Positions 1-43,978 of a DNA stretch of 43,978 nucleotides are shown here, in pieces. Both the position numbers and the translations under genes were made by a program. Location of the stretch: the NCBI GenBank assembly GCA_022571845.1, contig JACZXB010000002.1:1-43978 (forward strand), in the 5' to 3' direction. Within the stretch, counting starts at the first letter, position 1; the number at the start of each line of letters is the position of its first letter. The notes beneath the pieces were generated by a model. The model saw only the letters and a list, made by a program, of their open reading frames with translations, was not told the DNA's origin and did not search any database. Source of the stretch: Candidatus Zixiibacteriota bacterium (lineage in GTDB: Bacteria; Zixibacteria; MSB-5A5; GN15; FEB-12).

Positions 1-715
1 CAAGTTCCATCGCCAGACCCGGGCCGCCTTCTTTAACAAACTTGCCGCGCATCATGACGTGTACAAAATCCGGCTTAACATAGTTCAGCATCCGCTGATA
101 GTGGGTTATCAAAAGTATGCCGTTTTTGTCCGAGTGGAAACGGTTAATACCCTGGGCCACAATCTTGAGAGCATCAATATCAAGACCGGAATCGGTTTCA
201 TCAAGCAGCGCCATTTTTGGTTTCAGCATGGCCAGCTGCAGGATTTCAATTCGTTTCTTTTCACCGCCGGAGAAGCCGTCGTTTAAATAACGAGCGGCAA
301 AAGGATGGTCAATCGACAGTCCATCCATCTCGGCTTTGAGTGTTTTTCTAAAATCGGACATGTCGTCATCTTTGGCGCGACGGGCTTTGACTGCCGAGCG
401 CAGGAAGTTGGCCACGGTCACACCAGGTATTGGCAGGGGATACTGAAAGGCCAGGAACAATCCAGCTAAAGAGCGTTTGTCCGGTTCCATCTCAAGTATG
501 TTTTCGCCGTCAAGGTATACTTCGCCCTTGGTAATGGTATAGCTGGGATTGCCCATCAGCGCATTTGCCAGCGATGATTTACCGGAACCGTTTGGTCCCA
601 TAATGGCGTGGGTTTCACCGGGATATATTGTCAGAGAGACCCCGTTGACAACTTCGGTCTCATCCACTTCTACATGGACATTCTTAAATTCAAATAGCGG
701 TTTTCTTTCGGTCAT
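1..715 (-). CDS. sufC: Fe-S cluster assembly ATPase SufC (3' end cut by window)
   Basis: ATPase subunit of the SUF Fe-S assembly machinery; in known systems it binds SufB and SufD in the cytosol and drives scaffold rearrangement. Translating the minus strand from the ATG at 713-715 gives MTERKPLFEFKNVHVEVDE, then Walker A GPNGSGKSS, a Q-loop in FLAFQYPLP, the SufC-type signature NDGFSGGEKKR, Walker B plus D-loop ALLDETDSGLD and the H-loop ITHYQR. The frame stays open to the window edge at GGPGLAMEL, so only about ten residues of a ~250-residue family are missing. It lies 33 bases downstream of an Rrf2-type regulator on the same strand, the usual arrangement of a regulator-led suf operon; sufB and sufD would be expected just outside the window. 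Identification is secure from the motifs. Confidence 0.95.
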   Translation of the reverse strand, partial: MTERKPLFEFKNVHVEVDETEVVNGVSLTIYPGETHAIMGPNGSGKSSLANALMGNPSYTITKGEVYLDGENILEMEPDKRSLAGLFLAFQYPLPIPGVTVANFLRSAVKARRAKDDDMSDFRKTLKAEMDGLSIDHPFAARYLNDGFSGGEKKRIEILQLAMLKPKMALLDETDSGLDIDALKIVAQGINRFHSDKNGILLITHYQRMLNYVKPDFVHVMMRGKFVKEGGPGLAMEL

Positions 716-748
716 TCCTGAATAGTTCCTTTCAGCTATCAAAGATGC

Positions 749-1258
749 TTATATTTTAAACACGGTTTGTTTTGCACGATTTTTTTCTGGCAGCAAATTG
801 TTGGTTCTGGAAATACCTTCTTGCCAATCTTTATTATTTAAGTCATCAGCTTCGATGATGTCTTTCAAAGTTGTCTGTGACAAAAACTCAGCAACTGACT
901 CAGCCAGGCCGCCAAGTATATATCGAACTGAACAGCATTCAAAATGCACACACTTTTCCAGAAGGCCAGTATAGCGGCTGCAGTGATTGGGGTCCAGCAA
1001 CGGGCCACCGAGCGTGGTTACTGCCTCAAGCAGTGTCATTCTATCCGGACTGCGTGCGAGGCTGAAGCCCCCTGCTCGGCCCCGCACCGCGTTAATCAAC
1101 TTGCCCTTTTTTAGTAGTGACAATAGTTTACCTACATAAGACTCTGATAAGCCTTCCATCTCCGCTATTTCAGGAATGGAGAGCTGAGCCCCCGGTCCCT
1201 TGAGTGCTATTGCCAAAAGGCAGCGCAGTCCATATTCGTCTAGTGAGGTGATTCTCAT
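749..1258 (-). CDS. Rrf2 family regulator, probable Fe-S sensing suf repressor (SufR/IscR-like)
   Basis: Predicted cytosolic DNA-binding regulator of the adjacent suf genes. The N-terminus MRITSLDEYGLRCLLAIAL and the following winged helix (residues 1-85, with the wing RGRAGGFSLAR at 59-69) are typical of Rrf2. After it come C93, C103 and the pair C108/C109, in the position where IscR and its relatives ligate a [2Fe-2S] cluster; spacing differs from E. coli IscR (C92/C98/C104), so cluster binding is inferred. At 169 residues it is slightly longer than IscR, with a basic tail. The ATG is preceded by AAGGTGA. It is the first gene of the minus-strand unit that continues into sufC, so autoregulation through the palindrome at 1318-1332 is likely. 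Confidence 0.88.
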   Translation of the reverse strand: MRITSLDEYGLRCLLAIALKGPGAQLSIPEIAEMEGLSESYVGKLLSLLKKGKLINAVRGRAGGFSLARSPDRMTLLEAVTTLGGPLLDPNHCSRYTGLLEKCVHFECCSVRYILGGLAESVAEFLSQTTLKDIIEADDLNNKDWQEGISRTNNLLPEKNRAKQTVFKI

Positions 1259-1317
1259 ATTTTTGTCACCTTGATACTTTTTCCCTCAGTCATTTTCATA
1301 GAATATAGGAAAACAAC

Positions 1318-1343
1318 ACTTTATTGTAAAGTTTTATATTATA
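1318..1343 (-). promoter_or_regulatory. Probable suf promoter -10 and overlapping palindromic operator
   Basis: On the minus strand a perfect TATAAT (plus 1338-1343) is followed six bases later by the palindrome ACTTTA-CAA-TAAAGT (plus 1318-1332), placed exactly where transcription should start. The -35 is poor (AACTTT at 17 bases), as is common for regulator-controlled promoters. The position fits a binding site for the Rrf2-type protein encoded immediately downstream. It does not match the E. coli IscR type 1 consensus, so the assignment rests on position and symmetry. Confidence 0.45.
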
Positions 1344-1388
1344 ACTAACGGCAGTATTCTAAAGTTCCTGTACTTTGTGAAGAAAAGC

Positions 1389-1459
1389 GCTTAAATTCAT
1401 AATATTAAGCTAATAGTAATCAAGCTAGGCTTATGTAAGCTATTTTCTTAAGCGTAAGC
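1389..1459. repeat. Cluster of six TAAGC/GCTTA motifs
   Basis: In the A+T-rich spacer between the suf regulator and the methyltransferase remnant the pentamer TAAGC or its complement GCTTA occurs at 1389-1393, 1406-1410, 1429-1433, 1436-1440, 1449-1453 and 1455-1459. The pair at 1429-1440 forms the interrupted palindrome GCTTA-TG-TAAGC. This is many more copies than expected in 71 bases. It may be a multi-site operator or a decayed structural repeat; I do not recognise a named element. The rest of 1259-1480 holds the suf promoter and nothing else I can identify. Confidence 0.35.
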
Positions 1460-1480
1460 CGTTTTGATGTAAAGGGTTAA

Positions 1481-2310
1481 CAATTATCTGGTGATTATAA
1501 CAAGGAAGCTGTTGCCAAGTTTTGGTGAAAAAGGCTTAAATCTATCGATCCGTTAGGGGCTGTATTGACCTATAATGCACTTAAAATTTTAAATGAAAGC
1601 TATGACAAGTGGGAAAAAGAAAACCTCAAAAAGGCACTATCGCCTAGTTTAGTCAGAATAAAGGCGCTGGATAGCGGCTGTGGAACCGGTAGAATCAGCC
1701 TGGCATTGGCTAAACACGGAGCTGATGTCACCAGTCTGGACTTGTCTGCAGCAATGCTCAAACATCTGAAATTAGCAGTTCGCAAGAGAAAAGTAGCTTC
1801 AAGATAACGACTATCGAATCATCGGCCGATAAGCTGCCTCTTGACGACAATTTGTTTGACATTGTTACCTGTTTCGGCTTATTGGAGTATCTGCTTCCGG
1901 CTCTCTGCGGAAAAACAATATTAGAAGCTTTCCGTATGTTAAAACCGAATCGTAAGATGCTGGCAGTAGTTAACAATTCCCGTAGTGTTTTCCTCAAAAA
2001 TTTCTACCTGATGAAAGAGAGACATCAAAGTGGCAATTTCGTCAGCTTAGTTGGACTCAAGTGGTTGGAGAAGATTTGCGAAAAACAGAGAATGAAAGTT
2101 AAAGTCTTGGCGGCAAATCCAAATTATGCAGCGATGTACTACATGCTAAGCAATATCGCTGGTTCAGTAACGACCAAAAGTCAGGAAGGAATTGGAGAGA
2201 TTTTGCGGCTGAGCTTGAAGCAGGATCTGGAAGCTGCGTCTGTATCAAAATCAAAATTTTCAAGTCTACTGGCCAGCCATTTTCTGGTTGAGTTAAGAAA
2301 AGCCAATTAA
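1481..2310 (+). pseudogene. Decayed class I SAM-dependent methyltransferase
   Basis: Remnant of a class I methyltransferase. The first part (frame of 1481) reads ...GDYNKEAVAKFW, then an in-frame TGA at 1526-1528, then KRLKSIDPLGAVLTYNALKI, and on to SAM motif I at about 1669-1693 (ALDSGCGTGR) and the acidic motif II (VTSLDLSAAML). Around 1780-1800 the coding sense shifts to another frame, which continues ITTIESSADKLPLDDNLFDIVTCFGLLEYL, i.e. methyltransferase motifs III-IV and post-motifs, to the TAA at 2308-2310. So both a stop and a frameshift (near the AAAA run at 1789-1792) interrupt one clear family. There is no good start codon or SD upstream either. The two open parts (1565-1807 and 1852-2310) should not be called as separate genes. 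A sequencing error could explain the shift but not the TGA as well. Confidence 0.75.
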
Positions 2311-2323
2311 AGTGGTCTTTTTC

Positions 2324-2352
2324 TTGACTGTGTGCCATAACCCGGCTATTAT
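2324..2352 (+). promoter_or_regulatory. Sigma70-type promoter for the manC-led run
   Basis: TTGACT (2324-2329), a 17-base spacer and TATTAT (2347-2352) match the housekeeping consensus closely. Predicted start is near 2359, giving a short leader that contains ACGGAGAT before the manC ATG at 2383. It probably drives the co-directional genes that follow. Confidence 0.7.
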
Positions 2353-2382
2353 CCCTGAATAACAAGGACTTACGGAGATTTT

Positions 2383-3468
2383 ATGAGTTCAGTATACGGT
2401 GTTGTTCTGGCAGGTGGTAAAGGAGAAAGGTTCTGGCCGCTTTCTACCAGCAAACAACCAAAGCAATTTTTGAGACTTATTTCTGACAAGACGATGCTGG
2501 AAGAGACCATTGATCGGGTGCTTCCAATAATCCCCAAAGAAAACTTTCGCATTGTAACATCGGATTCGATGGTGGACCTGATAGTCGAATCAGTCGAAGG
2601 TATAGAACCAGAGCATGTGCTTGGTGAGCCAGCCGGTCGCAACACCTGTTTGGCGATTGGCCTGGCTGCTATACATCTTCAAAAAGAAGATGCTGACTCG
2701 GTTTTGGTAGTTCTGTCAGCAGACCATTTGATCCGCCCGCCTGAAAGACTCAGGGAGCTATTGCAAACCGGAATAGACATCGCTGCAAAAGAAGACAAGC
2801 TGATTACGATGGGCATAGTGCCTACCCGACCCGAAACAGCTTACGGTTACGTTCGACTGGGTGAAATGTATAAGAATGGGGAGAGTAAATCTGTTTTTGA
2901 AGTACTGGCTTTTACTGAAAAGCCGAGAGCCGAGGTGGCGCACGAGTACTATTTTAGCGGCGGTTATCTTTGGAACAGCGGCATGTTTATCTGGTCAGCC
3001 AAATCAATATTGAAAGCGATCAAGAACTGTCAGCCGGACTTGTCTAAACTGCTGACAGAATATGACAGTTCTATCGGAACAAAAGATGAAATAAAGGCGC
3101 GAAAGAAATTATACAAGGAAGCTAAATCTATTTCTATCGATGTTGCTGTTTTAGAGAATGCTAAAAATGTGCTGTCAATAAAAGCAGATATTGTCTGGGA
3201 TGACATCGGCAGCTGGAATTCTCTTGACCGCTACAAAGAGCACGACTCTGATAACAATATTGCAGTAGGCAACACCATGAGTTTGGGTAGTTACGAAACC
3301 ACTATGTATAATACAACAGCTGGCCTGATAGCCTGTCTGGGTGTGTCTGATCTGGTTGTAGTCAGGACTGATGATGTAACTCTGGTGGTTCATAAAACCC
3401 AGACAGATCAAATCAAAAAACTTCTTTCAATATTAGAGCAGGATGAAAAAAATAAAAAACTTCTTTAG
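2383..3468 (+). CDS. manC: Mannose-1-phosphate guanylyltransferase
   Basis: Makes GDP-mannose from mannose 1-phosphate and GTP, a precursor of surface glycans. The nucleotidyltransferase signature LAGGKGERFWPLS sits at residues 9-21, followed by SKQPKQFLRL, the usual family continuation. Downstream are the metal/sugar region LSADHLI and the VxEKP-like FTEKPRAE, then YLWNSGMFIW and DIVWDDIGSWNSL, all diagnostic of GMP-type sugar nucleotidyltransferases. At 361 residues it is the short form, without the C-terminal phosphomannose isomerase domain of the bifunctional ManC/AlgA enzymes. The ATG at 2383 has a good SD and its own promoter. The 3' end overlaps the next gene by 26 bases. A different nucleotide-sugar specificity cannot be excluded, but GDP-mannose is by far the most likely product. 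Confidence 0.93.
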   Translation: MSSVYGVVLAGGKGERFWPLSTSKQPKQFLRLISDKTMLEETIDRVLPIIPKENFRIVTSDSMVDLIVESVEGIEPEHVLGEPAGRNTCLAIGLAAIHLQKEDADSVLVVLSADHLIRPPERLRELLQTGIDIAAKEDKLITMGIVPTRPETAYGYVRLGEMYKNGESKSVFEVLAFTEKPRAEVAHEYYFSGGYLWNSGMFIWSAKSILKAIKNCQPDLSKLLTEYDSSIGTKDEIKARKKLYKEAKSISIDVAVLENAKNVLSIKADIVWDDIGSWNSLDRYKEHDSDNNIAVGNTMSLGSYETTMYNTTAGLIACLGVSDLVVVRTDDVTLVVHKTQTDQIKKLLSILEQDEKNKKLL

Positions 3469-4069
3469 TGAGATTGCTGTGGTGTTGTTAGTAGTTCTTG
3501 TTACCACCGGCTGCTCCGGCAAGGCCGGCCCAGCTGAAGAAGTACGACAGATTGAAACAGAACCACCAGAACAGACTGCACGTTTTAACCCTTTTGACCT
3601 GCCTCAGGACAGAGAAATAATTCCCAGGCTTCATCCAAAAACAGCGCCAATTTTTTCAGCAAACTCAGCTGATACAGCGAATGCCGACACCCTACCGGTG
3701 ATAGCAGATAGACCTACAATTATAGAGCGTCCTTTGAATCTGGGCATAGACAAACTCAACAATCAGACTTTTCGCATTCAGATAGGCGCAACTGAACTGT
3801 TCGGCGACGCCCGGAGAGAAAAGGAGATTGCTGAAGAGGTTTTTGACCAGCCGGTCTATCTTGATTACGAAGTTCCCTACTATAAGTTAAGAGTCGGTTC
3901 GTTTGCAGACAGGAGAAGCGCCGAGCAATATATGCGGAAAGCCAAAATGGCCGGATATAAAACGGCCTGGGTGGTAACGGTTCGCGTTACCGTTAAAGAG
4001 ATTGCTCCCCTTTATGATGACACGCGATTGCTTGATTTTGAGGGATCTTCAGAGGAAGAGAATGACTGA
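3443..4069 (+). CDS. SPOR-domain lipoprotein
   Basis: Predicted envelope lipoprotein that binds peptidoglycan. Residues 1-24 are a type II signal peptide (basic start, hydrophobic core, lipobox VTTGC with C24 as the lipidated cysteine). A proline- and acid-rich linker follows to about residue 110. The C-terminal ~75 residues contain FRIQIGA...YYKLRVGSFADRRSAEQYMRKAKMAGYKTAWVV, the SPOR fold that recognises denuded glycan strands in division-site proteins such as FtsN and RlpA. The start at 3443 lies inside the 3' end of manC and is preceded by GAGCAGG; the end overlaps the next gene by eight bases, so these genes are translationally coupled. Function in cell division or envelope remodelling is inferred from the domain alone. 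Confidence 0.85.
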   Translation: MKKIKNFFSEIAVVLLVVLVTTGCSGKAGPAEEVRQIETEPPEQTARFNPFDLPQDREIIPRLHPKTAPIFSANSADTANADTLPVIADRPTIIERPLNLGIDKLNNQTFRIQIGATELFGDARREKEIAEEVFDQPVYLDYEVPYYKLRVGSFADRRSAEQYMRKAKMAGYKTAWVVTVRVTVKEIAPLYDDTRLLDFEGSSEEEND

Positions 4070-4709
4070 AGTTACTACGATGTCAGATTCACTCTTGCTG
4101 AAAATTGATTTATCCACGCCGGACGCATCAGCTGTTGCCTTAGCATGCCAGGCACTAAATAACGGAGAGTTACTTGTGGCGCCAACTGAAACGCAGTACG
4201 GAATTCTGGCCAGAGTAGATAATACGGCAGCTTTAGAAAAGCTTTTTGAGCTAAAGGGTCGTGACAGAAATAAGCCGTTATCGATTTTCGTTAAAAAAAT
4301 CGGCCAGCTGAAAGATTATGCAGAAATGAGTCAGATGTCTGAATTAATCGCTGGCAAATTTCTGCCCGGTCCTTTGACATTGGTGCTCAGATCCAAAAGG
4401 GACTTTGGAAAGCTGATTACCAGAGAGGGGAAAACCGGATTTCGCCTGTCAGCAAACCCTTTAATTCAGCAGATTTTGGAAAAAATAGAAGTTCCGGTTA
4501 CAGCAACTTCGGCGAATTTTTCGGGGTCGCCCGCCAGTGAATCGGCCATGAGTATCAAAGAGAGATTTGGCAGTAAAATAGCGGTTTATCTGGATGGCGG
4601 ACGGCTGAACAACCCAGCCTCAACTGTGGTTGAAGTTATTGATGATAAAATCAATTTTCTCAGAGAAGGCGCCATAAGCAAGACAGATATTCTGGCGGCA
4701 ATCAGATGA
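4062..4709 (+). CDS. tsaC: L-threonylcarbamoyladenylate synthase (TsaC/Sua5 family)
   Basis: Makes threonylcarbamoyl-AMP from threonine, bicarbonate and ATP, the first step of t6A37 tRNA modification. YrdC-fold motifs are present: APTETQYGI near residue 40, the KxR-type substrate motif in ELKGRDRNKPLSIFV, LPGPLTLVL, and VTATSANFSGSPAS. At 215 residues it is the single-domain TsaC type, lacking the Sua5 C-terminal domain. I chose the ATG at 4062, which overlaps the previous stop and follows AGAGGAAGAG; the frame is open further upstream to 4002, but that extension would sit inside the SPOR gene and has no conserved sequence. An ATGA overlap links it to the phosphatase gene, the same pairing as ywlC and ywlE in Bacillus. 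YciO-like paralogues are the main alternative. Confidence 0.87.
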   Translation: MTEVTTMSDSLLLKIDLSTPDASAVALACQALNNGELLVAPTETQYGILARVDNTAALEKLFELKGRDRNKPLSIFVKKIGQLKDYAEMSQMSELIAGKFLPGPLTLVLRSKRDFGKLITREGKTGFRLSANPLIQQILEKIEVPVTATSANFSGSPASESAMSIKERFGSKIAVYLDGGRLNNPASTVVEVIDDKINFLREGAISKTDILAAIR

Positions 4710-5212
4710 AAAGCGACGGAAAATATATCATAATGTTTGTTTGTACCGGCAATACCTGCCGTTCTCCGATGGCCGAAGGGGCCTTGCGCGTTTTGCTGGA
4801 GAAAGAACGCCCGGGACAGTACGAAGTAATTTCTTCAGGTACTTCAGCCTCTGCCGGTTTCCCTGCCACAGAAAATGCTGTTGAGGCCAGTAAACTGTGG
4901 AAGTCAGATATTTCTACGCACGAATCTCAATTCCTGACAGAAGAACTGATTGACAGGGCAGATTTAATACTGGCCATGACGCCAAATCATTACCGACAGC
5001 TGATGACTATTAATCCTGATGCGCAAAGTAAATACTTTTTGTTAAGAAATTTCCCCGACCCTGATCCTTTTGGCGTTGCCATAGATGACCCGATAGGTCA
5101 GCCTATGGATTATTACAAAAATACTTTTCTGGAGATTGCAGAAGAAGCTGGTCGGATTTTGTCCGAGATTGTAAAAAGAATTGATGAGATTGTTGATGCC
5201 CCCACAAAGTAA
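4706..5212 (+). CDS. Low-molecular-weight phosphatase, YwlE-like (possible protein arginine phosphatase)
   Basis: Cytosolic LMW-PTP fold phosphatase. The P-loop CTGNTCRS (C13 nucleophile, R19) lies at the N-terminus and the acidic loop FPDPDPFG (D118/D120 as general acid) near residue 118; DYYKNTFLEIAEEAGRIL follows as in the family. The residue at P-loop position 17 is threonine, as in B. subtilis YwlE (CTGNTCRS), where that Thr favours phosphoarginine over phosphotyrosine; classical tyrosine phosphatases carry Ile there (CLGNICRS). Together with the ATGA-overlapping tsaC this reproduces the Bacillus ywlC-ywlE neighbourhood. Substrate is inferred: I see no McsB-type arginine kinase in this window, and Wzb-like dephosphorylation of an exopolysaccharide kinase is an alternative. 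Confidence 0.85.
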   Translation: MKSDGKYIIMFVCTGNTCRSPMAEGALRVLLEKERPGQYEVISSGTSASAGFPATENAVEASKLWKSDISTHESQFLTEELIDRADLILAMTPNHYRQLMTINPDAQSKYFLLRNFPDPDPFGVAIDDPIGQPMDYYKNTFLEIAEEAGRILSEIVKRIDEIVDAPTK

Positions 5213-6041
5213 ATTGTTTCGGTTCTTTGTCTTATTTCTCGCTTTGGCTGGTTTGTCGCCAATAGCCTATTTTGTAGCGGTAGAAGTTGTACCGGTTGAA
5301 GCTGCTTCTGGGAGCAACGACGCCGCAGAATCAGCGAGCTCATCCGGATTCGACAGATATGTAGACAATGTTGCCTTTGGTTTAGGGGAACATCTGGAGT
5401 TCGATATTACCTACGGTTTTATTACAGCCGGATATGCCACCATGAGCGTAGATAGATTAATAGAATTTGAAAACCGTCCCTGCTACAAGATAGTGACAAC
5501 CGCAAATTCCAATTCTTTCTTCTCTACTTTTTATAATGTAGATGACCGGGTTGAGTCTATCATAGACGCCATCGGGCTCTTCAGCTGGCGCTTTGAAAAA
5601 AATCTGAAAGAAGGGAAGTACCGCGCTATCCGGAAATTCAGCTTTGACCAGAGGAACCATAAAGCAGAATACAACAATGACACCACCACAGTACCTCCCT
5701 ATGTGCAGGATGCCCTGTCAGTATTCTACTACGTGCGTACGCAGGACCTTAAGGTCGGTGAGTCTGTGTTTGTGGATCACTACAACGACGGCAAGCTCTA
5801 TCCGATGGAAATAAAAGTTTTAAAGAAAGAAACAATTACTGTTCCGGCAGGGACTTTTGAATGCCTGGTGATAGAACCACTGCTACAGTCGGTCGGTGTT
5901 TTCAAGCATGAGGGCAAGCTAAAAGTCTGGCTGACCAATGACCGCCTGAGACTTCCGGTACTTATGAAATCCAAGGTTTTGGTAGGCTCAATAGTTGCTG
6001 AACTTACCCGTTACAAATTAGGCGAGATAGAGTCTTTTTAG
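5184..6041 (+). CDS. DUF3108 domain secreted protein
   Basis: Predicted periplasmic or outer-membrane-associated protein of unknown biochemical role. An N-terminal hydrophobic segment (SKLFRFFVLFLALAGL) looks like a signal peptide. The mature part starts with a Ser/Ala-rich stretch, then FGLGEHLEFDITYGFITAGYATMSV, the characteristic DUF3108 opening, and continues with FSTFYNVDDRVESIID, GKYRAIRKFSFDQ, DALSVFYYVRTQ and FECLVIEPLLQSVGVFKHEGKLKVWLTND, which are DUF3108 hallmarks. The frame overlaps the phosphatase gene. ATGs at 5184 and 5196 are both possible and neither has a strong SD; I used the first. DUF3108 proteins often occur beside envelope and lipid genes, which fits here, but no activity is known to me. 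Confidence 0.82.
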   Translation: MRLLMPPQSKLFRFFVLFLALAGLSPIAYFVAVEVVPVEAASGSNDAAESASSSGFDRYVDNVAFGLGEHLEFDITYGFITAGYATMSVDRLIEFENRPCYKIVTTANSNSFFSTFYNVDDRVESIIDAIGLFSWRFEKNLKEGKYRAIRKFSFDQRNHKAEYNNDTTTVPPYVQDALSVFYYVRTQDLKVGESVFVDHYNDGKLYPMEIKVLKKETITVPAGTFECLVIEPLLQSVGVFKHEGKLKVWLTNDRLRLPVLMKSKVLVGSIVAELTRYKLGEIESF

Positions 6042-6059
6042 AGACACAAGTACCCGTAG

Positions 6060-6992
6060 ATGGACAAACTTGTAGAATGCATTCCCAATTTTTCCGAGGG
6101 ACGCCGTCCTGAAATTATCAGGAAGATTGCCGAAGCGATAGCGTCCGTGGAATCGGCTGTCATCCTTGATATACATTCTGACAGAGACCACAACCGCTCT
6201 GTTATCACATTTGTCTGTGACAAGCAGCAGGCAGTAGAGGCGGCCTTTCAGGGTTACAAAGTTGCACTTAGACATATCGATTTGGAGCAGCATGAAGGGG
6301 TACATCCGAGGATTGGGGCGGTCGATGTCTGCCCGTTTGTACCGCTCAATAAATTGACAATGTCCGAAGCGGTAGAACTGGCAGAAGCTCTGGGTCAAAG
6401 AGTCGCAGACGAGCTTCATATTCCGGTCTATCTTTATGAGCAGGCAGCCAGGACAGCTGAACGAAATAATCTTGCGAATATCAGAAGAGGGCAGTTTGAA
6501 GAGTTAAGAGATTCTGTCAAATATGATACAAGTAAAACGCCGGACTTTGGTCAGAATGTATTGCACGCCACTGCCGGTGCCACAGCCATTGGCGCCAGAA
6601 TGCCGCTTATCGCATTTAATGTTTTTCTTAATACTAAAGACAAAAGTATCGGCAGAAAAATTGCCGACGCCGTCAGCGGTTCCAAAGGAGGCTACCGATA
6701 TGTCAAAGCGCTGGCATTTGAAATTAAATCCCGCTCTCAAATTCAGGTCTCAATGAATCTTACCGATTACCGCAAGACTCCAATCTACAGAGTTTTCGAG
6801 ACAATCAAGTCAGAGGCATCTCGCTACGGAGTTGAAGTTGAATCGTCAGAAATAGTTGGTCTGGCACCGTCCGAAGCATTATTGGATTCCGGCGCATTTT
6901 ATCTAAGGCTTAAGCAGGATGTCCGGGACGTTCTCTTAGAACAGAGGATGAATCTTGTTGGTTTAGAAGGAGTGACAATCTCAGCCAGATGA
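6060..6992 (+). CDS. ftcD: Glutamate formimidoyltransferase
   Basis: Transfers the formimino group from N-formimino-L-glutamate (from histidine breakdown) to tetrahydrofolate. The opening MDKLVECIPNFSEGRR is diagnostic, followed by DIHSDRDHNRSVITFV, the folate/active-site region HEGVHPRIGAVDVCPFVPL, VYLYEQAARTAERNNLANIRRGQFE and GARMPLIAFNVFLNT. At 310 residues it is the stand-alone transferase without the C-terminal cyclodeaminase of the animal FTCD enzyme; FchA would have to be encoded elsewhere. No hut genes are nearby, so its place in this run is not explained by pathway. The start has no strong SD, but the conserved N-terminus fixes it. Confidence 0.93.
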   Translation: MDKLVECIPNFSEGRRPEIIRKIAEAIASVESAVILDIHSDRDHNRSVITFVCDKQQAVEAAFQGYKVALRHIDLEQHEGVHPRIGAVDVCPFVPLNKLTMSEAVELAEALGQRVADELHIPVYLYEQAARTAERNNLANIRRGQFEELRDSVKYDTSKTPDFGQNVLHATAGATAIGARMPLIAFNVFLNTKDKSIGRKIADAVSGSKGGYRYVKALAFEIKSRSQIQVSMNLTDYRKTPIYRVFETIKSEASRYGVEVESSEIVGLAPSEALLDSGAFYLRLKQDVRDVLLEQRMNLVGLEGVTISAR

Positions 6993-7005
6993 AAATTCAA
7001 AAATT

Positions 7006-7842
7006 ATGAACAAATATGTGGATTTACATATGCATACTACTCACTCCGACGGCATGCTCACTCCTGCGGAACTTCTTGAGTCGGTGAGAAGCGCAGATAT
7101 TGCAGCTTTTTCGGTGACCGACCATGATACTTTTCAGGGATATCTTGATATCAAAGAGATGCTGAATGAAACAGACCCGCAATTAATTCCCGGCGCAGAA
7201 CTTAGCGCCAACTACCAAGAACAGGACTTACATATACTTGCATATGCCTTCGATCCGGACTATTTTGAATTTAAGAATGCTCTGGTAGAGTTTCAGCAAG
7301 CACGAAGCCGCCGCGGAGAAGAAATGGTAAGAAAACTCGTTGGTTTAGGGGTCAATATTAGCTACGATGATGTCAAAGAGTGCGCGGGTAATGCTGTCAT
7401 TGGACGTCCGCATGTGGCCGAGGCCATCTTAAAATCTGGTGCGATTGCCAGGTACGAAGAAGCTTTTCAAAAGTATATTGGCATAGCTGGGCCGGCCTAT
7501 GTTCCAAAAGAAAATTTTGAACCTGCCGCTGCTTTTGAACTGGTGCACCAGGCTGGCGGAGTCGCGGTACTCGCGCATCCCGGAATAAATGATGCTCATC
7601 TGGTGATTGATGAACTGGCAGAGATGGGACTTGACGGTGTTGAGGTGTTACATCCCGAGCATTCGCTGGCGCTCAGAGATGAGCTCAGACAAAAAGCCAG
7701 AGAGTTAGGCTTGTGCACTACCGGCGGGTCAGATTTTCACGGACGTTCGGGTAGAAATCAGGGGGTAGGTTCTCAAAAGGTTCCTTACGAATTCTTTGCT
7801 GAGCTTTTATCTCGTACCAAAAGAAACGGAACGGAAAATTGA
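7006..7842 (+). CDS. PHP-domain phosphoesterase (RNase AM / nucleoside 3',5'-bisphosphate phosphatase family)
   Basis: Metal-dependent phosphoesterase of the YciV/TrpH family, whose studied members hydrolyse 3',5'-bisphosphonucleotides and trim 5' ends of short RNAs. All PHP metal motifs are visible: DLHMHTTHSDG (H8, H10, D15), FSVTDHDTFQGY, IPGAELSAN, LHILAYAFDPDY, GRPHVAEAIL, VAVLAHPG and the terminal GGSDFHGRSG. Length (278) is normal. It sits 13 bases after ftcD and overlaps the following protease gene by four bases. Which phosphoester it cleaves cannot be read from sequence. Confidence 0.88.
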   Translation: MNKYVDLHMHTTHSDGMLTPAELLESVRSADIAAFSVTDHDTFQGYLDIKEMLNETDPQLIPGAELSANYQEQDLHILAYAFDPDYFEFKNALVEFQQARSRRGEEMVRKLVGLGVNISYDDVKECAGNAVIGRPHVAEAILKSGAIARYEEAFQKYIGIAGPAYVPKENFEPAAAFELVHQAGGVAVLAHPGINDAHLVIDELAEMGLDGVEVLHPEHSLALRDELRQKARELGLCTTGGSDFHGRSGRNQGVGSQKVPYEFFAELLSRTKRNGTEN

Positions 7843-9872
7843 AAACATCAATTGTTGCTTTATTCACACTACTGACACTATCGCTCAACACTGTTTCCGC
7901 AAAAGAGAAGTCCCAGCTGGAAAAACAGTTAGAATTAATTGGATACTATCAGCTGATAGTACATGGCAGGGATAATGTTTCTTCTGAAGCGCTATCGCAA
8001 ATGGATTTCAGTGAAGAGATGCTGCCGCTTAAGTGCGGCACGCCAACTGTTGGGGCCTTCGCGATGGCATTTGACCAGTTTGACAAAGAGCTGATTTCCC
8101 GCCATAGCCTGACATTGTTGGACCGTCCGACTGAGACCGACGAAACCTACGACAGCCCGGGCGGGTTTTTCAAAATTCACTTTACTCGCGTCGGCTCTCA
8201 TGCTGTGTATCAATCAAATATTTCAACCGGAGGAGTTCCTAATTATGTGATCGGTGTAGCCCGGGTTTTTGATTCGGTCTATGTTCATATTATAAACACA
8301 CTCGGCTATCCCTTGCCGCCATCGGACGGAGGCTATGCCCAGGGAGTTGACAGTTTATACGATGTCTATTTGACAAATCTGGGAGGAACAGTTTTCGGCC
8401 TGACCTATCCCGACTCTACGCAATTCGACTCAATAGGGTCGCTTCGAGCAACGTCATTTATTGAAATAGATAATGATTATCAAGAGTCGAGCTTTTCTAC
8501 TTATAACAGCCGGCCGCTTGATGCTGTCAGGGTTACAGCGGCGCACGAATATTTTCATGCCGTGCATTTCGGAATTGACTTTACCGAAATGGAAGACTGG
8601 AACAATCCCCCTCTGCAAAGAAGATATTGGTACGAGATGTCCGCAACCTGGATGGAAGAAGAAATTTATGACAACATAAACGACTATTACTCGGTGCTGC
8701 CTTTCTTTTTCAGAAGGCCGCGCGAATCAATTCAGCAGTTTGAGGGCGCGGCTGATTTTCATCCTTACGGTTCCTGTGTTTTTCCAATCTTTCTAACGGA
8801 AAAGTATGGTGTGGATATTATCAAATCTATCTGGCTCAAATGCGGTTCAATGGGAGTCGGCCCCAACTTTCTGGAAGCAACACAAATTGTGATAGACTCA
8901 GCCAGCAGTGGTACCGAAACTTTCCGTTCTGCTTTCGGTGAGTTTGCTATTTGGAATTTTTTCACCGGTTCCAGAGCTGCCAGCGCTCCACCCGGTGTGG
9001 GTTATACCGAGAGAGCGTTTTACCCGGAGATTCCTGAATCATCATTTACCATTATAAGCAGTTACCCAGCTTCCTTACTTGGAAATGCCAACCCCAAAAA
9101 TCCTGTCCCAAATTCAGCAGCATATTTTAAGCTGGAGAATATGAGAGCTATCGATTACACAGCTGACTCGAATTTTAGGATTTTTGTGTCGTTGGGGGAT
9201 AATCAAGATTCGACACTACCCCAGGGCTGGGCTGTCGGGACCGCCCTTCAGTCTGACACAATTTCAACAGAATATTTTAGCACACTTGCATTCGCCGCCG
9301 ACGACGCGGTGGCATTTATTCAAATCCTTCAACCAAGACAGTACCGCTCGGTTACTTTGATTTTGGCTCCGGCCTCCTGGCGCCGGGAGCCGTTTAGCTC
9401 GATAGATTGGGAAACTGGTTTTGGATACTTTACCGATGAACTACTGGTAGACTCACTAATTGATACGCTTCTAACTATTGATACCAACGCTATCAATATT
9501 TCTGCGGCCCTTCTCACGGCATACCCCAATCCCGCAGTCTTGAGCAATATGAATGACCCGACTCTCACATTCCGTTTCCAGATTCCGACAGATTCTATCT
9601 CTGTTCCGATTTACGGCTCACCATACTGCGTAGTCGATATTTATACGGCAGCGGGTGAATTTATTAACAGTCGTGAAGCTATCGCTGACCCGTATATCAA
9701 CCCTGACCCGTTCATTCGCACAGTTGGTTTTGAAATTGACTGGAATATGCGAAGTCAATCCGGCGAACTCGCTTCATCGGGGGTTTATCTCTGTCTAATG
9801 CGACTGTACACATCTATTAAACGGGATGAACTATTAGCTGAAGACAGAGCCAAGGTTTTAATAGTACGATGA
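7839..9872 (+). CDS. Secreted MXAN_6640-like metalloprotease with FlgD/T9SS-like C-terminal domain
   Basis: Predicted secreted zinc protease. It starts at a TTG that overlaps the previous TGA, with a signal peptide (FTLLTLSLNTVSA, cleavage near residue 21). The zincin motif HEYFH lies at residues 236-240, and a candidate third ligand is in MSATWMEEEIYD (E273-E275), the arrangement of the MXAN_6640 family. Before it, YAQGVDSLYDVYLTNLGGTVFGLTYP is a typical family segment. The last ~140 residues (AYPNPAVLSN, VVDIYTAAGEFI, DWNMRSQSGELASSGVYLCLMRL) match the FlgD-Ig/type IX-sorting-like beta domain that ends many FCB secreted proteins. Export by a T9SS-like route is possible, but the canonical terminal Lys/Arg motif is not obvious. 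Substrate unknown. Confidence 0.75.
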   Translation: MKTSIVALFTLLTLSLNTVSAKEKSQLEKQLELIGYYQLIVHGRDNVSSEALSQMDFSEEMLPLKCGTPTVGAFAMAFDQFDKELISRHSLTLLDRPTETDETYDSPGGFFKIHFTRVGSHAVYQSNISTGGVPNYVIGVARVFDSVYVHIINTLGYPLPPSDGGYAQGVDSLYDVYLTNLGGTVFGLTYPDSTQFDSIGSLRATSFIEIDNDYQESSFSTYNSRPLDAVRVTAAHEYFHAVHFGIDFTEMEDWNNPPLQRRYWYEMSATWMEEEIYDNINDYYSVLPFFFRRPRESIQQFEGAADFHPYGSCVFPIFLTEKYGVDIIKSIWLKCGSMGVGPNFLEATQIVIDSASSGTETFRSAFGEFAIWNFFTGSRAASAPPGVGYTERAFYPEIPESSFTIISSYPASLLGNANPKNPVPNSAAYFKLENMRAIDYTADSNFRIFVSLGDNQDSTLPQGWAVGTALQSDTISTEYFSTLAFAADDAVAFIQILQPRQYRSVTLILAPASWRREPFSSIDWETGFGYFTDELLVDSLIDTLLTIDTNAINISAALLTAYPNPAVLSNMNDPTLTFRFQIPTDSISVPIYGSPYCVVDIYTAAGEFINSREAIADPYINPDPFIRTVGFEIDWNMRSQSGELASSGVYLCLMRLYTSIKRDELLAEDRAKVLIVR

Positions 9873-10396
9873 CGGGCAGTCCGCGGCTGGTGGCCAGGGT
9901 TGCACTTTTTACTGCTCTTATCTATGTCCTGTCCTGGGGGACGACTTTTCTGCCAAATATAAACCCGATTTTCTTTTTGGTTTTTTCCGCGGGCTACTGC
10001 TGGGGAATTATGCCCGGTATTCTGACCGGTATAATCGGCATGGGCTTGTGGACTTTTTTTAATCCATTCGGACCGGCACCGCTGCCGGTTGCTGTGGCTC
10101 AAATTGCCGGCACAGCTCTCTGCGGTGTTCTTGGATTTTTGATAAAGAATCTTATCAAGGTGGATAAGCTGAACTTGCGCTCATATGTAATTCTCGCATT
10201 CTGCGGACTCTTGTGCAGCACGCTTTTTTTTACGAGTGTAAGCGCAGTTGATGCAGTAATGTTTCAGCCTTTCAAGCCCCGATTTATATCAGGTATGTTG
10301 TTCGCGGCCTACGCTATATTGGCCAACGGCATAATGTTTCCGTTGCTTTTTAGTCTGCTTCGCCCTTTTTATTTACGGGAAAACCTGATTAAATGA
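9869..10396 (+). CDS. ECF transporter S component
   Basis: Small integral membrane protein (175 residues, about six hydrophobic segments) resembling substrate-binding S components of energy-coupling-factor importers. Features include the amphipathic start LVARVALFTALIYVLSW, the short helices around FLPNINPIFFLVFSAGYCWGIMPGILTGIIGMGLWTFFNPFGP, and a hydrophobic C-terminal half ending LFSLLRPF. No EcfA ATPase or EcfT gene is next to it, so it would share a module encoded elsewhere (group II type). It overlaps the protease upstream and the outer-membrane barrel downstream by ATGA junctions, so the two importer-like proteins are probably co-expressed. Substrate is not readable; a vitamin such as a corrinoid would fit the barrel partner. 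Confidence 0.68.
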   Translation: MTGSPRLVARVALFTALIYVLSWGTTFLPNINPIFFLVFSAGYCWGIMPGILTGIIGMGLWTFFNPFGPAPLPVAVAQIAGTALCGVLGFLIKNLIKVDKLNLRSYVILAFCGLLCSTLFFTSVSAVDAVMFQPFKPRFISGMLFAAYAILANGIMFPLLFSLLRPFYLRENLIK

Positions 10397-12402
10397 ATTT
10401 AGCCCGAATTACATTGTTTCTCTTAGTTATAATTGCGCCGCATTTTCTTATGGCGCAGGAAAATGAAAGTGACAGTTCCCAAACAGACTCGCTCAAAGAT
10501 TCAACTCTTATAATAGAAACTTTGCAGCCGGGGGAGGCACTGCTTGATGAACTTACCGAGTCTCAGCGCAAGGTAGTAGATATGAGCCGGCGTCTCGAAG
10601 AATTCAAGGCCGCCCGGCAGCTGCCTCCGCGACTTTCCTTTTATGACAGCCTGGTTGCGTATTTTGCGTCCGAAAGGTTTAATCGCCGCCAACAAATCGA
10701 CCGCTCGGTTTCTTTTGATGCCGGAGATTACTTCAAGTTTGACCCTTCGTTTATGATCTGGGATTATCAGACGGTACCGATGCGAAAAACTGTGCAGCCC
10801 TTTGGTCTGACCGGCAACCGTCTTAATATTTTTTCAAACGGTTATCAGCATCAGCCGTTCGAACATATCATCGAACCGGACGGCATGACTGATATGAACG
10901 ATATCCCGACAGCGCTTGATGGCAATATTTATATTATACCGGGCGCGCTGGGACAATTTTTGGGCGGGCGGCAGCCGCTGGCAACACTCCTGACCACTTC
11001 TGCGAAAACGGAAGACGACCAGCCTGCAACAATATTATTGGCTGATAAAGGCTGGTATGGCTACGACTATGTCCGCGGAGGCTATAGCCGAAAATTTGCC
11101 AGTGGTCGCGAGATGTCTTTCTTTCTCGGAAGTCGGGATACAGATGGCATTGTTTTCGGAAGAGGCGATGATAACTCTCACTACCAAGCTTCGGTCTATC
11201 TGCCACTGACGGATAATACGGCGATCATTTCAGCGGGGCAGATGTATGAGCGGCAGGCAGCATTTGTGGTTCGTCCCGGATTGTCTACCTTGCCGTTTTT
11301 CAGAGAACGTTTTGACCGAAGTTTCAGGGCTGCTCTTGAATTCCAAAACGACAGCCGCACTTCGCGGGCAGAAATCGGCTATGAGCATTTGCGCCAGGGT
11401 TCTTACCTTGATTTTGCCTACAAAGGGAGATTTAACCGTACCGGTCATGGCAGTTTTTTAAAATATGAAAGAGCTGACGGTTCAATTCTCTGGCAGTTGG
11501 AATCTAAGGCAAACATTCTGGAATATGATAACGGCTTTGGTCAGTTCGACCGCTTCAGCGCCTCACTTTTTGTCAATATGGTAAAACTAAACAAGTCCGG
11601 GAAGTTTGGGCTTAGAGCCGGCTCAAACTATTCGGACGACTATAGTTTTATGCCGTCGGTAGCTGCTCTCTATCAGTTTGAGAGCGATAAATTCTTTCTG
11701 CAGCTGTCGGCTTCATATACCGAAAACGAGCCGTCACTGCACCAATTAAATCTGCCGTACCAGGAAGCAGATGTTTTCGGCACGTTTGGATGGAATTATG
11801 CCGAGGGGGGAACCCCAAATTTGAAGAAAGAAAGACTTTTAGTCGGCAATCTGATAATTGAACCCGGTACGGTCGAGAACAAAATTACTCTCAGCATTAC
11901 TGGAGGGAGAATAAGCAACGTAATTGAGTGGACAGACCAGTTCTTGCCCGGAGCCGGCAGTCCAAAGTTTTATTCACCTGTTAACGACAACCTGACTTTC
12001 TATACAGCTTCAGTAAAGCCAAGTTTGCGTCTGTCGGATTTTTTGAGATTTGATGCAGGTGGTGCGTATTACAAATCTGATTACGATACCCTGGGAGTTA
12101 GACCATATCGTCCGGAGTACAACTTATTCTCAGGCTTGGAGCTTCATTATTTTTGGAAAAGTCGCCTGGTGAATTTGTATGCCTACGGTGAGCTGAGATA
12201 CGTTGGTCCTTACGATGGCTACGACAAGACAGGCTTAGGCGATGAACTGGTCGCCAATACAAAATTTACACTCGGCCTGCATAATTTCAGTTTCCATCTG
12301 GTTTTCCAGAACCACTTCGATAAGCAATATGAAGTGCGCGAAAATCTGACACTATCCGGCCGTGTATTCTATTACGGCCTGGTCTGGAAATTCTACGATT
12401 AG
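10393..12402 (+). CDS. TonB-dependent-receptor-like outer-membrane beta-barrel
   Basis: Outer-membrane protein of 669 residues. The signal peptide ends near MAQ (residue 21). Residues 25-130 are a polar, helical segment with an unusual Ser/Asp/Leu-rich start. Residues ~135-200 (LNIFSNGYQHQPFEHIIEPDG, IYIIPGALGQFLGG) resemble a reduced plug domain, with the VlPG-like element seen in TonB receptors. The rest alternates aromatic strands (GYSRKFASGREMSFFLGS, FDRSFRAALEFQNDS, LSGRVFYYGLVWKFYD) and ends in an aromatic residue next to the last, as barrels do. I see no TonB box, so energisation is unproven. Genetic coupling to the ECF S component suggests a two-membrane uptake route for one ligand. 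Confidence 0.72.
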   Translation: MNLARITLFLLVIIAPHFLMAQENESDSSQTDSLKDSTLIIETLQPGEALLDELTESQRKVVDMSRRLEEFKAARQLPPRLSFYDSLVAYFASERFNRRQQIDRSVSFDAGDYFKFDPSFMIWDYQTVPMRKTVQPFGLTGNRLNIFSNGYQHQPFEHIIEPDGMTDMNDIPTALDGNIYIIPGALGQFLGGRQPLATLLTTSAKTEDDQPATILLADKGWYGYDYVRGGYSRKFASGREMSFFLGSRDTDGIVFGRGDDNSHYQASVYLPLTDNTAIISAGQMYERQAAFVVRPGLSTLPFFRERFDRSFRAALEFQNDSRTSRAEIGYEHLRQGSYLDFAYKGRFNRTGHGSFLKYERADGSILWQLESKANILEYDNGFGQFDRFSASLFVNMVKLNKSGKFGLRAGSNYSDDYSFMPSVAALYQFESDKFFLQLSASYTENEPSLHQLNLPYQEADVFGTFGWNYAEGGTPNLKKERLLVGNLIIEPGTVENKITLSITGGRISNVIEWTDQFLPGAGSPKFYSPVNDNLTFYTASVKPSLRLSDFLRFDAGGAYYKSDYDTLGVRPYRPEYNLFSGLELHYFWKSRLVNLYAYGELRYVGPYDGYDKTGLGDELVANTKFTLGLHNFSFHLVFQNHFDKQYEVRENLTLSGRVFYYGLVWKFYD

Positions 12403-12410
12403 GAGTTTCG

Positions 12411-13694
12411 ATGCGCTCTGTTCTTTTTCGTAAAGATGTGATGGGCTGGTCGCTTTACGACTTCGCCAATACCATCTTCTCAATGAACATTATCTCTCTT
12501 TATCTGAAACGTTATATCGTTGAAGACTTGGGCAAAGACGACCGCTGGTTCGATATTCCCTATTCTATTTCTATGGTGATAGCGGCCATAGTTCTGCCGG
12601 CGATGGGGGCAATATCCGACCATTCAACCAAGAAAAAAACGTTTGTCATACTGTTTACAATAACTTGCTGTCTGGCGACCGGTCTGATGTCACTGGTACC
12701 GGCTTCGGCAGTAATGGTGATAGTGCTGCTTCTGATAATTTCGAACTTCACTTATGAAGCTTCGATGCCTTTTTACAACGCCTTGCTTTATTCGGTAGCT
12801 TATGGAAAAGAAGCCAGGTTCGTCTCCGGGTTTGGAGTAGCTTTCGGCTATATGGGAGCGATTTTGGGAGTCCTGGCGGTTGGTCCCTTTGTCGACATGT
12901 ATGGCAAGCAAGGCTCGTTTCTGCCGACGGCAGTTATGTTCTTACTGCTTAGCATTCCTTTCGTTTTATGGGTTCGCGAGAAACCGGTAAAGTTTCCTGG
13001 CAAAGCGACTATAAAGAAAGGCTATCAGGACGTATGGGACGGCATCCGCCTGACAAAAAAGTACCCGGGTGTAGCGCGTTTTTTGGTGGCTGACTACTTT
13101 TTCGAAGACGCTGTTACAACTGTGATAATAAATATCAGCCTTTACTGCTCAATTGTACTGGGATTCTCTGAATTAGGTATCAGATATTTTCTGATCATAA
13201 CACCCATCTCTGCCGTAATTGGCTCTTACATAATAGGTCATCTTTCCCGCACATACTGTCTCAAAAAAATGTTGAACATAATCATCTGGGGCTGGGTCAT
13301 TTCATTGATTGCCTTCGTATTTGTTGAAAATGTTGTTTTGATATACATCCTGGGTTCGATTGTAGGAATTCTTTTGGGGGGACTCTGGACAACTTCGCGG
13401 CCGCTTCTGGCTGAACTGGTCCCCCAGGAGGAGCTTGGCCGGTTTTTCGGGCTGTTTTCTCTTTCAGGCAGAGCGGCAGCTATTGTTGGGCCGCTTATAT
13501 GGACAACCGTTGTCTATTTCTTTAACCCGCAGCGACCAATGGGGCAGTTGGTGATTGATGTACTGAATATTGAAGAGGCCGATCAAGCGGCGCTGCCTTA
13601 CAAAATCGGCATATTAACTCTGGTTGTAATGATGCTGGTTGGGTTGTATATATTCAGGAAAGTTCCAACTACGGAGTCAAAAGTTAGTGGCTAA
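12411..13694 (+). CDS. MFS transporter, UMF1/Atg22-like
   Basis: Inner-membrane transporter of about 12 helices in 427 residues. The start DVMGWSLYDFANTIFSMNI is the hallmark of the UMF1 (Atg22-like) branch of the major facilitator superfamily; GAISDHSTKKKTFV is the conserved cytoplasmic loop between helices 2 and 3, and LWTTSRPLLAELVPQEELGRFFGLFSLSGRAAAIVGPLIW is the typical C-terminal half motif. It starts eight bases after the barrel gene with TTAGGAGTTTCG as SD. Fungal relatives export amino acids from the vacuole; the bacterial substrate is unknown. Confidence 0.88.
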   Translation: MRSVLFRKDVMGWSLYDFANTIFSMNIISLYLKRYIVEDLGKDDRWFDIPYSISMVIAAIVLPAMGAISDHSTKKKTFVILFTITCCLATGLMSLVPASAVMVIVLLLIISNFTYEASMPFYNALLYSVAYGKEARFVSGFGVAFGYMGAILGVLAVGPFVDMYGKQGSFLPTAVMFLLLSIPFVLWVREKPVKFPGKATIKKGYQDVWDGIRLTKKYPGVARFLVADYFFEDAVTTVIINISLYCSIVLGFSELGIRYFLIITPISAVIGSYIIGHLSRTYCLKKMLNIIIWGWVISLIAFVFVENVVLIYILGSIVGILLGGLWTTSRPLLAELVPQEELGRFFGLFSLSGRAAAIVGPLIWTTVVYFFNPQRPMGQLVIDVLNIEEADQAALPYKIGILTLVVMMLVGLYIFRKVPTTESKVSG

Positions 13695-14739
13695 AAAAGT
13701 CGGCGACTGGTATAACTATTCCGGCGCCATACATATGCATACTACAGAGTCGGACGGCACCAAATCGCTTGAGGAAGTCGCCGAGATAGGGCAGAAGTGC
13801 GGGCTGGATTTTATGCTCTTTTCTGATCATATGACTTTGGAGCTTAAGAAGTCCGGAAAAGAGGGATTTTACGGCAAGACTTTGGTCTTGATCGGCTATG
13901 AACATAACGACCCTGATGACAAAAATCACTTTCTCATATTTGAATCTCCGGAAGTCTACCCCGAGGAAATGTCGGTCAAAGAATATGTCAGCGCTGCAGT
14001 TTCTGATAAGAGTATAAATTTTCTGGCACATCCTGATGAGATCCGCAAAACCCTGATAGAATATCCGCCATATCCCTGGACAGACTGGTCTGTCGAGGGG
14101 TTTACCGGAATTGAACTGTGGAATCATATGTCAGAATGGATGGAGAAGCTGACCAGGTACAATAAACTGCTGATGACCTTTTCGCCGAGAAAGTCGATGG
14201 TCGGGCCGACAGCACGGATATTAAAGAAATGGGACGAATTAAATCTAAAACGTAAAGTAGTGGGCGTTGCCGGAGTAGATGCCCACGCCTTTCCTGTCAA
14301 GGCCGGGCCGTTTACTGTTGAAATCTTCCCCTACAAAGTACATTTCCGGGCACTTCGCAGCCATGTTCTGCTGCCGCATCGTCTATCGGAAGAACTCGAA
14401 CAAGCCAAATGGCAAATCTACGACGCTTTAAGAGATTGCAGAGTGTTCTTATCAAATATGCGCTGGGGAGAGGCTGACAGTTTCGAATTCTATGGAATTC
14501 AAGGTTCGTCCCGGGTTGTTTGCGGAGGCAGCCTTGAGACAGCAGCTAACGCCAAGCTTCAAATAAAGCTTCCCGAAAAAGCCTCAATAAAGCTGATTCA
14601 TAATGGAAACACAGTTCTGACAGCAGATACAGACAATCTCGAATATTCTGTCAAAGAAAAAGGGATTTACAGGGTTGAAGCCTGGAGAGGCTCGCGGGGC
14701 TGGATTTTTTCCAATCATATTCGAATCGGGATCTCCTGA
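13687..14739 (+). CDS. PHP-domain metallohydrolase (CehA/McbA-like)
   Basis: Second PHP-type protein in this run, 350 residues from the GTG at 13687 that overlaps the MFS stop (the frame is open to 13639 but that part is not conserved). Metal motifs: GAIHMHTTESDGTKSLEE (H16, H18, D23), LDFMLFSDHMTL, IGYEHND, INFLAHPDEI and GVAGVDAHAF. The C-terminal ~90 residues form a beta-rich appendage (ASIKLIHNGNTVLTADT, GIYRVEAWRGSRGWIFSNHIRIG) similar to the Ig-like tails of CehA-type hydrolases. No signal peptide is visible from this start. Phosphoester substrate unknown; it is only distantly similar to the other PHP protein here. Confidence 0.8.
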   Translation: MAKKVGDWYNYSGAIHMHTTESDGTKSLEEVAEIGQKCGLDFMLFSDHMTLELKKSGKEGFYGKTLVLIGYEHNDPDDKNHFLIFESPEVYPEEMSVKEYVSAAVSDKSINFLAHPDEIRKTLIEYPPYPWTDWSVEGFTGIELWNHMSEWMEKLTRYNKLLMTFSPRKSMVGPTARILKKWDELNLKRKVVGVAGVDAHAFPVKAGPFTVEIFPYKVHFRALRSHVLLPHRLSEELEQAKWQIYDALRDCRVFLSNMRWGEADSFEFYGIQGSSRVVCGGSLETAANAKLQIKLPEKASIKLIHNGNTVLTADTDNLEYSVKEKGIYRVEAWRGSRGWIFSNHIRIGIS

Positions 14740-14753
14740 ACGGTTCGTATTAA

Positions 14754-15149
14754 ATGGAATATCAAGTTTGCAGTTTCTTTGGAGAATCAAAGCAGAGCCT
14801 GCCCGCAGGGGATACTGCCTGCAAGTTTGTGCTGGTTAAAAATCAAAAGACCGCCTGGCTTGTTTTTGGCCCTATTAACAAATATCGCTATCACGCCCAC
14901 TTAGTTGAAGGGCTGTGTAACCATCTGGGATTAGCTTCAGTTTGGGTAAAGAAGCCGGATCTGGTTAATATTCCTGATAAAGATGTCGAAATTATGGGTG
15001 GGGGTATCATGAATTTTGATTCGAAGGAGAATCTGATTAAATTCGGCGGGATATCAAGAGCATATGGCGAATATAATCGGAGCGAATTACAGAATCTTTT
15101 GAAGAGTCACAGCCTGTTTAAAAACAGTTTAACTAAAGTTGGAACGTGA
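14754..15149 (+). CDS. Janus/Ocnus family protein, PHPT1-like (candidate phosphohistidine phosphatase)
   Basis: A 131-residue protein resembling eukaryotic PHPT1/Janus. Aligned by eye: CKFVLVKN with PHPT1 KYVLIRV; KYRYHAHLVEGL with AEYHADIYDK, placing H47 at the catalytic histidine (PHPT1 H53); VEIMGGGIMNFDSKENLIKFGGISRAYGEYNRSE with the ECLGGGRISHQS...IHVYGYSMAYG segment. The order and spacing agree, so I favour this fold, though overall identity is low. It is the last gene before the nuo promoter. If active it would remove phosphate from histidine (or lysine) side chains in the cytosol. I could not find a clear SD before the ATG; the N-terminal ~20 residues may not be conserved. Confidence 0.6.
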   Translation: MEYQVCSFFGESKQSLPAGDTACKFVLVKNQKTAWLVFGPINKYRYHAHLVEGLCNHLGLASVWVKKPDLVNIPDKDVEIMGGGIMNFDSKENLIKFGGISRAYGEYNRSELQNLLKSHSLFKNSLTKVGT

Positions 15150-15229
15150 GCCGGTCTTTTGCGATTATAGTACTAAAGGGATAGTGAGTGTTGTGTGCCA
15201 TCAAAAGAACCATTTGCAGGTGAAAAACC

Positions 15230-15258
15230 TTGACTTTGAAACCCAGTCGGGCTACTGT
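15230..15258 (+). promoter_or_regulatory. Predicted nuo operon promoter
   Basis: TTGACT (15230-15235), 17-base spacer, TACTGT (15253-15258). Predicted start near 15265 gives a leader of under 20 bases to the nuoA ATG at 15282, with no recognisable SD. The -35 is excellent; the -10 keeps only the key T1, A2 and T6. Confidence 0.5.
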
Positions 15259-15281
15259 GATGGCCTTATAAAATTGTAATT

Positions 15282-15638
15282 ATGTTTGAACAGTTATTTC
15301 CGATACTGCTGCTTTTTGTAGTCGCCGCCGTCCTGGCCGGGGTGCTGATATCCTTGTCCATATTTATTGGCAGAAGGACAAAATTAGGCAAAAAAGGGCA
15401 ACCCTATGAGTGCGGAATTGATCCCGAAGGGACAACCCGTGAGCCGTTTCCCGTAAAATTCTATATGGTTGCTATTCTTTTTATTCTTTTCGATATTGAG
15501 GTAATCTTCCTCTATCCCTGGGCAGTTATCTCTAAGGAATTAGGCATGTTTGGTTTTATAGAAATGCTCGTATTTGTTCTGATTCTTTTGGTTGGTTATT
15601 TCTACATTCTTGGAAGGGGCGCCCTAAAATGGGACTAG
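15282..15638 (+). CDS. nuoA: NADH-quinone oxidoreductase subunit A
   Basis: Membrane subunit A of complex I, at the junction between the peripheral and membrane arms. Three helices in 118 residues; the conserved loop [13 protein letters not shown], with the loop cysteine that switches accessibility between active states in mitochondrial ND3, and the following [24 protein letters not shown] are diagnostic. The ATG has no SD in its short leader, so translation may rely on leader weakness of structure. It overlaps nuoB by ten bases. Confidence 0.96.
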
Positions 15639-16132
15639 AAGAAAAAATTCCTGACTCTATTATATTGACGTCGCTGGACAAAATGGTCAACTGGGCTAGA
15701 AAGAGATCAATGTGGCCGTTAGGATTTGGCCTGGCCTGTTGTGCGATTGAAATGATTTCCACTTTCGCCGCTCACTTTGATCTGGCCCGCTACGGTATGG
15801 AAGTAATGCGGGCCTCACCTAGGCAGGCTGACCTTATGATAGTTGCCGGACGCGTTTCTATGAAAATGGTGCCGGTAATAAAGACTTTGTATGAGCAGAT
15901 GCCGAACCCCAAATGGGTTATTTCGATGGGAGCCTGCGCCTCATGCGGCGGGGTATTCAATAATTATGCCATTTTGCAGGGTGTGGACAGAATCATTCCC
16001 GTTGATATATATGTGCCGGGCTGTCCCCCCAGACCCGAGCAGCTAATGGACGGCATTTTGAAACTACAAGAAATAGTAGAAAAAGATTCCCTGAAAAAAG
16101 TACATGAAGAGTGGGGACGTAAGGCGGTTTAG
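15629..16132 (+). CDS. nuoB: NADH-quinone oxidoreductase subunit B
   Basis: Carries the terminal [4Fe-4S] cluster N2 that reduces quinone. Ligands are the tandem cysteines C37-C38 (GLACCAIEM), the cysteine in GACASCGG near residue 103 and the one in [11 protein letters not shown] near residue 133. [15 protein letters not shown] and the quinone-site neighbour region are intact. Length 167 is normal. Start overlaps nuoA and follows GAAGGGG. Confidence 0.97.
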
Positions 16133-16139
16133 TTTAACT

Positions 16140-16205
16140 ATGAAGTCTTATAGTAAGAGGAATGTTTTGAAGAGGTTTGTGAAATTAGGAACAAGCGTTA
16201 ACTGA
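16140..16205 (+). CDS. Possible 21-residue basic leader peptide coupled to nuoC
   Basis: In the 72-base gap between nuoB and nuoC, the only sizeable gap in the first part of this operon, an ATG at 16140 opens a 22-codon frame whose TGA (16203-16205) overlaps the nuoC ATG as TGATG. The product would begin MKSYSKRNVLKRF and is rich in Lys and Arg. The exact junction suggests translational coupling, but there is no good SD and such a frame can arise by chance. It may only be a spacer. Confidence 0.25.
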   Translation: MKSYSKRNVLKRFVKLGTSVN

Positions 16206-16720
16206 TGAGAACAGAACTTTCTGAGTTTCTAAAAAGTAAGTTCGCAGATAGCCTGACAGAACAAGAACTGTTTCGTGATCAGCAATCTTTTGTCGTCAAG
16301 CCGGATTCCATCGTGACCGTCTGTGAAGCTCTTTTGAATGATGAAAAGCTCGAAGTCAAGTTTCTGGCCGATATCACCTGTGTTGACTGGCTGGGACATG
16401 AACAGGAAAAACAAGGGCGCTACGAAGTAGTCTACAATCTATATTCATATAAGCATTCATACAGATTTTTTCTGAAAGTCCGCCTTGACGGCGAAAGCCC
16501 CCGCGTCAGTACTTTGACCGGCTTATGGAAAGGGGCCAACTGGCTGGAGCGCGAAGTATTTGACCTGTTTGGGATAGAATTTGAAGGTCACCCCAATCTG
16601 ACAAAGATTGTTACTCCCGATGAACTCGAAGGACACCCTTTGCGCAAAGACTTTCCTTTAACCTGGGAGCAGCCGGTATTTTCATGGAACAAAGATGACC
16701 CGCCTGAGGTGATAAAGTGA
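16205..16720 (+). CDS. nuoC: NADH-quinone oxidoreductase subunit C
   Basis: 30-kDa-type peripheral subunit of complex I. Conserved segments: EVKFLADITCVDWLG, RYEVVYNLYSYKHSYRFFLKV, VSTLTGLWKGANWLEREVFDLFGIEFEGHPNL and the C-terminal LEGHPLRKDFPL. At 171 residues it is a separate NuoC, not the NuoCD fusion of enterobacteria. Its TGA overlaps the GTG start of nuoD. Confidence 0.96.
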   Translation: MRTELSEFLKSKFADSLTEQELFRDQQSFVVKPDSIVTVCEALLNDEKLEVKFLADITCVDWLGHEQEKQGRYEVVYNLYSYKHSYRFFLKVRLDGESPRVSTLTGLWKGANWLEREVFDLFGIEFEGHPNLTKIVTPDELEGHPLRKDFPLTWEQPVFSWNKDDPPEVIK

Positions 16721-17892
16721 GCGCTGAGAAAAAGACAATCACACTCAATATGGGTCCGCAACATCCATCGACTCACGGCGTGCTGCGCGTAAAATTAGAG
16801 CTTGATGGCGAGCGGGTAGTTACGGCCGAGCCTATAATCGGTTACCTGCATACCGGCATTGAAAAGACGATGGAGTCGATGCTTTATTACAAAGCGATTC
16901 CTGCAACCGACCGCATGGATTATCTGGCGCCGATGTCTAACAATCTTGGCTACTGTCTGGCGGTTGAAAAACTAATGGATATCGAAGTTCCTGAAAAAGT
17001 GAAATGGGCACGGGTTTGTCTGGTGGAGCTTACCAGGGTTGCCTCGCATCTGGTCTGGCTGGGGACGCACTCAATGGATCTGGGCGCTATGTCTATGCTG
17101 ATATATGCTTTTAGAGAGAGAGAATTGATAATTGACCTATATGAGGCCTGCGGCGGCCAGCGGATGATGACCAGTTATATCCGAATCGGCGGATTGGCCA
17201 GTGATCTACCGGCAGACTTTGAAAAAAAAGTACGCAATATTATCAAAACTATCCGGGAGAAAATGAAAGATTATGATAAGCTTTTAACCGAGAACCCGAT
17301 TTTTATAATGCGTACCAAAGGTGTGGCAGTAATATCCGCCGAAGATGCCATCAACTATTGTCTGAGCGGTCCGATGCTTCGCGGTTGCGGTGTCGACTAC
17401 GATGTTCGCAAGGCAAATCCGTACAGCGGTTACGAAAATTTTGATTTCGATGTTCCCTTAGGTAAGAACGGCGACGCTTATGACAGGTATTTAATCAGAA
17501 TGGAAGAAATGAGGCAGTCGCTAAAGATAGCCGAGCAGGCTATTGACGGTATGCCCGAGGGTCCCTACCGGGCACATGTGCCGGGAGTGGTCTTGCCCCC
17601 CAAAGAAGACGTCCTCTATAAAATGGAATCGATGATTTTCCATTTCAAAATAATAACTGATGGCTTCAAAGCTCCGGTAGGCAGCGTCTATCAGGCGATA
17701 GAATCCCCCAGAGGAGAACTCGGTTTTTACATTACGGGTGACGGCACCAATATACCGAGAAGAGTAAGAGTCAGGCCGCCATCATTTGTAAATCTTGGCG
17801 CGCTGCCAATACTGACCGAAGGGTATCTCTTAGCAGATGTCGTTTGCGCCATCGGTTCGATTGATATTGTACTGGGAGAAGTTGACAGATGA
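16717..17892 (+). CDS. nuoD: NADH-quinone oxidoreductase subunit D
   Basis: 49-kDa-type subunit forming the quinone-binding cavity with NuoB. It starts at GTG 16717 (GTGA overlap). Diagnostic segments: LNMGPQHPSTHGVLR, IGYLHTGIEKTME, TDRMDYLAPMSNNLGYCLAVE, and near the end the quinone-site-associated ITDGFKAPVGSVYQAIESPRGELGFYI. Length 391 fits a stand-alone NuoD. Confidence 0.97.
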   Translation: MSAEKKTITLNMGPQHPSTHGVLRVKLELDGERVVTAEPIIGYLHTGIEKTMESMLYYKAIPATDRMDYLAPMSNNLGYCLAVEKLMDIEVPEKVKWARVCLVELTRVASHLVWLGTHSMDLGAMSMLIYAFRERELIIDLYEACGGQRMMTSYIRIGGLASDLPADFEKKVRNIIKTIREKMKDYDKLLTENPIFIMRTKGVAVISAEDAINYCLSGPMLRGCGVDYDVRKANPYSGYENFDFDVPLGKNGDAYDRYLIRMEEMRQSLKIAEQAIDGMPEGPYRAHVPGVVLPPKEDVLYKMESMIFHFKIITDGFKAPVGSVYQAIESPRGELGFYITGDGTNIPRRVRVRPPSFVNLGALPILTEGYLLADVVCAIGSIDIVLGEVDR

Positions 17893-18365
17893 TACTGTCT
17901 GAAAAAACAGTCAAAAAGATTAGAGAAAAAGCCTCGAAGTATCCGAAGCGCAAAGGGGCAATATTACCTTCATTAACTTTGGCTTACAAACAGCTGGGAT
18001 ACGTTGACAATGAAATTTATATAGAGATTTCAGAAGTTATAAATGTTCCGCAGTTAGAAATTGCCGAAGCAGCCTCGTTTTATACGATGTTTCCCAAAAA
18101 ACCAAGAGGCAAATACCTTCTTCAGGTTTGCAATAATATTTCATGTGCTCTTTTGGGTGCCGATGCCATGGTGGATCGTCTTGAAGAAAAGCTGGCAATC
18201 AAACGAGGCGAGACTACAGATGACGGCCTGTTTACCTTGATTTCCGTAGAGTGTCTGGGCTCTTGCTGCACGGCGCCAATGATTCAGATAAATGATGACT
18301 TTCATGAAAATCTGACGCGCGAAAAACTTGATAAATTACTGGAAAGTCTGAAAAACGGAAAATGA
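17889..18365 (+). CDS. nuoE: NADH-quinone oxidoreductase subunit E
   Basis: 24-kDa-type subunit with [2Fe-2S] cluster N1a. Ligands follow the thioredoxin-like ferredoxin pattern C81-x4-C86 (CNNISC) and C122-x3-C126 (CLGSC); an extra C127 is present. IAEAASFYTMFPKKPRGKYLLQVC is typical. Joined to nuoD and nuoF by ATGA overlaps. Confidence 0.96.
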   Translation: MILSEKTVKKIREKASKYPKRKGAILPSLTLAYKQLGYVDNEIYIEISEVINVPQLEIAEAASFYTMFPKKPRGKYLLQVCNNISCALLGADAMVDRLEEKLAIKRGETTDDGLFTLISVECLGSCCTAPMIQINDDFHENLTREKLDKLLESLKNGK

Positions 18366-19696
18366 CATTTTATTCACCCGTCTTAACTAACGCTAAAGAG
18401 ATTGCCGGACACGATAAGCTGCACCTGTTTGAGTTTGTCGAAGATGAAAAGCAGTATCAGCTCAAGCGCTATCTGAAACATGGTGGATATGCTGCCTGGA
18501 AAACCGTTTTGGGGAAAATGAAACCGGAAGAGGTAATCGAAGAGGTTAAAAAATCAGGACTGCGTGGCCGCGGCGGCGCTGGTTTTCCAACCGGAATGAA
18601 ATGGAGCTTTGTTCCCAAAGATTCTCCCAAAGAGCGCTACCTTTGCTGCAACGCTGATGAATCAGAACCCGGTACCTGCAAAGACAGAGTGCTGATGGAG
18701 CGCGACCCACATGTCGTAATCGAGGGAATGGCTATTGGAGCTTATGCCATTGGCTGTCATCTGATGTTCTGCTACATCCGCGGTGAATTTCACCATTGTA
18801 TTGAGCGGATCGAAAAGGCCACGGAAGAGGCCTACTCCAAAGGTCATCTCGGAAAAAATATTTACGGCAGCGGTTATGATCTGGAGATGATAATTCATAC
18901 CGGCGCCGGAGCTTACATGTGCGGAGAAGAAACCGGATTGTTAAACTCGATTGAGGGTGAAAAGGGGATGGCCCGGATTCGTCCGCCGTTTCCTGCAATC
19001 GAAGGCCTCTGGGAATGCCCTACTATTGTTAACAATGTAGAAAGTCTGGCGGCGGTTCCACACATAATTAACAGAGGCGCCGACTGGTACCGTTCGATGG
19101 GTACTGAAAAATCTGCCGGTACAAAATTATTTTCTCTTTCCGGTCATATTAATCGCCCCGGTAACTACGAAGTCGAACTTGGCTTTTCACTGCAGAAGCT
19201 CATATATGATTCAAACTATGGTAACGGCATTTCGGACGGCAAGAAACTCAAAGCAGTCATTCCGGGAGGAGTTTCAACTCCGTTTTTGACTCCTGATAAA
19301 GTCGACGTGCCTCTTGACTACGAATCATTGACAGAGGCAGGTTCCATGCTTGGCTCCGGTGGGGTGATTGTCCTTCACGAAGATACTTGTATTGTCTGGA
19401 CAATTTTGAAACTTATAAAGTTTTTCCGCCATGAATCCTGCGGTAAATGCACTCCCTGCCGAGAAGGCACGGGATGGCTTGAGCAGATTATTCAAAAAAT
19501 CGAAGATGGCCGGGGCGGGCCGGATGATTTGGAAAAACTTGATTCTATTTGCGGTAATATCCTGGGCCGCACTATCTGCCCGCTGGGAGACGCGGCTGTG
19601 ATGCCGATTCAATCGACATTGAAAGATTGGCGCGACGAGTGGCTGTATCATATTGAACACAAAAAATGTTTGGTTAAGCAGGATTTTGGATTCTAA
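18362..19696 (+). CDS. nuoF: NADH-quinone oxidoreductase subunit F
   Basis: 51-kDa-type subunit that oxidises NADH through FMN and cluster N3. The FMN/NADH site GLRGRGGAGFPTGMKW is at residues 67-81, GAYMCGEETGLLNSIEG near 184-199, and N3 ligands C360, C363, C366 (ESCGKCTPCREGTGW) and C406 (TICPLGD). The start ATGA overlaps nuoE. The end abuts nuoG without a gap. Confidence 0.97.
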   Translation: MTFYSPVLTNAKEIAGHDKLHLFEFVEDEKQYQLKRYLKHGGYAAWKTVLGKMKPEEVIEEVKKSGLRGRGGAGFPTGMKWSFVPKDSPKERYLCCNADESEPGTCKDRVLMERDPHVVIEGMAIGAYAIGCHLMFCYIRGEFHHCIERIEKATEEAYSKGHLGKNIYGSGYDLEMIIHTGAGAYMCGEETGLLNSIEGEKGMARIRPPFPAIEGLWECPTIVNNVESLAAVPHIINRGADWYRSMGTEKSAGTKLFSLSGHINRPGNYEVELGFSLQKLIYDSNYGNGISDGKKLKAVIPGGVSTPFLTPDKVDVPLDYESLTEAGSMLGSGGVIVLHEDTCIVWTILKLIKFFRHESCGKCTPCREGTGWLEQIIQKIEDGRGGPDDLEKLDSICGNILGRTICPLGDAAVMPIQSTLKDWRDEWLYHIEHKKCLVKQDFGF

Positions 19697-22255
19697 ATGT
19701 CTGAAGTAGTAAAAGAAAAAATAACGGCAGTCGATACTGTTACCTGTACGATAGACGGACAGCAGATAACTGTCCCCAGAGGTACCAGCGTATTCGATGC
19801 CGCCGGACAAATCGGCATTGTCATACCTGCTTTTTGTAATCATGCCAAATTGAAACCTGTCGGTGCCTGCCGTATGTGCTACGTAGAAATCGAGAAGATG
19901 CCCAAGCTCCAGGTATCTTGCGCTACTATGGCCACCGACGGCATGGTAGTCAGCACTAACTCTCAGCAGGTAAGAGAAGGACGCAAAGCAGTTATCGAGT
20001 TTACGCTGATTAACCATCCGCTTGACTGTCCTACCTGCGACAAAGGCGGCGAGTGCGACTTGCAGGATTTAACTTTTGATCACGGTTACGACGATTCCCG
20101 CTTCGGTTTTGACAAAATGCGATTCATCGAAGAAGAGAAGCGCGATACTTTTGATGATCTGAAAATAGGCCCTGAGATAGTTCTCAACAGAAATCGCTGC
20201 ATTTTATGTTACAAGTGTGTCCGGGCCAACAAAGAGGCCTTCGGCGAGTACGATATTGGCGCTTTTGAGAGGGGAGACCTTACCGAGATAAATGCCACGC
20301 CCGGCGGAGAAGTCAGCAATCCTTTCTCTGGAAACCTCGTAGAAATTTGTCCGGTCGGTGCGCTGACAAACTCTGACTGGCGCTATAAAATTCGTGTCTG
20401 GCTGACTAAGACGGTGCCATCAATCTGTAATTTCTCAGGTTCGGGTACAAATATTACGTTCTATAAAGAAGACCACAAAAATTTTGTATATCGGGTAACC
20501 TCCAGATGCAACGATGCTATCGATGACGGCTGGCTGAGCGATATTACCCGTTATGGTTACCAGATAGTAAATTCCGAAAGCCGGCTCAAGACTCCGTTAA
20601 TTAAAAAAGGCGGTAAGCAAGTTAAGGCCAGTTGGGATGAAGCGCTGGCAGTTATAAAAAAACATATGGGCCAAATCAAAGACCAGAGCGGTGGCGTCTG
20701 CATTGGGGGTCTGATTAGTCCCAGTCTTGACAACGCCAGCCTCTATAGTTTTTCCAAGCTATTCAGAACAGTTTTCAAATCAAACAATATTGATTTCAGG
20801 GGTGACTATCGCTATCTGCCGTCAGTGACCGACAGTCTCTTTACGATAGCTGCCTCGCAGCCTTTTTCTATTTCTGATATCGAAAAATCTGACGTGATAA
20901 TTACATTTGGCACAGATTTGATTCGTGAGCACCACAACGAATATCTGAAAATCAGACGCGCTGTCAATTTCTATAACTCAACTGTCTATTCGGTAAACCC
21001 ATATGCGGTCAAGACGGCCGATATTGCCAAATCAGAAATGGTTTATAGCCCTGGAACAGATGAACTTGTCATAAACGGCATCTGCTTAGTGGCGATAGAA
21101 AAGAAACTGGTAAACTCTTCGGCCGCTGCTAAGCTGAAATCAAAAATTTCTAAGCTTAGTCCGGGTGTATTAGCCAAGCTGACCGGCCTTAGCAAAGAAC
21201 AATTTGAAGAACTGGCTGAAGCGATCTCTAGCGCTAAGAAAGTTACCTTTATAGTTGGTGAGATTGTAGCCCGTTCGTTAGACAGAGATAAGATTTGTGC
21301 AGCCTTGTCAAATTTGAACAAGCTCTTTGGTGTTCAAGACAAAGGTCAGCTTGCCGTTCTGTCGCGATATGCTAACTCCAAAGGCGCTCAAAAACTGGGT
21401 CTCTCTGCAACCCCTTATGAAATTGTCAAAGATGAGCTTAAAAAGATTTGGGGAGAGTATCCCGATTGCCAGCCGCGTAATACAGACGCGATGATAAATC
21501 TTATGAAAAAGGAAGAAATCAAAGGATTCATTACCGTTGGAGCCAACCCGATGCGGCTTTATCCCGATAGAAGTTTTGCTTCCGAAGGACTAGAGCATGT
21601 AGATTTTCTGGTAGCCTGCGATATGTTTGAAACAGAGACCACCGAACTGGCCGATGTCGTCCTGCCTCTTTGCAGCTGGGCCGAATACGACGGTGACTAC
21701 ATAAATCTCGAAGGAAAGGTTCAAACTGGGAAACAGGCCATAAAACCAAAATATGAATCGAAAGCGGCCTTTGAAATAATGGAGTTAATCGCCAGACAGT
21801 TAGGTGCCAAGCTGTTTGAAAACGAACAGGTGAAGAACGAAGAAATAGAGAAGCTGCTAAAGCTTGATTCTGTTTTACCCTGGCCGGATGATTTTCTTAA
21901 GATTGAATACGAAAAGAAAAGCTCCCAAGACGGCTATCCGGTACCTCTGTTCATCTGCGATGACCCTCATCACAGCGGACATCTGACAGAAAAGTCACCG
22001 TCGCTGCTGAATTTTTCTGACTCTGCCTATGTGGAACTGTCAAAAGGTCTGGCTGCAAAAATTGGAGTAGCAGACGGCGACCCTCTGCGAGTAGAATCTC
22101 CGGTAGGGAAAATAGTGGTGCCGGCAAAAATTTCGCCCGTGTTAAATAGCGATGTTGCTATTATTCCCAGGAATTTCAGTTCAACCCAGACTACTTCGCT
22201 TTTAATGAGAAAGAAAAGAGTAGACAGCGTGAAACTAACGAGAGTGGAAGAATAA
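19697..22255 (+). CDS. nuoG: NADH-quinone oxidoreductase subunit G
   Basis: 75-kDa-type Fe-S subunit, 852 residues. N1b ligands C47, C58, C61, C75; N5 ligands H107, C111, C114, C120; N4 ligands C168, C171, C174 and C218 are all present. The optional N7 site, four cysteines in some bacteria, is reduced to a single C244 (VPSICNFSGSGTNITF), so N7 is absent. The molybdopterin-oxidoreductase-like region continues to about residue 720 (DVVLPLCSWAEYDGDYINLEG), with a C-terminal beta domain (KIGVADGDPLRVESPVGKIVVPA) of the molydop-binding type. No Mo cofactor is expected in complex I. Confidence 0.95.
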   Translation: MSEVVKEKITAVDTVTCTIDGQQITVPRGTSVFDAAGQIGIVIPAFCNHAKLKPVGACRMCYVEIEKMPKLQVSCATMATDGMVVSTNSQQVREGRKAVIEFTLINHPLDCPTCDKGGECDLQDLTFDHGYDDSRFGFDKMRFIEEEKRDTFDDLKIGPEIVLNRNRCILCYKCVRANKEAFGEYDIGAFERGDLTEINATPGGEVSNPFSGNLVEICPVGALTNSDWRYKIRVWLTKTVPSICNFSGSGTNITFYKEDHKNFVYRVTSRCNDAIDDGWLSDITRYGYQIVNSESRLKTPLIKKGGKQVKASWDEALAVIKKHMGQIKDQSGGVCIGGLISPSLDNASLYSFSKLFRTVFKSNNIDFRGDYRYLPSVTDSLFTIAASQPFSISDIEKSDVIITFGTDLIREHHNEYLKIRRAVNFYNSTVYSVNPYAVKTADIAKSEMVYSPGTDELVINGICLVAIEKKLVNSSAAAKLKSKISKLSPGVLAKLTGLSKEQFEELAEAISSAKKVTFIVGEIVARSLDRDKICAALSNLNKLFGVQDKGQLAVLSRYANSKGAQKLGLSATPYEIVKDELKKIWGEYPDCQPRNTDAMINLMKKEEIKGFITVGANPMRLYPDRSFASEGLEHVDFLVACDMFETETTELADVVLPLCSWAEYDGDYINLEGKVQTGKQAIKPKYESKAAFEIMELIARQLGAKLFENEQVKNEEIEKLLKLDSVLPWPDDFLKIEYEKKSSQDGYPVPLFICDDPHHSGHLTEKSPSLLNFSDSAYVELSKGLAAKIGVADGDPLRVESPVGKIVVPAKISPVLNSDVAIIPRNFSSTQTTSLLMRKKRVDSVKLTRVEE

Positions 22256-22259
22256 GCTT

Positions 22260-23258
22260 ATGTCGCTTGAGTTTTTCATAGTAACTTTTGTAAAAATTGC
22301 CCTGCTCATTTTTGTGCTTTTGACCGCCTGTGCCTACTCGACCTATATGGAGCGAAAAATCTTGGCTTATTTGCAGAACCGGGTCGGACCATCTTATGCC
22401 GGACCATTCGGTTTACTGCAGCCTCTGGCGGATGGACTCAAATTGATTTTCAAAGAGGACATAGTACCCGACAGAGTTGAGCGAATCACCTTTGCTCTGG
22501 CGCCGGTAGTATCATTTATACCGGCCATGCTGATTTTTGCAGTAATTCCCTTTAGTTCGGAATTTGATCTATTCGGTCTTCTGCCTTCGCCTACCGAGGG
22601 CGTTATCTCAGATCTGTCGGTTGGGGTCTTGTTCATCTTTGCAGTGACATCGCTGGGAGTGTACGGCTTGGTATTAGCCGGCTGGTCATCGGGTTCAAAA
22701 TATTCGCTTTTGGGTGGGATTCGTTCATCGGCACAGATGATATCATACGAGGTAGGCTATGCTCTTTCGATTGTAGGTGTGGTACTGGTGGCCAACACCC
22801 TTTCTCTGACTGAAATTGTCTCTTTACAATCCGGGTCATTATTTAACTGGTATATTTTTAAGCAGCCCTTAGGATTTATGATTTACATCGTCTGTGCGAT
22901 TGCCGAAACAAACCGGGCGCCGTTTGATCTGGCCGAAGCCGAATCTGAACTGGTCGCCGGCTATCACACCGAATATTCTTCGATGCGTTTTTCGATGTTC
23001 TTTATCAGTGAATACGCCAACATGCTGGCAGTATCGGCTGTGGCGGTGACGCTATTTTTCGGAGGCTGGGCCGGGCCGTTTTTACCGCCAATTTTTTGGT
23101 TCTTAATAAAAATCCTGGCATTTATGTTTGTTTATATCTGGCTCCGGGCAACTTTTCCCAGATTCAGATATGATCAGCTTATGGATTTTGGCTGGAAAGT
23201 TCTGTTCCCCTTAGCGCTTTTTAACATTATGCTGACGGCAGCTCTTGAGATATTATAA
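22260..23258 (+). CDS. nuoH: NADH-quinone oxidoreductase subunit H
   Basis: Membrane subunit at the interface with the peripheral arm, contributing to the quinone channel. Eight or so helices in 332 residues; signatures YMERKILAYLQNRVGPSYAGPFGLLQPLADGLKLIFKED near residue 23-60 and CAIAETNRAPFDLAEAESELVAGYHTEYSSMRF near 218-248. The conserved acidic residues of that loop are intact. Starts four bases after nuoG. Confidence 0.97.
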   Translation: MSLEFFIVTFVKIALLIFVLLTACAYSTYMERKILAYLQNRVGPSYAGPFGLLQPLADGLKLIFKEDIVPDRVERITFALAPVVSFIPAMLIFAVIPFSSEFDLFGLLPSPTEGVISDLSVGVLFIFAVTSLGVYGLVLAGWSSGSKYSLLGGIRSSAQMISYEVGYALSIVGVVLVANTLSLTEIVSLQSGSLFNWYIFKQPLGFMIYIVCAIAETNRAPFDLAEAESELVAGYHTEYSSMRFSMFFISEYANMLAVSAVAVTLFFGGWAGPFLPPIFWFLIKILAFMFVYIWLRATFPRFRYDQLMDFGWKVLFPLALFNIMLTAALEIL

Positions 23259-23282
23259 AAATGAGAATTTTGAAAAGATAAA

Positions 23283-23789
23283 ATGAAAGAAATACTTACA
23301 GCCTTAGGCAGAATATTTATCAGGATGCCAATTGGCATGCTGGTGGTTTTGAAACATCTTTTCAAAAAACCGGTCACGCTTGATTATCCCCGGAAGAAAA
23401 AGCCGATGGCTCCGCGCTTTATGGGACGGCAATATCTGGAACGCTATGACGACGGCAGCGAACGCTGTGTCTCTTGCGGTCTTTGTGCGGCTGCTTGTCC
23501 GGCGGACTGTATCTATATGGAGCCGGCCGAAAACGAAAAGGGCGAGCGCTACGCCAAAGTGTTTGAAATAAATCTGCTTCGTTGTATTTTCTGCGGATTT
23601 TGTGAAGAAGCCTGTCCCGAAGAAGCGATTTTCATGGGTCATCATTATGAATTTAGTGCCGACAATCGCGATTCTTTTATCTGGACCAAAGAAGATATGC
23701 TGGTGAAGCACCCGCGCAAAGATAACCCGTTTAAAACATTGTTCAGAAGAGTCAGAAAAGTTTACGGAGTAGGTGAGAAAAAAGGATGA
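23283..23789 (+). CDS. nuoI: NADH-quinone oxidoreductase subunit I
   Basis: 8Fe ferredoxin-like subunit with clusters N6a and N6b. Two CxxCxxCxxxCP motifs: C62, C65, C68, C72 (CVSCGLCAAACP) and C101, C104, C107, C111 (CIFCGFCEEACP). The N-terminal amphipathic stretch that anchors it to the membrane is present. It overlaps nuoJ by four bases. Confidence 0.97.
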   Translation: MKEILTALGRIFIRMPIGMLVVLKHLFKKPVTLDYPRKKKPMAPRFMGRQYLERYDDGSERCVSCGLCAAACPADCIYMEPAENEKGERYAKVFEINLLRCIFCGFCEEACPEEAIFMGHHYEFSADNRDSFIWTKEDMLVKHPRKDNPFKTLFRRVRKVYGVGEKKG

Positions 23790-24364
23790 ATCTTGACAGC
23801 GTAATATTTATTATCTCAGCGGCGGTGACCTTATTTGGTGCGGTCATGATGATTATGCAGCGTAACCCGGTAGCATCGGTATTGTATTTCATACTTTCAT
23901 TGGTTGCGCAAGCAGTGCTGTACGTTCAATTAGGAGCGCTCTTTGTCGGCGCTGTTTTAATCATTGTTTACTCCGGAGCGATCCTGGTGCTTTTCTTATT
24001 CGTGATTATGCTGCTTAATCTAAGAGGAGACGAAGATCTCGGCGCGCCGTCATCGCCGGTATCGCAACTCACCAAGTATGTTGTCTCCATCGGTATTATA
24101 GCGGAGTTTGCTTTTGTCATCTGGTCGACAGGCTTTTCAAGCTCTATTCCTACCGGAATTATTGCGGGGGCCTCTGAAAATTTTGGATCAACAGAGCAGG
24201 TTGCAAGGTTACTGTTTGGTCGTTACCTCTATCCTTTTGAGCTGACCTCGATACTGCTGTTGGCCGCGATTGTCGGTGCAGTAGTTATCGCCAGAAAAGA
24301 AAATGGAGATGAAATTGAATCTAAAGCAGCAGCGAAAACGGCTGCTGACGAGGTAACAGGTTAA
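23786..24364 (+). CDS. nuoJ: NADH-quinone oxidoreductase subunit J
   Basis: Membrane subunit ND6-type, five helices in 192 residues. The helix 2-3 region LYFILSLVAQAVLYVQLGALFVGAVLIIVYSGAILVLFLFVIMLLNL carries the pi-bulge segment typical of the family. A hydrophilic C-terminal tail (about 20 residues) is a little longer than usual. ATGA overlap with nuoI. Confidence 0.95.
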   Translation: MNLDSVIFIISAAVTLFGAVMMIMQRNPVASVLYFILSLVAQAVLYVQLGALFVGAVLIIVYSGAILVLFLFVIMLLNLRGDEDLGAPSSPVSQLTKYVVSIGIIAEFAFVIWSTGFSSSIPTGIIAGASENFGSTEQVARLLFGRYLYPFELTSILLLAAIVGAVVIARKENGDEIESKAAAKTAADEVTG

Positions 24365-24367
24365 GAT

Positions 24368-24670
24368 ATGTTTGGAATTACGCATTTCTTGTTTATAGCA
24401 GTCTTACTTTTTGGCGTTGGTGTGACGGGCGTTCTTATTTCGCGGAACATTATTGTTCTGCTTATGTCGGTGGAGTTGATGTTGAACGCTGCCAACCTGG
24501 CAATTATTGCTTTTTCAAGAGCCTTAAATGTGATGGACGGACACGCCTTTGTATTTTTAGTGTTAACCGTAGCGGCTGCCGAAGCTGCCGTCGGACTGGC
24601 CATGGTGATTACAATTTTTAATAACCGCCGCTCGATAAATATTGACAAGTATAGTTTGCTTAAGTGGTAG
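24368..24670 (+). CDS. nuoK: NADH-quinone oxidoreductase subunit K
   Basis: ND4L-type three-helix subunit of 100 residues, part of the proton path. Diagnostic: LISRNIIVLLMSVELMLNAANLAIIAFS with the membrane glutamate in SVELMLNA, and FVLTVAAAEAAVGLAMVITIFNNR with the second glutamate. Confidence 0.96.
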   Translation: MFGITHFLFIAVLLFGVGVTGVLISRNIIVLLMSVELMLNAANLAIIAFSRALNVMDGHAFVFLVLTVAAAEAAVGLAMVITIFNNRRSINIDKYSLLKW

Positions 24671-24683
24671 GAATAGAGAAGAG

Positions 24684-26621
24684 ATGACAGAAAATATTTA
24701 TTGGATTCCACTGCTGCCGCTTCTGGGTTTTCTGGTGAACGGCCTGCTGCTGGGGAAACTTCCCAAACGGGTTGTCTCGCTGGTAGCCTGCGGTACGGTT
24801 GGCGGATCGTTTCTGCTGTCGCTTATGTCGTTCTTAGAGCTTAAAGCAATGCCGCCGGACTTACGCCTGATCGAACAAACATTGTTTTCGTGGATATCAT
24901 CAGGTGATTTCCATGTCAATTTCGGGTTTTTGCTAGACCCGCTCTCATCCCTCATGATTCTGGTTGTAACTGGTGTCGGCTTTTTGATTCATCTTTACTC
25001 AGTCGGTTATATGAGTCACGATTCCGGATACGGACGCTATTTTGCTTATCTTAATCTGTTTACTTTTTCAATGTTAGTATTAGTACTGGCTGACAACTTT
25101 TTGTTCATGTTTGTGGGCTGGGAAGGTGTCGGACTTTGCTCGTATCTATTGATAGGTTTCTGGTTTGAGAAAAAATCAGCCTCCGATGCCGGCAAGAAAG
25201 CATTCATAGTAAATCGCATTGGAGATTTTGGTTTTTTAATCGGTATGTTCATAATTTTCTGGCAGGTTGGTTCGCTTGATTTTATGACTGTTGCAGCAAA
25301 AGCTCCTGAGGTTTTTGTAGCAGGAGGCACACTGGTTACTGCAGCATGTATTCTTCTATTCGTAGGGGCAGCAGGGAAATCGGCTCAGATTCCGCTATAC
25401 GTCTGGCTTCCGGACGCGATGGAAGGTCCCACTCCGGTTTCAGCTCTTATACATGCGGCTACCATGGTGACCGCCGGCGTCTATATGATTGTCCGCGTCA
25501 ATGCCATGTATATATTGGCGCCTGATGCGCTTCTGGTTGTAGCCATTGTCGGTGGTGTGACAGCGCTGTTTGCGGCGACTATCGGGCTGGTTCAAAATGA
25601 TATTAAACGAGTGCTGGCTTACTCAACAATCAGCCAGCTTGGCTATATGTTTTTGGCTTGCGGTGTGGCTGCATTTTCTGCCGGAATTTTTCATCTGATG
25701 ACTCACGCCTTTTTCAAAGCGCTGCTCTTTCTTGGTGCCGGCTCGGTTATTCACGCCATGTCTGGCCAGCAGGACATGCGCTATATGGGCGGACTGAGAA
25801 AATATCTGCCAATAACTTTCGGAACATTTTTTATTGCAACTCTGGCAATATCCGGTATTCCTTTGATGTCTGGTTTTTTCTCCAAAGATGAAATTTTGTG
25901 GAAAGCCTTTTCGTCCGACTATGGGCACCCAATCTTATGGGCGCTGGGATTTATAACAGCCGGTCTGACGGCGTTCTATATGTTTCGTCTGCTGTTTTTG
26001 ACTTTTTATGGTAAAGAACGGATGGACGAAAAAACAAAAAGCCATATCCACGAGTCACCAAAGTTTATGACCATTCCGCTGATGGTTCTGGCTGTTTTAG
26101 CAGTTGTCGGGGGCTGGATTGGTATGCCTCACATTTTTGGTGTTACAAATTATTTCGAAGCGTGGCTTGAACCGGTAATAAGTTCCGCTAAGCCAGCGGT
26201 AGGGGTACATATGCTGACCTCGGCCGGCGGCGACACCGCTATGGAACTTATGCTGATGTTTTCTACCGTTATTCTGGTTGGTCTGGCTATTTTCGCTGCT
26301 TTCAAAATCTATAACAAAAGACCTGAGGTGGCTGACTCTCTGGCTGACAGATTCAAAACTCCCCACAATGTTCTTTTACACAAATATTATGTTGATGAAT
26401 TTTATGGAGCGGTCATTGTACGTCCGCTCATCTATTTCTCTCTGTTTTTGTGGAAGATTATGGATGTCTTGTTTATTGACGGTCTGCTAAACGGTCTGGC
26501 AAAATTGTATGAAGGCATCTCCGAGACGATGCGTTCAGTGCAGACAGGCAGGCTAAGGTCGTATGCGACAGTCTTCGTAATTGGAGTATTCATTTTGATA
26601 GCTTATGCGGTGATTGAATAA
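24684..26621 (+). CDS. nuoL: NADH-quinone oxidoreductase subunit L
   Basis: Distal antiporter-like proton-pumping subunit (ND5). I start it at the ATG 24684 (MTENIYWIPLLPLLGFLVNG) after GAGAAGAG rather than at upstream codons inside nuoK, giving 645 residues. Family segments: FVGWEGVGLCSYLLIGFW, GKSAQIPLYVWLPDAMEGPTPVSALIHAATMVTAGVY, DIKRVLAYSTISQLGYMFLACG, and the conserved lysines of the channel. The long lateral helix and final transmembrane helix occupy the C-terminus. TAATG junction with nuoM. Confidence 0.96.
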   Translation: MTENIYWIPLLPLLGFLVNGLLLGKLPKRVVSLVACGTVGGSFLLSLMSFLELKAMPPDLRLIEQTLFSWISSGDFHVNFGFLLDPLSSLMILVVTGVGFLIHLYSVGYMSHDSGYGRYFAYLNLFTFSMLVLVLADNFLFMFVGWEGVGLCSYLLIGFWFEKKSASDAGKKAFIVNRIGDFGFLIGMFIIFWQVGSLDFMTVAAKAPEVFVAGGTLVTAACILLFVGAAGKSAQIPLYVWLPDAMEGPTPVSALIHAATMVTAGVYMIVRVNAMYILAPDALLVVAIVGGVTALFAATIGLVQNDIKRVLAYSTISQLGYMFLACGVAAFSAGIFHLMTHAFFKALLFLGAGSVIHAMSGQQDMRYMGGLRKYLPITFGTFFIATLAISGIPLMSGFFSKDEILWKAFSSDYGHPILWALGFITAGLTAFYMFRLLFLTFYGKERMDEKTKSHIHESPKFMTIPLMVLAVLAVVGGWIGMPHIFGVTNYFEAWLEPVISSAKPAVGVHMLTSAGGDTAMELMLMFSTVILVGLAIFAAFKIYNKRPEVADSLADRFKTPHNVLLHKYYVDEFYGAVIVRPLIYFSLFLWKIMDVLFIDGLLNGLAKLYEGISETMRSVQTGRLRSYATVFVIGVFILIAYAVIE

Positions 26622-28201
26622 TGGAACTACTTTCTCTCATAACATTTTTTCCGGCTATTGGCGCTTTGCTTCTGCTTTTAGTGCCGTCAAAACAGCATGA
26701 CACTATAAAAATGGTCAGCTTGCTGGTAGCCTTTGTTACCTTTTTGGTCTCACTATGGCTCTATTTTGCCTTTGATCCGATAGCACATCCGATGCAGTTT
26801 GAGTTCTCCGTTCCCTGGATTCCATCAATGGGAATAAATTATCATATGGGCATCGATGGTATTTCGCTGCTCCTGATAGTAATGACGGCGCTGCTCATGA
26901 TTCCTGCCATACTCTGTTCCTGGAAATCTATCACAACTTCTGTCAAAGGCTATTATATCTCGATGCTTTTTCTGGCAACCGGTATGCTTGGAGTATTCTG
27001 CTCGCTTGACCTGTTTCTGTTCTATGTTTTCTGGGAAGTTATGCTGATACCGATGTATTTCATAATCGGGCTCTGGGGAGGCCAGAGACGACTCTATGCC
27101 GCTATAAAATTTATACTGTTCACGATGTTCGGCTCACTCTTGATGTTAGTAGCTATTATTTACATGGCTTTTGAATTCAAGTCACAGACAGGTGTCTATT
27201 CATTTGACATGATGGCACTCACTGGTATGCCAATAGCGACCCAACCACAAATGTGGCTTTTCGGAGCTTTTGCACTGGCCTTTGCTATCAAAGTTCCGCT
27301 GTTCCCATTTCATACCTGGCTTCCGGACGCTCATGTAGAGGCGCCGACTGGAGGTTCAGTAATTCTGGCGGGCGTGCTTTTAAAACTCGGCACTTATGGC
27401 TTTATCAGAATTTGTATGCCAATGTTCCCCGAAGCTACTGTTGCCTTCACTCCCTATATTTCGGTCTTAGCTATTATTGCCATAATCTATGGTGCACTGG
27501 TAGCCATGGTCCAAAAAGATATTAAATCACTGGTGGCCTTTTCGTCGGTCTCGCATATGGGATTGGTGATGCTGGGCCTGTTCGCTATGAATACCCAGGC
27601 GCTCGAAGGCAGCGTTATTCAGATGATTAACCACGGAATTTCTACGGGCGCTCTCTTTTTATTAGTAGGCATGATTTATGAGCGACGTCACACCAGACTG
27701 ATTAGTGAGTTTGGCGGACTGGCCAAAGTAATGCCGGTCTTTGCAACTATTTTTCTGATTGTCACCTTATCATCAATCGGTCTGCCCCTGACCAATGGCT
27801 TTGTCGGTGAATTCTTGATTCTTCTGGGTCTGTTTAAGGTAAACGCAACCTACGCCATCCTGGCTGCGACGGGTGTCATATTGTCGGCCTGCTATATGTT
27901 GTGGATGTACCAGAGGGTTATATTCGGCAAACTGACCAATCCCAAAAACGAGAAGCTTCTGGATCTGTCATTAAGAGAAAAACTGATTTTGATACCGCTG
28001 GTTGTGCTTATATTTTGGATCGGTATTTATCCCAAGCCGCTCTTTGACAGACTAAGCCCGTCTATCAGAGCAGTACAAGAGCAAATGCAGCGGTCGGCTG
28101 CGGTAGGTAAGACTAGCAAATTTGAGTTTGTCGAAAGTTTTAAAGAGAGCGATTATAGCTATGACGTTACAATTGAAAATAGATTGGAGAAAGTGAAATG
28201 A
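26621..28201 (+). CDS. nuoM: NADH-quinone oxidoreductase subunit M
   Basis: Antiporter-like proton-pumping subunit (ND4), 526 residues, about 14 helices. Signatures: YHMGIDGISLLLIVMTALL, FYVFWEVMLIPMYFIIGLWGG, KVPLFPFHTWLPDAHVEAPTGGSVILAGVLLKLGTYG, QKDIKSLVAFSSVSHMGLVMLG. The last ~45 residues form a polar tail rich in Glu and Lys, longer than usual. It overlaps the glutaredoxin-like gene by four bases. Confidence 0.96.
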   Translation: MELLSLITFFPAIGALLLLLVPSKQHDTIKMVSLLVAFVTFLVSLWLYFAFDPIAHPMQFEFSVPWIPSMGINYHMGIDGISLLLIVMTALLMIPAILCSWKSITTSVKGYYISMLFLATGMLGVFCSLDLFLFYVFWEVMLIPMYFIIGLWGGQRRLYAAIKFILFTMFGSLLMLVAIIYMAFEFKSQTGVYSFDMMALTGMPIATQPQMWLFGAFALAFAIKVPLFPFHTWLPDAHVEAPTGGSVILAGVLLKLGTYGFIRICMPMFPEATVAFTPYISVLAIIAIIYGALVAMVQKDIKSLVAFSSVSHMGLVMLGLFAMNTQALEGSVIQMINHGISTGALFLLVGMIYERRHTRLISEFGGLAKVMPVFATIFLIVTLSSIGLPLTNGFVGEFLILLGLFKVNATYAILAATGVILSACYMLWMYQRVIFGKLTNPKNEKLLDLSLREKLILIPLVVLIFWIGIYPKPLFDRLSPSIRAVQEQMQRSAAVGKTSKFEFVESFKESDYSYDVTIENRLEKVK

Positions 28202-28419
28202 GTAATTCTGGCGAAATGACAATTTATACCAAGAAAGGCTGTCCCTATTGTGCGGCGGCGTTAAAGCACTACACCGAGCAGGGGACAGAGTTCAAGCAAA
28301 TAGACATTCACGATACTCCCGGTGCCAAAGAAGAAGTATTGAAGCTGACCAAAGGTCAGGAAATAGTGCCGGTGATTGTCGAAGACGGCCAGGTGACGGC
28401 AGGATTTGGAGGAGGCTGA
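28198..28419 (+). CDS. Glutaredoxin-like protein, Cys form of the Uxx-star (seleno)protein family
   Basis: A 73-residue thioredoxin-fold protein sitting between nuoM and nuoN. The redox motif is C15-P-Y-C18 (YTKKGCPYC), and the cis-proline element is EIVPVIVEDGQ. The short length and the ending TAGFGGG match the glutaredoxin-like Uxx-star family, in which one active-site Cys is selenocysteine in some bacteria; here both are Cys. It overlaps nuoM by ATGA and is thus part of the nuo transcript. A role in thiol redox control of complex I or in electron transfer is speculation; it may simply be carried along. The TGA at 28417-28419 is the stop, not a Sec codon, since a TAA follows two codons later. 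Confidence 0.78.
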   Translation: MSNSGEMTIYTKKGCPYCAAALKHYTEQGTEFKQIDIHDTPGAKEEVLKLTKGQEIVPVIVEDGQVTAGFGGG

Positions 28420-28469
28420 GGTTTCTAAATCAGCTGCGGCGGTCGCCGTACAAAGAGACTTAATCTGAT

Positions 28470-29918
28470 ATGATTGATACTACTGCAGCATCAATAGATT
28501 TTAGCATCATAGCGCCCGAGATTGCTCTTCTGGCAGCGGCGTTTATAATTCTGGTTTCCGTATATAACAAGAAAATGAGGAATCTGGCGCCAGTAATTGC
28601 AACGGCGGGCCTGTTGGTCTCATTACTCATAGCTATAGAGCAGATGGGAAATCCAAAGACCGGGTTTTTTGGAATGGTAACATGCGATGATTTCACGGTA
28701 GTATTCAAAATCTTATTCGTAATATCATCTTTGCTGATTCTCATGTTTGGTCGTCGCTATTTTGTGTCCAAGAATATCGACCGTCCGGAGTTCTATGCTC
28801 TTCTGTGCATTTCCACAATGGGCATGATGGTCATGGCTTCGACAACAGACTTAGTCGTAATATTTTTGGGCTTAGAAATTATGTCGGTGCCGTTGTATGT
28901 AATGGCCGGCATGGACAAGCGCTCTTTGGAATCAAACGAAGCCGGCATCAAATACCTGATAATGGGAGCGTTCGCCAGCGGCTTTTTGCTGATGGGCATT
29001 GCTTTTATATTTGGATCATCTGGTACTACCGATTTACGGCGTATAGCTGCCGACTTTCAATTCATAGGTGAAAACTATCAGCTTTATTTTAATGCCGGTG
29101 CAGTTCTGACTTTAGTTGGTTTTGCTTTTAAAGTTGCGGCAGTCCCGTTTCACTCCTGGGTGCCAGATGTTTACCAGGGTGCACCAACGCCTGTTACAGC
29201 CTTTTTTTCTGTCGGGCCAAAAGCTGCCGGATTTGCAGCGCTACTGCGCATTTTTAATTTTGGCTTCGAAGACATGGAATTTATCTCTGATATTTTCTGG
29301 ATGCTGGCGGTCTTGACCATGACTGTCGGCAACATTCTGGCGCTAAGGCAGGGAAATATTAAAAGGATGCTGGCTTATTCTTCAATAGCCCACGCCGGAT
29401 ATATTCTGGTGGCCTTTGCCGTCGGCGGCTCGGCGGCAATGTCTGCTGCTGTTTTTTATCTGTTTGCTTATGGGCTTTTTAACCTGGGTAGTTTTGCGAT
29501 CATCACTCAGCTTGAGATACGGAGTGGCTGCAAATCCGAACTCTCTGAGCTTTCTGGTCTTTCTAAAGCTCATCCGTATTTGTCTGCGGCGCTTACTGTG
29601 TTCATGCTGGCGCTGGCAGGTTTTCCGCCGACAGTTGGATTTATCGGAAAGTTCTATCTGTTTACTGCTGCCATTGATGGCGGCTTTATCTGGCTGACTA
29701 TCATAGGTGTTTTGAATTCTTTTATTTCAGTCTACTATTATCTGCGGGTGGTCAAAGTTAGTTTTCTGGAGAAGTTCGAGGGCACTTTTGTACCTGTCAA
29801 GTATACGCCTGCTATGATGGCGGTGCTGCTGATTACACTGGCCGGGACTCTGGGATTAGGTATTTTTCCGGAGAAACTCCTTGAAATATCTCGAGCAGCG
29901 ATTTTTGCTTTTCTATAG
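28470..29918 (+). CDS. nuoN: NADH-quinone oxidoreductase subunit N
   Basis: Antiporter-like proton-pumping subunit (ND2), 482 residues. Signatures: LEIMSVPLYVMAGMDKRSLESNEAGIKYLIMGAFASGFLLMG, FKVAAVPFHSWVPDVYQGAPTPVTAFFSVGPKAAGFAALLR, QGNIKRMLAYSSIAHAGYILVA. It closes the operon. It is separated from nuoM by the glutaredoxin-like gene, an unusual insertion. The 69 bases after its stop, facing the convergent subtilase gene, show no convincing intrinsic terminator. Confidence 0.96.
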   Translation: MIDTTAASIDFSIIAPEIALLAAAFIILVSVYNKKMRNLAPVIATAGLLVSLLIAIEQMGNPKTGFFGMVTCDDFTVVFKILFVISSLLILMFGRRYFVSKNIDRPEFYALLCISTMGMMVMASTTDLVVIFLGLEIMSVPLYVMAGMDKRSLESNEAGIKYLIMGAFASGFLLMGIAFIFGSSGTTDLRRIAADFQFIGENYQLYFNAGAVLTLVGFAFKVAAVPFHSWVPDVYQGAPTPVTAFFSVGPKAAGFAALLRIFNFGFEDMEFISDIFWMLAVLTMTVGNILALRQGNIKRMLAYSSIAHAGYILVAFAVGGSAAMSAAVFYLFAYGLFNLGSFAIITQLEIRSGCKSELSELSGLSKAHPYLSAALTVFMLALAGFPPTVGFIGKFYLFTAAIDGGFIWLTIIGVLNSFISVYYYLRVVKVSFLEKFEGTFVPVKYTPAMMAVLLITLAGTLGLGIFPEKLLEISRAAIFAFL

Positions 29919-29987
29919 TACCGAGGTACCGGCTGAATTCCTCAATTTAAGAATTTTACAACTGACCAAACACTTGTGCTGTAGAAG

Positions 29988-32714
29988 TTAGTGGCGCAGG
30001 ATAAAATGACAGGTCGGCGGTCCGCCTCTGAAAATAAAATCTACCAGATAAGTGAGATCTAATATCTGCGAAGAGACTCCGTCGCAGTTGGCATCGCCAA
30101 ATATAAAGGGGTCAGCCGGGTCGCCGCCTCTGAATATGAAATCGACCATGAATGTAAGATCGAGTATATTGGTTGCGCCGTCAGGTTGTACGTCGCCTGC
30201 CAGAGCATAAACCCAAAGATTACTTACGAACTGAACTGCATCACCCGGATTAACAATGTTTTCAGGCGGAACATTTTTATCAAAATAATTCAAAGCGGCA
30301 CACTCTACTGCGGCAATCCCTATTACGGCCGTCTGATTCAAATTACTGCTGTCAGCATGAAGATACTGCATTGTTATCCTGCCGTCGGCAGTCAGAATAA
30401 TTTCAAAATTAGCAGTTGAATCAAGCGGCACTACAAAATTCCCCGGTTTGTACCATTCTATTACCAACGTATCGTCGGTAGGACTTCGGTAGAGAAACAG
30501 TCCCGACGACGGTGTTAAATCGGTGTCGAAGATCAAGTCATTCCAAAAAACCGAGATTAGCGTTGAGAAATCTGTATTCGGTATTGAGAGTTGTCCGAAA
30601 TAGCCGTTAAAGTTCAAATCGGTATTCGTAAATGACAGGGCACCATTGACCCCGATATAAATTGAATTATAATCACCATCGTAAAACGGAAAAGTAAAGC
30701 CTATCGCCCAGGGTCCGGTGGTGCCATCGTCTAGAGGATTGGAACCCGTTCCATAGTACGAAGTGTTACTTACTTTTAATCCCAGGTCTCTGGCTGAGAC
30801 CCAGTTAAAGTCCAGGTCGCTTGAATCTTTGGATGATATCCAATAGTAGCTTGTATCAATACAGGGAACTTCCAAAAAGACAGGCAGCACAATCAAAGAG
30901 TCTTTGGCTCCCGCCGAAATGCCCCAGTTGATTTCCAGCACTCCTTTATACTTTGCGATTCGATCACCAATCAAAGTAGCGTCGAGAGTGACCTCAATTT
31001 CCACAGAATCGAGCGGAATAATTATGCCGGTCGCAGGTGAAACTTGCAGCCAGTCGGCAATAGATAGTTTGGTGAGCGAATCATTGCTGGTAATTTCAAA
31101 ATCAAAAAAATCGGAATTGGATCTGTTATGAAGCCATACTTGTATTATTGCAGTTGAATCTTCGTTTAGGGTAGTGTCAATAAAGATTGGCTCAGCATAG
31201 ATTGAAGCCGGAGGATTTAGCGCTGCAAAAGCCGCCAAAAGATCCGGACGAGGACCAATATGTTTGGTCAGGTTTCCTTTTTGAAGAGTTCCGGTGGATA
31301 CTATGATATCTCTTATCTGGTCGGAGGTCAAATTTGTTGCATATAGTTCTTTGTAGCGTCCCTGAAGACAGGCGGCGGCTCCGGTTACTATCGGCGATGC
31401 GCCCGATGTTCCCCCAAAGGTAGCCGTATAGAAAGAATCTTCGACACCGCCTCCATTGTAAAGCCCGCCGTAGCCGGTAGTGTAAATGTTCGAGCCATAT
31501 CCTTGAATATTTACGCGCTCACCATAGTTTGAAAAAGACTCTAGTTCGAGATCATTAAAATCAACCGGAGGGTGACCGGCACCGACAATAATTGCATGAG
31601 AGTTACGATAGGTGGTATCAAACAACTGACCGTATATGTCTGCATCGTCGAAGTCCTCGGCTCCATTACCTCCTGCTTCTATTACAATAATTCCGGCCGC
31701 CCAGGCATACTGAATAGCGTCAAAAATATCCTGCCAATATTCCATGCAGACATACCCCAGCTGGTCGGGACTGGGGTTAAAATTGAAATGAGGGCCGGGA
31801 GCATGAAGTTCAATCAAAATCATATCGCCGGCGTTCAGATTGTCAATGGCCGTCAAAATAGCTGCCGATGTTGACATGCTGCCGATTGAAACTGTTCCGA
31901 TATCTGCTCCCGGGCAGATACCAATTACACCGAGGCTGTCATCATCAGCAATTAGTTCACCAATAACAGCTGTACCATGATTTCTCCAATCAGTATTAAT
32001 TATCAAATCTCCGGCTATGTGAGCTCCTACTGCCTTGCTCAGATCTATGTGGGAAAAATTCCAGTTGCCTTCTATATCTATAATCTTTACTCCTGTTCCA
32101 TTTCCGCCGGCAAGCGTATTGGCGAAATCTGCGTCGATCCCGTCAGGGGCAGCCTCGCGATAATCCTGATTGGGCTGGTAGTTGGGCAGAGTGGATGAAC
32201 TGAAGATTCCTGCCGGTTCAGGCTTGGGCTGAAAATAAGCTATCTCTACGATGTTCAATTGATTCAGAGAGTTTATCAGGTTTTCAGCTTCGACAGGAGA
32301 CTGAACTTCTATTTTATAGTAAGAATTAAAATCAGCCAGCTGCTGCTTTGCCTTAAATGAAAAGTATTTGAGCTTAGCCTCAAGTTTATCTTGAGAGCTG
32401 TTTTTTATCAGCGGCACGAGCAGTGAATTAAGATATTGCCGGAGAATTCTGTTGGTCTGGATAGTGCTCGAGCCTATCCTGGAATATAATGAACTGCTAT
32501 TAAAACGGACCTGATGTTCGTCTTTGAATTTAACAATCAGATAATCTACCTGCACGTTACTGCCTATCGAAATCAGGCCGGGTTTTGCGGGCAGGGCTCT
32601 CTTCTTTATGGCAAAATCAAGAGGTGCTTTGGCAGGCAGAATTCTAAGGTTTGCTGCCCCGGTATTGCCGGTTAGCAAAACCGACAAACAGATGATTAAT
32701 CTTACAATTTTCAT
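29988..32714 (-). CDS. Secreted subtilisin-like (S8) protease with two dockerin-like repeats
   Basis: Extracellular serine protease, 908 residues from the ATG at 32714, chosen because it opens a clean signal peptide (MKIVRLIICLSVLLTGNTGAA); the frame is open 13 codons further. Residues ~50-170 look like a propeptide. Catalytic triad: D213 (VKIIDIEG), H246 (WRNHGTAVIGE) and S437 (FGGTSGASP), with oxyanion N350. A beta domain follows, then a nidogen-like region (GFTFPFYDGDYNSIYIGVNGALSFT, ISVFWNDLIFD). The tail holds two dockerin-like Ca-binding repeats, DVQPDGATNILD and DANCDGVSSQILD, each followed by VDFIFRGG; the second has one extra residue in its loop. In this lineage such tails probably anchor or sort secreted proteins rather than build cellulosomes. 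It has its own promoter. Confidence 0.87.
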   Translation of the reverse strand: MKIVRLIICLSVLLTGNTGAANLRILPAKAPLDFAIKKRALPAKPGLISIGSNVQVDYLIVKFKDEHQVRFNSSSLYSRIGSSTIQTNRILRQYLNSLLVPLIKNSSQDKLEAKLKYFSFKAKQQLADFNSYYKIEVQSPVEAENLINSLNQLNIVEIAYFQPKPEPAGIFSSSTLPNYQPNQDYREAAPDGIDADFANTLAGGNGTGVKIIDIEGNWNFSHIDLSKAVGAHIAGDLIINTDWRNHGTAVIGELIADDDSLGVIGICPGADIGTVSIGSMSTSAAILTAIDNLNAGDMILIELHAPGPHFNFNPSPDQLGYVCMEYWQDIFDAIQYAWAAGIIVIEAGGNGAEDFDDADIYGQLFDTTYRNSHAIIVGAGHPPVDFNDLELESFSNYGERVNIQGYGSNIYTTGYGGLYNGGGVEDSFYTATFGGTSGASPIVTGAAACLQGRYKELYATNLTSDQIRDIIVSTGTLQKGNLTKHIGPRPDLLAAFAALNPPASIYAEPIFIDTTLNEDSTAIIQVWLHNRSNSDFFDFEITSNDSLTKLSIADWLQVSPATGIIIPLDSVEIEVTLDATLIGDRIAKYKGVLEINWGISAGAKDSLIVLPVFLEVPCIDTSYYWISSKDSSDLDFNWVSARDLGLKVSNTSYYGTGSNPLDDGTTGPWAIGFTFPFYDGDYNSIYIGVNGALSFTNTDLNFNGYFGQLSIPNTDFSTLISVFWNDLIFDTDLTPSSGLFLYRSPTDDTLVIEWYKPGNFVVPLDSTANFEIILTADGRITMQYLHADSSNLNQTAVIGIAAVECAALNYFDKNVPPENIVNPGDAVQFVSNLWVYALAGDVQPDGATNILDLTFMVDFIFRGGDPADPFIFGDANCDGVSSQILDLTYLVDFIFRGGPPTCHFILRH

Positions 32715-32799
32715 TTCAACAACTTCTATTCTGTGCTTCTGGCAGGTCAACAATTCTAAGTAAGCAAGAAATAGGCGAGGTATTACTTAGCTACCCATA

Positions 32800-32827
32800 A
32801 ATATAGTATCGGACTGGGATTTGTCAA
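32800..32827 (-). promoter_or_regulatory. Sigma70-type promoter for the subtilase gene
   Basis: Minus strand TTGACA (plus 32822-32827), 16-base spacer, TATATT (plus 32800-32805). Both hexamers and the spacer length are the same as in the promoter of the short peptide gene at 42558. Predicted start near 32794 leaves a leader of about 80 bases. It lies directly behind the purF stop. Confidence 0.65.
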
Positions 32828-32845
32828 TTGAGAGCTTGTAGAAGC

Positions 32846-34267
32846 TTAGCTAATAGCGTCAACAGCAATAGGCTCGAGGCGCTGCTTATTACCGTTTATT
32901 TTGGGGACTTTGATAGGATATTTCCCGGAAAAACAGCTGGAACAAAAAGATGCATTAGGCAGTGATGACATAGAAAGCATCCCCTCCAGTGAGAGGTACC
33001 GAAGGGAATCAACCCCAATGTATTTCTCTGTCTGCTTGATCGATTTGTTGGCGCCTATCAGCTCTTTTTTAGTGGGCATATCGATCCCAAAAAAACAAGG
33101 TGAAATAATCGGGGGAGAGCTAACCCTGAAATGGATCTCTTTGGCGCCGGCATCCCGGAGCATCTTGACAAGCTTTTTGGAGGTTGTTCCGCGGACAATT
33201 GAATCATCAACTACAACTATTCGACGTCCCTCGATAACACCTTTGACGGCATTGAATTTTACTCTGACATCAAGGTCTCTGATTTTTTGATCAGGAGCAA
33301 TAAAAGTTCGTCCTACATAATGGTTTCTTATCAAACCGATTTCAAACCGAATCCCGCTTTCTTCGGCGTAACCCAGAGTGGCTGTATTTGCCGAATCAGG
33401 GATGCCGATTACTATATCAGCATCTGCCGGATGCTCCCTGGCCAGCGCTCGACCCAGACGGCGGCGGACTTTATCTACATTGGCGCCAAATACTTTCGAA
33501 TCGGGTCTCGCAAAATAGACATACTCAAAAATACAGAAAGCGGTTTTGGCAGACTTGAGCGGGTGATATGAACTAAGCCCTTTGTCTGTTATTTCCAAGA
33601 CTTCGCCCGGTTCAACATCGCGCACATACTTGGCTCCGATTATATCAAAAGCACAGGTTTCCGAGGCTACCACCCAGGATTTACCGAGTTTCCCCAGAGC
33701 CAAAGGTCTGAAACCATACTCATCCCTGGCAGCTATTATAGAATCTCCAGTCATAAAAACCAGAGAATAGGCGCCCTTAATTTTAGTCAGCGAGTCACAT
33801 ATACGACCAATACTTGTTTTCTTTTTTGAAAGAGCAGCCAGATGCAGAATTATTTCCGTATCCGAAGTTGTCTGGAATATCGAGCCTTTGGCGTCGAGGC
33901 TGGTACGTAGTTCCAGGGCGTTGGTCAGATTGCCGTTATGCCCCACTGCCAGCACCCTGTCCCGGTTGGTTATCAGAAATGGCTGGATATTTATCAATGA
34001 TGAGGCACCGGTAGTGCTGTAGCGGTTATGACCGATGGCAATATTGCCTTTTAATTTTTTCAGATTTGCTTTGTCCGAAAAAACTTCGGATACCTGGCCC
34101 ATGCCCTTGTGCAGGTAGATTTTGCCTTTGTCTGAGCTGATTATACCGGCAGATTCATGCCCGCGGTGTTGCAGCGAATATAGGCCGAAAAAAGTCAATT
34201 CGGCGGCATCGGCATGGCGGAAAATCCCAAAAACTCCGCACTTATCGTTTATTACCGGTTCGAGCAT
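32846..34267 (-). CDS. purF: Amidophosphoribosyltransferase, Fe-S type
   Basis: First committed step of purine synthesis: PRPP plus glutamine to 5-phosphoribosylamine. A nine-residue propeptide precedes the nucleophile C10 (DKCGVFGIF), which must be exposed by cleavage. The Ntn-amidotransferase part shows LYSLQHRGHESAGI and GHNRYSTTG; the PRPP-binding motif VVVDDSIVRGTT is at 351-362. C245, C391, C442 and C445 match the [4Fe-4S] ligands of the Bacillus-type enzyme, unlike the cluster-free E. coli form. Length 473 is normal. SD AAGGAG lies just upstream of the ATG. No other pur genes are nearby. Confidence 0.96.
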   Translation of the reverse strand: MLEPVINDKCGVFGIFRHADAAELTFFGLYSLQHRGHESAGIISSDKGKIYLHKGMGQVSEVFSDKANLKKLKGNIAIGHNRYSTTGASSLINIQPFLITNRDRVLAVGHNGNLTNALELRTSLDAKGSIFQTTSDTEIILHLAALSKKKTSIGRICDSLTKIKGAYSLVFMTGDSIIAARDEYGFRPLALGKLGKSWVVASETCAFDIIGAKYVRDVEPGEVLEITDKGLSSYHPLKSAKTAFCIFEYVYFARPDSKVFGANVDKVRRRLGRALAREHPADADIVIGIPDSANTATLGYAEESGIRFEIGLIRNHYVGRTFIAPDQKIRDLDVRVKFNAVKGVIEGRRIVVVDDSIVRGTTSKKLVKMLRDAGAKEIHFRVSSPPIISPCFFGIDMPTKKELIGANKSIKQTEKYIGVDSLRYLSLEGMLSMSSLPNASFCSSCFSGKYPIKVPKINGNKQRLEPIAVDAIS

Positions 34268-34302
34268 TTTCTCCTTTATTTCGCTCGTCTCTTAGAAAAA
34301 AG

Positions 34303-34331
34303 AGCATAACTGCTTGGGGACGATATGTCAA
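34303..34331 (-). promoter_or_regulatory. Sigma70-type promoter for purF
   Basis: Minus strand TTGACA (plus 34326-34331), 17-base spacer, TATGCT (plus 34303-34308). Predicted start near 34296, leader about 29 bases with AAGGAG. Confidence 0.62.
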
Positions 34332-34353
34332 ACCGTTTAGCCCCTATTTCCTG

Positions 34354-34421
34354 CAAACTTTTGCCAATCGGATATTTGCGAAAGTTTTGATATGTCTGTC
34401 CAGGAAAGATACAAACCTGGA
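34354..34421. promoter_or_regulatory. Two inverted repeats in the purF / GAF-HisKA divergent region
   Basis: First: CAAACTTTTGC (34354-34364) pairs with GCGAAAGTTTTG (34378-34389) with one bulge and one G-T pair. Second: TCCAGG (34399-34404) and CCTGGA (34416-34421), perfect, 11-base loop. Both lie upstream of both divergent promoters, so they suit operators better than mRNA structure. They do not match the Bacillus PurR box. Protein partner unknown. Confidence 0.35.
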
Positions 34422-34436
34422 AGTTATAAAAAAGGC

Positions 34437-34465
34437 TGGAAAACGCCCTGTTTACAAGGTATTAT
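34437..34465 (+). promoter_or_regulatory. Weak promoter candidate for the GAF-HisKA gene
   Basis: TGGAAA (34437-34442), 17-base spacer, TATTAT (34460-34465). The -10 is good and the -35 poor. Predicted start near 34472 would place the palindrome at 34531-34549 in the leader. Confidence 0.33.
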
Positions 34466-34530
34466 AGATGTTCAGGAAATTACTGCCGCTCAGTAGCCGC
34501 CCTTAGAATCAAAGGCATTGCTTTTGCTAA

Positions 34531-34549
34531 TTTGGCTATATGAGCCAAA
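34531..34549. promoter_or_regulatory. Perfect 7-5-7 inverted repeat before the GAF-HisKA start
   Basis: TTTGGCT-ATATG-AGCCAAA, 14 bases upstream of the TTG at 34563. As DNA it resembles an operator; as RNA it would be a 7-bp hairpin just before the likely start. Its perfect symmetry also argues that the coding frame does not begin at the upstream TTG (34518). Confidence 0.4.
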
Positions 34550-34562
34550 CCAGAGAATAATA

Positions 34563-35327
34563 TTGAAATCGACCGAACAGGAAAAACTACAACTCATCAA
34601 CCGACTGGCTATGGCCTCAGCAGACCGGCAAGATCTAAACCAGTACGCTCAGTGGCTTTTGGACAGCTCTGCCCAGTTGGTCGGGTTGACAGCCGCTTCA
34701 ATGTTTCTCTGGGATGACAAAATGAAGCCAACTGTTAACGTCTCGTTTGCTGCCGGAGAGAGAAGCCAGAAAAAACTCCTGACTGCCGAGTCTGAACTTT
34801 TTCAGTCGCTGCGGCTGGAAAAAAATCTGATGTCTGCTTTCATGTCTTTTGGCGGAAAGAATCCCTACCACCTGTTTACAATCCCGCTTCGTCATGGTGA
34901 CAAACTTTTCGGGGCGCTGATTGGAATTCAAGAGGGGAAACTTCGCTCAGATATTGACGGCTCGTTTTTGGAAACTCTGACATCGATACTGTCTTTATCT
35001 TTGGCGGCAGATCAGTCCGGGCTTGGTACGACATCTTCCAAAGCTTCAATAGAAAAGGCGAGACTCAGCGCCATCACCGATACGGCTGTAACAGTTAACC
35101 ACGAAGTCAACAATCCCCTTACTGCAATTCTGGGCAACGTGCAACTTCTTCTGGCTAAACAGGAAAACTTGAACCCTGATACTATCAGTAAACTAAAAGT
35201 TGTAGAAGCATCTGCTCTAAAGATTAAAGATGTTACTCAGAAACTTTTAAAACTGACTCACTCACGTACAGTTGAGTACACCGAAGGGGCTAAGATGCTT
35301 GATTTGTCTGAAGAGGGAGATAACTGA
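34563..35327 (+). CDS. Orphan GAF-HisKA protein (histidine-kinase-like, no ATPase domain)
   Basis: Residues ~20-155 resemble a GAF sensor domain (WLLDSSAQLVGLTAASMFLWDD... FTIPLRHGDKLFGALIGIQEG). After a linker comes a HisKA dimerisation segment with the H-box VNHEVNNPLTAILGNVQLLLAKQ (H180) and a second helix ending KLLKLTHSRT. The protein stops about 20 residues later, so the HATPase_c domain is missing altogether and there is no sign of it downstream before the convergent gene. It may be a phosphotransfer or decoy partner for another kinase. TTG 34563 is my start (MKSTEQEKLQLI); the frame is open to a TTG at 34518 across the palindrome. No response regulator is adjacent. Confidence 0.7.
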   Translation: MKSTEQEKLQLINRLAMASADRQDLNQYAQWLLDSSAQLVGLTAASMFLWDDKMKPTVNVSFAAGERSQKKLLTAESELFQSLRLEKNLMSAFMSFGGKNPYHLFTIPLRHGDKLFGALIGIQEGKLRSDIDGSFLETLTSILSLSLAADQSGLGTTSSKASIEKARLSAITDTAVTVNHEVNNPLTAILGNVQLLLAKQENLNPDTISKLKVVEASALKIKDVTQKLLKLTHSRTVEYTEGAKMLDLSEEGDN

Positions 35328-35358
35328 GTAGATTCGAAATTGACTTTTCTCAACAAAT

Positions 35359-36507
35359 CTATATCACATTCGTCTCGGTCACAAATTCCCCCTTGGCAAA
35401 CCTCTCAGGTGCGTAAGAAGAAATATCGATCGTGGGCTCTTTACCTGCCAGAATTTCCGAAGTAATCAGCCCTGCTGCCGGTGCATGCATTATGCCATGA
35501 CCTGAAAAGCCGCAGCAGTGAAACATTCCTTCAACTTTCGACTCCCAGCCGATTATTGCCTGATGATCAGGCGTGCTTTCGTAAAGCCCGGCCCACTGGT
35601 TAGCGATTTCTGCTGTTTCAAGCTGGGGAATCCTGTCAAGTGCCCTTTCCAAAATCGCATCGGTATAGTCCGGCTCAACTGAGATATCAAAAGATGGTCC
35701 TCTCTCTTTATCCGCCCAGCCCAATAGAAGGCCGCTGCCTTCTTTGTGACAGTACAGTCCGGATTTTACATCGACAACCATCGGGATACCCGGTTTTACG
35801 AAGGTCAGTTCAGCAGTATTGACTATCTGTCTTTTATACGGCTCAACTTTGACCTCGGCGCCAACCATTTCACCAATTTTCTTAGCGAAAGGCCCGGCGC
35901 AGTTGACCACTATCGGAGTTTTTATAAAACCTCGCTTGGTTCGAATTCCTCTGATTTTGCCGGATTCGATATCGATTGACTCCACTTCAGCCTCCAGTTC
36001 GACCACCACACCCATCTGTTTGGAAGCCTTTTCAAAGCCGCTCAAAAATTCCCACGGGTCGGAGATGCCGTCTTTTTTGCAGAATGTCCCTAACTTGATA
36101 TCGTCAAGTCTGACATGGGGCACAATTTTGGCAATTTCGTCAGGTTTTAATAGTTCGACCGGCAGGCCGAGAGATTTCTGAAGCTCGCAGCTTTTCTTAA
36201 ATGAGTTTACTTCGTCATCATCTGAAAGCAAAAAGAGGTAGCCGACCTGCTCAAAAAATGCATCATGGCCAGTTTCTTCTTTGAAGTTCTCAAAGAAATT
36301 TTCAGAAATTATCGACATCTCTATATTTGTTTTTTGAGCAAACTGGGCTCTGATTCCACCGGCTGCCTGTGAGGTGGAACCATCGCCGATAAGTGAACCT
36401 TTATCGACCAAAACAATCTGGCCGAATTTGGCTCTGGCTAAGTGAAAGGCAACGGAGAATCCGATAATTCCGGCCCCGATTATGACTACATCGGCACTGC
36501 TACGCAA
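35359..36507 (-). CDS. FAD-dependent amine/amino-acid oxidase family protein (DAO; sarcosine oxidase beta-like)
   Basis: Flavoenzyme of the D-amino-acid oxidase superfamily, 382 residues. The Rossmann FAD motif VVIIGAGIIGFSVAFHLA lies at 7-24, followed by the acidic strand end VLVDKG, then STSQAAGGIRAQF, which is common in sarcosine oxidase beta and related dehydrogenases. The C-terminal FAD-contacting region GMFHCCGFSGHGIMHAPAAGLITSEIL is intact. It starts at a TTG with TGAGGT as SD. No subunits alpha, gamma or delta of heterotetrameric sarcosine oxidase are nearby, so it probably acts alone on a small secondary amine or amino acid; substrate unknown. Confidence 0.82.
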   Translation of the reverse strand: MRSSADVVIIGAGIIGFSVAFHLARAKFGQIVLVDKGSLIGDGSTSQAAGGIRAQFAQKTNIEMSIISENFFENFKEETGHDAFFEQVGYLFLLSDDDEVNSFKKSCELQKSLGLPVELLKPDEIAKIVPHVRLDDIKLGTFCKKDGISDPWEFLSGFEKASKQMGVVVELEAEVESIDIESGKIRGIRTKRGFIKTPIVVNCAGPFAKKIGEMVGAEVKVEPYKRQIVNTAELTFVKPGIPMVVDVKSGLYCHKEGSGLLLGWADKERGPSFDISVEPDYTDAILERALDRIPQLETAEIANQWAGLYESTPDHQAIIGWESKVEGMFHCCGFSGHGIMHAPAAGLITSEILAGKEPTIDISSYAPERFAKGEFVTETNVI

Positions 36508-36609
36508 TCTTTACCTCATCTAACTGCAAAGTTTTGGAATCAGCAACGGGCAAAAATCGGGCATTTGGCCGGACAAGTCAAGCAACTGTCTAAATTGAAG
36601 ATTTAATTC

Positions 36610-38397
36610 TTGAAGAGACAGGCGATTCTGAATAGCTTAGCATCCGAAATGAGAATTGAGAGAATATTAAATAAGTTTAAGTTCACGACCACCAACCTGT
36701 TGATTTTGCTGTCGATTGTGGTCGGCCTGGCTACCAGCCTTGGGGCATTAGGCTTTATTGCACTCATTGAATATTTCAACAGCATCTTTTTTGGATTGAC
36801 CGATCAGGTGCTGACAGGGGTAATGGGCAAAGGCAGCATAAAATTCTGGCTGCCGCTTATTCCCTTACTGGGCGGACTGTTAGTTGGCCCTATTGTTTAT
36901 AATTTTGCGCGTGAAGCCAAAGGGCACGGAGTACCCGAGGTAATGAACGCAGTAGCGCGTCTGGGTGGTATTATTCGTCCGAGAGTCGCGGTGGCCAAGA
37001 CTATTGCTTCGGCTATCTGCATCGGCTCGGGCGGTTCAGCAGGCAGAGAGGGACCAATTGTGCAAATTGGTTCGGCTATCGGCTCTACTATCGGACAGCT
37101 TTTCAGAATGTCCGGTGACCGCGTTAAGATCTTAGTCGGTTGTGGCGCTGCCGCAGGGATTGCTTCGGTATTTAATGCACCGATAGCAGGTGTCATATTT
37201 TCGCTCGAAATTATCTTAGGTGATTTTACTATCAAAACTTTTTCACCGGTGATTCTTTCATCTGTAGTTGCTTCGGTGGTGACCAGATCAGTTCTCGGCG
37301 ATCACCCGGCGTTTGATGTACCCGAATACTCGCTGGTTTCGGCCTGGGAGATTCCGCTTTACATGGCCATGGGCGGAGTCATGGGCTCCCTGGGGGTAGG
37401 CTTTACACGCACGTTGGACTGGTTTGAAACTATGTTTGAGAAGATTAGATTCCTGCCCGGCTGGGGCAAGCCTGCTCTAGGCGGGCTGATGCTGGGAATT
37501 ATTGCACTGGCCTTTCCGCAAGTCTTAGCTGATGGTTACGAGACTATCCGTTTGACACTATACGGAGAGATGGCGGTGGGCATCTTGCTGCTGTTGGTAG
37601 TTATGAAACTTCTGGCTACATGTCTGACGCTCGGCTCCGGCAACTCCGGGGGTATTTTTGCACCATCGCTCTTTATGGGCGCGGTAGCCGGAGGAGCCTT
37701 TGGCTTTCTGGTGAATTATCTGTTTCCGGAATCGACTGCTTCTCCGGGGGCTTACGCTCTGGTAGGCATGGCCGGAATGGTGGCGGCTACAACTCATGCG
37801 CCGATGACAGCTCTCTTGATAATTTTTGAAATGACCTCCGACTATCGGATTATTTTGCCGCTAATGGTCACGGTTGTCTTTGCGGCCTTAGTAGCCGGAC
37901 GGCTCTTCACTCATTCTATCTACACCGTAAAACTGTTTAAGAGAGGTATTGATATCCGCGGGGGTAAAGATGTCAATATCCTTCGTGCCCACAAAGTCTC
38001 AGAAATTATGGACGCGAATTTTGAAACGATAACTTCGGCAACACCTCTGGCCGGTATTTTTCAAAAATTAGAACAGACCAACGAATCATATTTTGTGGTA
38101 ATTGATAATAATCAGCACCTCCAAGGTGTCATTTCTTTTCAGGATATAAGAGCGCACCTGAGCCAGCACTCTCTTGACTATCTGATAATAGCCCAGGATT
38201 TGGTCCGGCCGGATACTTTAGTAGTTTCGGGCGATGATACTTTGGAAAAAGCGTATCAACTGTTTGGTGTCAAAGATTTACGGATGCTGCCGGTCGTAAC
38301 CGGAGAAACCGGTAATGAGAAAGTTGTCGCTGTGGTCAGACGAGAGACTTTGCTTGATTATTACAACAGACAGCTGATAGAGACGCTAAGAAGATAA
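36610..38397 (+). CDS. ClC-type chloride channel or H+/Cl- antiporter with CBS pair
   Basis: Integral membrane anion transporter, 595 residues. ClC motifs: GHGVPEVMNAVARLGG (the GSGIP-equivalent), GSGGSAGREGPIVQIGSAIGS with the gating glutamate in GREGP, SLEIILGDF, and GSGNSGGIFAPSLFMGA (GxFxP-type). The gating glutamate suggests a coupled exchanger or gated channel; the internal proton glutamate position (E in SLEII) is also acidic. Two cytosolic CBS domains follow (VSEIMDANFETITSATPL...VVAVVRRETLLDYY), usual for adenosine-nucleotide or ionic regulation. Start: TTG 36610 with GAAG upstream; an in-frame ATG at 36649 is possible. Divergent to the FAD oxidase. Confidence 0.93.
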   Translation: MKRQAILNSLASEMRIERILNKFKFTTTNLLILLSIVVGLATSLGALGFIALIEYFNSIFFGLTDQVLTGVMGKGSIKFWLPLIPLLGGLLVGPIVYNFAREAKGHGVPEVMNAVARLGGIIRPRVAVAKTIASAICIGSGGSAGREGPIVQIGSAIGSTIGQLFRMSGDRVKILVGCGAAAGIASVFNAPIAGVIFSLEIILGDFTIKTFSPVILSSVVASVVTRSVLGDHPAFDVPEYSLVSAWEIPLYMAMGGVMGSLGVGFTRTLDWFETMFEKIRFLPGWGKPALGGLMLGIIALAFPQVLADGYETIRLTLYGEMAVGILLLLVVMKLLATCLTLGSGNSGGIFAPSLFMGAVAGGAFGFLVNYLFPESTASPGAYALVGMAGMVAATTHAPMTALLIIFEMTSDYRIILPLMVTVVFAALVAGRLFTHSIYTVKLFKRGIDIRGGKDVNILRAHKVSEIMDANFETITSATPLAGIFQKLEQTNESYFVVIDNNQHLQGVISFQDIRAHLSQHSLDYLIIAQDLVRPDTLVVSGDDTLEKAYQLFGVKDLRMLPVVTGETGNEKVVAVVRRETLLDYYNRQLIETLRR

Positions 38398-38406
38398 TCA
38401 ACAGGA

Positions 38407-40044
38407 CTATTCGATTTTTAGCGGTTCCAAAGACTTCAGCTCATTAGATTCCATTTCGAATACCTGCCAGGTCGAATCTTTGATGAAATAGCTAAGTTTA
38501 ATGGCCTGCCCCGCGTCATTTAATTCCAAGACAGTTAATTCGTGAGTGACATAAGAGATTTTTGTGCCGACTTTAATCACAGCTTTTTGACTTATTATAT
38601 CTTGCTGCTCAGGAAAGATGAAAAAAGAGTTGGCGCTGCTGAGTGAAAGATTGGAGGAAATACTATCGATTACGGAATTCCTGACAAAAGCAGGTTCATA
38701 TTCGCCGTGAATAGACACCTGCGTCAGAGACTTTATTTCGACAAGTTTGTTATAGTCAAATTCTGACCTCAAGCGGAAATTTACTATCGGCTCAAGGCCG
38801 TGGATTAATACGGGCGTTTCTTTATATTCTGCCGGAACGCTTAGTAGCATAAATTTGTCAATGTTTTCTTGAGCAATCTTCTCAGCAATTTGATATGATA
38901 CTTGTCTTGAAATTTGGCCAGATTTCAGCCACCTATTTTGCTCCAAGATAAGGAAGGCTGAATATGTCAGAGCTATAATTACCAGAGCAAAGTAAGCGAC
39001 CTTTTTCCAATGGCTGTTTAAGCTATGCAGTTTCCATATCAAATATGCAGCGCCCATACAAAACCCTACCGACGGCAGATACAAATACCAGCGCATTGCC
39101 AGACGCATTACCGGAAGCAGAGTGAGTAGAATAAACAATGAACAAAACATCAGCTTTCTATTTCTTGCAATTGGTTTGGCTAGTAGTAACAGAAGTGCAA
39201 GGACAAGGAAAGAAAAGACAACGAAAACTTGAGGATTTGATTTAAGGAAATTTCCGATTTCAATATGCCCTCCCGGAATCATTAAAAATCCCAGAAAGAC
39301 TGAAAAGTTTTTTAGCAAATGAGCCACCTCGAGGTTGGTATGTACTGTGCCTGTCAGGCTGCTCATTCCCGCAGTCGCAAGTCTGAACCCTACGAAAACA
39401 CCTGACGCAACCCAGAACGGCCAAGTTGCCTTTACCACGTTTCGAATTCTCTTTGCTTTGTCAGTATTCAATATCACATAGGCTGAGAGCACCAGCGGAA
39501 ATGATATAGCCATTTCTTTTGAGAGCAGAGCCAATAGATAGCAGGCTAGCGAATACAGCATTGCTCTCTTACTTTCGGAGTTTTTGTAACTTATGAAGAA
39601 AATAAGTCCGGCCAGATAAAAGCCGGTACATATCATATCTGCCCGGCCTGATATCCAGTAGATGGAACTGCTGTGAATAGGATGAAGCAGAAATAGAAGT
39701 GCCGAAACAAAGGCTATTGCACGCGCACTAAAACAATGTTTTGCCAGAACATATACAAGTAGAGTATTGGTTGTATGCAAAATTAGATTGGTAAGATGAT
39801 AGCCTGTGAAATTGTATCCCCAAAAGAATTTATCAATGACGAGTGTGAAAACTGATAATGGGCGGAAGTAGTGAAAAGATAAATCGGTTAAGCTTTGCCA
39901 GGCGAAATCTATATGATCGAGATTATCACCGACAAAAAAAATGCTAAGTGAGCGAAAAAAGACAAATGCAGAAAGTAAAATGAGAGTAACCAATTTCAAA
40001 AAATCGGAGTTAAGAATCTTTAAGCTATTTATCCGTAAAGACAC
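38407..40044 (-). CDS. GT-C type membrane glycosyltransferase (TMTC/PMT-like)
   Basis: Polytopic membrane protein of up to 545 residues with about ten helices in the first ~380 and a soluble beta-rich C-terminal domain of ~150. The early loop VGDNLDHIDFAW carries the acidic residues used by GT-C enzymes, FRPLSVFTLVIDKFFWGYNFTGYHLTNLILH and LHPIHSSSIYWISGRADMICTGFYLAGL resemble TMTC/PMT O-mannosyltransferases, and LLSKEMAISFPLVL is the conserved KE motif. Probably transfers a sugar from a lipid carrier to an envelope substrate. The frame opens with GTG at 40044, at the predicted transcription start (see the promoter entry); TTG at 39999 is the alternative. Confidence 0.75.
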   Translation of the reverse strand: MSLRINSLKILNSDFLKLVTLILLSAFVFFRSLSIFFVGDNLDHIDFAWQSLTDLSFHYFRPLSVFTLVIDKFFWGYNFTGYHLTNLILHTTNTLLVYVLAKHCFSARAIAFVSALLFLLHPIHSSSIYWISGRADMICTGFYLAGLIFFISYKNSESKRAMLYSLACYLLALLSKEMAISFPLVLSAYVILNTDKAKRIRNVVKATWPFWVASGVFVGFRLATAGMSSLTGTVHTNLEVAHLLKNFSVFLGFLMIPGGHIEIGNFLKSNPQVFVVFSFLVLALLLLLAKPIARNRKLMFCSLFILLTLLPVMRLAMRWYLYLPSVGFCMGAAYLIWKLHSLNSHWKKVAYFALVIIALTYSAFLILEQNRWLKSGQISRQVSYQIAEKIAQENIDKFMLLSVPAEYKETPVLIHGLEPIVNFRLRSEFDYNKLVEIKSLTQVSIHGEYEPAFVRNSVIDSISSNLSLSSANSFFIFPEQQDIISQKAVIKVGTKISYVTHELTVLELNDAGQAIKLSYFIKDSTWQVFEMESNELKSLEPLKIE

Positions 40045-40049
40045 GAAGC

Positions 40050-40078
40050 ATTATATTCCTATTGCATTTATCAGTCAA
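40050..40078 (-). promoter_or_regulatory. Sigma70-type promoter for the glycosyltransferase
   Basis: Minus strand TTGACT (plus 40073-40078), 17-base spacer, TATAAT (plus 40050-40055), almost perfect consensus. The predicted start near 40043 coincides with the GTG at 40044, so the mRNA may be leaderless. Confidence 0.68.
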
Positions 40079-40151
40079 TAAGGCAGATTTTTACCTTGCC
40101 GAACAACTTTTCAACTCTTGCCCTCAATTCAACTAGGGATTAGATTTTGAT

Positions 40152-42461
40152 ATGTCTCGTCTCCCTAAATTACGCTCAGATTTGATTATTTCAACAGCCG
40201 AAATCGACGGACAGACTGTATATAATATCAAAGACCCCATAACTGCCAGGTTTTTCAGACTGCGCCAGCCGGAATACTGGCTGGCTGAGCAGCTTGATGG
40301 CGCCAGTTCGCCAGAATCAATAGCCAGGAGGTTTCAAGCAAAGTTTCAGCTTAATATTCAAACGAAAGATGTGGCAGCTTTTGTAGAGCAGCTTGATAAA
40401 CTTTTCTTTTTAGAAACCAACCGTTCCGAGCAGGAGATTTCCCGCGCCAGCTACCAGACTCACCAAGAAGAATCACTCTTTTCCAGACTTCTGTTTATTA
40501 AGCTAAAAGCGTTCGACCCGACCGAGCTACTAAACGTCCTGGTAAAGCTCTACAGGCCGTTTCACTCTCTTTTTTGGTTCATACTATCCACGCTGATAAT
40601 AATTGCCGGTGTGGTTTTATTTGCCGCCAACCAGAGCCAGTTCAGTTTTAGCTTAAACGCCATTTTCAACTTTGGCTCAATTATAGCAATCGTAATATCG
40701 CTGTTTATAATTGTCATCTTGCACGAATTTTCGCACGCTATTATCTGTCGCTATTTTGGGGGAGAAGTCCGGGAAATTGGATTTCTACTAATGTACTTTC
40801 AGCCCTGCTTTTATTCTAATCTTTCCGATGCCTGGCTGTTTGAGAAAAAATCACACCGCTTAGCAGTTACAGCCGCCGGTCCATATTTTCAAATGATTCT
40901 GTTTGCTTTGGCTGTTGGTATCTGGCGGGTGACAATGATTGGAAGTTTTGTCAACGATATCGCCTACCTGATTATCCTGGTCACTTTCATAACTTTTCTG
41001 TTTAATTTTAATCCATTAATCAAGCTCGATGGCTACTATCTTTTGTCTGACTGGCTGGATATCCCTAATCTCAGGTCAAAAGCATTCGCTTATATAGGAA
41101 ATCTTTTTAAGAGAAGATTTCTGGGCTGGCCGATTGAAAAGTTAGAAATAGCAGCCAGAGAGCGCAGAATCTTCTTCTGGTATGCTTTCATGGCGCTTAT
41201 ATACTCGGGAGCCTTGATTGGGTTTATCCTCTATCTGGTCGGTTCTTTTCTGATAGCCCGATATGGCGGGGCAGGATTCCTGTTGCTGACTGCTTTGTTA
41301 TTTTTTAGCTTAAGAAAGAATATCGGCAGTCTGTTAAGCGGAACTGCTCAACACTTGATTTATATGAAAAATATTTTCAAACAACCCGTGCGGCTTCTGA
41401 AGTACGTAACAGGTCTGGCCATTTTTGTAGTAGCATTCTTCATAATAGAGTTTCCCCATAGAGTCTCAGGCGAAGTCAGCATAAAGCCGATCGTAGAGTT
41501 TAATCTTAGGCTAAATGAATTTGGGCTCTTAGAAAGCAAGCTCCAACGTGGCGGAGGCGACCCCGAAAGCAAGTCCAGTTATCTGCAAATGGCTTCAACG
41601 GATATGGCTGTACTAGAGCTGGTGCCACGAGTCAAGGACGGGCAGTTTGTCATACCGGGAGATACTTTGGCCACGTTGACCTCTAATCAGGTCACAAACG
41701 ACATATTAGGCGCAAATTCCGAGTTAGAGCGCCTGGAAGGCCTGCTGGCGCTTCTCAGAGCGCCTCCCAAGAAAGAAGAGGTTGAAGAAGCTACTACTCA
41801 GGTGGAGGCGGCCAAAACAAAAGTTGAGCAGCTTCAACGCGATTTTGATCGTATAAACGAGCTTTTATCTAGAAAACTTGAAACCACAGCGAAATTAGAA
41901 TCTACTGGTTCTTTGCTTGAAATTTCCAAATCTGAACTTTCTAATAAAAAAGCAGCGCTGGCGCTTCTCAAATCCCCTCCTAGACCTGAAGAGGAAGTAG
42001 TTATTCTGGCCGATATCAGCAAGCAGAAAGCCCGTTTGCAGTTCTTAGATGAGCAACTGGCAGCCCAGGTAATTATTGCCCCGATTGAAGGGATGGTTTC
42101 TGCTATTCCCGGAAGTTCTAATCTGATGTCGATTGTGGACAATCGCCAGGTCGAAATTCTGGTTCCTGTCTCTGATTTTGATATCCACTTAATTGAACTT
42201 GATATGCCAGTAATGCTAAAAGTTCGTTCCTGCCCAAATAAAGTCTTTACCGGGAAAGTGGTTCACATTCCAAGAGAGGCCACAGAGCTTGATAACAGGG
42301 CTTTTTTCATGGTTTCAGTTGTAGCCGAAAACGAGGACGACCTTCTCTATAACGGCATGACCGGCTATGCCAAGATAGAAATAGGCACAAGGTCATTGTA
42401 TAATCTCGCCTTGCGTAAAGTCTCATCGTTTATCAGAGTCGAGTTTTGGTCCTGGTGGTGA
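40152..42461 (+). CDS. PqqD-like / M50 site-2 protease / HlyD adaptor fusion protein
   Basis: Membrane fusion protein of 769 residues. Residues 1-90 resemble a PqqD-type peptide-binding winged helix (YNIKDPITARFFRLRQPEYWLAEQLDG...VEQLDKLFFLE). The M50 membrane protease domain spans ~135-435, with zinc motif HEFSH at 191-195 and NFNPLIKLDGYY (D293) as third ligand. Residues ~440-750 form a HlyD-like adaptor: beta-barrel start, alpha-helical coiled coil (~520-640), lipoyl-like half (IIAPIEGMVSAIPGSSNLMSIV) and VLKVRSCPNKVFTGKVVHIPREA-type barrel. It ends FWSWW. Such combinations occur in peptide maturation and export systems. The next gene is a strongly expressed 23-residue peptide, its likely substrate. 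No ABC exporter, radical SAM or other tailoring gene is visible in the window. The ATG follows a weak AGGGA. Confidence 0.85.
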   Translation: MSRLPKLRSDLIISTAEIDGQTVYNIKDPITARFFRLRQPEYWLAEQLDGASSPESIARRFQAKFQLNIQTKDVAAFVEQLDKLFFLETNRSEQEISRASYQTHQEESLFSRLLFIKLKAFDPTELLNVLVKLYRPFHSLFWFILSTLIIIAGVVLFAANQSQFSFSLNAIFNFGSIIAIVISLFIIVILHEFSHAIICRYFGGEVREIGFLLMYFQPCFYSNLSDAWLFEKKSHRLAVTAAGPYFQMILFALAVGIWRVTMIGSFVNDIAYLIILVTFITFLFNFNPLIKLDGYYLLSDWLDIPNLRSKAFAYIGNLFKRRFLGWPIEKLEIAARERRIFFWYAFMALIYSGALIGFILYLVGSFLIARYGGAGFLLLTALLFFSLRKNIGSLLSGTAQHLIYMKNIFKQPVRLLKYVTGLAIFVVAFFIIEFPHRVSGEVSIKPIVEFNLRLNEFGLLESKLQRGGGDPESKSSYLQMASTDMAVLELVPRVKDGQFVIPGDTLATLTSNQVTNDILGANSELERLEGLLALLRAPPKKEEVEEATTQVEAAKTKVEQLQRDFDRINELLSRKLETTAKLESTGSLLEISKSELSNKKAALALLKSPPRPEEEVVILADISKQKARLQFLDEQLAAQVIIAPIEGMVSAIPGSSNLMSIVDNRQVEILVPVSDFDIHLIELDMPVMLKVRSCPNKVFTGKVVHIPREATELDNRAFFMVSVVAENEDDLLYNGMTGYAKIEIGTRSLYNLALRKVSSFIRVEFWSWW

Positions 42462-42476
42462 GTTGCAATGTCGAAA

Positions 42477-42521
42477 ATGCGGAAAAATTTTCCAGTTGAA
42501 ACAATCCAACTATTTTCGCAT
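42477..42521. repeat. Imperfect inverted repeat behind the fusion gene
   Basis: ATGCGGAAAA (42477-42486) pairs with TTTTCGCAT (42513-42521) with one bulged G; an inner GTTG/CAAC stem can form. No T-run follows, so it is not a normal intrinsic terminator. It may reduce readthrough into the peptide gene or protect the 3' end. Confidence 0.3.
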
Positions 42522-42557
42522 CACATTCGTAATTAAAATAAAGGCTGCAGAATTCTC

Positions 42558-42585
42558 TTGACAGAATTTGTATGAGAATTATATT
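42558..42585 (+). promoter_or_regulatory. Strong sigma70-type promoter of the short peptide gene
   Basis: Consensus TTGACA (42558-42563), 16-base spacer and TATATT (42580-42585, five of six). Predicted start near 42592. The hexamer pair is identical to that of the subtilase promoter. It makes the peptide gene independent of the upstream fusion gene. Confidence 0.72.
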
Positions 42586-42615
42586 TGCGGCGATTGTAAT
42601 AGGATGTTGGAAAAA

Positions 42616-42644
42616 ATTCTTCGGCTGAATGACTAGCGGAGAAT
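42616..42644 (+). promoter_or_regulatory. Leader hairpin upstream of the peptide gene SD
   Basis: ATTCTTCGGCT (42616-42626) pairs with AGCGGAGAAT (42635-42644): ten pairs, one bulged G and one G-T pair, eight-base loop. It ends eight bases before the SD, leaving that site single-stranded. It could stabilise the short mRNA or act as a regulatory element. Confidence 0.45.
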
Positions 42645-42651
42645 GAACTAA

Positions 42652-42661
42652 TAAGGAGGTG
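42652..42661 (+). promoter_or_regulatory. Full-length Shine-Dalgarno sequence
   Basis: TAAGGAGGTG is complementary to ten consecutive bases at the usual 3' end of bacterial 16S rRNA. GGAGG ends nine bases before the ATG at 42669. It is the strongest ribosome binding site in the window and decides the start of the 23-codon gene. Confidence 0.8.
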
Positions 42662-42668
42662 GTTAGCA

Positions 42669-42740
42669 ATGATTGACTACAAACTGACCGTCGAAGTTCT
42701 TGAAGCTCGTATTGCTCCATATGGCTGGAGCATTGACTGA
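42669..42740 (+). CDS. Highly expressed 23-residue peptide, unrecognised; candidate secreted or processed peptide
   Basis: Not a family I recognise. The frame runs from ATG 42669 to TGA 42738-42740. The N-terminal ten residues are mixed charged/hydrophobic (MIDYKLTVEV) and the remainder reads LEARIAPYGWSID. There is no signal peptide. Signals around it are exceptional: consensus promoter, leader hairpin, ten-base SD, a hairpin right after the stop and a strong terminator, together a transcript of about 220 bases. It follows the PqqD-M50-HlyD fusion gene by 207 bases, which suggests a short leader (with the LEARIAP part as a possible recognition element) and a very short core such as YGWSID. 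No tailoring enzyme is visible. Alternatives are a regulatory small RNA with an incidental frame, or a leader peptide. Codon use is ordinary. Confidence 0.65.
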   Translation: MIDYKLTVEVLEARIAPYGWSID

Positions 42741-42770
42741 GAACTAGTTCGGTTTTTGAACGATTAGTTC
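42741..42770 (+). other. Hairpin immediately after the peptide stop
   Basis: GAACTAGTTC (42741-42750) pairs with GAAC (42758-42761) and TAGTTC (42765-42770), ten pairs with a three-base bulge and a seven-base loop. It begins at the base after the stop codon. With the terminator it gives two adjacent 3' hairpins, a pattern of stable short mRNAs or small RNAs. Confidence 0.45.
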
Positions 42771-42779
42771 ACTTGTAAG

Positions 42780-42811
42780 GCAGGCGTGGTTCACACGCCT
42801 GCTTTCTTTTT
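42780..42811 (+). terminator. Rho-independent terminator of the peptide gene
   Basis: Perfect nine-pair stem GCAGGCGTG (42780-42788) and CACGCCTGC (42794-42802), five-base loop, followed by TTTCTTTTT. Its right half lies over the 3' codons of the convergent TPR gene, whose stop codon falls in the loop; on the minus strand no T-run follows, so it terminates mainly the plus strand. Confidence 0.9.
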
Positions 42812-43978
42812 CGTGACCATTTTTTCGCCTAAAAGTCTTATCCCATCAGTAACTCTCTTAATTTCTTTTTTATTCATAAACAGTTTTAGATCTTTTTTTC
42901 TTTGGATATTTTTTGCCATTTGTTTGCAAAGAATCAGCGCTTTTTTGTATTGCGTATAGGCCAGTTCATAGTCGCCTTGATCAAAGGCGATGCTGCCCCG
43001 TAGTGACAGTGAAATTAGTTCATCCGCTACAAGTCCGGCAGCATTGGCGAGTGTCTCAGAAGTTTTCAACATTGAGACGGCTCGATCAATTTTATTATCA
43101 CCTGAGTATACTTCGGCGGCTGCGTTCAATAACCCTGCCAGTTCTATATCTTCATGAATTTTGGGTAAATTGGGCAAATACTTCTCGACGATTTCGACGG
43201 CTGATTCGAAGTTCCTTTTTTGCAGCAAATACTGAACGTAGTTGTATTCAACCAGTATCTTTTCCCTCTCCAGCTTGAGTTCTTCAACCATTGTACGGGC
43301 GCTCTCAATGTAGCTTTCTTTGCCTGTCGCTTTAATTAGAACCAGCAGCGCAACCATTGCTTCCGGTTTGGCTTTGAGTGCCAAGGTTTCTTCATAAGCT
43401 TGTTGCGCCAGCCCTGCAGCCAGCTTATAATCTCCGATTTCGTATCTAAGCAGAGCCCTGTCGGTCAACAACCTTATCTCAAGAACTCGGTCGTCGATTC
43501 CCTCAATGATTTCTTCAGTTTCATCATAAGCATCTTCGGCTTCCGAATACCGTCCCAGCCGGTGCATTATATTACCCAGACTCTTCTTGAAGTGACCCTG
43601 AGAGGGCTTCAAATTAAGTTCTAATGACAGCTCCAGACCTTCCTGTACAAATTCGGTCGACTCTGATAACCGCCCCGTTTTTGACATAATTTCAGAAAGA
43701 TTCCAGAGGTTATGCAGCAGTTCTTTCTTGGTGCCAATGCGACGGTTGATATCTACAGCTTCCTTGATGTAACGGACCGACTCCGATACCTGCCCGCTTA
43801 GCTGGTGGGCGTAGCTGAGATTATTCAGGGTTCTGGCGATATCTCCTTGTTCTCCGAGTTCTCTTTTTATCTTAAGCGAGATATTTAGCAGCCAAACTGT
43901 CCGGCTGAGCCTTCCCATCATGCCATAAATAGAGCCGATATTGTGAAGTGTTGTGGAAGCGTCGGAAATAGCGTTCAA
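42791..43978 (-). CDS. TPR-repeat protein (5' end cut by window)
   Basis: C-terminal 395 residues of a tetratricopeptide-repeat protein; the N-terminus lies outside the window. At least eight TPR-like helical pairs are visible: DASTTLHNIGSIYGMMGRLSRTVWLLNISLKIKRELGEQG, DIARTLNNLSYAHQLSGQVSESVRYIKEAVDINRRIG, HNLWNLSEIMSKTGRLSESTEFVQEGLELS and so on, about 40 residues each, the long TPR type found in signalling proteins such as AfsR/LuxR-like ATPases or kinase-linked scaffolds. The last ~45 residues are strongly basic (KKDLKLFMNKKEIKR, TKKKAGV). The partner domain is not visible, so function is open. Its 3' end overlaps the terminator of the convergent peptide gene. Confidence 0.8.
   Translation of the reverse strand: MNAISDASTTLHNIGSIYGMMGRLSRTVWLLNISLKIKRELGEQGDIARTLNNLSYAHQLSGQVSESVRYIKEAVDINRRIGTKKELLHNLWNLSEIMSKTGRLSESTEFVQEGLELSLELNLKPSQGHFKKSLGNIMHRLGRYSEAEDAYDETEEIIEGIDDRVLEIRLLTDRALLRYEIGDYKLAAGLAQQAYEETLALKAKPEAMVALLVLIKATGKESYIESARTMVEELKLEREKILVEYNYVQYLLQKRNFESAVEIVEKYLPNLPKIHEDIELAGLLNAAAEVYSGDNKIDRAVSMLKTSETLANAAGLVADELISLSLRGSIAFDQGDYELAYTQYKKALILCKQMAKNIQRKKDLKLFMNKKEIKRVTDGIRLLGEKMVTKKKAGV

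Follow-up and report, generated by a model that had tools for sequence, protein, structure and literature searches.

A frame of only 23 codons lies in this Zixibacteria genome between the gene of a large membrane protease and the 3' end of a kinase gene, and the locus raises the question of whether such a short frame really encodes a peptide and, if so, with which neighbors the peptide acts. The window (the whole stretch of 43,978 nucleotides that was analysed) contains the following features:

40152 to 42461, + strand: gene of a 769-aa protein, proposed to process and export the peptide (Pfam, NCBIfam, fold match and motifs)
42558 to 42585, + strand: sigma-70-like promoter TTGACA-16-TATATT, with 11 of 12 matches (TTGACG/TATATT in close relatives)
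42616 to 42644, + strand: weak leader hairpin, conserved solely inside the genus
42652 to 42661, + strand: Shine-Dalgarno (SD) sequence TAAGGAGGTG
42669 to 42740, + strand: putative precursor peptide gene, 23 codons, MIDYKLTVEVLEARIAPYGWSID (homologue alignments, profile searches and codon selection)
42669 to 42719, + strand: proposed leader, residues 1-17, with the candidate RRE recognition motif L11-E12-x-R14-x-A16-P17 (alignment with the daptide leader and LEPR-XLL N-termini)
42720 to 42737, + strand: proposed mature core YGWSID, supposing a cut after Pro17
42741 to 42770, + strand: hairpin directly 3' of the stop codon, nearly identical in close relatives
42777 to 42811, + strand: intrinsic terminator, with the stem at 42777-42805
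42791 to 43978, - strand: 3' part of a Ser/Thr kinase + TPR gene, the proposed sensor or partner (985 aa, continuing beyond the window to G000:C14:45748)

Most of the signals that the preliminary description had attributed to the frame were recovered. TTGACA, the consensus -35, starts at 42558 and TATATT, the near-consensus -10, ends at 42585 after a spacer of 16 bases; the ten-base SD is found a single time in the window; the 23 codons translate as had been claimed; and a 12-pair stem followed by a T-run forms the terminator. A promoter match this good is found in about 0.3% of random sequences resembling the 207-base intergenic stretch, but five sites with 11 of 12 matches occur in the 44-kb window, the one of the peptide gene included, so the promoter by itself is not unique. 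The claimed hairpins held in part. Those on the 3' side, terminator included, are strong, while the leader hairpin is weak and not strong in other genera: the 224-base transcript folds with z = -3.9 against shuffles, and nearly all of this comes from the 75 bases past the stop (z = -5.9), with the leader hairpin region on its own being unremarkable (z = -1.4). The 3' arm of the terminator overlaps the final codons of the convergent kinase gene, and its T-run corresponds to Lys codons of the kinase on the opposite strand. Close relatives retain the promoter and the SD as well as the frame and its terminator, and a terminator is found in most genera examined, with a sequence that differs among them. 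No Rfam match was found anywhere in the window.

To find the peptide family, relatives were searched with the upstream protein and the DNA after each homologue was read. The same short frame follows the protease homologue at nearly every locus. With a profile built from an alignment of 27, and then 42, peptides, homologues were found in 104 of 132 genomes of the Zixibacteria phylum, and in 51 of the 60 genomes among the closest relatives. The consensus in these alignments is MxxYxLxVEVLEARIAP-xGxSxGGQ, in which L, L, E and P are invariant. Among 69 distinct stretches of 14 codons, pN/pS is 0.30, as under purifying selection, the third codon positions are the most variable, and an SD-like sequence precedes the frame in 68. 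Homologous loci retain the frame and LEARIAP while the flanking DNA diverges, which supports the earlier interpretation of the locus as a peptide gene. The strong 3' hairpins could also suggest that the frame arose by chance within a small RNA or a terminator region, but this is refuted by the codon pattern, the SD sequences and the maintenance of the frame across the phylum, and we leave it practically no probability; a product acting only as RNA is ruled out by the codon selection and the weak fold of the leader. The 23-residue frame is, with near certainty, a real coding gene. It had been described as fitting no family, and indeed the peptide matches no NCBIfam family; among the peptides, neither the NCBIfam nor the LEPR-XLL models gave anything significant. 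Across most of the phylum the gene is single-copy with a conserved core. In family f7 (L106 3649-4183; L107 3768-4286), two tandem peptide genes with Gly-rich tails (GGGGSGGL, GLGSGGLQ) adjoin the kinase gene. Taken as a family, these precursor peptides are real and conserved, and apparently uncatalogued.

The peptide gene forms a three-gene unit with the gene of the 769-aa protein, which closely precedes it, and the kinase-TPR gene, which closely follows. The 769-aa protein is composed of a PqqD-like RRE (approximately residues 3-89), an M50 intramembrane protease and a HlyD-type periplasmic adaptor (433-754), and the protease motifs are intact (HEFSH at 191, NPLIKLDG at 287-294). Three strands and three helices, arranged as in an RRE, open its predicted structure, and residues 3-89 match a leader-bound lasso-peptide RRE (6jx3_B; Z 11.4, rmsd 2.4 A over 83 of 85 residues) and the TbiB1-leader structure (5v1v; Z 10.9). 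The Pfam PqqD model matches weakly in 4 of 11 members of the protease family and is above its cut-off in some alphaproteobacterial homologues and in one from Armatimonadetes. The RRE-M50 half resembles the NCBIfam model daptide_HExxH (5e-62), with 210 bits against a curated cut-off of 300. On the other side of the protease gene there is a 545-aa protein (38407-40044 of the window, - strand), with no Pfam match. Homologues of the 769-aa protein occur in 101 of the 132 genomes of the phylum, and their distribution follows that of the peptide: 97 genomes contain both, 24 neither, 7 only the peptide and 4 only the protease (Fisher p = 3e-16, a statistic that ignores kinship), most of the 11 discordant genomes being incomplete.

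This architecture leads to the daptides, for which the RRE-site-2-protease fusion that removes the leader served as a search handle (PMC10036551). Precursors co-occurring with the daptide RRE-S2P carry ELExMEAP, with its Pro numbered -1, and L(-7) and M(-4) of the leader are essential for the RRE-dependent processing by MpaB/MpaC, although the RRE in question belongs to MpaB, another protein (PMC10036551). The LExRxAP of the Zixibacteria peptides aligns in register with this motif, VLEARIAP and ELExMEAP sharing LE-x-x-x-AP and the final Pro; the invariant L11 and the R/K14 stand opposite L(-7) and M(-4), with R/K replacing M(-4) and I/V replacing E(-3). After AP, most relatives have a tail of 7-8 residues, typically xGxSxGGQ. 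From this register we infer that the peptide is a RiPP-type precursor, in which a cut after Pro17 would leave YGWSID, and its processing by the neighboring protease is likely. No known modifying enzyme was found among the genes adjacent to the peptide gene, so the status of a RiPP in the strict (modified) sense is only putative.

As in the daptide clusters (MpaA with the RRE-site-2-protease MpaP; PMC10036551), short precursors, multi-copy in some genomes, are encoded near an intramembrane site-2 protease that carries the RRE at its N-terminus. The differences are considerable. In daptides, MpaB/C/D/M turn the invariant C-terminal Thr into a dimethylated amine (PMC10036551), whereas the peptides described here end in D, Q, G and other residues, not in Thr, and none of the Mpa enzymes (oxidative decarboxylase, aminotransferase or methyltransferase) is encoded by the adjacent genes; membership among the daptides was rejected for this reason. 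Furthermore, our protease has an additional HlyD adaptor, a kinase-TPR partner is present, the core has 6-8 residues rather than being longer and rich in branched-chain residues, and the Zixibacteria are absent from the list of phyla in PMC10036551. The M50 proteases of epipeptides (EpeP, thought to both cleave and export) and pearlins (TglG, TmoG) are similarly intramembrane enzymes dedicated to a small ribosomal peptide (PMC10885120), but no known modifying enzyme adjoins our peptide, and RRE and HlyD are fused to the protease. The maturation module thus resembles the daptide or epipeptide type, yet the peptide is not a daptide.

The pearlins suggest a further role, that of a scaffold to which an amino acid would be added before release by an M50 protease, as TglG and TmoG release pearlins (PMC10885120), or a PQQ-like cofactor precursor. 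The gene being single-copy and conserved would agree with this, and one member of the alignment weakly matches the ammosamide leader model (E = 0.15). Against it, no modifying enzyme is adjacent. In 20 relatives there is no match to Lant_dehydr_N (PEARL ligase), a search in which the control genomes gave none either. We consider such a precursor highly improbable.

The LExR motif is found in a second context. Plasmid homologues of the 769-aa protein adjoin giant proteins, some annotated as LEPR-XLL and some not, and at six of the loci inspected the N-termini of these proteins are of the LEPRxLLSAD type, with LEPRFLLSADP, MEPRVLLSADP, LEPRVLLNADV, IEPRILLSADP, LEPRVVYDASV and LEPRMLFDGAI; at the other five loci the fetched stretch showed no LEPR-type N-terminus, but some of them have no annotation or no DNA upstream of the cluster, so that not all five count as negatives. 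On the alphaproteobacterial plasmids L092, L093, L095 and L137, the giant LEPR-XLL-like proteins share a cluster with RRE-M50-HlyD and a second HlyD, frequently joined by DUF3467 and TolC. Such plasmid clusters are candidates for a dedicated export and processing system of giant surface proteins. Proteins with the proteobacterial LEPR-XLL signal (NF012209) thus share with our peptides the LE-x-R signal and a neighboring RRE-M50-HlyD of the same architecture, but in the giant proteins it is followed by thousands of residues, and here by a core of 6-8. At a threshold of E <= 10, the curated 24-position model NF012209 recognises none of the 42 peptides. One Zixibacteria genome that encodes the mini-peptide contains, in addition, a frame of more than 4400 aa with a LEPR-XLL match above the cut-off (L100, G035:C150).

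Since LExR is common to the mini-peptides and to giant surface proteins beside homologous exporters, the peptide might work uncut, as a stand-alone targeting signal: a small regulator, a docking partner or a mimic of LEPR-XLL-type substrates for the exporter. That NF012209 finds no LEPR-XLL substrate in the genome of the window (no match at E <= 1) would be in line with it. On the other hand, the residues that follow AP are conserved in their own right, as xGxSxGGQ, through many different codons, which indicates that it was selected beyond the targeting signal, and the homologues of the kinase-less genus g30 retain the signal but exchange the tail. For us this possibility is quite improbable, and the cut precursor continues to be the preferred reading.

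The neighbor on the other side brings the question of what the released core would do. The catalytic motifs of the kinase-TPR protein are intact and its TPR array is long; the kinase domain is PknB-like (Z 31), and the fold matches listed are to this domain. RNPP_C gives a weak match, below the cut-off (E = 0.0029). The kinase gene is convergent with the peptide gene and mostly 25-130 bp from it in nearly all genomes. It remains adjacent also in families where the protease lies elsewhere, such as f4, in which the peptide gene is on the protease contig but approximately 22-25 kb away from the protease, still adjoining the kinase. Within the four nearest families (80 genomes), kinase and peptide are both present in 61 and both absent in 10, with 4 having the peptide only and 5 the kinase only, counts that ignore kinship. 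The four peptide-only genomes constitute one genus (g30) without the kinase, and three of them have 4-7 copies of the peptide. The genes are usually multiplied in this genus, reaching up to seven (L058 8429-10168; L122 4609-6348; L123 4542-5656; L084 47-682), with tails of the S[RK][YWF]G type, e.g. SRYGAE. Beside the kinase, 58 of the 67 distinct stretches carry the S.GG tail, vs 4 of 20 elsewhere, but those 20 are dominated by the kinase-less genus, which makes this contrast close to a single evolutionary event. The kinase occurs without the peptide in a few genomes. In one of them (G013), protease and peptide are both absent and a chloride-channel gene abuts the kinase (L124 1-836, G013:C559), which shows that the kinase can persist alone.

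The closest known pairs are those of the RRNPP type (Rap-Phr, PlcR-PapR and others), where a propeptide of 10-100 aa is directly adjacent to a TPR protein of 250-500 aa that acts as receptor (PMC10075063). Our peptide gene directly adjoins a TPR protein too, its predicted mature peptide has few residues and no DNA-binding domain was seen in the partner, as in Rap. Unlike those pairs, the receptor candidate is a 985-aa kinase-TPR protein, no Sec signal is apparent, maturation would be carried out by RRE-M50-HlyD and the host is not a member of Firmicutes. OppA-type importers (SBP_bac_5) were absent from the genome of the window and present in only 5 of 20 relatives, while the control matched in 11 of 14. 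An export-and-reimport loop would therefore be without its usual importer, and if the kinase senses the peptide, it may read it inside the producing cell or by means of another importer. The conservation of the core within the phylum is also unusual for species-specific pheromones. The adjacency of kinase and peptide could be inherited gene order. Going by gene order and co-loss only, we propose tentatively, as something plausible but still doubtful, that the kinase may be a sensor of the peptide.

If the kinase is a neighbor by inheritance only, the product of RRE-M50-HlyD could be an exported processed peptide, bacteriocin-like or another natural product. Proteases of the RRE-M50 and M50 types are known for RiPPs, namely daptides, and epipeptides and pearlins (PMC10885120). 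Multi-copy arrays with variable tails exist in genus g30, and also in an Armatimonadetes genome that encodes one RRE-M50-HlyD only, where at least 7 short frames have EVEEMEERIAP-like leaders and variable tails (L145, G132:C331:1-12000). These tails all end in WR (FWR, YWR, LWR), and the frames are spread over one contig, interspersed with ORFs of 660-740 aa. Similar leaders with differing tails are what would be expected if one leader served many cores, and we suggest that these frames are likely an undescribed RiPP-type precursor array. The kinase is moreover dispensable where arrays occur. However, over most of the phylum the peptide is single-copy with a conserved core, the kinase remains a neighbor where the protease has been relocated, and modifying enzymes are missing from the adjacent genes. 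An exported product of this kind therefore seems unlikely, although less so than a targeting signal.

We thus favor, with some reservation, a precursor processed by RRE-M50-HlyD with the TPR-kinase as partner; as a whole, this explanation appears reasonably probable. The cytosolic RRE of the 769-aa protein would bind LExRxAP in the 17-residue leader, the fused intramembrane M50 protease would cut after Ala-Pro, freeing a core of 6-8 residues (YGWSID here, xGxSxGGQ in most relatives), and the fused HlyD adaptor would hand it toward the periplasm. This half, with the RRE binding, the cut after Pro17 and the outward passage, is quite probable because homology, fold, motif register and co-occurrence all point to it. 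The variable cores ending in WR that leaders of this type carry in the Armatimonadetes genome also agree with the explanation. The TPR superhelix of the convergent kinase may then bind the core, or else the precursor before it is cut, and set the kinase activity, resulting in a peptide-to-phosphorylation signalling unit. The gene with its coding selection, the RRE fold, the intact motifs of the protease, the co-occurrence and the synteny are demonstrated; the cleavage site, the export and, above all, the sensing by the kinase are what we infer from the sequences. Still more speculative, and somewhat doubtful, is the broadest version: a phylum-wide signalling unit of Gram-negative-type bacteria, in which a daptide-like leader would be cut by an RRE-protease-HlyD exporter and a 6-8 residue peptide sensed by a TPR-Ser/Thr kinase, the LExR code being common to mini-peptides, daptides and giant LEPR-XLL proteins.

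Among the papers searched on the LEARIAP/LEPR motif, PqqD-M50-HlyD proteins and RiPPs in Zixibacteria, we found nothing on this system and no description of the combination of peptide, RRE-M50-HlyD and kinase-TPR. The peptide connects the leader code of the daptide RRE-proteases, the unexplained LEPR-XLL signal and the TPR kinases, subjects that are unlinked in those papers, and the function of LEPR-XLL becomes testable as RRE binding and M50 cleavage past the signal. Too short to be called by gene finders, the peptide gene is nonetheless a conserved marker of a phylum for which metagenomes are the main source. It also offers a concrete candidate for peptide signalling via a Hanks-type kinase outside Firmicutes and, if this is true, RiPP-type maturation and kinase signalling would be coupled in one unit.
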